DNA from: Nitrospira sp. LK70
Lineage (GTDB): Bacteria; Nitrospirota; Nitrospiria; Nitrospirales; Nitrospiraceae
Length of the DNA: 42,082 bases
Reading direction: 5' to 3'
Assembly: GCA_011090425.1 (NCBI GenBank)
Contig: PHGD01000024.1
Location: 1-42,082, forward strand
Notes under the pieces: generated by a model
What the model was told of the DNA's origin: nothing
The model's database searches: none
What the model saw: the letters and a program-made list of their open reading frames with translations, nothing else
Made by a program: the position numbers and the translations under genes
Shown: in pieces, positions 1 through 42,082 of the stretch
Layout of the letters: each line of letters begins with the position of its first letter
How positions within the stretch are numbered: the first letter of the stretch is position 1

Positions 1-79
1 TGACGTCCAGGTTCACGCGACTCACGGTCCACGGCGACTGCAGGCCCAACAGGTACTGATAGAGTGCGGTGTCTTGCAT
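1..79 (-). CDS. ISL3-type transposase, N-terminal fragment cut by window edge
   Basis: The minus strand reads MQDTALYQYLLGLQSPWTVS and on to RVNLDV before leaving the window, preceded by a strong GAGGAGG ribosome site 6-7 nt before the ATG. The pattern of a short alpha-helical start, then LLGL..PW.V..V.LDV, is typical of the N-terminus of ISL3-family transposases, which bind the element ends and catalyse DDE transposition. Only 26 codons are visible, so neither the zinc-binding region nor the catalytic residues can be checked. Whether the element is intact depends on sequence to the left. Confidence 0.55.
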   Translation of the reverse strand, partial: MQDTALYQYLLGLQSPWTVSRVNLDV

Positions 80-335
80 GGTCGGTTCCTCCTCGGCCGA
101 CCATCCTATCCGTTCACCCTACCCACGGGAAACCCGGAAGCACCCTTTTATGCAGCTGCAGACATTTTCACCTTCGGGCTTACTGAGGTTATCTTCGTGC
201 CGACTGAGATCGCCATGAGAGACAAGATAAGCATTTTCCACCTCACATATGGTCCAGATCAAAAACTGGTGAAGTTTGACAAGCCCTGAATCCTCCTGTT
301 CGTTCCAGAAGTTCGCAATAGGCTGAATAATCCCT
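80..335. other. Gap between transposase start and M48 protease gene
   Basis: No convincing gene is seen. An 81-codon minus-strand reading frame at 119-364 overlaps the end of the protease gene and resembles nothing known. If the transposase belongs to a complete element, its terminal inverted repeat should lie here; a G-rich start at about 265-285 (minus strand, beginning GGGCTTGTCAAACTTC) is a possible end, but the partner end is outside the window. Confidence 0.3.
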
Positions 336-1454
336 TCATTTCTCGCGTATTGTTCTCCATTCAAACGAGAAGGGTACCGGCTCTCTCCGAGGCAGCAAGT
401 CCAGTTCTATCTTCAACCGTTCGGCGCGTGCTGCGCTCATCGGATGGGTGGAAAGCCATTCGACCCGTCCCTCATCTTTCTCGGCCAACCGTTGGAAGAA
501 GGTGATCATGCCGGACGGATCGATTTTGGCCCGATAAAGGAGCTGGAGGCCGGTCAGGTCCGCCTCCGTCTCCTGTGCCCGTCCGAACTTCAATGTCATC
601 AATTCAACACCGAGCTGCTTCATCACCCCACCCAATCCCGGTGGATTCCCCAACACGATCGACAGGACGGCCACAAAGCCTAGTTGCTTGACGATACGTT
701 CCAGTCCATGCCGCTGCAGCACATGGTTCAGCTCATGAGCCAGTACACCAGCCACTTCTTCCGGCCTTTCCGCTTTCTTCATCAATCCCGTGAAGACAAC
801 GATGTACCCACCAGGCAGGGCAAAGGCATTTACCACGTCGCTTTTCACGATGGTGATCTCGAATCTGTAGGGGTTCTCTGGAATCTGGTCGGTCAGGCGA
901 TGGGTCATCTCGGTAACGGCGGCCACGGCGGGGCCTTCTTTCATGACTTCCTGACGAGCAAGAAAGTCACGATACGCGGACTCGCCCAGCTTCCGCTCCC
1001 ACTCGATCGGGATACGATCGACGGCCAGTTCTACCAGCAGATCGCTCCCAAACCAGAGTCCCAGCACCGAGGCCAGGAGCGCCCCTCCAACGATAGTCCA
1101 CACGATCCGGCGCCGTTGCCGCACCTGACGAACCTGTTCCGCCGCTCGTTCGAGCGGTATCGTCAAGTGATCGGGCGCCGCTTGTCGGAAGGCACGAATT
1201 ACGTCGGGGTTCTTGAGATACAGCGTTCGCTGCCCTGTCGGTCCTGTCCATGTCGCGACAAGCTGGTCATGATCCAACCCACCCGCTGAAACGGTCAGCT
1301 CTGCAAATGGCACGGATTCCGAACGGCGCTCGCTCGCATCAGAATCCGAGAGAAAAGTCATCGTGAGGCCATGTCCTTCGACATGGACAAGGCACGGCAG
1401 ACCAGTGGCGGAGAATTCATCACCAAAACAGAGCGCATTAGGCTGGAAGGACAT
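336..1454 (-). CDS. M48-family membrane zinc metalloprotease
   Basis: A 372-residue protein with a beta-rich N-terminal region (about 1-105), one membrane segment (about 117-142) and a C-terminal M48 peptidase domain. The zinc site is visible as HELNH at residues 240-244, with the third-ligand region ETEAD at 295-299, followed by the STHP motif near residue 345. M48 enzymes (HtpX, Oma1, BepA relatives) degrade misfolded membrane or envelope proteins; with a single N-terminal anchor the catalytic domain most likely faces the periplasm. The gene lies downstream of the AIM24-type gene on the same strand with a 94-bp gap, so co-transcription is possible. Substrate is unknown. No clear Shine-Dalgarno precedes this ATG, so the start is slightly uncertain. 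Confidence 0.88.
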   Translation of the reverse strand: MSFQPNALCFGDEFSATGLPCLVHVEGHGLTMTFLSDSDASERRSESVPFAELTVSAGGLDHDQLVATWTGPTGQRTLYLKNPDVIRAFRQAAPDHLTIPLERAAEQVRQVRQRRRIVWTIVGGALLASVLGLWFGSDLLVELAVDRIPIEWERKLGESAYRDFLARQEVMKEGPAVAAVTEMTHRLTDQIPENPYRFEITIVKSDVVNAFALPGGYIVVFTGLMKKAERPEEVAGVLAHELNHVLQRHGLERIVKQLGFVAVLSIVLGNPPGLGGVMKQLGVELMTLKFGRAQETEADLTGLQLLYRAKIDPSGMITFFQRLAEKDEGRVEWLSTHPMSAARAERLKIELDLLPRREPVPFSFEWRTIREK

Positions 1455-1548
1455 GTGGTTCGTCAGACGCCACTCGTCAGTCAGAGAATGGGACTATCTT
1501 CTGCCGCATCCATTCACCGCGTGGGACGGTTGACGATTGAGGCCCTCA

Positions 1549-2232
1549 TCACTCGGTCACTGGAATGAACTGCCGTACCCACGCTCCAAAACCGCCTGGA
1601 TTGCGGCTCTGAATGAACACAAGGCCCGGTCCACGGAATCGGCAGACAAAACCCTCGCCCGAGGTGAAGCTGGCGACCCATCCCGAAGTGGCCTTTTCGA
1701 TGTTGTACGAGGTGGTCGTCGACCAAGCAACCAGATGGCTATTGTCCACGATATATTCCTGAGCCGGTTTCAACTCGATCTTGTGAACGGCTCCGAAGCT
1801 GTTCAGTAGGAGCATTCCCTTTCCGCTCATTTTGAGGATGAAGAAGCCCTCCCCGCCCAACAGTCCACGGCTCATACTCTGCATCTGACTATCAATCGTC
1901 ACCCCATCGGCACCAGCCAGGAATCCATCCTTTTGCACCATATACTCGCTGACACCATCGAGATCGAGAACGACAATCTCGCCCGGCACTGTCGGCGCAA
2001 GCAACACTTCGCCGGCACCGCGACTGGCGCGCAAAGTCTGGAAGAAAAACTTCTCTCCCGTCAGAAACTTTCGTGACAGCGCTCCGAGAAACCCTCCCTC
2101 CATTTTGCTTTCAATGTCGATAGTCGGCGAGCAGGCCACCATCGCACCTGACTCAGCCTTGATGTGCTCACCCTCTGCCAACTCAACACGCACCATCGGA
2201 AACGCACCGGGATATAAGATCTCGCTCTTCAT
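1549..2232 (-). CDS. AIM24 / TIGR00266 family protein
   Basis: A 227-residue protein of the AIM24/TIGR00266 family, recognisable from the opening ..YPGAFPMVRVELAEGE.., the segment E(S)GAMVACS, the repeated glycine-rich turns (MEGGFLGALSRKFLTGEKFF, GGEGFFILKMSGKG) and the C-terminal R..GPG.VFIQSRNP. The family folds as a beta-prism-like barrel with internal repeats. The yeast homologue AIM24 sits in the mitochondrial inner membrane; bacterial members have no settled biochemical role. No signal peptide or membrane segment is visible, so it is probably cytoplasmic. The start is preceded by GGGAGAGGGAAG. It shares direction with the amidohydrolase gene upstream (19-bp gap) and the M48 protease downstream, suggesting a short operon. 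Confidence 0.85.
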   Translation of the reverse strand: MKSEILYPGAFPMVRVELAEGEHIKAESGAMVACSPTIDIESKMEGGFLGALSRKFLTGEKFFFQTLRASRGAGEVLLAPTVPGEIVVLDLDGVSEYMVQKDGFLAGADGVTIDSQMQSMSRGLLGGEGFFILKMSGKGMLLLNSFGAVHKIELKPAQEYIVDNSHLVAWSTTTSYNIEKATSGWVASFTSGEGFVCRFRGPGLVFIQSRNPGGFGAWVRQFIPVTE

Positions 2233-2251
2233 CTTCCCTCTCCCCTTTCTT

Positions 2252-3733
2252 TCACCTCACCCATCCATATACCCTCTGACTCGGCTCCGGTCCTTCTTCC
2301 AGATAGCTCATTCTGAGCCGACCTAGGGCGTCATTCGGCACCTGGCGCCGTTTTGCCTCGACATCGACCCCAAACAGCCTAGCCGAGTTTAACCCAAAAA
2401 CCTGTTCCTTCGTCCGCCTCGTCAGAGGCTGATACTGATGCTTCTCGATCAATTCCTCGGGGATCTGAAATCGCCGAAACGCCTCGATTTGCCATTGCGG
2501 CGTTCCATACCAGATGGAGTCTGTTCCCCACAGTACGTGATCGACCCCGAACGAGCGGATAATTTGCCCCAGCAGATGCGCACAGATCAACGGATAGGTC
2601 GTCACCAATTGCGCGAAGGTCGAACCCAGCTCCATATAGATATTCGAGATACTCGGTTCCACTTCCTTCATCCGGCAGAACTCGGTGGTCCATGGAATTT
2701 CGCCGGTCTTCGCAAATATCTGCTCGATCGAGGCCACGCCTCGGAACCCGGAGTGATACACCAGAAAGGCAAGATCTGGAAAGTCCTTCGCCGCCTTGAT
2801 CAAATCTCTTGGATGATTGTAGTCCGGCACGGGACCGAGAGGCAGCCCCTTGTGGACACATATCCGCTTCACGTTGAGCTTTCGCGCCTGTTCCAGCATT
2901 GGATAGGCGATGTGCTCATCATCCATCCGCCAGCCTCGGTCGAACCCCTTCGGGCAGGAACCGGTGTAGCATTTCCACGCATCCACCTTGAGGGTTTCAG
3001 CCTGCATCGCCATAAATTCTAAATCAGCTGCACCCAGTTGTGGTGTCGCCAGACCGTGAGCCAGCATCCGTTGCGAGCCGGCCAACCGATTGATCTCATC
3101 GCGAATATGAGCCATCTCCTTCGGCGGGACGACGGCCTCCTGAGGATAGGGCCCCGGCGGCGTACTGATCAACCCGACGGTCGTTTCGCTGTCGAAAAAC
3201 ACTTCTTTCACAAAATTCTTCCATGACAGATCCTCAAGGGTGCCTCGGTCCCCCACAAGTTTCGGGTTGAGCCCCGCCTCACGAATGTGCCTTCTCAACG
3301 ACAGGAGTGCCTGCTTGGAAACCGCGCCCTTGCGATTGCCTTCTGCATTAGCCGGGTCATAGTGGGAACTGACGTAGTGGGTTTGGACATCGAAGATAAA
3401 ATATGGGTCTCCCTGCTGTTCGGCAAACGCCGCTGTTTCGAACAGCTCAATTTCTCCGATGTTGAAAAATCGGCCGAATATGGTGTTCATGGCCAGCAGC
3501 GCCGCCGCCATCCCGCCGGTGGTCTTCAAGAAGTCTCGCCGTGTCAATCCACGCTGAGCTGCAGCCTTTTCCACTAACTCTCTTGTTATTCGTTCGACGT
3601 GCGCCTGTTCAGCCGTTTGACAAATCGGGAAAAACTCTTCGTTGGATACGATCTGCGTTGGAACAGCAGTTGGAAACGTCGCGCCCTTCTTCACGGAGAG
3701 ACTTTCAAGGAATGGTCTCGGTGAATGTCCCAT
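2252..3733 (-). CDS. Amidohydrolase-2 family protein with Tat-type leader
   Basis: A 493-residue member of the amidohydrolase 2 (PF04909, ACMSD-like TIM-barrel) superfamily. After a twin-arginine stretch LTRRDFLKTTGGMAAALLAM (Arg65-Arg66) comes the metal-site start FDVQTHYV (D-x-Q-x-H, about residue 115) and, near the C-terminus, HVLWGTDSIWYG carrying the expected acidic ligand. Enzymes of this group hydrolyse or decarboxylate small organic acids using a divalent metal; the substrate cannot be inferred. The 64 residues before the twin arginine are unusually long for a Tat signal; an in-frame GTG just before EKAAAQRGLTRRDF would give a normal leader and is an alternative start. If exported, it acts folded in the periplasm. 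A sigma70-like promoter precedes it. Confidence 0.82.
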   Translation of the reverse strand: MGHSPRPFLESLSVKKGATFPTAVPTQIVSNEEFFPICQTAEQAHVERITRELVEKAAAQRGLTRRDFLKTTGGMAAALLAMNTIFGRFFNIGEIELFETAAFAEQQGDPYFIFDVQTHYVSSHYDPANAEGNRKGAVSKQALLSLRRHIREAGLNPKLVGDRGTLEDLSWKNFVKEVFFDSETTVGLISTPPGPYPQEAVVPPKEMAHIRDEINRLAGSQRMLAHGLATPQLGAADLEFMAMQAETLKVDAWKCYTGSCPKGFDRGWRMDDEHIAYPMLEQARKLNVKRICVHKGLPLGPVPDYNHPRDLIKAAKDFPDLAFLVYHSGFRGVASIEQIFAKTGEIPWTTEFCRMKEVEPSISNIYMELGSTFAQLVTTYPLICAHLLGQIIRSFGVDHVLWGTDSIWYGTPQWQIEAFRRFQIPEELIEKHQYQPLTRRTKEQVFGLNSARLFGVDVEAKRRQVPNDALGRLRMSYLEEGPEPSQRVYGWVR

Positions 3734-3765
3734 GACACACCTCTTAATCTATACAAGGCCCACTG

Positions 3766-3794
3766 ATTGTGTGAAATACTCCGAGCGCTGTCAA
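3766..3794 (-). promoter_or_regulatory. Candidate sigma70 promoter of the amidohydrolase gene
   Basis: On the minus strand TTGACA (3789-3794), 17-bp spacer, CACAAT (3766-3771), about 33 nt before the ATG at 3733. A second possible -10 (TATAGA, about 3751) lies closer to the gene. Sequence pattern only. Confidence 0.4.
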
Positions 3795-3835
3795 GCAAGC
3801 GATGTTGGGACAGACCGGGAGTAGTGTGGAAAGGC

Positions 3836-6800
3836 TTATCTGGACTTGGATGAAGCGGCTGAAGTTTTCGCAGAAGCGGCAGACGTTTGGACAGCAGGAA
3901 TCTCTACCACCACATCCGACTGAGGATCGGCATCTTGATCCTTCCCATCCCGCCCGACACTGTAAAGAAGGCCTTTTTTCATGTTCACCAACATCGGCAA
4001 TCCCGTATAGGGGTCATAGAAACTTTGTCCTGCTTTCGCGATCCTTGTGAGGAGATCTCCATCTAGAGAGCCACGTCTGAGCCAGGCTTGTAAGCTGGCA
4101 AGCCGGAGGTGGGCCTCTGTATCGACCACGAATCCGTTGTACCGGTCCCATGGAGCAAGCGGTTCTAGACCGACAATATTCTCGATAGGATTAGTGAAAT
4201 AGTCCGTCAGGCCGGATGCCGGAAAGTGTATGTAGGTTTTCCACTTCGGCAATGACCCATATCGCCCTTCGCCGGCAGCTTTGTACGACGCGTCGTAATA
4301 TTCTGCATAGGCGTTGAGACGGCGTTGCACCGGCAAAGGGAGAGCCAATGCCACCATCTTGTACAACGGCTGTTCTTCAGCCCTCACGGCTTTCAGCTGA
4401 GCGTCGTACATCTTTGAAGCGACGACTAGTTCGCTCTGCATGGGCCAGCGCAGCGAGAGCTCCACCTGATCAAGCGGCCGAAGGAATTTCGAGATGCGGC
4501 CCAGATATTTTCCGTCGAAGTCAGAACGGACGAGTAACCCCGAGGCGATTGCGATATCATCATTGATCGCCTGCAGGGCCAGCATTTTCACGGCAAGGGT
4601 CCTGGCTTGACCCAGGATGATGCGCCACGTTTCCATGTCCGTTTCAAGTCGTTCGACGCCGATATCGGCACCTTGCAGAAAGCCATCCGACACATGGAGT
4701 TGGTGAGCAAAGACCATTGCGGTACAAGAAGGAGCAGTAGGTTGACCAAACCCCCAATCTTCAAAGGGAAGCTTTTTCCACTGACCATATCGATTGAGCG
4801 TCGATTGATGCTCATTGCTCCATCCCTTAATGGTGTCTTGATGGGACTTGAACTCACCGAGGGGATCTGATCCGCGAACCCACCCGCGCATGACATCGGC
4901 TGATGCATTTGCCCCCTTGATCGTCCTCGATCTCGATCCACCAAAACAGGCCGACGCAGAATCGCCATCGTTCACCTCAGACTTCCGATCATATCCCGCC
5001 TGTATCGGATCGTGACCGACCGGCGCGTCAATCCCGAGGAGGAGAAAGTAGCCGTTTTTCTTGAAATCCGACAGAGTCCGTTGAGGAGTGGTCGTGAGGC
5101 GTTGAAATGCCGGAGACGGTGATTCTTCCATGATAATCCAGGTCAGTCCGACAGCACCGATTCCTAACACCATCAGAATCACGGAGAGCATCACCAGACT
5201 CACACATGTCACCACAATAGCCCGCGTGGTCGAGAAGCAGGAGCCGACAAATCCCGCAATCGCAACGCGGGCTCGACTCAGCGTCGTACTGGATTTTCGA
5301 ACTGGTTTCAACTCCACTACATGTTCATGTGGCTCAGTCGGTCTGACATTTCGGGATGATTCAAAGCGCGCATCAACTGCGGCTGCAGCCACTGACGTAG
5401 ACCGGGTGACTTCCTGCCGTTCTGAAATCAACGGGGGCGCCTGGGCAAAAGGCGTGGCTTGAGATGGCTCGATAAACCGAATCGATTCTCCAGCTTTGAC
5501 CCATTCCGCTTGTGCGGGCACTGGCTCAGGAACCGGTGCAGGAATGAGAGTTCGCACCTCAACAATCGCCACTGCCTGCGGTTGCTCCTCCCGGACCTGT
5601 ACCTCGGTCGGCTCTTCACTGAGATGAGGACCGGTCGCCTTTTCAGACGGCAGTTCCAAAATATTGTGTTGCGTAAGTAGCGGGACGGAAGATGGAATCT
5701 CGCTGGTTTCACCACTCAACGGCTCGCAGGTCGGTTGTGATGGGGCAGCGGGATGTTCTGCCGTAGATTCCTGATCGAGGTTCTGAGCGGTAATTATCGT
5801 ACGATCAGCATCCGCCATCAAAACGGGGGCGGCACTCTGAGACGAAACCGCTGCAGGAGACACTACATCGTCTGTGACCTGTCCATTCGCATAAACCGAC
5901 GATATTCTCGTTTTGAGAGAGGCTTCCGAAGGCGGCGATGCAGACATCGTAGGACCGCTCACCACCGGAAGCTGTTGGTCCAGTTCTGCCAAGGCAGGGG
6001 CGCTTTCTGGCATGGAAGTGGTTTGTCCCAAATCAGCAACCGGTATCTCAGGCTCAGTCGAGACCGGTATCTCACGATCCGGAGTAATCGAAAATGCTCC
6101 CGTTTCTGCAACAGGGCGAGGTGGAGAGATCGGAGGTTGTGCTTGATCTTCACCTATTCTCGTTACCAAATCCTTGTCAGCTTCACCAGCTGATTGAACT
6201 ATCGCTGACTCCGTGTCCTCGGCATCCGGCTCAGCTGTTTGCGCCGGGAGAATCGAGATGACCGACTCCTGAACTTGATCCCAAGGCATCGGCGCAATTT
6301 GAAATCCAGATGCGGTTTGGTCTCTCAACGACACTGATTCTTCTCGCTTCGGAATTTCAACCGCTTGATGTTCTAACACTTGTTCCTGGGGTGGGGAGGC
6401 GACTGCGGGAAGTGCTTCCTCGACGTTCGTTTGTGTTACTTCAGCTGGGGAGACATTTGCTGAATGATCACTTCCGAATTTCCATGCACTATTAAAGACT
6501 GATTCCCATGAGAAGCCTGGTTGCTTCCATGGTGCTGAAATCTCATTGGCTGAAACCGACTCGGGATTCGATGGAGCACTGGTCTCAGGAGAGGCTTCAG
6601 CAACGACTTCTTTTGAATTAGTGTCGACAGGCTGCTGGAGGGAGGGTTGTCGATCCTCGGCCTCTATTGGGCCAGCGATCGACGATTCCTTGTTCAAGGA
6701 GGCGGGTGCTGATATCTCTTCCATCTGGGAAGAGAGTGTGCCGCCGGTAGCATCGAGGGACTGTACTGTGGGTTCAAGCGATGGTACCGAAGAATCGGCA

Positions 6801-7966
6801 GTCTCCGTGGGTGCGGAAACCAGGGATGAGCCACTTACACCAGACGATGCCCTTGGTTCAACCTCGGCCAATAAACTGTCTTGCTGTTGAGCTTCGGCAT
6901 GACCACCTGTCGACACAGCTGGATCCCACCCAGGTTGTGCCTCTGATCTCTCCGCATCGGGTACGGATGAGGAAGCGGATGGATGGCAACCTCCAAGAGC
7001 AACTTGTCCGGAACAATCATCCGTCTGAGGTCCAGAAGGAACACTCTTAAATTCACGCGTGTAAGTTTCTTCCCCTGCATCGCTTCCCCCTTCATTCGCG
7101 CTGCTCGCTGCCTGCTCTTGTAACGGTGGATCAGCGAGCCGCAATTCTCCATGGAAAGTCAGTCCTGGCTGTGCTGGAAGGTCCGTGATCGTCGGCGGAA
7201 TAGGAAATCCTGAGAGGCCCGAGTCCTCGACTACTTTGCGGTCCTCCGGCACCATCGTCTGAGCATCCTGAATTTCCCGCGGCATCACCCCATCCACCGG
7301 TTCACAACCTGCCTGAGTACCCTGACCTCCCTCAAGCATGTCGAGTGATGGAGCGACAATCGATTGTCCCGATTCGCTGGGCTGACGGGCCAGCAACTCA
7401 CCGGTTTGTGCGTCGAAGAAGGAGGCCAATCGAAAGGCCTCCGGACTCGCGGGGGCAAGCTCTCGTATTTTTGCATAGAGTAGAGGGGCATGGCGTGGAT
7501 TGTCGGGATCAGGGTCTTCGATCAGGATATCGATCGCCTTGGCATACTCAGCCGCAGCCTCGAGTGCATCTCCTTTCTCCTGATAGAGCGTCCCAAGTTT
7601 CTCCAGGAATGGAACGCATCGCGGACCGGCGGCTAAGTACTCTCGAAGCAACGATTCTGCGAGCCAATAATCTTGACGCTGAAATGCTTCGCTGATGAGT
7701 GAGTCAAAGGCTTCTCTCGCCGGGATAAGGCTCCCGAGGCGAAGGTGGAGGGTAGCGAAAAGTCGCCGCGCCTCCATGTTGTGAGGATCGAGTGTCAGCA
7801 ATTCCTTCAGAGCGACAGAAGAACGCCCATACTTTCCCGCATTCATTTGCGTGATGGCTTCCTCAAGAAGAGCGGTCTTCCTGCTGTAGCCCACCACACC
7901 ACGCTTGTGGCCATGGCTGGCCTGGGTTTTATCAGATTTTAGAGGGAGTTTTTTGTTTGCACGCAC
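3836..7966 (-). CDS. Giant TPR / disordered-linker / single-TM protein with pseudopilin-like C-terminal tail
   Basis: A 1376-residue protein starting at GTG. Residues about 30-200 are tetratricopeptide-type helices (NAGKYGRSSVALKELLTLDP, LRLGSLIPAREAFDSLI). Residues about 200-865 are low-complexity, rich in Pro, Ser, Glu, Ala and Gln with very few aromatics, typical of a disordered linker. One membrane helix lies at about 915-945 (VTCVSLVMLSVILMVLGIGA). The C-terminal region (about 950-1376) begins NGYFLLLGIDAPVGHDP and ends with DPYTGLPM..LLYSVGRDGKDQD..SDVVVEI, a motif shared with the C-termini of type II secretion/type IV pilin-like proteins. Predicted topology is cytoplasmic TPR and linker, periplasmic C-domain. 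It is divergent from the secretin gene at 8646 with a 679-bp gap, so a role in that envelope machine is inferred. Start and exact function are uncertain; no intact named family is recognised. Confidence 0.75.
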   Translation of the reverse strand: MRANKKLPLKSDKTQASHGHKRGVVGYSRKTALLEEAITQMNAGKYGRSSVALKELLTLDPHNMEARRLFATLHLRLGSLIPAREAFDSLISEAFQRQDYWLAESLLREYLAAGPRCVPFLEKLGTLYQEKGDALEAAAEYAKAIDILIEDPDPDNPRHAPLLYAKIRELAPASPEAFRLASFFDAQTGELLARQPSESGQSIVAPSLDMLEGGQGTQAGCEPVDGVMPREIQDAQTMVPEDRKVVEDSGLSGFPIPPTITDLPAQPGLTFHGELRLADPPLQEQAASSANEGGSDAGEETYTREFKSVPSGPQTDDCSGQVALGGCHPSASSSVPDAERSEAQPGWDPAVSTGGHAEAQQQDSLLAEVEPRASSGVSGSSLVSAPTETADSSVPSLEPTVQSLDATGGTLSSQMEEISAPASLNKESSIAGPIEAEDRQPSLQQPVDTNSKEVVAEASPETSAPSNPESVSANEISAPWKQPGFSWESVFNSAWKFGSDHSANVSPAEVTQTNVEEALPAVASPPQEQVLEHQAVEIPKREESVSLRDQTASGFQIAPMPWDQVQESVISILPAQTAEPDAEDTESAIVQSAGEADKDLVTRIGEDQAQPPISPPRPVAETGAFSITPDREIPVSTEPEIPVADLGQTTSMPESAPALAELDQQLPVVSGPTMSASPPSEASLKTRISSVYANGQVTDDVVSPAAVSSQSAAPVLMADADRTIITAQNLDQESTAEHPAAPSQPTCEPLSGETSEIPSSVPLLTQHNILELPSEKATGPHLSEEPTEVQVREEQPQAVAIVEVRTLIPAPVPEPVPAQAEWVKAGESIRFIEPSQATPFAQAPPLISERQEVTRSTSVAAAAVDARFESSRNVRPTEPHEHVVELKPVRKSSTTLSRARVAIAGFVGSCFSTTRAIVVTCVSLVMLSVILMVLGIGAVGLTWIIMEESPSPAFQRLTTTPQRTLSDFKKNGYFLLLGIDAPVGHDPIQAGYDRKSEVNDGDSASACFGGSRSRTIKGANASADVMRGWVRGSDPLGEFKSHQDTIKGWSNEHQSTLNRYGQWKKLPFEDWGFGQPTAPSCTAMVFAHQLHVSDGFLQGADIGVERLETDMETWRIILGQARTLAVKMLALQAINDDIAIASGLLVRSDFDGKYLGRISKFLRPLDQVELSLRWPMQSELVVASKMYDAQLKAVRAEEQPLYKMVALALPLPVQRRLNAYAEYYDASYKAAGEGRYGSLPKWKTYIHFPASGLTDYFTNPIENIVGLEPLAPWDRYNGFVVDTEAHLRLASLQAWLRRGSLDGDLLTRIAKAGQSFYDPYTGLPMLVNMKKGLLYSVGRDGKDQDADPQSDVVVEIPAVQTSAASAKTSAASSKSR

Positions 7967-8645
7967 ACAACAACCTTAGCAGATCCCTACATCTGAGAGT
8001 CTGTATTTACGGCCCATTTCCCTCCCCACTATCCCCTTAGGAGTGGGCATTGACATAGGGATGAAATCTTTTTGGGCACTGCAACTTGGATGCCCAGCTC
8101 TCAAATGAGTGACCAGATCAAATGTTTGAAAATTAAGGGCCTGACCGAGGAACGTTCATTTCATTTCCATCGCCCATCCAATTTTGGACGGACCGTTGCC
8201 CTTCCTGATTGATCAATCGTAGAGCGGCACAAAATCAGATATGCGATGAGAGAAGCAGATCAATCAGTGCGTTGGGATAATGTACGGAGAACATGACGTA
8301 CTACAGTCGACCCACACCACAACTATGACCGCACAGCCTGCCTGAACCTGCAAGATGCTCGTCATGTCGTAGCTGCGTTTCTAGGCACAGGCTCGTGACT
8401 CGTCACACATATAGCCTCTCTTTCTCGGATGTTTTGTGAGAGTCTTTACCGATCTGCGAATAGCCGGCTCCGCGGCTCAAGGAAAGAATCAAGCTGTGGA
8501 AATAGACCCCTCTTCCACACACAAGCTTAGGCTCCCTTTCCAAAAACCTCATCCTGGTTGTGTCATTCGATACGCCTATGATACGGTCAGGCTCACGTAT
8601 TCGGCTCAATTGGTACCACCGATACCACCGAATCAATAGTCCATC
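7967..8645. other. 679-bp divergent intergenic region
   Basis: The region separates the TPR/TM protein (minus) from the secretin (plus), so promoters for both are expected. A TTGACA occurs at 8050-8055 but without a convincing -10 at standard spacing. TATGAT at 8577-8582 is a weak candidate -10 for the secretin gene. No coding sequence or strong hairpin was seen; short reading frames here have no recognisable features. Confidence 0.35.
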
Positions 8646-10223
8646 GTGCAAGCCCTTTCAATAGGTTGTCGTCCATTGAAAACAACCAGGAGACTTGAAG
8701 CCTGTCTGGCTTTGTTCCTGTTTCTCTCCTTGGCCATCCCTCCTCCTCTATTCTCGCAGGGTACAGGAGGCCACCCAGCGAAGGTGGCGCTAGATTTTAG
8801 CGATGTGGATGTTCCGATCTTTGTCCGCTTTATCAGCGAACTGACCGGGAAGAACTTCGTCTTGGATGAAACCATTAAAAAACAGGGGGGGAAAATTTCA
8901 GTGTTTTCTCCCACCAAGGTTTCGTCAGAGCAGGCGTACAACATGTTCGTCGCGGCATTGGAAGCCGCTCGGTTGGCAGTCGTTCCCAAAGGGGGGAATG
9001 TGTATCAGGTCGTTCCGATGGGGGATCTACCTCCCGAACGCGGTGTATTCGTGTACAAACTCAAGAACGCCAATGCCACAGATCTCGCTGCCGTCTTGAC
9101 GAACCTGGTTGCACGCTCACAAACCGTTGCACAGATGACGCCCGGCACGAGGCCCCCGATCAGACCCTTGACGGAATTCGAGGCTCCGGTCCAAGTGTTT
9201 GCCGATAAGGCAACGAACTCGATCGTGATCAGTTCGACCAAGATCGCCTGGAATCATCTCCACCCAGTGATCCGCGACCTGGACATCAAGCGCAGGCAGG
9301 TATTCGTGGAAGCCGTCATTCTCGAGGTGCAAGTCGACCGGTTGAGACAGCTCGGCACCGATCCCACGCAGATCATCGCTGTAGGAGGGAATGATATGAT
9401 TCGGGGGCTCGTCGGACTCAACCGAACACCGGAGGACATCTCAACTCTTGCGGCGGCCATCGCAGGTAGCGTGGCCACGGGCGGTACACTCCCAGCGGTG
9501 ATGAACACGGTTAATGTCCGCGCCTTCCTCCATGCCCTGCTGAGTATGACCGACACCAACGTCCTCTCCACTCCGCAGGTGCTGGCTGCGGATAATCAGA
9601 AAGCCAAGATCGTAGTCGGCGAGAATCGTCCTTTTCCAACCGGACAGGCCCAAGGCATCACGGGTGGGACCCTCGTGACAATTGAGCGGAAAGACGTAGG
9701 TGTTACCTTAGAGTTGACACCACAGGTACTCGAAGATGAGTTAATTCGCCTTGAAATCAAGCAAGAGATCACGGCGATCGCAGACAATGTGGCTCAAACG
9801 ATCGGCACCGGCACCTCCTCTGTCCCGGTCGGACCCACAACGACCAAGCGATCCATGGAAACAACGACGATTGCCCAGGATCAACAGACGCTCGTTATAG
9901 GAGGATTGGTGCGTGACAATATCACACTCAGTGAACAGAAAATTCCATTGCTGGGAGACATTCCGTGGATCGGCTGGCTGTTCAAGTCTCAGACTCGCAC
10001 GAGCGAGAAACTCAATCTCCTTGTATTCCTGACTCCTCACGTGGTGCGAGATCAGAGCGACATGGTCGAATTGAACGCGAGAAAGGCTAGGGATGCGAAT
10101 TCTCTGCAACGGGAGAACCGCATCGAGGAACCTACTCGGCTGAAGCAAGATCTGCTTGAACGACTTGAGCTCCCGTCGACAGTCGCTCCGTCCTCCTCAA
10201 CGGAAAACCCCACCAAGCCTTAA
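8646..10223 (+). CDS. Secretin (GspD/PilQ superfamily), short form
   Basis: A 525-residue outer-membrane secretin. The GTG start gives a signal peptide with twin arginines at 15-16 and a hydrophobic core (CLALFLFLSLAIPPPLF). Next comes an N0/STN-like domain (VALDFSDVDVPIFVRFISEL..NFVLDE) and one N1-type ring domain (VFVYKLKNANATDLAAVLTNL). The C-terminal secretin barrel runs from about 216 (VFVEAVILEVQVDR) through TNVLSTPQVLAADNQKA and LVIGGLVRDN to IPLLGDIPWIGWLFKS and LLVFLTPHVV. GspD is usually about 650-700 residues with N0-N3, so this copy probably lacks one or two ring domains. Secretins form multimeric pores for type II/IV machines; no ATPase, platform or pseudopilin gene is in the window. 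Divergent from the TPR/TM gene and followed by PilZ. Confidence 0.9.
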   Translation: MQALSIGCRPLKTTRRLEACLALFLFLSLAIPPPLFSQGTGGHPAKVALDFSDVDVPIFVRFISELTGKNFVLDETIKKQGGKISVFSPTKVSSEQAYNMFVAALEAARLAVVPKGGNVYQVVPMGDLPPERGVFVYKLKNANATDLAAVLTNLVARSQTVAQMTPGTRPPIRPLTEFEAPVQVFADKATNSIVISSTKIAWNHLHPVIRDLDIKRRQVFVEAVILEVQVDRLRQLGTDPTQIIAVGGNDMIRGLVGLNRTPEDISTLAAAIAGSVATGGTLPAVMNTVNVRAFLHALLSMTDTNVLSTPQVLAADNQKAKIVVGENRPFPTGQAQGITGGTLVTIERKDVGVTLELTPQVLEDELIRLEIKQEITAIADNVAQTIGTGTSSVPVGPTTTKRSMETTTIAQDQQTLVIGGLVRDNITLSEQKIPLLGDIPWIGWLFKSQTRTSEKLNLLVFLTPHVVRDQSDMVELNARKARDANSLQRENRIEEPTRLKQDLLERLELPSTVAPSSSTENPTKP

Positions 10224-10384
10224 GGCCGACACATTCGTGGATCGCCGCGACTCTGCTGTCACACTCTGTAAAGAGTAGTTCAACGAACCCCTGATACCAA
10301 TCCACAAGTCACCATGAGCCCCCCCTCCGAGGAATGGCCTCTTGCCGTCTACCTGGATAGACTGCGGCCTAGGAGGACATCGCT

Positions 10385-10738
10385 ATGGTAGACCAACCGG
10401 TTAACTGGCGACTACACCAGCGGCTTCCTGTGGCATATCCTGTGATATTCGGAGGCGCCCCGTTTGTCGGTGAAGGAATGCTGTCGGACCTCTCCATCTC
10501 GGGCTGCTCCGTTAGCTGTGAGCGGACCGTCCTCAAAGGTAGCTATATCAAGCTGAGCGTTGTGTTGCCCGATCCAACATCCTCTCTCTTCATTGAGTTA
10601 GGGAAAATTCGCTGGGTTCGTGAAAATGCCTTTGGCGTTGAGTTCATTCGTGTGCCCACCCTCACTCGGCACCGATTGGATCGAGTCATGTCTCAAGCGC
10701 CGACCCTAGACCTGAACTGCTTGCCGACATTGGTCTGA
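10385..10738 (+). CDS. PilZ-domain protein (c-di-GMP binding)
   Basis: A 117-residue single-domain PilZ protein. The RxxxR-type element is seen as RLHQRLPV at 9-16 and the DxSxxG element as DLSISGCSV near residue 35; both are the c-di-GMP contacts of the family. A good ribosome site (TAGGAGG) precedes the ATG by 8 nt. PilZ proteins couple c-di-GMP levels to motility, pili or envelope processes. It follows the secretin gene on the same strand (161-bp gap), fitting a role with that export system, although no partner can be proved. The C-terminal 45 residues are duplicated, in broken form, at 12336-12470. Confidence 0.88.
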   Translation: MVDQPVNWRLHQRLPVAYPVIFGGAPFVGEGMLSDLSISGCSVSCERTVLKGSYIKLSVVLPDPTSSLFIELGKIRWVRENAFGVEFIRVPTLTRHRLDRVMSQAPTLDLNCLPTLV

Positions 10739-10898
10739 ACGTCAATCGAACCTCTCAATTCCAGTTGACACCAGACAGGTATCCTCTGCTGCGATACGCT
10801 AAAGGCTAGAATCCAATGAGAGAGCATAGGAGGTAGTGGGCGCATGAGTGAGGCAACCGCGATGTATTGGATGGAGAGGGGGAACTGCTCTCGGAGTC

Positions 10899-10931
10899 GG
10901 CGTTCAGCCAGGCCAACACCGGCTGAACGCC
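10899..10931 (-). terminator. Perfect 11-bp hairpin downstream of the first barrel gene
   Basis: GGCGTTCAGCC (10899-10909) pairs perfectly with GGCTGAACGCC (10921-10931) around an 11-nt loop, 44 bp past the stop of the barrel gene at 10975. There is no T-run, so it may be a 3'-end stabiliser or Rho-assisted terminator rather than a classical intrinsic one. It lies in the 236-bp gap after the PilZ gene, which otherwise holds nothing recognised. Confidence 0.45.
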
Positions 10932-10974
10932 ACGCTGCACCGCGATAAGAAAGCTGCGTTGCTCCTACACGACC

Positions 10975-11856
10975 TTACGGCTTTATGTCATAGTGAAGCG
11001 ACAAGCCGAAATGCACCAAGATCGTATTGATCGTGGAATCATATGTATTAACATACGGACCGGGCCCACTAGACAATATAGCGAGACTGCCCATATCGGA
11101 ATTCCCATACCGATCTGTCGTCAGCCCGCTGTGATTGGCCATGAGATACTTCGCCTCGACAAACGCAGCCAGGTACTTGAAGATATGCGCCTTCACTCCT
11201 CCCACTCCCATCCACCCGACAGTCGTGTCCCGTTGGTCGGTGATGGCGTTGAGAAGATTACCCCCCCGGAATCCACCTGGCTTCATCTCAATCTGATGCG
11301 CTCCCACGCCGATCCCGAAATATGGATGCCACCGCCCGTTGGGATAGGTCTCGGAAATCGCCATCGGGTAGCGAACCAGGAAATTGCCGCCGACGTAGAT
11401 GCCTTGTATCTCAGTCGTGGTGCCTTGATTGGCGAGCCCATTAATATTCCCAGCCCCCGTGGGGCTATTATTATACCAGTCGACGCAGCAGCCCACGTCC
11501 GGGTACCAAAGAAAGCCGGTAATTTCAAAACCGAGATCGAATCCCGCCAGTTTGCTTCTGGTTGGGAACCAAACCCCCGCGTTGCCACCGACCGAGAAAG
11601 AATCCTGATAGGGGATATTTGGCATCACCGTAGGCTGTGACCCGTCAGTAAACGTAGCGGTCTCACTGCTCGGCAGTGCTATGCCCGCCATAAAGGAAAG
11701 ATACGGCTCGATCGTCCCGGATGACATGGTTGGGGGATTAGGCGATAGGGCATAGGGATCGGCGACCCGTTGGCTGTACGGATCTTCCGCCCGAGTGACC
11801 TCAGCGTAGCCAACGACACAGAGAAGGCAAATCATCGCCGAAATTCTCGTTTTCAT
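10975..11856 (-). CDS. Outer-membrane beta-barrel protein, copy 1
   Basis: A 293-residue exported protein: signal peptide MKTRISAMICLLCVVGYAEV with likely cleavage after TRA, then a segment EDPYSQRVADPYALSP and alternating amphipathic strands such as AGFDLGFEITGFLWYP, GIYVGGNFLVRYPM, HPYFGIGVGAHQI and LAAFVEAKYLMA, ending in NTILVHFGLSLHYDIKP. This is the pattern of an 8-strand OmpA/OmpW-like barrel. A conserved CC pair (DVGCCVDW) lies in an extracellular-loop-like region. The ATG overlaps the stop of a 55-codon ORF by ATGA, so the two are probably translationally coupled. It is a tandem paralogue of the gene at 12644-13525, about 70% identical by eye, with differences concentrated in loops. 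Substrate or partner unknown. Confidence 0.85.
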   Translation of the reverse strand: MKTRISAMICLLCVVGYAEVTRAEDPYSQRVADPYALSPNPPTMSSGTIEPYLSFMAGIALPSSETATFTDGSQPTVMPNIPYQDSFSVGGNAGVWFPTRSKLAGFDLGFEITGFLWYPDVGCCVDWYNNSPTGAGNINGLANQGTTTEIQGIYVGGNFLVRYPMAISETYPNGRWHPYFGIGVGAHQIEMKPGGFRGGNLLNAITDQRDTTVGWMGVGGVKAHIFKYLAAFVEAKYLMANHSGLTTDRYGNSDMGSLAILSSGPGPYVNTYDSTINTILVHFGLSLHYDIKP

Positions 11857-12020
11857 TCATCGTCCTCCCACGGTAAAGAAAACATGTTCTTCGACGAATT
11901 TGGGTCGCGAAATCCGTTCTCCGTCAGTCTATCATCGACGGTCAGTGAGGCAAGGCGAGACGTTGGCGTCTTCGTGAAACTCGAATCGACACCCGGTTCG
12001 GCTGTTGCGGTTCTTGACAT
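11853..12020 (-). CDS. Conserved 55-residue small protein coupled to barrel gene, copy 1
   Basis: An unrecognised 55-codon ORF opening MSRTATAEPGVDSS and ending DPNSSKNMFSLPWEDDE. A GGAG lies 5 nt before its ATG. Its TGA stop overlaps the ATG of the barrel gene (ATGA), the classical layout for translational coupling. The same ORF with the same length, start, stop and frame precedes the second barrel gene at 13522-13689; 45 of 55 residues agree and there are no indels, while the sequence just upstream of the ATG does have indels. No signal peptide or membrane segment is visible; the C-terminus is acidic. It could be a real small protein or a leader ORF whose translation opens the barrel ribosome site. 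Confidence 0.6.
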   Translation of the reverse strand: MSRTATAEPGVDSSFTKTPTSRLASLTVDDRLTENGFRDPNSSKNMFSLPWEDDE

Positions 12021-12066
12021 GAGACTCCACTCATCCGCCTCTCAGAGCGATCAGGAGGGGATGCTC

Positions 12067-12163
12067 TTCTCGCACCGTAGGGGCGGACGGCGCCCACAGT
12101 AGCAACCCCGAGTTCGGTTTTGAAAATAGATAAAACGGATTGGAGCTATCGGTAAATCCAATA
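12067..12163 (-). promoter_or_regulatory. 97-bp leader/promoter block, copy 1
   Basis: This block is identical base for base to 13735-13831, upstream of each small-ORF/barrel pair, although the genes themselves differ at roughly a quarter of positions. On the minus strand it contains GGGCG-CCGTC-CGCCC, a small hairpin, and CCGAACTCGG. It probably holds the promoter and 5' untranslated structure; no standard -35/-10 pair is convincing and no known riboswitch was recognised. Confidence 0.5.
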
Positions 12164-12335
12164 TCCCAACAGGTATGACTGTGGCGACGGAATACTTGAC
12201 TATTGATCGAGCCTTTAGCAGCCGCCATCACGAGTCGCTTCTCATCTGACTCCGGAACATCAGCGAATACCTCATTGGAAGACATGATGACGTCACACCC
12301 ACGGCACTGAGCAGAGGCGATGGACATCCCATCGA

Positions 12336-12470
12336 ATTGAGTTGGGAAAAATCCGCCGGGTCAAGGAACATACCTTCGGTGTGGAATTCATCCCTGTGCC
12401 GACACTCACCCGACAGAGGCTGAATCGGGCTGTCTCTCAAGAGGCGAACCTCCTCTCATTACCCGCCTAA
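12336..12470 (+). pseudogene. C-terminal remnant of a PilZ gene
   Basis: The plus strand, in one frame to a TAA at 12468-12470, reads IELGKIRRVKEHTFGVEFIP and continues VPTLTRQRLNRAVSQE before ending NLLSLPA. It aligns without gaps to the last 45 residues of the PilZ protein at 10385-10738 (IELGKIRWVRENAFGVEFIR...). There is no start codon or N-terminal c-di-GMP motif: the homology begins abruptly at 12336, directly after a sequence (about 12303-12335) that also occurs at about 13860-13893. This is what is left of the PilZ copy from a tandem duplication of the PilZ/barrel cassette. Confidence 0.85.
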
Positions 12471-12600
12471 GCTCCACCGTTATCCAATGACGATAGGCCT
12501 CGTCATCCTTAGGGATCAACTGGTGTCGGGCCTTGCCCGATAGATGGGAATGCAGTGAGGAGAAGGAAGATCGGAAGCGAGAACATTTGGGGCCGATCGC

Positions 12601-12622
12601 CCCCCACCGCGAGCGGTGGGGG
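12601..12622 (-). terminator. GC-rich hairpin downstream of the second barrel gene
   Basis: CCCCCACCG, loop CGAG, CGGTGGGGG: a perfect 9-bp stem 21 bp past the stop of the barrel gene at 12644. No T-run follows on the minus strand, so termination would need help; it may protect the 3' end. Confidence 0.45.
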
Positions 12623-12643
12623 AGGTAGTGATATGGCGCGACC

Positions 12644-13525
12644 CTACGGCCTGAAGTCAAAGTGAACCGCCAAGCCCGCATGCACCAGGATCGTGTTGAT
12701 CGAGGATGAATACTCATTCATAACTAGAGCATTTCCCGTGAGTGAGCCGGGTATGGATAAGCCATACCGATCCGTCGCCAGGTGGTCGTGATGGGCCATG
12801 AGATACTTCGCCTCCACAAACGCAGCCACGTACTTGAAGAGATGCGCCTTGACTCCTCCAATTCCCATAAACCCGACAGTCGTAGCCCGTTGGTCGGTGA
12901 TGGGGTTCGTAGTTAAATCACCCCCAGGGACACAACAGGAACTAACTCCTCGGTTTCCACCAGGCCTAAACGACATCATATGCGCTCCCACGCCGATCCC
13001 GACGTACGGATGCCACCGCCCGTTGGGATAGGACTCGGAAATCGCCATCGGGTAGCGAAGCAGGAAATTGGGGCCGATGTAGATGCCTGACATTTCAGTC
13101 GTGGTGCCCTGAAACTGTCCGGATGCATTGGTCTGCCCATTAAAATTTTCCACGCAGCAGTTCACGTCCGGATACCAAACAAACCCGGTGATTTCAACGC
13201 CGAGATCGAATCCCGCCAACTTGTTTCTGGTTGGAAACCAGATCCCCCCGCTGCCACCGATCGACATGCTACTCGCATAGTCGACATTCGGGATTATCGT
13301 AGGCTGTGTCCCGTCAGTAAACGTGGCGTCCGCACTGCTCGGCAGTGCTATGCCCGCCATAAAGGAAAGATAGAGCTCGTTCGTCCCGGAGGACATGGTT
13401 GGGGGATCGGGCGATAGGGCATAGGGATCGGCGACCCGTTGGCTGTACGGATCTTCCGCCCTGGTGAGATCCGAATAGCCAAGGACACAGAGGAGACAAA
13501 TCATCGCCGAAATTCTCGTTTTCAT
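12644..13525 (-). CDS. Outer-membrane beta-barrel protein, copy 2
   Basis: A 293-residue paralogue of the gene at 10975, with an almost identical signal peptide (MKTRISAMICLLCVLGYSDL, cleavage after TRA) and the same strands (AGFDLGVEITGFVWYP, GIYIGPNFLLRYPM, HPYVGIGVGAHMMS, VAAFVEAKYLMA), ending NTILVHAGLAVHFDFRP. The double Cys is kept (DVNCCVEN), and a second CC occurs in an inserted loop (RGVSSCCVPGG). Loops differ between copies while barrel strands are conserved, as expected if the loops meet different ligands or phages. As in copy 1, its ATG overlaps the TGA of a 55-codon ORF. A GGGAGG ribosome site lies inside that ORF's end, so the small ORF must be translated across it. Confidence 0.85.
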   Translation of the reverse strand: MKTRISAMICLLCVLGYSDLTRAEDPYSQRVADPYALSPDPPTMSSGTNELYLSFMAGIALPSSADATFTDGTQPTIIPNVDYASSMSIGGSGGIWFPTRNKLAGFDLGVEITGFVWYPDVNCCVENFNGQTNASGQFQGTTTEMSGIYIGPNFLLRYPMAISESYPNGRWHPYVGIGVGAHMMSFRPGGNRGVSSCCVPGGDLTTNPITDQRATTVGFMGIGGVKAHLFKYVAAFVEAKYLMAHHDHLATDRYGLSIPGSLTGNALVMNEYSSSINTILVHAGLAVHFDFRP

Positions 13526-13689
13526 TCATCGTCCTCCCACGGTAAAGAAAACATGTTCTTCGACGAATTTGGGTCGCGAAATCTGATCTCCGTCAGTCTC
13601 TCGTCGATGGTCAGTGAGGCGATACGAGACAATGGCGTCTTCGTGAGACTCGAATCGACCCCCGGTTCGGCTATTGCGGTTCTTGGCAT
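13522..13689 (-). CDS. Conserved 55-residue small protein coupled to barrel gene, copy 2
   Basis: The second copy of the 55-codon ORF described at 11853-12020. It opens MPRTAIAEPGVDSS and ends with the same DPNSSKNMFSLPWEDDE. Substitutions relative to copy 1 include several synonymous changes and conservative swaps (Leu/Ile, Val/Ile, Asp/Glu), but also Asn-Gly to Ile-Arg. The ribosome site is weaker here (GGTGG). The frame is open further upstream, so an 83-codon version starting at 13773 is possible, but only the 55-codon form is shared by both copies. Function unknown. Confidence 0.6.
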   Translation of the reverse strand: MPRTAIAEPGVDSSLTKTPLSRIASLTIDERLTEIRFRDPNSSKNMFSLPWEDDE

Positions 13690-13734
13690 GAAAGTCCACC
13701 AATCCGCCTCCAGAGCGATCAGGAGGGGACACTT

Positions 13735-13831
13735 TTCTCGCACCGTAGGGGCGGACGGCGCCCACAGTAGCAACCCCGAGTTCGGTTTTGAAAATAGATA
13801 AAACGGATTGGAGCTATCGGTAAATCCAATA
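13735..13831 (-). promoter_or_regulatory. 97-bp leader/promoter block, copy 2
   Basis: Identical to 12067-12163 and at nearly the same distance from the small ORF (46 bp from the ATG in both). The right limit of the shared cassette is the sequence at about 13860-13893, which matches about 12303-12335. The rest of the gap up to 13949 shows nothing else recognised. Confidence 0.5.
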
Positions 13832-13949
13832 GCTCACCATGACAATCGTCACACCTGCGTCACTGAGCAGAGGCGAGGGACATCCCATCGAGATAACACC
13901 GACGAAGTTGTGACAGAGGAGGATGCCGACGGAAGAATGTACCTGGGAA

Positions 13950-14822
13950 CTACCGTCCTAGCGCTTGTTTGACCGCCGCACCGATCTCAGCTGGATTCTT
14001 GACGACCTTGACGCCGGCCGCTTCCAGGGTTTTCATCTTTTCAGCTGCGGTGCCTTTGCCACCAGAGATAATCGCGCCGGCATGGCCCATGCGGCGGCCT
14101 GGAGGCGCGGTAATGCCGGCGATGAAGCTGATCACAGGTTTCTTGATGTTGTTTTTAATGAACTCAGCCGCTTTTTCCTCGGCGTCGCCGCCGATCTCTC
14201 CGATCATGACGATCGCTTGAGTTTCGGGGTCCTTCTCAAACAGCGGCAAGACATCCACGAATCCCGTGCCGTTCACTGGATCACCGCCGATACCGACACA
14301 GGTCGTCTCTCCCAATCCTAACGTCGAGAGTTGGTGCACTGCTTCATACGTCAAGGTGCCGCTGCGAGAGACGACTCCAACGACACCCTTCTTATGGATA
14401 AATCCCGGCATGATACCGATCTTGGCCTCGTCTACCGTGATCACGCCGGGGCAGTTTGGTCCGATCAAACGACCGTCGCGGCCGCGAAGCGCACGTTTCA
14501 CCTTGACCATGTCGTTGACGGGAATCCCCTCAGTGATGCAGATGACCAACTTGATACCGGCATCGGCTGCTTCGAGAATCGCGTCGGCACAGAACGGCGG
14601 CGGCACGAAGATGAGCGAGGTATCGCACTCGGTCTTCTTCACCGCATCGGCCACCGTGTTGAACACCGGGATGCCTTCCACTTCTTGCCCGGCCTTCCCC
14701 GGCGTGACTCCCGCGACGACTTTTGTCCCGTAGGCTTTGCATTGGATCGCATGGAACGACCCTTCCTTGCCCGTAATGCCTTGCACCACCACCCGCGTAT
14801 TTTTATTGACTAAAATGCTCAC
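13950..14822 (-). CDS. sucD: Succinyl-CoA synthetase alpha subunit
   Basis: A 290-residue SucD. The start is taken as GTG at 14822, giving [15 protein letters not shown] preceded by GAGGGAATC; the longer ATG frame (14879) would add 19 residues absent from the family. The N-terminal CoA-binding Rossmann domain shows [10 protein letters not shown] and the C-terminal part carries the phosphorylated histidine in GHAGAI (near residue 246). With SucC it forms the ligase that makes succinyl-CoA from succinate, CoA and a nucleoside triphosphate, a reversible TCA step used here in the reductive direction. It is the last gene of the rTCA operon, 184 bp after sucC; that gap contains a long inverted repeat. 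The first ten residues closely match those of AclA in the same operon, reflecting common ancestry. Confidence 0.95.
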
Positions 14823-14879
14823 GATTCCCTCTTTTCTTCCTCGCCTCCCCATCTTCGGGGAAAGCTGCTCACCATTCAT

Positions 14880-14999
14880 GTGAGGCGCGGGGCCAGGTCC
14901 CTACTGCGCGCATGCAACGAGCACCGCCCTCTATTTTGAAATCACTATAGGTCTTGCGTGCGCGTTGCGCGAGCAACGGGACCTGGTCCCGTGACTCAC
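14880..14999 (-). repeat. Inverted repeat in the sucC-sucD gap
   Basis: Left arm 14880-14901 (core GGGGCCAGGTCCC) pairs with right arm 14978-14999 (core GGGACCTGGTCCC), 19 of 22 positions, around a 76-nt centre. The centre holds a smaller hairpin GTTGC-GCGA-GCAAC near 14964-14977. This is the 184-bp space between sucC and sucD. It could be a processing or stability element of the polycistronic mRNA. Confidence 0.65.
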
Positions 15000-15006
15000 C
15001 AAGCTC

Positions 15007-16185
15007 CTACGCCGTTTTCCCCGTCAATCTCACAATCTTCTGCGCCGCCTCCCACAGATCGTTCGCCACTTCGAGCCTCAAGCCCGACTCGGCCAACAGC
15101 TTGCGGCCCTCCTCTGCGTTCGTCCCTTGCAGACGCACAACCAACGGCACCGAGATCTTCACTTCCTTGGCCGCTTCGATCACTCCATGCGCGATCCGCT
15201 CGCAGCGGACGATGCCACCGAAGATATTGATGAAAATACCCTTGACGTTCGGGTCTTTCAGGAGAATGCGGAAGCCGGCGGCCACCGTTTCTTTCGTCGC
15301 GCCGCCGCCCACGTCCAGGAAGTTGGCCGGCTCGCTTCCGGCCAGCTTGATCACGTCCATCGTCGCCATGGCAAGGCCTGCACCGTTCACCATGCAACCG
15401 ATATTGCCGTCGAGCTTCACATAGTTCAGGTTGTTCGCCGTGGCTTCGATTTCGAGCGGCTCTTCTTCATTCAGATCGCGCATCTTTTGCACGTCTTCAT
15501 GCTTAAAAAGGCCGTTGTCGTCGAACGAGACCTTGCCGTCCAGGGCCACCAGCGTTTTTTCCTTCGTGATGATCAACGGGTTGATCTCGACCAGCGCCGC
15601 GTTCTTCTCCATGAACAGACGATAGAGATTTTCGAGCAGCTTGACGAAAGGATTCATCACCGTCGGTTCGATGGATTGGAGGCCGAGGGCAAAGGCGACG
15701 TTGCGCCCGTTGTGTCCCTGGAATCCCACCGCCGGATCAATCGCCTCCTTGACGATCTTTTCCGGAGTATGGGCGGCCACCTCCTCGATTTCCATGCCGC
15801 CTTCGGTGCTGGCGATGAAGGTCGGCCAACCAGTATCGCGATCGACCAAGATTGAGAGATACAGCTCCTTGGCGATGTTCGCCCCTTCCTCCATCAGGAG
15901 GCGATGGACCCGGCGCCCCTTCGGACCGGTCTGGTGCGTGACCAGCGTCTTGCCGATCAACTCCTTGGCCAAGCCGGCCACAGCAGCCTTATCTTTGGTG
16001 ATCTTGACGCCGCCGGCCTTCCCCCGTCCTCCGGCATGGATCTGGGCCTTGACGACGAATACTGGTGTATTCAGCTCGTTGGCCCAGGCCGTCGCAGCGT
16101 CCGGGGAGGTGATCTCCTTCCCGCGAGGCACCGGCACGCCGAATTGCGCGAAGAGAGACTTGGCTTGGAATTCATGCACATTCAT
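15007..16185 (-). CDS. sucC: Succinyl-CoA synthetase beta subunit (ADP-forming type)
   Basis: A 392-residue SucC, the usual length. The ATP-grasp domain opens MNVHEFQAKSLFAQFGVPVP, with the nucleotide-binding lysine/glycine loop in VKAQIHAGGRGKAGGVK (residues about 45-60), the metal-binding LVEINPLI near 200, and the C-terminal CoA-ligase domain with GCMVNGAGLAMATMD and LDVGGGATKE. It is the nucleotide-binding half of succinyl-CoA synthetase. It sits between frdA and sucD in the same orientation, so fumarate to succinate to succinyl-CoA enzymes are adjacent. A 221-bp gap with inverted repeats separates it from frdA upstream. Confidence 0.96.
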   Translation of the reverse strand: MNVHEFQAKSLFAQFGVPVPRGKEITSPDAATAWANELNTPVFVVKAQIHAGGRGKAGGVKITKDKAAVAGLAKELIGKTLVTHQTGPKGRRVHRLLMEEGANIAKELYLSILVDRDTGWPTFIASTEGGMEIEEVAAHTPEKIVKEAIDPAVGFQGHNGRNVAFALGLQSIEPTVMNPFVKLLENLYRLFMEKNAALVEINPLIITKEKTLVALDGKVSFDDNGLFKHEDVQKMRDLNEEEPLEIEATANNLNYVKLDGNIGCMVNGAGLAMATMDVIKLAGSEPANFLDVGGGATKETVAAGFRILLKDPNVKGIFINIFGGIVRCERIAHGVIEAAKEVKISVPLVVRLQGTNAEEGRKLLAESGLRLEVANDLWEAAQKIVRLTGKTA

Positions 16186-16203
16186 TCTCTACCTCATTCA
16201 AAA

Positions 16204-16408
16204 AGGACTGCGACGGGAACGTTTCTTACTGCGCCCCTTCTCACCCACCCACCCTAAGGGCGCCGAGAGGCGCCCTTCACCCATTGCGAGCACCGCCAAA
16301 CAGAACTTGTTCGACCCGGAGCCCCCTCCAAATAATCTTGGCGACGGGATAAAATTCCATTTCGTGTGCCGCGTTGCGCGAGCACAAGAAATGCCCCGTT
16401 GCAGTCCT
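16204..16408 (-). repeat. Inverted repeats in the frdA-sucC gap
   Basis: Left arm 16204-16227 (AGGACTGCGACGGG...TTTCTT) pairs with right arm 16386-16408 (complement AGGACTGCAACGGG...TTTCTT), about 19 of 24 positions with one gap; the right arm overlaps the frdA stop codon. Between them a perfect hairpin AAGGGCGCC-GAGA-GGCGCCCTT lies at 16256-16277. No gene is seen in the 221 bp. Confidence 0.6.
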
Positions 16409-17990
16409 AACCCGCTTTCCTGGTATAGGCCGGCAGGATCATCGGTGAGATCACGCCGCTTACATTCCCGTGCTGCTTTGCCTCGGCGCGGAACCGCTCG
16501 AGATGCTCCAATGTGAGCTTGCCCTGCTTCATCGATCCGGCTCGCCCTGCCGCCGTCAAACCGGATCGCTTGCCGTAGACCATCAGGTCGAGGAGCGAGT
16601 TGCCCATCAATCGATTACGTCCATGCAGCCCTCCGGACGCCTCGCCGGCCACGAAGAGGTTCTTCACGTTCGTTTCCGAGTTCGTATCGATCTTCACCCC
16701 GCCGTTTTGGTAGTGCAGGGTCGGATAGATCAACACCGGGTCCTTGCTGATGTCGATGCCGAACCGCTCGAATTGCAGCATCATCGCCGGGAAATGTTTC
16801 TCCACTGTGCCAGCCCCGTGTTCGACATTCAAGATCGGCGTATCCAACCAGACGCCGACACGGCCCGACATCGTGCGGATGCCGCGGCCTTCTTCGCACT
16901 CTCGGATGATCGAGGACGACACCACATCGCGGGTATCCAGCTCGTTTACAAACCGATCGCCCTTGGCGTTGACCAGCTGGCCGCCTTCGGATCTGATGCC
17001 CTCCGTGACCAACGCGCCGATCAATTGCTCCGGATAGACGGCTCCCGACGGGTGGTATTGAAACGTGTCGATGTGCGCCAGCTTCGCTCCCATGCGGTAG
17101 GACAAACAGAGCCCATCGCCGGTCGCGCCGTAGTGGTTGCTCGTGGGAAATCCCTGAATATGAAGCCGGCCGATCCCACCTGTCGCCAGAATAACCGACT
17201 TGGCCGCGACCACGACATGGCGCTGATTGTCGAGATCTTTGAAGATCGCCCCGGTGCAAGCGCCGCTGTCGTCGCTGAGCAGTTCAATCGCCGCGACGAA
17301 TTCCAGCAGCTGAATCTTCTGGTTGAGGACCTCATCCTTGAGCACCCGCATGATCTCCAGCCCGGTATAGTCCGAGCAGGTCACGAGTCGTGGTTTGGAG
17401 CTGCCGCCGCCCTTTTTCACATGGAGGTTGCCGTCCGCCTGGCGGTCGAACAACACCCCAAGCTCAAGCAGCCACTTGGCGATCGATGGACCTTCCTCGA
17501 CCATGACCTTGAGCAGGGCATGGTCGTTCTCCATATGCCCACCCTTGAGCGTGTCGAGAAAATGGGTGACCGGAGAGTCCTCCGGTGCCACGGATACTTG
17601 CATCCCTCCCTGGGCCATCACGCTGTTTGAATCGCCCAACCGAAGCTTGGTCGCGAGAATCGTCTTCGTGCCGGCTCCGTGCGCGTGCAGGGCCGCTGCG
17701 CAGCCGGCTCCGCCGCCGCCGATGACCAGGACATCGGTCTGATACTGCGGCGTCAGGTCGAGATCGTCGTGAATGGGGCTATCACCTTCAAGCAGGGTGG
17801 CCAATTCAACCACAGTCTTCTCACCTTCGTTCGGACCGAACCGGATGGGCCGGTAGGCGCTGGCCCGGAAATCCGGATGGTACTTGTGAATCAGTTGGTC
17901 GCGGTCGGCGGGCGAGAATTTCGCGATGGTCTGCTTACGCCTGGCATCGCGAGTCTTGTGGACGATTTGCTGAAGTGCGTGGATGTCCAT
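16407..17990 (-). CDS. frdA: Fumarate reductase / succinate dehydrogenase flavoprotein subunit
   Basis: A 527-residue FAD protein of the SdhA/FrdA/AprA superfamily. The FAD Rossmann motif is VLVIGGGGAGCAAALHA (residues about 87-103), followed by the flavin-linked region GDSNSVMAQGGMQ and the substrate/capping segment FQYHPSGAVYPEQLIGALVT then EGIRSEGGQLVN. Near the C-terminus HYQNGGVKID takes the place of the common HYTMGGI. The protein is about 50 residues shorter than E. coli SdhA, with a reduced C-terminal domain. An extra N-terminal 80-residue region precedes the FAD domain. It reduces fumarate (or oxidises succinate) with FrdB, 86 bp upstream in the operon. No membrane-anchor gene is nearby. 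Confidence 0.93.
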   Translation of the reverse strand: MDIHALQQIVHKTRDARRKQTIAKFSPADRDQLIHKYHPDFRASAYRPIRFGPNEGEKTVVELATLLEGDSPIHDDLDLTPQYQTDVLVIGGGGAGCAAALHAHGAGTKTILATKLRLGDSNSVMAQGGMQVSVAPEDSPVTHFLDTLKGGHMENDHALLKVMVEEGPSIAKWLLELGVLFDRQADGNLHVKKGGGSSKPRLVTCSDYTGLEIMRVLKDEVLNQKIQLLEFVAAIELLSDDSGACTGAIFKDLDNQRHVVVAAKSVILATGGIGRLHIQGFPTSNHYGATGDGLCLSYRMGAKLAHIDTFQYHPSGAVYPEQLIGALVTEGIRSEGGQLVNAKGDRFVNELDTRDVVSSSIIRECEEGRGIRTMSGRVGVWLDTPILNVEHGAGTVEKHFPAMMLQFERFGIDISKDPVLIYPTLHYQNGGVKIDTNSETNVKNLFVAGEASGGLHGRNRLMGNSLLDLMVYGKRSGLTAAGRAGSMKQGKLTLEHLERFRAEAKQHGNVSGVISPMILPAYTRKAG

Positions 17991-18076
17991 GATTCAACCG
18001 TAGCAAGTGGGAAAGTTCAAAGGTTCACGATTGCCGCTGAACCATGACTGTAAGACTTTCACAGGTTCCAACTTTT

Positions 18077-18790
18077 TCATTTAACAGTCGCACAATGCTC
18101 TGCAAGTTCCTTGTCGTTCATCTTCAGTATGTTGTTCCACTCGTCGTTGAACCGACCGTCTTGAATTTCTTTGATGCGGGTATCCAGTCCGATCGGCTTT
18201 TCGACAAAATGCGCGCCCTGAGCCCGACTGACATAGAGCGCGACAAGATTCGGCGCGATATCGGCGATGCAGATCGGCGTGCACATGCCGCACATGACGC
18301 AGTCCATGAACATTTCGGAGACACTCTTGAAGTCGCCGAACACAGCCTTCCACACGCCCTCGCGCACGTCGATCCTCTGGGGACAGGCTTCGGTACAGGC
18401 ATTACAATTTCGACAGAGCGGCGCTTCCGGATAGAAATTGAACAGGTCTTGCTTCGGATCTTGGAGCTTCTGGATCTCGTAGGTAGCCTTGCGCGCCGGG
18501 AACGGCGGCATCATCGTGAAGCACATTCCATCTTGCACCGCCGTTTGGCAAGCCAGGCAAGTCTTCACTTTCGGATCGTCCTTGGTCCGGTAGTAGGTCG
18601 CGCAGGCGCCGCAGAACCCGCCGAGGCAGCCGATCCCCCGAACCACGTCGATGCCAGCGTACCACATGGCCTTTATGACCGTGATCCCTTCCGGCACCTC
18701 TACCTTCTTACCGGCGATCTCGATCGTGGCCATCCGTGGCTTCATCACCTCGGGCTGGTCGATGACGTTTTGGCTATCGTCCGTTGCCAT
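18077..18790 (-). CDS. frdB: Fumarate reductase / succinate dehydrogenase iron-sulfur subunit
   Basis: A 237-residue protein with an N-terminal plant-type [2Fe-2S] domain (CLGGFCGACATYY...TCLAC) and a C-terminal dicluster domain with CRNCNACTEACPQ and CVMCGMCTPIC. The last motif has four cysteines, which suits a [4Fe-4S] cluster rather than the [3Fe-4S] of classical SdhB; this is the arrangement known from non-classical (E-type) enzymes. It passes electrons between the FrdA flavin and an unknown partner. The ORF begins MATDDSQNVIDQPEVMKPRM; a later Met is possible because the family core starts at ATIEIAGKKVEVPEG. It follows icd in the operon, with a 120-bp gap containing an inverted repeat. 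Confidence 0.92.
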   Translation of the reverse strand: MATDDSQNVIDQPEVMKPRMATIEIAGKKVEVPEGITVIKAMWYAGIDVVRGIGCLGGFCGACATYYRTKDDPKVKTCLACQTAVQDGMCFTMMPPFPARKATYEIQKLQDPKQDLFNFYPEAPLCRNCNACTEACPQRIDVREGVWKAVFGDFKSVSEMFMDCVMCGMCTPICIADIAPNLVALYVSRAQGAHFVEKPIGLDTRIKEIQDGRFNDEWNNILKMNDKELAEHCATVK

Positions 18791-18833
18791 AGCTCTCAGC
18801 TTTCAATCGTCATAGCGTTGTTATTCAGAACCG

Positions 18834-18909
18834 AGGACTGAGTGCTGCGGACTGGGACCGATGCTCGCCCCAATCAAAACCCAGCCCTCAGTCCTCGCTA
18901 CTCGGTCCT
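18834..18909 (-). repeat. Inverted repeat in the icd-frdB gap
   Basis: Left arm from 18834 (AGGACTGAGTGCTGCGGACT) and right arm ending 18909 (complement AGGACCGAGTAGCGAGGACT) pair at 16 of the first 21 positions. The right arm stops 2 bp before the icd stop codon. The unit is closely related to the repeats at 23429 and 25332. Confidence 0.65.
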
Positions 18910-18910
18910 G

Positions 18911-23408
<4,498 letters not shown>

Positions 23409-23428
23409 GGCTTCACTCCTTCAATGTT

Positions 23429-23487
23429 CTGAGTGCTGGGTGCTGAGACTGGGCTCGCAACTCAGGGACTCAGCACTCGTTACTCAG
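23429..23487 (-). repeat. Inverted repeat in the aclA-acn gap
   Basis: Left arm from 23429 (CTGAGTGCTGGGTGCTGAG) pairs with right arm 23461-23487 (complement CTGAGTAACGAGTGCTGAG) at 15 of 19 positions. The right arm ends 3 bp before the aclA stop codon. It shares the GACTGAGTGCTG-like unit with the repeats at 18834 and 25332. Confidence 0.65.
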
Positions 23488-23490
23488 CAC

Positions 23491-25311
23491 TTACTTGAGA
23501 GGCGGCACTTCTCTTCGTTTGGGCGCCGCATAGTTCACCAGGTAATCGAACAGCCGGATCAAGCGGCTGTCCTGACGCTTCTGATCGACCCAGTGACCGA
23601 TCAATCCGATCGTGCGCGACAGAATGAAGAATCCGTTCAAACTGTCGACCGGGAATCCCATATCGACCAGCACAGCTGCCATCGTGCCGTCCACGTTCAG
23701 AATCAAATTATCCTTCTTCACCGCCGTCACCTGCTCCACCTCTAACGCGAAGTCGAGACAGGGCGTTTTGATATGCAAGCTCTTCACGTAACCCACCAGT
23801 TCCTTCACGCGCTTATCAGGGTTACGCAAGCTCTTCACTCGGTGCCCAATCCCTGGCACAGGCCCGACGTGCTTTTTCATGTAAGCCAGAAACTCGTCGA
23901 CTTTCATCTTGTTATCGACGGCATACTTGAACCAGCGGCCGGCATCCGTCACGGCGCCGCCGAAGCGCGGCCCGATCATGATCAAACCGGCTGCGACCGC
24001 TTGCGACAGCCCGATGCCGGCGCAGGCCGCGAGAATCGTCGCATAGGCACCGCTCACGCAGGGGCCGTGGTCGGCGGACAACATCATAATTCGCTTGATA
24101 ATTTCGGCCTCTTGCTTTGAGATCAGCCGCTTGTCCCAGAGCAAACCGATGACATGAGGAATTTCATACCCTTTATTGATAAGTTCGGAGGCAGGATAGC
24201 CGTCGTAGCAAGGTTCGTCCCCCCGGTCGTCGCTGATCGTGGTGCGGATGAGCGGCGCCACCACGACTTCGTCCGCCTTCATCGCTTCTTCGACGGTCTT
24301 GGGGAGCTTTGGAAGACTGACCGGCTCAATGAGCTCCTTGATCAGACCGGACTTCAAGAATCCCTGATAGGTGTCTTTAATCGCGGGACCAAGCGCACCG
24401 AACGTCTCAGGCACCAATGCCCCGGATTTCTTGAGGGCCTCTGACTTCGATCGGGCCGATCCTTCACCCTTCATCCCTTCCTTGGCGCCGGCATGGCCGA
24501 ACTTCATCCCCTTCGGCAAACTCTCCTGACAGAATCCTGAAACAACGCCGATCAGCTTGATCCGGCGCTTCTTCGCACCGTACCACTCAGCCGCCCGCTC
24601 TTCGAGATCGCCGCCCATTTCACCGACGATGACCACCGCCTTCGTCTGCGGATCATGTTCGAACATTTCGAGGTAACTGACGTAGTCGGTGCCGGGATAG
24701 GCATCGCCGCCGATGCCGATCGCCGTCGTGATGCCGTCGGCGAACTGCGAGCAGATCCAGATGATTTCGTTGGAAAGACCGCCCGACTTGGTGATGACGC
24801 CGAAAGAACCTTCCCGATAGAGCTTTGAGAGCACGAGGTTGTCGAACGCTCCACCGATCACGCCCAACCGGCAAGCGCCGGCGGAGATAATGCCGATGGA
24901 TGAGGGACCGTTGAAGACCTTGCCTAGCTTCCTGGCATGGGCGCCGAGCAGTTTCGCATCCTTCTCCGGCACACCCTCGGTGATCATCGAGACAACCTTA
25001 ATATGTGAATCATCCAACGCTTCCATCCCGCCCCTCATCGCGCGGTCCGCGCCGATGTAGACAAGGCTCGTGTTGATGGTCGAATGGTTCTTCGTCGCTT
25101 CCGCGATGGTCTTGTAGATTGGAATCGCGATCAAGCCGCTGCCGTAGGGAATCTCGTTGGTCTTGCCGGCGTCTGGCGGATAGACGAACGCTTCAACATT
25201 GAGCGGGCGCTTGATCAGGTAACAGAACTCCGCCATGCGGCGGGCAGCGTTGACACCTGCAGCACCCCCCTGAATCACCACGCGGGTGTCCTTATTTACC
25301 AAAATACTCAT
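23491..25311 (-). CDS. aclA: ATP-citrate lyase alpha subunit
   Basis: A 606-residue AclA: N-terminal CoA-binding/CoA-ligase domain (MSILVNKDTRVVIQGGAAGV) with the phosphohistidine in KFGHAGAKEG (His273), then a C-terminal citrate-synthase-like domain (about 350-606) with SADHGPCVSGAYATILAACA, GPRFGGAVTDAG, PVPGIGHRVKS and NVDGTMAAVLVDMGFP. This is the two-subunit bacterial/archaeal form of ATP-citrate lyase, which cleaves citrate to acetyl-CoA and oxaloacetate using ATP and CoA and is the diagnostic enzyme of the rTCA cycle. It follows aclB by 91 bp with an inverted repeat in between. The N-terminus is strikingly like that of SucD at the other end of the operon. Confidence 0.97.
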   Translation of the reverse strand: MSILVNKDTRVVIQGGAAGVNAARRMAEFCYLIKRPLNVEAFVYPPDAGKTNEIPYGSGLIAIPIYKTIAEATKNHSTINTSLVYIGADRAMRGGMEALDDSHIKVVSMITEGVPEKDAKLLGAHARKLGKVFNGPSSIGIISAGACRLGVIGGAFDNLVLSKLYREGSFGVITKSGGLSNEIIWICSQFADGITTAIGIGGDAYPGTDYVSYLEMFEHDPQTKAVVIVGEMGGDLEERAAEWYGAKKRRIKLIGVVSGFCQESLPKGMKFGHAGAKEGMKGEGSARSKSEALKKSGALVPETFGALGPAIKDTYQGFLKSGLIKELIEPVSLPKLPKTVEEAMKADEVVVAPLIRTTISDDRGDEPCYDGYPASELINKGYEIPHVIGLLWDKRLISKQEAEIIKRIMMLSADHGPCVSGAYATILAACAGIGLSQAVAAGLIMIGPRFGGAVTDAGRWFKYAVDNKMKVDEFLAYMKKHVGPVPGIGHRVKSLRNPDKRVKELVGYVKSLHIKTPCLDFALEVEQVTAVKKDNLILNVDGTMAAVLVDMGFPVDSLNGFFILSRTIGLIGHWVDQKRQDSRLIRLFDYLVNYAAPKRREVPPLK

Positions 25312-25331
25312 CGCAATCTCCTCTTTGCATC

Positions 25332-25397
25332 AGGACTGAGTGCTGAGGACTGAGGGCCAAGTGATCCTCCCTAACTCAGTCCACAGTCCTGAGTCCT
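25332..25397 (-). repeat. Inverted repeat in the aclB-aclA gap
   Basis: Left arm 25332-25354 (AGGACTGAGTGCTGAGGACT...) pairs with right arm 25375-25397 (complement AGGACTCAGGACTGTGGACT...) at 19 of 23 positions around a 20-nt loop. No T-run follows, so it does not look like a standard terminator; it lies inside the operon. Confidence 0.7.
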
Positions 25398-25402
25398 CGT
25401 GG

Positions 25403-26599
25403 CTATTTCTGAAGCGCTTTGTCGACGATGTCCGTCAGCGGAGTGTTGCGGTCGAAGACGTGAATGTCGAAGCCCTCGTCCTTCAGCGCACGCATCGCGT
25501 CAAGGCCTTCTTTTTCACGAGGCCCACCGCGGCGCACCCAAATTTTCACCCCCTTCAACTTGCCGTCACCCTTTGCCTTGCGAAATCCATTGATGATGCC
25601 GCCGAAGGTCTTCTTCACGTCGGTAAAATTGGCAATCGCCCCGCCGACGATGATATTCTTGATGCCGGGCAACGAGCAGACCTTTTCCGTCAGCACCTCA
25701 ACGGCCCAATCGGGGGGATCACCCGAATACTCGGCATAGTTCGCCAACTTGCCGCCTCGCGCCACGACGGCATCGGAGTAATAGACGCTCGCGCCGCCGC
25801 CGGCCGGCAACATCGCCGTATCGCCGCCTGGAATTTCGATGAATTTGACGGACCCTTTGATTTTGCTGTCGACCCCCATGACTTCCATCTCATCTCTACT
25901 GTAGGCACGCCCAAATTCTGCGGCGAACTGGAAATTCCAATCCGGATGGCGGAATTTGGCGTCACCGTCCAGCAGCGTCACGGCATCGAGCGCAATCAAC
26001 TCACCATCGTTCTCGCGTGTGACGACAGGATTCACTTCGAGATACTGCGCATCTTCGCTGTCGAAACAGGCAAACATCTTTCCGGCGAAGTCGGCCATCT
26101 TCTTGGCGACCGGGCCTGCAAATCCTGCATCTTTTGGGAGTTTTTCAAGCTGGTCCGCGGAAGGAGTTTGCCCGATATCGAGACACAACCGCTTCACTCG
26201 CTCCCAATTGGACTCCACTTCGATCCCGCCGCAATTGGCGACAAGGATCTCGACACCTTCCCGAGTGGACTTCACGGCGCAATAGTATTCCTCTTTGTGA
26301 GGAACCATCTCAGAGACAATGACCTGCGAGATGGTAATGCTCCCGACCTGACGGCCGATCATTTCTTTGGTTGCCGCCACCGCCCCATTCAGATCGAGGC
26401 CGACTTTCACCAGACCGAGCTTAAACCGGGAACCCAGCGCTTCATGCGCTTTGGCAACCAACTTAGTCTGTTTCATCCACTCGTTGACCTGCCCAAGCTT
26501 GGAGAGTTCGTCCGCGGAGGTGACAACCGCATAATGTGGAACGTGAATTCCCCACTTCTTCATCAATCCCATCCCGGGACCTTCCAACACCTTTGCCAT
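25403..26599 (-). CDS. aclB: ATP-citrate lyase beta subunit
   Basis: A 398-residue AclB, the ATP-grasp subunit of two-subunit ATP-citrate lyase. Landmarks are the opening MAKVLEGPGMGLMKKWGIHV, VKVGLDLNGAVAATKEMIG, the metal-binding YLEVNPVVTRENDGELIALD, and the C-terminal CoA-ligase-like part with PGGDTAMLPAGGGASVYYSD and IIVGGAIANFTDVKKTFGG. It phosphorylates the AclA histidine with ATP so that citryl phosphate and then citryl-CoA can form. It is the first gene of the rTCA operon, with a good promoter 45 bp upstream and an AAGGAG ribosome site. Confidence 0.96.
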   Translation of the reverse strand: MAKVLEGPGMGLMKKWGIHVPHYAVVTSADELSKLGQVNEWMKQTKLVAKAHEALGSRFKLGLVKVGLDLNGAVAATKEMIGRQVGSITISQVIVSEMVPHKEEYYCAVKSTREGVEILVANCGGIEVESNWERVKRLCLDIGQTPSADQLEKLPKDAGFAGPVAKKMADFAGKMFACFDSEDAQYLEVNPVVTRENDGELIALDAVTLLDGDAKFRHPDWNFQFAAEFGRAYSRDEMEVMGVDSKIKGSVKFIEIPGGDTAMLPAGGGASVYYSDAVVARGGKLANYAEYSGDPPDWAVEVLTEKVCSLPGIKNIIVGGAIANFTDVKKTFGGIINGFRKAKGDGKLKGVKIWVRRGGPREKEGLDAMRALKDEGFDIHVFDRNTPLTDIVDKALQK

Positions 26600-26643
26600 G
26601 ATCGTTCTCCTTCGTATTCAACTCAGTCGATTGGGGGAGTCGG

Positions 26644-26673
26644 ATTGTAGCGGAAATCAACGGGATGACTCAA
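26644..26673 (-). promoter_or_regulatory. Sigma70-like promoter of the rTCA operon
   Basis: Minus strand: TTGAGT (26668-26673), 18-bp spacer, TACAAT (26644-26649), 45 bp before the aclB ATG. It is the only convincing promoter seen upstream of the eight-gene acl-acn-icd-frd-suc run. No operator-like palindrome is obvious beside it. Confidence 0.55.
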
Positions 26674-26780
26674 GACACCAGAGGGACTACCGTGAAGCGG
26701 ATCAAAAGACCTAGCGTGAAACTTTCAAACCTAGCTCGTGCTAAGCCGCGAAAACGTAAGTACTTTTTCGCCTCTGCCCA

Positions 26781-27620
26781 TTACTTTGTAGAGCGAAGAG
26801 ACTGGCATCTGGGACAAAAATATGCGCTCCGTTCCCCTTGAAAACGTTGAATGATCCCGCCACAGTGATGTAGACAGGGCTGTCCCTCTCTTCCATAGAC
26901 CAGATGCCGCCGCTTGTATTGTCCCTCCGTTCCATCGGGAGAAAGAAAATCTCGGACGCTCGATCCTCCGCAGGCAATCGCCTCATGGAGGACCTCCCGC
27001 ATGATCCGATAGAGCTTTTCCATCCTACCCACCGAAAGTCTCCTCACCTGAACATGTGGGTGCAAACCGGCTCTAAAGAGAATCTCATTCGCGTAGATGT
27101 TTCCGATGCCGGCGACGACTTGTTGATGCATCAGGAGAGATTTGAGCCGTCCACGCCGCCCTTGCAATAGTCTCACAAAGTCTTGCTGCGAGGCGGAGAG
27201 CGGATCGAGTCCAAATCGGCGTGCGACGTATCGTTCAAGCCCTGTCTTGTCCAGCAGGGAAAGACGTCCGAACCGGCGAGGATTCCAGTAGCGGAGTTCC
27301 GGCTCACTGGCTCCCTCGAACGAGAATCTTACATGGGTATGTCGGGGATGTTTCGTCCGAGCCGACTGGAACAAGAGCAGTCCGGTCATCCCGAGCTCAG
27401 CCACCACATACCGACCGGCTTGAGCCTTTGCAAATCCCAGGACGATACTCTTACCGAATCGCTCGACAGATTGCAGGGTGGCACCTCGATACCAAGCCAC
27501 GGTGCTGTAGCCTTCTCGAACGATATCCGCCCGTCCGATCCACACCTCACGCAATCGTGCCCCAAGGAGACGAGCACGGATTTGTCGAGCGACGACTTCA
27601 GCTTCCGGAAGCTCCGGCAT
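26781..27620 (-). CDS. mutM: Formamidopyrimidine-DNA glycosylase (MutM/Fpg family)
   Basis: A 279-residue base-excision repair glycosylase/AP lyase acting on oxidised purines such as 8-oxoguanine. The catalytic N-terminus MPELPEAEVV (Pro2, Glu3) and the conserved FGKSIVLGF lysine, LGMTG, RRFGRL and helix-two-turn-helix GIGNIYANEILFRAGLHP are all present. The C-terminal zinc finger is CLHHC...CPRC: the first pair is spaced by three residues rather than the usual two, a small oddity; one of the histidines could substitute as ligand. The gene runs in the same direction as the rTCA operon, but the aclB promoter lies between them. Confidence 0.92.
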   Translation of the reverse strand: MPELPEAEVVARQIRARLLGARLREVWIGRADIVREGYSTVAWYRGATLQSVERFGKSIVLGFAKAQAGRYVVAELGMTGLLLFQSARTKHPRHTHVRFSFEGASEPELRYWNPRRFGRLSLLDKTGLERYVARRFGLDPLSASQQDFVRLLQGRRGRLKSLLMHQQVVAGIGNIYANEILFRAGLHPHVQVRRLSVGRMEKLYRIMREVLHEAIACGGSSVRDFLSPDGTEGQYKRRHLVYGREGQPCLHHCGGIIQRFQGERSAYFCPRCQSLRSTK

Positions 27621-27730
27621 AACTCATCCAGGTTGAAAGCTAGTGAGGAACTCCATTACGCCATGAGAGGTGAGGAAAGGCAAGACGGCGCTGAAGGATC
27701 GGGAAAAATCAGTGCAGAATGGCCACAGAA

Positions 27731-28141
27731 TTATGCAACCCGCCGGAGTTGGCGGACCTGTTCAATGGCGACTTGAAGATTCGGCAGCGGCATGGCACCA
27801 GGGCGTCGAGCCAGGACCAACTTCAAGACTTCATCATAGGTCCGGCCTTCGATGCAGCATAGATAGGCCATGATCACAGAAACCGAGCGGCCCATGCCGG
27901 CTCGACAACAGACCAGGGTCCGACCTTTTGGTGCGCGTAACTGAAGCCATCGAACCGCTTCCATCAGCTGAAGAGGATCGGCCTTGGCAAACTCCCGAAA
28001 AGGAATCCGATGATAATCCATCCAGGCAGCAGGTGTAATCGTAAACTCTTCGGCGACCAGCAGAAGTGTACCGATCGTCGGCGGAGGTTCCTCCGCATCG
28101 ATGATGCTGCCTACCAGCAGATTGTCTGTGATCTGATGCAT
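27731..28141 (-). CDS. Dual-specificity-type protein phosphatase
   Basis: A 136-residue DSP/PTP-fold phosphatase. The P-loop is CRAGMGRS (Cys79-x5-Arg85) preceded by Cys instead of the usual His (VCC rather than VHC). A helix AYLCCIEGRTYDEVLKLVLA follows as expected for the family, and MHQITDNLLVGSIIDA is the typical opening strand. It likely hydrolyses phosphotyrosine/serine or another phosphoester in the cytoplasm; partner unknown. The promoter TTGACG-N16-TATACT ends 9 nt before the ATG, so its mRNA is probably leaderless. It is divergent from the zinc-ribbon gene at 28243. Confidence 0.85.
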   Translation of the reverse strand: MHQITDNLLVGSIIDAEEPPPTIGTLLLVAEEFTITPAAWMDYHRIPFREFAKADPLQLMEAVRWLQLRAPKGRTLVCCRAGMGRSVSVIMAYLCCIEGRTYDEVLKLVLARRPGAMPLPNLQVAIEQVRQLRRVA

Positions 28142-28150
28142 AGCGTTTTC

Positions 28151-28178
28151 AGTATAACCGCACCTTGATAGACGTCAA
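28151..28178 (-). promoter_or_regulatory. Promoter of the phosphatase gene, leaderless type
   Basis: Minus strand TTGACG (28173-28178), 16-bp spacer, TATACT (28151-28156), then 9 nt to the ATG at 28141. No Shine-Dalgarno is present. Confidence 0.6.
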
Positions 28179-28203
28179 GGTATTCTCCTCTGCTCGGTTG
28201 TGG

Positions 28204-28233
28204 TTGCGATTTCATTTCGCCGCCCGTTATACT
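28204..28233 (+). promoter_or_regulatory. Promoter of the zinc-ribbon gene, leaderless type
   Basis: TTGCGA (28204-28209), 18-bp spacer, TATACT (28228-28233), then 9 nt to ATG at 28243. It is placed back to back with the phosphatase promoter. Confidence 0.55.
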
Positions 28234-28242
28234 CGCGTCGGC

Positions 28243-28602
28243 ATGGTCACTCTTACTCAGCAAGAAGTAGAACGACGGCTGAACACGGTCCCCTGCGCTG
28301 TCTGCAAACAGTTCAGCTTCGCAATCGACGAACGGTTCATGGGGACAGATGGCGACTGGCGAGGCATCTGCAAGAAGTGTTACTACACGTTTCCGGTCTA
28401 TACCGATATGGAGTTCTATCTTCGGACACAGCCGGACGTACCGCTCCGGCTAAAGGAGATTTCCTGCACAACCTGCGACCATCAGGGGGTGGATCTCGAC
28501 TTTCGAGCCACGTTGTCCGTGCGCGATGCCTATTACTTCGTGACCTGCCGGAACTGCAAGCGGCAGTTCCCGGAGAAATCCTCGTTGGAGGCGTTTGAAT
28601 AA
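28243..28602 (+). CDS. Small protein with four CxxC pairs (two zinc ribbons)
   Basis: A 119-residue protein starting at ATG 28243, chosen because TATACT ends 9 nt before it; the frame is open back to 28165. Four CxxC pairs (CAVC at 18-21, CKKC, CTTC, CRNC) form two probable zinc ribbons flanking a central FPVYTDMEFYLRTQPDVPLR. It resembles no family that can be named with confidence; zinc ribbons of this size often bind nucleic acid or proteins. It ends 39 bp before the small acidic protein gene, which has its own -10 element. Confidence 0.75.
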   Translation: MVTLTQQEVERRLNTVPCAVCKQFSFAIDERFMGTDGDWRGICKKCYYTFPVYTDMEFYLRTQPDVPLRLKEISCTTCDHQGVDLDFRATLSVRDAYYFVTCRNCKRQFPEKSSLEAFE

Positions 28603-28628
28603 ATCAGCCATCGTTCTTGTCGCTGGTG

Positions 28629-28634
28629 TATACT
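28629..28634 (+). promoter_or_regulatory. -10 element of the small acidic protein gene
   Basis: TATACT lies 7 nt before the ATG at 28642, with no Shine-Dalgarno between. The -35 region is poor, so expression may be weak or need an activator. Confidence 0.4.
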
Positions 28635-28641
28635 AATTCCT

Positions 28642-28824
28642 ATGACTGACCAACCGAAACAGCCTGAAATCTCCTCGCCTGATGAGAAGCCGAAGGAGAG
28701 AAAAGAAATCCCTCTGATCGCCATTCAAGATGATAGTGCTGTGATGGCCGAAGAAATGGCGGATCTGTTCGAGGAAGACAAGGTCTCCCACCAGCACGGA
28801 AGCTCGGAACCGGAAGCGGACTAA
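28642..28824 (+). CDS. Small acidic protein, 60 residues, unknown
   Basis: A 60-residue, strongly charged protein (MTDQPKQPEISSPDEKPKER ... FEEDK) with a central IPLIAIQDDSAVMAEEMADL that could form one helix; both ends look disordered. No signal peptide or membrane segment. Codon use and a clean -10 element 7 nt before the ATG support it as a real gene. It could be co-transcribed with the zinc-ribbon gene 39 bp upstream. Family not recognised. Confidence 0.6.
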   Translation: MTDQPKQPEISSPDEKPKERKEIPLIAIQDDSAVMAEEMADLFEEDKVSHQHGSSEPEAD

Positions 28825-28921
28825 GCCACGCTCAAGACCCTTCCGGCTTAAGGATTCCGATTGATGAAGCTAACAGCACGTTCTCGCTCGAATGTGCCGT
28901 CTATGGACGAATCCGCACCGT

Positions 28922-29746
28922 CTACTTCAGGTCGGAATTGTGATTGATGGCGTACAAGAACCGCACCAGAGTTCTCCGTTCCGCATGGTCTTTGAACCAT
29001 CCGTTCTCGGCGATACGCGCGTCAGCGAGAAACTCATTTCCTTCCGCGGCAAATTCTCGATACAGCGATCGAGAGAAATCGTAGTTCTTCACCCAATGGT
29101 TCCGGATATTCGGCGTGAAATCATACTGCCGGTACGTCAGCCCTAACGCCTGCAGCACGCGAGCCATGCGGGTGCTTCCGGGCTCCAAAATGTCTTCGGG
29201 ATCGCCTTCCTCCTTGGCTTGAAACGCTGCCACGATCATCCGGCCGCCTTGCTTCAGCTTGTGGTTCAGCTTCTTGATCGTTCCATCGTAGTCGCCCATG
29301 AAATAGACACAGTCCACCGCGATGATGGTGTCATACTCTTCACCGGGTATGTCGCCAGCGATCAGATCAACGCATTGAAACCTGAGCCTGTCGGCTTTGG
29401 ACTGAGTGCGGTCTTGGGCCTGAGTAATGGCCACGTCCGAATAATCGATCCCGAAGATGGAACAGCCGGCTTTTTCGACCAGATATTCTGTGATGCGTCC
29501 GTTGGAGCAGCCGATTTCAAGGACCTGCTCGTCGCGCTTGAGCAGCGAAGCCAAGAAATCCATTTCTTCCACATCCATCATGCCGTGCTGGCAGAGGTCG
29601 CGCCCGTACACTGCCTCGCAGAATCGGGCGTGAGTCCGGCTCGTATAGGCGCGCCTGAAGTATTCGTTGTACCAGGCCTTCGAGAACATCTTGGCCTGTC
29701 CCATGCTGTCCGTATGGTCGAGAATATTGCCCATACTTTTGTCCAT
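28922..29746 (-). CDS. Class I SAM-dependent methyltransferase
   Basis: A 274-residue methyltransferase. Motif I is VLEIGCSNGRITEYL (near residue 75), followed by the acidic residue of motif II in IFGIDYSDVAI, then DTIIAVDCVYFM as motif IV and LKQGGRMIVAAF as motif V. The substrate is not predictable from sequence; small-molecule or lipid methylation is typical of the group. A strong ribosome site (TAGGAGGAAC) precedes the ATG. Standing between the acidic protein gene and the HigA remnant, it has no obvious pathway context. Confidence 0.85.
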   Translation of the reverse strand: MDKSMGNILDHTDSMGQAKMFSKAWYNEYFRRAYTSRTHARFCEAVYGRDLCQHGMMDVEEMDFLASLLKRDEQVLEIGCSNGRITEYLVEKAGCSIFGIDYSDVAITQAQDRTQSKADRLRFQCVDLIAGDIPGEEYDTIIAVDCVYFMGDYDGTIKKLNHKLKQGGRMIVAAFQAKEEGDPEDILEPGSTRMARVLQALGLTYRQYDFTPNIRNHWVKNYDFSRSLYREFAAEGNEFLADARIAENGWFKDHAERRTLVRFLYAINHNSDLK

Positions 29747-29795
29747 CGTACTGTTCCTCCTATAACGTGTGGTTCATGACCTTCGTTGAAAAACA

Positions 29796-30081
29796 TCAGC
29801 ATCGCTCAGCTTTCACAGAGCCGTACGCGTCATCAAGTCGACCGCGGATGCTCTTAAAGAGTGGGGAGTCGAGGAGAAGTCGCTTGTGATTCAGCCAATT
29901 TTCAGCCGACGTGCAGAACCGCCATCTCGGGGCTAATTCCCGCCCGACCATTCAGAATCGCCGACAGAGTTTTGCGACTAACGCCCAATGCTTGGGCTGC
30001 TTCTGTAACGCTGACCCCGAGTGGCTCCAGACACAGCTGCTTGATGATTTCTCCGAGATGCGGAGGATTGTGCATGCGCAT
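29796..30081 (-). pseudogene. higA: HigA/VapI-type antitoxin, frameshifted
   Basis: From ATG 30081 the frame reads [16 protein letters not shown] then [20 protein letters not shown] and [12 protein letters not shown], a clear HigA helix-turn-helix, but it stops at 29902 after 59 codons. The missing continuation [17 protein letters not shown] is found in another frame right afterwards, running to a stop at 29796-29798. Compared with the family pattern PEMALRLSKAFGTSAESWLN, about six codons are lost out of frame near 29920. The DNA-binding part is intact, so a truncated repressor may still be made. It follows the YgiT-type gene by 30 bp; no toxin gene is adjacent. Confidence 0.75.
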
Positions 30082-30111
30082 GAGACTAGGTCGGGCAGGA
30101 CAACCTTCTGG

Positions 30112-30351
30112 CTATGCCGCGCTTTTCTTGAACGATGCCACGAGCACCAGCTTGGGCTTTCCTAGGCTGTGGCGATTCTTGCGAATACAATCAAGTTCGC
30201 GGGCTGTCTCTGCGGTAAGGTACGACTCATGACAACGAGAGCAATGGAAAATTGGGATGTTTTCGATGATGACGAGTTTGTCTCCATGACCAAAGCTTTT
30301 GGTCGCTTTTTTAATAATGGCTCCCTGTGCCCCGCAGAAGTCGCACTGCAT
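30112..30351 (-). CDS. YgiT-type zinc finger protein (MqsA N-terminal domain-like)
   Basis: A 79-residue protein with CDFCG (residues 3-7) and CSRC near residue 38, the two CxxC pairs of the YgiT/MqsA antitoxin zinc domain, around a central KLVIIENIPIFHC. MqsA antitoxins fuse this zinc domain to a helix-turn-helix; here the HTH is a separate, broken gene 30 bp downstream. Start taken at the second of two adjacent ATGs (30351), 7 nt after GGAGG. Such stand-alone proteins commonly follow a small toxin gene, but the gene upstream here is the Rsm22-type methyltransferase, 23 bp away, so the toxin seems lost. Confidence 0.78.
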   Translation of the reverse strand: MQCDFCGAQGAIIKKATKSFGHGDKLVIIENIPIFHCSRCHESYLTAETARELDCIRKNRHSLGKPKLVLVASFKKSAA

Positions 30352-30374
30352 CATTCTTCCTCCCGATACAGAGT

Positions 30375-31553
30375 TTATGCTGGCCGGACTATTTTGACCG
30401 CCGCATCTAACTCGATCCGCCCCAAGGCCGATACCTTTCCTCCTCGTTCTTTATGAATTATCTTTTCAATCCGTACGATTGCGCCCCGATGCCACTGATC
30501 GAATGCTTCGTTGTGAGAAGATACCAGGCGATCCTGTCGTCCGACTTCTTGACGGCCATGTTCATTGCAAAGCCAGGCCCGCTTCTCTCCTTTCAATTCC
30601 CGAAGCTCGCTCACAACTCGATAGATGTCAGGCCTCCGATTCACAATTGTCTTGCTGTCCTTTCGCAACAATAGGTACGAGAACTTCAGGGCGTCCTTGA
30701 TAAAGCCGACTTCTTCGTCGATTGCTCTAATAGTCGCCGGAGCATCCCAGGTTCGCTCCTCATGACACCAATCGTCGGCCTTCGCTAAGGCTGGACAATT
30801 CTCCTCATGAAGACAAGGACTATAGACAGTGCAACGCTTCTCTTCGAGCAATCGATCACGCACCTGGTGGAGTGATCGAGAGGTTGCGCGTAAAGCCGGC
30901 TCCACGATCATCATCGTGCCTTGTGGTGTTAGTAACGCTAGAGTCTGGTCAACAAAGATAGTTCGCGCCATGATGGGATCGCCTGCGTCTGCAAAGGTCT
31001 CATTCAAGCAATTGGCAAGGATGATGAGATCAAACAGCCCCTTCTGTTTAACCTGCTCCAACCAAGCTCGTCTCTCAAGATCCCCTTCATACGTCTGCAA
31101 GTCCGCTTCCTGAATACTGGCCGCCCGGCAGTAGCGATCCCATAACTTCCTGGATTGTCTGAGGGCTACCGTCGAACTATCGACAGTGGTAACTGATAAC
31201 GCATATGGCGACTTTCGTTGAGACCACCAGTCAAGGACTGCCAGAGCCCCGGTTCCCGGTCCCGAACCAATGTCGAGAACGGAAAACCTCTGGACCGGTT
31301 TCGGAGTCGGCATCTCATCGAGCAACAACTGGATTTTGGCCAGATTGACCGGCAGGAAATACTGAAGGTACGCAGCCCCCAAGAGCTCATCATCTAGATA
31401 TGTTCGGGTTAGACGACTCCGCTCTTTAGTGAAGCTCTTGGAAAGCTCCGCCACTGCCTGCCCTAACTTTTTTCGAGAGAGATCCTCGCTCTCGATCCGT
31501 TCATTGATGGCCTCAAGGAGTAACGGTGAAACCGTGGCGTTGAGGCATCGCAT
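30375..31553 (-). CDS. Rsm22/METTL17-type small-subunit rRNA methyltransferase-like protein
   Basis: A 392-residue Rsm22-family protein (PF09243). The SAM site is VLDIGSGPGTGALAVLDWW near residue 92, followed by DLIILANCLNE and MMIVEPALRATSR. Downstream lie CLHEENC, ADDWCHEE and AWLCNEHG, four cysteines matching the [4Fe-4S] ligands described for METTL17, the mitochondrial homologue tied to small ribosomal subunit assembly. Start chosen at ATG 31553 because TTGTCC-N18-TACACT ends 6 nt before it; the ORF is open to 31589, but that start overlaps the opposing gene's ribosome site. Function in ribosome maturation is inferred from the family. Confidence 0.85.
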   Translation of the reverse strand: MRCLNATVSPLLLEAINERIESEDLSRKKLGQAVAELSKSFTKERSRLTRTYLDDELLGAAYLQYFLPVNLAKIQLLLDEMPTPKPVQRFSVLDIGSGPGTGALAVLDWWSQRKSPYALSVTTVDSSTVALRQSRKLWDRYCRAASIQEADLQTYEGDLERRAWLEQVKQKGLFDLIILANCLNETFADAGDPIMARTIFVDQTLALLTPQGTMMIVEPALRATSRSLHQVRDRLLEEKRCTVYSPCLHEENCPALAKADDWCHEERTWDAPATIRAIDEEVGFIKDALKFSYLLLRKDSKTIVNRRPDIYRVVSELRELKGEKRAWLCNEHGRQEVGRQDRLVSSHNEAFDQWHRGAIVRIEKIIHKERGGKVSALGRIELDAAVKIVRPA

Positions 31554-31589
31554 GAGGCTAGTGTATGCTCGACCTATTATGGAGGACAA
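31540..31589. promoter_or_regulatory. Overlapping divergent promoters
   Basis: Plus: TTGAGG (31540-31545), 18 bp, TATGCT (31564-31569). Minus: TTGTCC (31584-31589), 18 bp, TACACT (31560-31565). The two -10 elements share two base pairs, so only one polymerase can bind at a time. Confidence 0.5.
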
Positions 31590-31591
31590 CC

Positions 31592-31840
31592 ATGACGGAT
31601 GAAATCTTGAAGGCTTATAAAGAAGTCGAATCAGCGGTGGAACGATACATCACGCTCCTGCATGACCACGTTACCATGTTGCAGAACGTGGAACCACCAG
31701 GCTCCGACAAGGTCGTTCGACTGACGGCCGGCTCAAAAGCCATGACTGATAGCGCGGCAATCTATCTGTCCTATGCGAAGTATGTCGCTTATGGCATGCC
31801 GGCCAGTGAGGAGATGGTTGAGGACGAGATCCAAGGCTAA
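31592..31840 (+). CDS. 82-residue helical protein, unknown
   Basis: An 82-residue protein starting at ATG 31592, seven nt after GGAGG (the frame is open to 31565). MTDEILKAYKEVESAVERYI and the following helix look like a small helical bundle with a possible coiled coil; the C-terminus is acidic (MVEDEIQG). No signal peptide, membrane segment or cysteines. Family not recognised. It is divergent from the Rsm22-type gene with overlapping promoters, and convergent with the oxidoreductase operon, from which two hairpins separate it. Confidence 0.65.
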   Translation: MTDEILKAYKEVESAVERYITLLHDHVTMLQNVEPPGSDKVVRLTAGSKAMTDSAAIYLSYAKYVAYGMPASEEMVEDEIQG

Positions 31841-31843
31841 GTT

Positions 31844-31919
31844 CGTTATTCGTTCAACGTGAATCGTTAATCGCAGGAAAAAATTCGAACGATTAACGAT
31901 TGACAATTCACGTATGACG
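31844..31919. repeat. Long imperfect inverted repeat between convergent genes
   Basis: Left arm 31844-31873 and right arm 31890-31919 pair at 23 of 30 positions, with a perfect 12-bp core GAATCGTTAATCG/CGATTAACGATT-type next to the loop. The architecture matches the repeats in the rTCA operon, but the sequence is different. Confidence 0.6.
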
Positions 31920-31935
31920 CGGGACACGAAAAAGC

Positions 31936-31970
31936 AAAGAGCCTGCCCGGTTTCCCGGCCAGGCTCTTTT
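31936..31970. terminator. Bidirectional intrinsic terminator
   Basis: AAAGAGCCTG-C-CCGG, loop TTTC, CCGG-C-CAGGCTCTTT: 14 paired bases with one C-C mismatch, followed by TTTT on the plus strand and by TTTGCTTTTT on the minus strand. It serves the 82-residue protein gene and the end of the oxidoreductase operon. Confidence 0.85.
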
Positions 31971-31991
31971 CAATTACTAAGTGACGCCTTG

Positions 31992-33326
31992 TCAGATGCT
32001 GCGCATGAATTGGGCAACCTCGTCGTGACTGACGGCCCCGCCCATGACCTGCGACATCGCGACGTTCGTGGACTTCTTGCCGGTCAGGCCGGATTCGACC
32101 TCATCCACGATCAACTCCACCGGCATCGACTGACCACCGTACACACGTGGCCCGCCGATGATCTTGGCTTTGGAATACCCATAGACAGCGGTCGCCACTT
32201 CCTTGGCCAACCACCCGACGTAGTTGAATTCCGGCACAACAATCAGCTTCGTGTTTTTGCACAGTTCGCGTAGTTCCTTCGTCGGGAACGGACGGAGCGA
32301 TCGAACCTTGATCAGCCCGACGTTGAGACCCTTGTCCTTGCAAAGACGAACCGCTTCACGCGATTGGGCCGCAGCGCTGCCGGAAGCGATGATGATGGCC
32401 TCCGCACCCTCGACGTTTTCCGCCGTCACCAAGCCACCCATGTACTTATTGATGTACTTGCGGGAGCGTTCAACGGCAGCCCAAACCTCTTGCTGCCACA
32501 CGGCGTGAATGTTGTACGCCATGAAGTTCGACTTCTGGACCGGGGCATCGCGAGACAGGCGAGCTGGAGGATTCTCCGCATCAAGCACAGGGACCGCACC
32601 GCGCCAGGCTTCACGCGGCGGCAACTTGATGCCACGATCCTGCATCCGCACATAACCGCGGGCATGCGTGACGAAGAATCCATCGCAACAAACCCCGACC
32701 GGTAAAGTCACATCGTTCTTTTCACTGATCGTGAAGCCGGTCATCGTGAAATCGAACATATCCTGCTGGTTCTCCGCATGGAATACGATCATCCCGCAGT
32801 TCAGCAGATAGGACACTTCGATATTGTCCGGCTGAATGGCAAGCGGCGCATTGACGACGCGGCAGGTAAACATGGCAACGACTGGAAGACGATGGCCAGG
32901 CCAGGAGGCGATACCCTCCAAACCACGTAGCGTACCAGGTCCTGCCGTGGCCGTATAGCAACGGACACCCGCGCGCGATCCACCGGCGATTGCCGCCATA
33001 ACACCGACTTCTTCTTCACCACGATAATACTCTTTCACGTAGCCTTCACCGTAGAGCACACCGACCAGCTGCATCGTCTCGCTCTGCGGGGTGATGGGAT
33101 AGGCGATGGCCAGATCCACGTTCGAGCGGCGGACCGCTTCCTTCGCCGCCTCGCTACCTGTGATGAATTCCTTCGTCCGCGGCGCTTCGAGGAACATGTA
33201 CTCAGGGGTCACGACCTTCTGTCTCTTTGCTTCCCCATGAGGATCTTTTTTCCCATCCGACTTCGGCACCGCGACGCTGGTGATCGGGTCGCCTTGTGGA
33301 TTGGTCTTAACTTCGGTCTCGCTCAT
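31992..33326 (-). CDS. porA: 2-oxoacid:ferredoxin oxidoreductase alpha subunit
   Basis: A 444-residue alpha subunit of the pyruvate/2-oxoglutarate:ferredoxin oxidoreductase family. After a hydrophilic 45-residue leader it shows FITGSEAAKEAVRRSNVDLA, AYPITPQSE and EEEVGVMAAIAGGSRAGVRC, TATAGPGT, all standard for the domain that binds the thiamine pyrophosphate pyrimidine ring, then the C-terminal domain with IIIASGSAAAQSREAV and GLIKVRSLRPFP. It completes the beta-gamma-delta-epsilon-alpha operon as its last gene, followed by a strong terminator. Whether the substrate is pyruvate or 2-oxoglutarate cannot be decided from sequence; Nitrospira is known to carry both enzymes. Confidence 0.9.
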   Translation of the reverse strand: MSETEVKTNPQGDPITSVAVPKSDGKKDPHGEAKRQKVVTPEYMFLEAPRTKEFITGSEAAKEAVRRSNVDLAIAYPITPQSETMQLVGVLYGEGYVKEYYRGEEEVGVMAAIAGGSRAGVRCYTATAGPGTLRGLEGIASWPGHRLPVVAMFTCRVVNAPLAIQPDNIEVSYLLNCGMIVFHAENQQDMFDFTMTGFTISEKNDVTLPVGVCCDGFFVTHARGYVRMQDRGIKLPPREAWRGAVPVLDAENPPARLSRDAPVQKSNFMAYNIHAVWQQEVWAAVERSRKYINKYMGGLVTAENVEGAEAIIIASGSAAAQSREAVRLCKDKGLNVGLIKVRSLRPFPTKELRELCKNTKLIVVPEFNYVGWLAKEVATAVYGYSKAKIIGGPRVYGGQSMPVELIVDEVESGLTGKKSTNVAMSQVMGGAVSHDEVAQFMRSI

Positions 33327-33365
33327 GATTGCACCTCTATAAAGATGGTGAGCTGGGCGCTCAAC

Positions 33366-34130
33366 CTACCCTTCTCGTTTCATCTGTTCTGCTGAATGAC
33401 CAAAGATCGCTGCACTCCCCGCCCCTCCTGGGGTTGGTGCAAACGCCATCGGATTGGTGTGGGTCTTCCCATCATGCACCTTGGATTGCGTTCCGGTAAA
33501 ACGCACGTTCTCGCCGTTCTCCGGCAGTTTGATACCCATTTCTTCGCGTACCCGCCTGAAGATCTGAGCCACACGTTTCAACTTGGCCGTATCCGAGTCG
33601 CGGATGGTGAGCATGGCGTCTTCATGACCCTGCTCGGCACAAATCGCCATCGTGCAGCAATTCGTTCCCGCCCGAATCATCTTGAGGGTCAAATTCGCAT
33701 AATGACAATGCACCCCGATGAAGATACAGGCTTCGATCTTATTGCCCCAAATCGTCAGATTGGGGTGATTGGGGTTGATGACTTCTTCCGGGTCGATCTT
33801 TGGATACTTCGGACGATAGTCCGGCATCGGGATGATCATGACTTCCGGAATCTGCGCGGCAATTTCCAACGTTGCCTTCGCTTTTTCCACTGCATGATCG
33901 TTCCAAGCCCACAGCAACAACGGTCCGGGGAAGAGAGTCGCGTTCGGGCTTGTCAGCATTTTACGAGCCATCTCTTCAATCACTACTTCCTCGTTCGGCT
34001 CGAGCAATCCGTAAAATAACCCTTCTCCTGGATCCGGCAGCGACACACCTAATTGCGCGGCGGACGGAGGATGGAAGCCCGCAGGTCCCGGTACGATGAT
34101 ACGCTCTCTAGTATCCTGTGTTGTTCCCAC
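33366..34130 (-). CDS. porE: 2-oxoacid:ferredoxin oxidoreductase epsilon subunit (CODH-beta-subunit-like)
   Basis: A 254-residue protein related to what is usually labelled carbon monoxide dehydrogenase beta-subunit family and to the fifth subunit of Hydrogenobacter-type oxidoreductases. Recognisable pieces are FYGLLEPNEEVVIEEMARKM, LFPGPLLLWAWNDHAVEKA, ACIFIGVHCHYANLTLKMIR and GTNCCTMAICAEQGHEDA. The His-Cys-rich stretch VHCHYAN..NCC might bind a metal but this is inference. No signal peptide. Its place between the delta and alpha genes, 20 and 39 bp away, fits an obligatory subunit of the complex rather than a CO enzyme. Confidence 0.8.
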   Translation of the reverse strand: MGTTQDTRERIIVPGPAGFHPPSAAQLGVSLPDPGEGLFYGLLEPNEEVVIEEMARKMLTSPNATLFPGPLLLWAWNDHAVEKAKATLEIAAQIPEVMIIPMPDYRPKYPKIDPEEVINPNHPNLTIWGNKIEACIFIGVHCHYANLTLKMIRAGTNCCTMAICAEQGHEDAMLTIRDSDTAKLKRVAQIFRRVREEMGIKLPENGENVRFTGTQSKVHDGKTHTNPMAFAPTPGGAGSAAIFGHSAEQMKREG

Positions 34131-34150
34131 GCCTTCCCCTTTCTTCAGGT

Positions 34151-34474
34151 CTATCCGGCGGACGGACTGGCGAAAACGGCCGTCGTGCTCTTTTCACCGT
34201 AAGTGATGTTCTCGGTCAGCGCTGCCTTGGGCAGCTGATCGATCATGATCATTTTGATCGCGTAGTTCTTAGCCATGTTGTCGCAGACCCACACACATTG
34301 CGCGCAGCCCTTGCAACGATCCACCGCTACGTAGGCCGAACCGTACTTGAATCCTTTATCCTTGCCCAACTCGTCGCTGTACTGAATAGTATTGGCTTCC
34401 GGACAATATTGCGTGCAGAGCTTACAGCTCTTCGCGGCGCAGATTTCGACGCTGATATCGGCAACAAGATACAT
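34151..34474 (-). CDS. porD: 2-oxoacid:ferredoxin oxidoreductase delta subunit (2x[4Fe-4S] ferredoxin)
   Basis: A 107-residue ferredoxin-like subunit starting at ATG 34474 (MYLVADISVEICAAKSCKLC), with AAGGAG before it; the frame is open further upstream but overlaps porG. Two cluster motifs are present: C-x4-C-x2-C-x3-C-P (ICAAKSCKLCTQYCP) and C-x2-C-x2-C-x3-C (CKGCAQCVWVC). The first has a wider opening gap than the usual CxxC, as in other PorD-type subunits. It transfers electrons between ferredoxin and the thiamine site. Ten bp separate it from porG. Confidence 0.9.
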   Translation of the reverse strand: MYLVADISVEICAAKSCKLCTQYCPEANTIQYSDELGKDKGFKYGSAYVAVDRCKGCAQCVWVCDNMAKNYAIKMIMIDQLPKAALTENITYGEKSTTAVFASPSAG

Positions 34475-34484
34475 GGTGCTCCTT

Positions 34485-35201
34485 TTATGCGGTGGCTGCC
34501 GCCACCGGCTCCTCAGCGCGCTTGACATCGGCTGCGGCCCAGTCGTGATCGACGGCATAGTTCCATCCCGTCCGCATGACGGCCACATTCTTTTCGATCA
34601 GTTCCTGTTTCTTCTTGAATTTCCGTTCAACGACACTATCGAGTGCGGCAGTACCGCCGGATACCACAAAGCCTTTCCCGAGGAACCGGTCCTTTACGGC
34701 CTGTTCCAACCCCGCCATACTCGTCAGACCTGTAATCGCGCCGATACAACCCATCAACGCCATGTTGGTAGCGAGGTCCATACCAGCGACTTCCAATGAA
34801 ATCTTCGTCGCTGGGAAGTAATAGAGTTTCGCCCGGAGTTTCTTCAGCTCAGCCGCCTGATCTCTGTGAAGATTCATCGGTCCGTCGTTGTTGATCAACG
34901 CCACTCCATCTTCTTTCAGGCCGAAATAGAACGGCATCGTATAGGACTTGCCGTGAGTGATGACCTGCGGATGGAAGATGATGATGATGTGCGGAAACGT
35001 GATTTCACCAATTTCGTAAATCGGCTCATCCGACACCCGGACATAGCTTTCGACCGGCGCCATCCGCTTTTCCGACCCATAGAACGGCACGATGGTGCTC
35101 TCGCCGCCTGCATTGATCACGGCGGTACTGAGAATATGCGAGCCGGTGACGACACCCTGCCCCCCGACGCCTGCCATCCGAATGTTGAATCTCTTTGCCA
35201 T
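34485..35201 (-). CDS. porG: 2-oxoacid:ferredoxin oxidoreductase gamma subunit
   Basis: A 238-residue gamma subunit: RMAGVGGQGVVTGSHILSTA is the typical opening loop, followed by FYGSEKRMAPVESYVRVSDE and the hydrophobic core DLATNMALMGCIGAITGL. The C-terminus adds a charged segment and an Ala-rich tail. This subunit binds CoA with the alpha and beta chains. Good GGAGG ribosome site; 21 bp after porB. Confidence 0.92.
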   Translation of the reverse strand: MAKRFNIRMAGVGGQGVVTGSHILSTAVINAGGESTIVPFYGSEKRMAPVESYVRVSDEPIYEIGEITFPHIIIIFHPQVITHGKSYTMPFYFGLKEDGVALINNDGPMNLHRDQAAELKKLRAKLYYFPATKISLEVAGMDLATNMALMGCIGAITGLTSMAGLEQAVKDRFLGKGFVVSGGTAALDSVVERKFKKKQELIEKNVAVMRTGWNYAVDHDWAAADVKRAEEPVAAATA

Positions 35202-35222
35202 GATGGACCTCCTCGTGAACGC

Positions 35223-36125
35223 CTAAGCTTTGCCGGGAATCGCGGCGGCTGGAGCAGCAGGCTTTGCAAGGAATTCCTTGTAGCCGTAACGCTCAGTGAG
35301 GTATTGCTTCGCTTCGTCGCTGACATATTCCGTGAACTGATACCGATCATTCTCGACCGCCTTCGCATCTTCCATGACCTTGTCGGTCGGAATAGCGTAC
35401 TCGATGTTGCAGGACGTGTAGGCTTGGATGTAGGTTGATCCGACTTCGCGCGCAATCAACACCGCTTTCTTGATCACGCTTTCCACACGGCGCGGATTGT
35501 TCGGCACCACCGTGGCGACATAGGCGCAGCCGGCAACCTTCGCCATCTGCAGCATATCCATCTTCTCAAACTTCTTGCCGAGCGGTGCCATCTTCAGCAC
35601 GGCGCCGCGGTTGGTCATGCCGCTCTCCTGGCCACCGGTATTCCCGTAGACTTCATTGTCCAACATGATCGTCGTGAACCGCTCCTTGCGGAACCAGGAG
35701 TGGAGGACTTGCTGAAAGCCGATGTCCGCCGTACCGCCGTCGCCTGCCATCACCACCACGTCCTTTGGCTTGTCGCCGAAGCGAAGACGGAGACCACGGG
35801 ACAGGCCGCTCGCCACTCCATTTTGGTCACCGTAATTGCCGTAGACAAAGGGAATCGCCGCCTGAGAAATGGCCAGACGACCGCAACCAGCCGTCCCGAC
35901 AGTAATCGTATCTTCTGGATTGGGAAACGCAACCATGGCCAGTCGAATGAATAGCGTCATGGCACAGCCTGCACACATGGGATGTTCTTCCAGTACTTCC
36001 TTGAAATTCCCCATTTGTGAGACAGTGACTTTCTTTCCAAAAGGCCCATGCTCCACCATGTCTCGATATTCCTTGGGCATAAACTTTTCAAATCCATTGG
36101 AAAACTTGACATAATCAAGACTCAT
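35223..36125 (-). CDS. porB: 2-oxoacid:ferredoxin oxidoreductase beta subunit (TPP-binding)
   Basis: A 300-residue beta subunit. The TPP-binding motif is GDGGTADIGFQQ ... DNEVYGNTGGQESG; the cluster cysteines include HPMCAGCAMTL near residue 50 and a later SCN, as in PorB/KorB. GTAGCGRLAISQ is also typical. It decarboxylates, or in the reductive direction carboxylates, the CoA-ester via TPP. It is the first gene of the operon with GGGAGG before the ATG and a consensus-like promoter about 140 bp upstream. The Ala/Pro-rich C-terminus (PAAPAAAIPGKA) is a short flexible tail. Confidence 0.93.
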   Translation of the reverse strand: MSLDYVKFSNGFEKFMPKEYRDMVEHGPFGKKVTVSQMGNFKEVLEEHPMCAGCAMTLFIRLAMVAFPNPEDTITVGTAGCGRLAISQAAIPFVYGNYGDQNGVASGLSRGLRLRFGDKPKDVVVMAGDGGTADIGFQQVLHSWFRKERFTTIMLDNEVYGNTGGQESGMTNRGAVLKMAPLGKKFEKMDMLQMAKVAGCAYVATVVPNNPRRVESVIKKAVLIAREVGSTYIQAYTSCNIEYAIPTDKVMEDAKAVENDRYQFTEYVSDEAKQYLTERYGYKEFLAKPAAPAAAIPGKA

Positions 36126-36263
36126 CAGGCACCTCCCTTATATCGTTGGCAACAGTCGGCCGCTGCTCATCTTCTTCACACCACTTCCACATGCATCGAA
36201 GAAAACTTGAGGACTTGAGGATTTGACAATCAGACCACTACTTATACTCATCAAGCATTGGGC

Positions 36264-36293
36264 ATCCTAGCAAAGCCGAAAAATGACTGTCAA
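36264..36293 (-). promoter_or_regulatory. Sigma70-like promoter of the oxidoreductase operon
   Basis: Minus strand TTGACA (36288-36293), 18-bp spacer, TAGGAT (36264-36269), giving a leader of about 130 nt before porB at 36125. The leader was read and shows no known riboswitch. Confidence 0.55.
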
Positions 36294-36546
36294 TCTTTGC
36301 TCAACCTTTTCTCGACTCTTTCTCGTCTCTATTTCATCTCATCACAGCCCCAGCCGTGAATTTTCGACGATACTTTCCGCAATAGTATAACGTCGTGAAA
36401 AACAAAGCAACTTCTAAGAGGGCCTAAGGTATCCAAAAGAAGGCCTAGTTTCAGTCGGCAAGATAGGCCATTCGCCCCAAACGGCCAGAACGAGAACGCT
36501 ACAAGAACAGGCACCTCCGAACTTTTCAACAATTCACGTTTAGACA

Positions 36547-36575
36547 TTGCCGATCTACCGCATTCCGTTTACACT
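36547..36575 (+). promoter_or_regulatory. Promoter of the MTHFR_C gene, leaderless type
   Basis: TTGCCG (36547-36552), 17-bp spacer, TACACT (36570-36575), then 7 nt to ATG at 36583. No Shine-Dalgarno. Confidence 0.55.
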
Positions 36576-36582
36576 GCAAAGC

Positions 36583-36831
36583 ATGCCACTACGCGTTCTC
36601 ATCCCGGGTGAAGATGATGCCGGTTTCCATGTCGGCGGAGTTCATAAACGCCCGCCGATTCCGGACGATTCAGCCAAAGCCGAATGTCCGAAATTCATGG
36701 CGCACGGTCCTTGCGGAGGGGTTCGCAAAGGTGGACTGTGCGAGGTCTACCCCGAGATGAAATGTCCATGGGTCTCGCTTTATATAGAACTGGAGAAAAT
36801 CGGCCAGACAGAATGGATGAAGCAACTATGA
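36583..36831 (+). CDS. Stand-alone MTHFR C-terminal-domain protein
   Basis: An 82-residue protein starting MPLRVLIPGEDDAGFHVGGV, with the cysteine pattern ECPKFMAHGPCGGVRKGGLC then KCPW. This is the methylene-tetrahydrofolate reductase C-terminal domain (PF12225), which in other organisms is joined to or partnered with MetF as the MetV-like zinc/iron-sulfur protein. Here it is 4 kb from metF. Start chosen at ATG 36583 because the promoter TACACT ends 7 nt before it; the frame is open 12 codons further up. It is followed directly by queF, overlapping its upstream region. Confidence 0.8.
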   Translation: MPLRVLIPGEDDAGFHVGGVHKRPPIPDDSAKAECPKFMAHGPCGGVRKGGLCEVYPEMKCPWVSLYIELEKIGQTEWMKQL

Positions 36832-36858
36832 ATGGGCCAGCGTGGAGAAGAGGAGAAA

Positions 36859-37260
36859 ATGAGGGGCAAGCAAAAGACCACGAAATCGGGTTACAACAAG
36901 CGGCACGCAAAGAGCGGAATCAGCGCCACGCTTCCTGACATCGAGACCTTCCCGAATCAATATAAGGGATATGAAATTACGATTGAGATCCCTGAGTATA
37001 CGGCGATTTGCCCAAAAACCAACTTGCCGGACTTCGGAACCATTACACTGCACTATATGCCTGATAAAGAATGTCTTGAGCTGAAAGCGCTTAAAATGTA
37101 CATCCACGCCTACCGTAATCTCGGCATCTTCTATGAAAATGCCGTCAACAGAATCCTTTACGATATTGTTAAGGCCTGCCATCCCGTATGGGCAAAGGTC
37201 ACCGGCACCTTCACGGCGCGCGGCGGGCTTTCAAGTAAGATCGAAGCCAAATTTCCTTAA
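36859..37260 (+). CDS. queF: preQ1 synthase (NADPH-dependent 7-cyano-7-deazaguanine reductase)
   Basis: A 133-residue single-domain (type I) QueF of the tunnelling-fold family. The catalytic Cys51 is in YTAICPKTNLPDFG with Asp58, and the substrate-binding pieces ECLELKALKMYIHAYRN and FYENAVNRI (Glu93) are present. It reduces preQ0 to preQ1 for queuosine modification of tRNA. Start taken at ATG 36859, 5 nt after AGAGGAG; the frame is open to 36832. It lies 27 bp after the MTHFR_C gene and is probably in the same transcript. No other queuosine gene is in the window. Confidence 0.92.
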   Translation: MRGKQKTTKSGYNKRHAKSGISATLPDIETFPNQYKGYEITIEIPEYTAICPKTNLPDFGTITLHYMPDKECLELKALKMYIHAYRNLGIFYENAVNRILYDIVKACHPVWAKVTGTFTARGGLSSKIEAKFP

Positions 37261-37337
37261 CCGAACAACAGCAAACCAGCCGGGATTCGAAGGTCCTTAA
37301 GTATGGCCTCCTTGTATCGGTTTAGTTCACGGTAGGC

Positions 37338-38144
37338 ATGGCGACCTATGCGATCGGCGATGTGCAGGGATGCCATGACGCCTTGCAACGTCTTCTCGAT
37401 CTTATCCGATTTGATCCGAGCTGCGACCGTCTTTGGTTCGTCGGCGATCTCGTCAACCGCGGGCCCGATTCCCTTGGTGTGCTTCGATACATCCGTTCGC
37501 TCGGACCATCCGTGCGCGTGGTGCTCGGCAACCACGACGTCTTTCTTCTTGCAGTCTCGGAAGGAGTGGCGGCGCTTCGACCCAACGATACAATAGGCGA
37601 CGTCTTGAAAGCCGACGACCGACTGGACTTGATCGACTGGCTCCGGCACCAACCCTTGCACCATCATGAGGGGTCGTTTTTCATGATCCATGCGGGGCTA
37701 CTCCCTCATTGGACAACGCAAGATGCCGTTCAATTGGCCGGCGAGGTCGAGACCGCCCTGCGCGGTGACGGTTTCCAATCGTTCTTGCGATCACTCTTCC
37801 ATGAGCCGGCTGTCACGTGGAGCCCCAACCTCACTGGCGTCTCACGGTTGGTCACCGTGGCCCGTGTACTAACCAGACTTCGCACCTGTACACCGGCCGG
37901 CGACACCTCGAACTTTTCCGGCCCGCCGGAAAAGGCACCGCCAGGCTATTTCCCTTGGTTCCGTCTCCCCGCTCGCCGCAGTGCGGATACGACCATCATT
38001 GCCGGCCATTGGGCTGCCCTCGGCCTACACATGGAGCCCAATCTGCTGGCCATCGATAGCGGCTGTGTGTGGGGACGACAACTGACAGCGGTGCGATTGG
38101 AAGATCGGTCGGTGTTTCAGGTTGATGGACAGACGCGGGCCTAA
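37338..38144 (+). CDS. apaH: Bis(5'-nucleosyl)-tetraphosphatase, symmetrical
   Basis: A 268-residue calcineurin-type phosphoesterase of the ApaH family: GDVQGC (7-12), FVGDLVNRGPDS (34-45), LGNHD (63-67), and the late histidines in IHAGLLP and AGHWAALGL. It hydrolyses Ap4A to two ADP and also removes Np4 caps from RNA. The family length is about 270, so the protein is complete. A weak ribosome site precedes the ATG. It ends 12 bp before the convergent hydroxylase gene with no terminator between them. Confidence 0.93.
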   Translation: MATYAIGDVQGCHDALQRLLDLIRFDPSCDRLWFVGDLVNRGPDSLGVLRYIRSLGPSVRVVLGNHDVFLLAVSEGVAALRPNDTIGDVLKADDRLDLIDWLRHQPLHHHEGSFFMIHAGLLPHWTTQDAVQLAGEVETALRGDGFQSFLRSLFHEPAVTWSPNLTGVSRLVTVARVLTRLRTCTPAGDTSNFSGPPEKAPPGYFPWFRLPARRSADTTIIAGHWAALGLHMEPNLLAIDSGCVWGRQLTAVRLEDRSVFQVDGQTRA

Positions 38145-38156
38145 CACACACCCAGC

Positions 38157-38933
38157 TCAGACCCCTGCGACCAGGCGCGCCAGGGGAACCTGCTCGCCGA
38201 TTCCAAATGTAATCGGTGTCTTGAGTTCTTCCGGATCGACATAGGTTCCGAACAGTCGATCCCAAATCGAGAACGTCACCCCAAAATTCACGTTGGCATG
38301 TGCCGGGTTCTCACTGTGATGGACATGGTGATACCTTGGCGTCACAACGATCCATTCCAGCCAATTCGAGCGCCAGGTGACGTTCATGTGCATCCAATCG
38401 TTCAACAACACGTGGGAAGACAAGACCACCCAATACATCCACCATGGAGCATGGCCGAAAACCGAAAAGGCCATCATCCAGGGCAGGTTGAACAATATCT
38501 GTTGCGGGAGCGAGGCTCGATATCCTGCCAGCCAGTACATGTGCCTCGGGGAATGGTGCCACTTATGGATGCGCCAAAACGGGCTCAGGTGCAGAAACCG
38601 ATGTACCCAATAGGCGCCGAAGTCTCCAACCACATAGTACAGAGCAAGAGTCGTCGCGGTCGGAAGGGTCGAGATAAATTCCGGCAACCGCGGCCGAATC
38701 ACGATCCATTCGCTCACAGACAAGGCAACAGGGAGCAGCAGGTACCCAACCAGCGTGGCCCCCACGATGTCCATGAAGAAGATCGACCGATAGGGAACTT
38801 TTCTCGCCGGTATCATCCATTCAAGCGCTGTGACGAAGATCACCCTCGCCGTGAACAAAAGCGGAATGAACAGGTCATGGGCGAAGACGAACTGCCGGAA
38901 CTCTCGGCTCAGCAGCCACTCCATCCATTCCAT
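38157..38933 (-). CDS. Sterol desaturase / fatty acid hydroxylase family membrane protein
   Basis: A 258-residue (from ATG 38933, MEWMEWLLSREFRQFVFAHD) di-iron membrane enzyme. Several hydrophobic helices (FIPLLFTARVIFVTALEWM, IVGATLVGYLLLPVALSV, TLALYYVVGDFGAYWV, WWMYWVVLSSHVLLNDWMH) alternate with the histidine boxes HRFLH, HKWHH and HHVHH. Family members hydroxylate or desaturate sterols, carotenoids, fatty acids or hopanoid-like lipids with O2. The substrate is not predictable. The longer ATG start at 38954 adds seven residues. Convergent with apaH. Confidence 0.88.
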   Translation of the reverse strand: MEWMEWLLSREFRQFVFAHDLFIPLLFTARVIFVTALEWMIPARKVPYRSIFFMDIVGATLVGYLLLPVALSVSEWIVIRPRLPEFISTLPTATTLALYYVVGDFGAYWVHRFLHLSPFWRIHKWHHSPRHMYWLAGYRASLPQQILFNLPWMMAFSVFGHAPWWMYWVVLSSHVLLNDWMHMNVTWRSNWLEWIVVTPRYHHVHHSENPAHANVNFGVTFSIWDRLFGTYVDPEELKTPITFGIGEQVPLARLVAGV

Positions 38934-39081
38934 CGTGCCTATCCCGCAGGCCAAGGTAAGTCGGAAGGCCGGACTCTATCAAACGGACTCAGCCCTGTCT
39001 CCCCTCCTTACGAACAGGAGGTAGGCCAACGCCATTGCGTTGAAATGGATGCGGAAAAGCCAGGGAGGACGTATGAACGGT

Positions 39082-39870
39082 CTAGTGGTAGCTTTCTGCA
39101 TCCGAAGGGAATTTCCCCTGTTCCACTTCTTCTTTATAACGAGTCAGCGCTTGGAGTGTGTCGACTTTGAGGTGAGCGTAGGTCTTCACGAATTTCGGGA
39201 TGAAGGCGTCAAAGAGTCCCAGAAGATCATAGAGCACCAGCACTTGGCCATCGCAATAAGGGCCTGCTCCAATACCAATGGTGGAGATCGAAAGGGCTTG
39301 AGTAACCTTTTTGGCTAGATCGGCAGGCACCGCTTCCAGTACCAGCGCGAATGCGCCGGCGGCTTCAAGAGTCTTTGCATCTTCCAAGAGCCGGGAGGCG
39401 TGATCGTCGGCTTTGCCTTGCACCTTGTATCCGCCCAACGCATAGACTGATTGCGGTGTCATACCCAGGTGACCCATGACAGGGATCCCAACGCTCGTCA
39501 TGGCTTTGATTCGATCTGCCATCACGGCACCCCCCTCCAGCTTCACCGCAGCGGCGCCTGCTTGCAGCAATCGGCCCGCATTCCGCAGGGCCTCCTCTGT
39601 GCTGGTCTGATAGGACATAAACGGCATATCCGCAATCACCAGTGCTCGCTGCACCACGCCGGCGACCAGTTTGGTGTGATACAGCATGTCGTCCATCGTC
39701 ACCGTAAGCGTATTGGGCTTCCCCTGCACGACCATACCCAGCGAATCCCCGACCAGAACCACCCGTATGCCCGATTGCTCTACGATACGCGCAAACAGCG
39801 CATCATAGGCCGTCACGACGGCGAGTTTCTTCCTCTCTCGTTTGAGCTGCTGGAAATCGAGAATCGTCAT
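39082..39870 (-). CDS. panB: 3-methyl-2-oxobutanoate hydroxymethyltransferase
   Basis: A 262-residue PanB, the first step of pantothenate synthesis: it transfers a hydroxymethyl group from 5,10-methylene-tetrahydrofolate to 2-oxoisovalerate. Visible are VLVGDSLGMVV (Mg-binding Asp near 42), VIADMPFMSYQ, AAAVKLEGG and the catalytic Glu in FALVLEAVP, plus VMGHLGMTPQ. Its ATG overlaps the metF stop (TGATG), so the two are translationally coupled; both use methylene-tetrahydrofolate, which FolD upstream produces. Confidence 0.95.
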   Translation of the reverse strand: MTILDFQQLKRERKKLAVVTAYDALFARIVEQSGIRVVLVGDSLGMVVQGKPNTLTVTMDDMLYHTKLVAGVVQRALVIADMPFMSYQTSTEEALRNAGRLLQAGAAAVKLEGGAVMADRIKAMTSVGIPVMGHLGMTPQSVYALGGYKVQGKADDHASRLLEDAKTLEAAGAFALVLEAVPADLAKKVTQALSISTIGIGAGPYCDGQVLVLYDLLGLFDAFIPKFVKTYAHLKVDTLQALTRYKEEVEQGKFPSDAESYH

Positions 39871-40757
39871 CAGTTCAATTCAGCTTTGGTGATGATCTCG
39901 GCCAACCGATGCGTGGCTTTGATCGCCATGATATGAACGCCGTCGCAATGCGGCCGAACCGCCTGGATCGTTCGTACGGCAATGTCGACTCCGACGTCCT
40001 CTGCCTTCTCACCGGCAGCTTTGAGTTCATCGATCATCTCGCTTGGAACCGAGATGCCTGGAATATGCGCGTTCATGAACTCCGCCATCTTGTGGTTGCG
40101 CAGCACAAGGATACCAGCAAGAACCTTGACCTTATAGGGCTGGACCGCCTTCATAAAGCTCGCGAACTGCTCCGGATGGTACACCGCCTGAGTTTGGAAG
40201 AATTGGGCACCCGCCTTCACCTTCACTTCAAACTTAGCCAGCATAGGTCCGAGCGGGTCGGCCTCCGGTGTGACGGCGGCGCCGATCGTAAATGCCGTCG
40301 AGCCGTCCAACTTATGCCCGGCCATGTCGTGACCTTTGTTCAATCCTTGCACGAGTTGCATGACTTGGACTGAATCGAGATCATACACCGGCTTGGCCTC
40401 CTTATGATCGCCGACCGTCGGATAATCGCCTGTAAGACACAGAATATTTCGAATCCCCAGCATGTGGGCGCCCATCAGATCAGACTGCATGGCGATCCGG
40501 TTACGATCGCGACAGGTCAACTGCATCACGGGATCGTGCCCCAACTCATACAACAGGCGGCAGACCGGGAGTGAGCCGGCCCGAACCACAGCGGCGGTAT
40601 TGTCGGTGACGTTCACACCGTGCACCAGCCCGACAAGCTGTTTGGCACTCTCGAGAATGGGCGAGATGTTGGTGCCCTTGGGAGGGTTATACTCAACCGT
40701 GACTGCAAACGTTCCTCGGTCGAGGACATCGATTAGGCGCTGTGGCTCTCGACTCAT
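39870..40757 (-). CDS. metF: Methylenetetrahydrofolate reductase
   Basis: A 295-residue MetF TIM-barrel flavoprotein. Landmarks are VTVEYNPPKGTN (Glu22), VNVTDN, MQLTCRDRNR, NILCLTGDYP and FFQTQAVYHPEQF. It reduces 5,10-methylene-tetrahydrofolate to 5-methyl-tetrahydrofolate for methionine synthesis. Good GAGGAG ribosome site. It sits between folD (10 bp) and panB (overlap), a tight one-carbon operon. A separate MTHFR_C-domain protein at 36583 may be its partner. Confidence 0.94.
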   Translation of the reverse strand: MSREPQRLIDVLDRGTFAVTVEYNPPKGTNISPILESAKQLVGLVHGVNVTDNTAAVVRAGSLPVCRLLYELGHDPVMQLTCRDRNRIAMQSDLMGAHMLGIRNILCLTGDYPTVGDHKEAKPVYDLDSVQVMQLVQGLNKGHDMAGHKLDGSTAFTIGAAVTPEADPLGPMLAKFEVKVKAGAQFFQTQAVYHPEQFASFMKAVQPYKVKVLAGILVLRNHKMAEFMNAHIPGISVPSEMIDELKAAGEKAEDVGVDIAVRTIQAVRPHCDGVHIMAIKATHRLAEIITKAELN

Positions 40758-40767
40758 GGATGGCTCC

Positions 40768-41628
40768 TCATAACATCCCCGCCGCTCTCTTGGCCGACTC
40801 CACGGTATTTTCCAGCAGCATCGCGATGGTCATCGGACCGACCCCACCGGGGACAGGGCTGATCCAGCCGGCCTTTGGGCTGACCGCATCAAAATCTACG
40901 TCGCCGCACAGCTTGCCTTCGGGAGTCTTGTTGGTCCCTACATCGATGACGACCGCACCTTCGCGCACCATGTCGGCCGTCACAAACTTCGCCTTTCCGA
41001 TAGCCACGAGAAGCAACTCCGCCTCACGGCAAACTGCGGGAAGGTCTCTGGTTTTTGAATGACAGATCGTGACCGTTGCATTCCGTTGAAGCAGCATCAA
41101 CGCCAACGGCTTCCCGACAATATTGCTCCGTCCCAGCACAACTGCCCGCTTACCTTCTATTGTCACCCCGGTCGATTCGATCATCTTGATGACACCCTTT
41201 GGGGTACAGGCTTCGAAGACCGGGTGCCCCTCCACCAGTCGGCCGAAGTTGTAAGGATGAAATCCATCCGCATCTTTCAGGGGCGAAACTGCTTCTAAGA
41301 TCACCTGGCTGTCGATCTGTTTGGGCAACGGGAGTTGAACCAGGATTCCATGGATTTTGGGGTCAGCGTTCTTTTTGTCGATCAGCGCCAACAGTTCGGC
41401 CTGCGTCGTGCTCGCCGGCAGTTTGTGAGCGTCAACGTAGATCCCCGCTAATTCGCAGGTCTTTTGCTTGTTTCGAACATATACATGCGAAGCGGGATCG
41501 TCACCGACCAAAATGGTCGCAAGACCAGGTTTCATCGCCTTCTTGACGAACAGTTCCGCCGATTCTCTTGCCAGACGATCGCGAACCTGTTGAGCGAGCC
41601 CTTTTCCATCAATCAATTGTGCGGCCAC
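40768..41628 (-). CDS. folD: Methylenetetrahydrofolate dehydrogenase / methenyl-THF cyclohydrolase
   Basis: A 286-residue bifunctional FolD. GTG at 41628 (VAAQLIDGKGLAQQVRDRLA), preceded by GGGAGGGGATC, is chosen; the ORF extends 14 codons upstream with no family similarity. The catalytic Lys is in SHVYVRNKQK, with GILVQLPLPKQID, the aspartate of KDADGFHP, and the NADP-binding VVLGRSNIVGKPLA; PVPGGVGPMTIAML ends the family signature. It interconverts methylene-, methenyl- and formyl-tetrahydrofolate and is the first gene of the folD-metF-panB operon. Confidence 0.95.
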   Translation of the reverse strand: MAAQLIDGKGLAQQVRDRLARESAELFVKKAMKPGLATILVGDDPASHVYVRNKQKTCELAGIYVDAHKLPASTTQAELLALIDKKNADPKIHGILVQLPLPKQIDSQVILEAVSPLKDADGFHPYNFGRLVEGHPVFEACTPKGVIKMIESTGVTIEGKRAVVLGRSNIVGKPLALMLLQRNATVTICHSKTRDLPAVCREAELLLVAIGKAKFVTADMVREGAVVIDVGTNKTPEGKLCGDVDFDAVSPKAGWISPVPGGVGPMTIAMLLENTVESAKRAAGML

Positions 41629-41745
41629 GATCCCCTCCCTGTAACTGTTCTGCCGGTCAAACCGCCGCAACTTAGCAGGGGAATTTTATACAAGTCAACG
41701 TTTCATCAGATCACACTCCTTGCTCTCAACCCTCATAGCCATTTC

Positions 41746-41775
41746 TTGACACTCTCTTAGCTCCTTCGGTACGAT
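41746..41775 (+). promoter_or_regulatory. Sigma70-like promoter at the right edge
   Basis: TTGACA (41746-41751), 18-bp spacer, TACGAT (41770-41775), about 37 nt before the GTG at 41813. It drives the secreted-protein gene and is divergent from folD. Confidence 0.55.
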
Positions 41776-41812
41776 GAAACCCGGCTAAAACCTGGACAGC
41801 CCGCCTTTGTTT

Positions 41813-42082
41813 GTGAAGCTCTATTACCACTTTTTTCTGCCGACCACATTCATCCTAGGCTTGGCGTTCCCCGGTGAAGCCGCGCAAATCACCGGTTTGG
41901 GATCACCCAATAGCTTCGTCGGCGACCAGTCCGGGAAGGAATATTTCATTTCCAACATCAACGGCGAGCCGGAAGCAAGGGACAACAACGGCTTTATCAC
42001 AAAACTGAATGCCGAAGGAAAGGTCACCGATCTGAAGTTCATCCAAGGTGGAGTGGCAGACGTGTTGCTGCATGCCCCAAAA
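41813..42082 (+). CDS. Secreted beta-propeller-like protein, N-terminal part (runs off window)
   Basis: Starting at GTG 41813 (or TTG 41807) the frame stays open to the edge. A signal peptide (KLYYHFFLPTTFILGLAF, cleavage after GEAA or nearby) is followed by GLGSPNSFVGDQSGKEYFIS then NINGEPEARDNNGFITKLNA, a pattern of secreted SMP-30/NHL-like beta-propellers that begin with NxxGxPxAxDxNGFI. No Shine-Dalgarno is obvious. Function unknown; periplasmic or extracellular location is likely. Only about 90 codons are visible. Confidence 0.65.
   Translation, partial: MKLYYHFFLPTTFILGLAFPGEAAQITGLGSPNSFVGDQSGKEYFISNINGEPEARDNNGFITKLNAEGKVTDLKFIQGGVADVLLHAPK

Follow-up and report, generated by a model that had tools for sequence, protein, structure and literature searches.

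The genome of Nitrospira sp. LK70 (4.7 Mb in 201 contigs) encodes on contig C60, the whole of which is the window analysed here (42,082 nucleotides), a very large inner-membrane protein and, divergently from it, a short secretin. This locus raises two questions: whether the neighbours form a machine of their own, as proposed in an initial annotation that read the pair as a possible variant of type II/IV envelope machinery, and what the large protein does. The two open reading frames are as first described, a 1376-residue protein combining a TPR domain, a linker and a transmembrane (TM) helix on one strand and the secretin on the other (Table 1). This large protein of Nitrospira-type bacteria is undescribed: a literature search on Nitrospira together with secretins, TPR, pili or polar landmarks returned no paper on it among the matches listed. 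The window also holds a reductive-TCA-type gene set and has Nitrospira MAGs as its closest named relatives, both in line with a Nitrospira-like genome. Rfam and tRNA scans of it gave no matches.

Table 1. Features of the locus, with residue numbers in the large protein and nucleotide positions in the window
Feature	Residues	Positions	Strand	Basis
Long-form 1376-residue protein (TPR, acidic linker, TM helix, C-domain)		3836..7966	-	ORF, orthologues
TPR domain, nine helices	25-182	7421..7894	-	Pfam and AF2 on an orthologue
Acidic disordered linker	183-900	5267..7420	-	Composition, identity to orthologues
First Trp-motif copy, degenerate (VMPREIQD), after the TPR domain	227-234	7265..7288	-	MPW[DE] in most orthologues
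Second linker motif, FSWESVFNSAW	485-495	6482..6514	-	27-sequence alignment
Trp motif, good copy, IAPMPWDQVQESVISILPA	557-575	6242..6298	-	Orthologue comparison
Transmembrane helix	about 916-941	5144..5221	-	Sequence, orthologues
C-domain, helical, predicted periplasmic	943-1376	3839..5140	-	AF2, Cys pair
DPYTGLP...YSVGRDGKDQD motif	1318-1345	3932..4015	-	Sequence
Short secretin, GspD of the C137-encoded T2SS		8646..10223	+	Pfam, TIGR02517, co-occurrence, synteny
PilZ-domain protein, downstream of the secretin		10385..10738	+	Pfam

Architecture of the large protein

The reading frame of the large protein starts with a GTG codon, and its N-terminus is collinear with those of its orthologues from residue 1. 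The TPR domain is matched by TPR_16 (E 8e-7) with 29.8 bits, below the Pfam cut-off of 32.7, and the AF2 model of an orthologue sharing the same numbering exhibits the nine helices of this domain with a pLDDT of about 95. A fold search returned generic TPRs, including PilF and MamA, and was not informative. The TPR domain is followed by a linker rich in Ser, Ala, Pro and Glu, which harbors 107 Asp and Glu against 38 Lys and Arg between residues ~200 and 900, in agreement with its first description as acidic. A single strong helix then precedes the C-terminal domain (C-domain). Among the 36 long proteins, Lys and Arg outnumber Asp and Glu in the 30 residues before this helix in 33, with ties in the three others (L055, L065 and L164); because of this excess of basic residues, we infer an N-in/C-out topology, with the TPR domain and the linker in the cytoplasm. 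When the entire protein was scanned against Pfam (E 0.1), TPR families alone were matched, with no LysM.

Proteins with this complete set of TPR domain, linker, TM helix and C-domain, encoded by open frames of ~970 to 1750 amino acids, are referred to as the long form. The short form, about 470-540 amino acids long, is composed of the TM helix and the C-domain only.

The C-domain

The initial delineation of a 430-residue C-terminal domain stands, as residues 943-1376 form a genuine domain conserved among relatives. Structure prediction, put forward at the time as a way to characterise it, yielded a confident AF2 model based on 33 sequences (pLDDT 83.6, pTM 0.86), with some twenty helices and, at the C-terminus, a small β element. 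No confident match to this model was found in the PDB, the best Foldseek hit having an E of 0.42, and sequence searches of the PDB gave no match. The best VIA-align Z-score (7.2) is found among generic helical repeats and lies within the helical background, while the best E in a BFVD search is 0.23. No Pfam family matches the C-domain or its three distant relatives; two DUFs touch one member each of the 33 aligned C-domain relatives. The most conserved stretch of the domain is the DPYTGLP motif close to its end.

Cys1007 and Cys1081 are the sole cysteines of the C-domain in 30 out of 30 long forms, where they occupy fixed columns, and both columns are devoid of Cys in the three short forms compared. 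These two residues may form a disulfide bond. Together with the charge bias around the helix, the Cys pair supports a periplasmic location of the C-domain, neither feature amounting to proof.

A profile built from 33 C-domains and scanned against 395 genomes of the phylum matched 103 of them, all but one belonging to the family of the window. Stand-alone relatives made of a TM helix and the C-domain, 441-491 amino acids long, are encoded in G079, G091 and G224, which represent two other families. The simplest history suggested by these sequences would be the later addition of the TPR domain and linker to an older membrane-anchored domain. No C-domain relative was found in the viral contigs or plasmids searched. 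Similar proteins probably also exist in Pseudomonadota.

Conserved motifs in a divergent linker

Compared with 11 orthologues, the linker of the window protein exhibits 23-34% identity to most of them and 69% to the closest (L034), while identities across the same set range from 45 to 92% for the TPR domain and from 39 to 83% for the C-domain. A short Trp-centred motif recurs in this linker: MPW[DE] is found in 35 of the 36 linkers, with 101 copies in total against a mean of 0.08 in shuffled sequences, L165 being the one linker devoid of it. The wider consensus reads (A)PMPW[DE]QVEE...xIPP, and the copies number one to five per linker. At the DNA level, a pattern for PMPW[DE] plus CA gave 15 matches in eight genomes, all 15 located within the gene of the large protein when positions were compared; G180, which carries a looser Trp motif, gave zero matches to this pattern. 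A second linker motif, FSW..VF..AW, harbors a near-invariant first Trp (W487), conserved in at least 90% of a 27-sequence alignment.

Linear motifs that recur along a disordered tether are usually binding sites for a partner. AF2 modelling of the first Trp motif with the TPR domain did not yield a confident docking, the motif region having a pLDDT of about 54, and a literature search with the letters of the Trp motif returned no match.

A short GspD away from its operon

The secretin is 525 amino acids long and consists, according to Pfam, of an N0 domain, a single Secretin_N domain and the Secretin core. It is hence short of the usual N1-N3 set, and the initial observation that part of the ring domains is lacking was correct. 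Its TIGR02517 score (345.8 bits) falls below the cut-off of 351.35, as do those of gsp-linked copies in other genomes (332.8 and 343.9 bits).

The genome encodes three secretins, located on C60 (the window), C185 and C45. A check for pilus and type II secretion genes elsewhere in the genome revealed PilMNOP-like genes accompanying the C185 secretin and, on contig C137, a gsp cluster containing GspC, E, F, G, H, J, K, L, M and N-like genes; the C45 secretin is found with pseudopilins, F and E (genes named by eye). Within the C137 cluster, GspE, F, G, K and N score above the curated cut-offs, GspC just under, and H, J, L and M weakly. No secretin is encoded in the 20 kb read around this cluster.

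The co-occurrence of secretin, gspK and long form was compared in 51 genomes chosen by hand. The window-type secretin, called at 589 bits or more (the next best score being 104 bits), is present in 28 of them, and a C137-type GspK in the identical 28. In five genomes the secretin gene and gspK share a strand and lie 7-14 kb apart, and in G272 the secretin gene directly adjoins gspC. Because of this synteny and of its co-occurrence with the gsp genes, the window secretin is named GspD even though its TIGR02517 score is formally too low. By these criteria, it is the GspD of an ordinary type II secretion system (T2SS), short in its N-domains. It shares with the GspD of TIGR02517 the succession of N0, N-domain and secretin core, but possesses only one Secretin_N, and its gene is displaced from the operon in the genus of the window. 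In genera g1, g12 and g15, the gspD gene has left the gsp operon and come to lie beside that of the large protein. To note, the PilZ gene is present in all 15 loci where the secretin was found. The PilZ protein, initially suggested as a possible controller of the pair, is linked to it through gene position.

What survives of the first proposal is the involvement of type II machinery and a gene neighbourhood conserved in several genera. The idea of a separate machine is not supported: a standard gsp set on another contig encodes the T2SS, and gspD lies near gspK in five genomes.

Association of the large protein with the secretin

The two genes were expected to be neighbours in other genomes as well. 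This holds for most: among the 27 genomes having both, 23, distributed over three genera, exhibit the divergent arrangement with gaps below 5 kb, and below ~1.2 kb in 18 of them, gene starts being approximate in these measurements. In the four remaining genomes the genes lie apart. Among the named loci, the secretin is located upstream of the large protein in 15 of 33; of the 18 others, five (L036, L043, L045, L048 and L052) have too little upstream DNA to tell, and 13 (L053-L065) have no upstream secretin, L053 having no upstream DNA. In clade B, the neighbours of the large-protein gene are unrelated (glycosyltransferase- and MscS-like proteins, identified by eye, and an ECF sigma factor).

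The long form is present in 27 of the 28 genomes with a T2SS and in 9 of the 23 without (Fisher test, 7e-6, ignoring ancestry and genome size). Among the former, G244 possesses a T2SS and has the large protein only as the short form. The nine genomes, out of 36 with the long form, that have neither GspD nor GspK are G093, G130, G157, G162, G172, G234, G176, G114 and G307, the long form of G114 being known from its open-frame length only. A secretin of some kind is encoded in all 36 genomes with the long form, which is present in none of the six secretin-less genomes (G140, G343, G378, G191, G195 and G333; Fisher test, 3e-4, again ignoring ancestry). This co-occurrence is confounded, as the six genomes are small (1.7-2.7 Mb) and the 51 genomes were selected by the author. 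Secretins are also found with no C-domain protein (G146, G353 and G355) or with only short forms or fragments of it (G098, G174, G244, G312, G260 and G324). Overall, the link of the large protein to the T2SS is suggestive and not exclusive. A dedicated secretin–large protein pair is rejected in view of the genomes that have one and not the other.

A proposed FimV/HubP-like scaffold and its alternatives

In gammaproteobacteria, FimV and HubP organise polar machines; as outlined in PMC12918733, they are composed of a periplasmic domain, a TM segment, an acidic cytoplasmic region and a TPR domain. The large protein likewise possesses one TM helix, a predicted periplasmic domain, an acidic cytoplasmic region of low conservation and a TPR domain, but in the reverse order, with the TPR domain at the N-terminus and the periplasmic domain at the C-terminus. 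It further differs by the absence of LysM, according to Pfam, by its repeated Trp motif, and by a periplasmic domain for which no confident match to a known fold was found. The FimV_core model TIGR03505 has no match in the genome of the window, and none in the controls either. Given the inverted order and a periplasmic domain that the tests made did not relate to that of FimV, the large protein is not a FimV by membership; by analogy, it may work like one. Our tentative preference is for an envelope scaffold of the FimV/HubP kind whose domains run in the opposite order, a function suggested by this likeness.

In such an assembly, the secretin would be the outer-membrane ring of an ordinary T2SS, a short GspD encoded off its gsp operon. 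The cytoplasmic, N-terminal TPR of the large protein would serve as a docking domain and the acidic disordered linker as a long tether bearing one to five Trp-centred linear motifs, followed by one membrane helix and by a putative disulfide-stabilised helical domain in the periplasm. The periplasmic C-domain would anchor the protein, while the TPR domain and the repeated Trp motif would recruit. The large protein would in this way fix clients of trans-envelope machines, namely type IV pili and, where present, the T2SS, at a site of the envelope.

It is also conceivable, and a serious possibility, that the large protein is an envelope sensor or assembly factor unrelated to secretins, beside which gspD came to lie by chance after leaving its operon. 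Short relatives made of the TM helix and the C-domain indeed adjoin a FecCD/BtuCD-type uptake cluster, C-domain relatives in other families are devoid of the TPR domain, nine of the 36 long-form genomes lack the window-type T2SS, and the clade B neighbours differ. Chance would, however, account less readily for a divergent neighbourhood with gspD kept in 23 of 27 genomes and three genera, and for the presence of some secretin in every genome with the long form.

A more specific role, as a dedicated T2SS factor anchoring or assembling GspD in the manner of GspB/OutB on the secretin N0 ring, seems unlikely. GspB is described in PMC9239104 as anchoring the secretin to the inner membrane, and the large protein resembles it as an inner-membrane protein with one TM helix and a predicted periplasmic domain, which neighbours gspD in those 23 genomes and accompanies all but one of the 28 T2SS. 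This reading is weakened by the long form being kept in the nine genomes with neither GspD nor GspK, and by G244, whose T2SS coexists with the short form only. In addition, 1376 amino acids with a TPR domain and a long linker set the large protein apart from GspB/OutB, and Pfam detects no GspB or GspC homology region (HR) in the C-domain or its 33 aligned relatives.

Finally, the reading hinted at by the initial mention of a pseudopilin-like motif, with the C-domain as a pseudopilin-like component of a filament machine, is highly improbable, and a pseudopilin origin is rejected: the resemblance between DPYTGLP...YSVGRDGKDQD and the GspG end DPWGNPY...SLGTDGEVGG is limited to a short DP..G.P ... 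YS/SLG.DG motif, of which distant relatives keep the DPYTG.PM-like residues but not the YSVG.DG part; the profile-profile comparison with GspG (hhalign) covers only 20 columns, with a probability of 1.2%; and the C-domain is a different domain, in which a large helical region precedes the motif without an N-terminal prepilin helix or prepilin motif.

Implications for Nitrospira

In water and soil, nitrite is oxidised mainly by Nitrospira, and the organisation of pili and secretion systems in these bacteria is little studied according to the literature search. The GspD assignment also mends the annotation of Nitrospira-type genomes, in which this T2SS looks incomplete. The FimV/HubP-like scaffold can be extended to a bolder and rather doubtful proposal, in which the large protein would represent a second, independently built class of envelope or pole organisers in the Nitrospiraceae: a FimV-like design, inverted, in which a TPR domain and a multivalent tether with Trp motifs would have been fused to an older stand-alone periplasmic domain, and which would serve both type IV pili and the T2SS. 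If this reading is true, the Trp motif would provide a handle for finding the clients, and FimV-like organisers would have arisen more than once.

Architecture and gene context of the large protein

The large protein carries, upstream of its TPR domain, a conserved Lys-rich tail with the consensus MRxDKKxPLKSDKK, of a charge opposite to that of its linker. At locus L158, the gene of this protein is followed by an ECF sigma gene and a DUF3106 gene, an arrangement also recognized by visual inspection at loci L064 and L164. The short form consists of the TM helix and C-domain. At loci L080, L081 and L082, its gene and a FecCD/periplasmic-binding/ABC uptake cluster (Pfam run on L080) point away from each other; the cluster is accompanied, as judged by eye, by a large receptor-like gene, and at L082 also by a CobA-type adenosyltransferase.

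Surroundings of the secretin and putative c-di-GMP control

An additional secretin of ~500 amino acids is encoded on contigs G012:C2, G013:C103, G003:C104, G296:C1, G176:C1 and G268:C1, and exhibits 30-34% identity to the window secretin over its C-terminal half. Further along the window, the reductive-TCA type run encodes a succinyl-CoA ligase-type pair, a FAD-binding protein, a monomeric isocitrate dehydrogenase, aconitase and ATP-citrate lyase subunits.

Features and their coordinates
Feature	Location	Strand	Remark
Lys-rich tail (large protein, residues 1-24)	window 7895-7966	-	conserved, N-terminal to TPR
Outer-membrane-barrel-like gene	window 10975-11856		near gspD; by eye
Reductive-TCA type gene run	window 13950-26599		
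HDOD and GGDEF genes	L158 5381-9025		separate gspD from large-protein gene
Barrel-like gene (298 aa)	L163 12431-13327		adjoins gspD in genome G160
T2SS GspE	L085 11185-13272		match to MshE-type c-di-GMP-binding motif

The GspE motif match scores 35.8 bits, under the cut-off of 38. This motif would offer putative c-di-GMP control a more direct route than the PilZ gene adjoining gspD.
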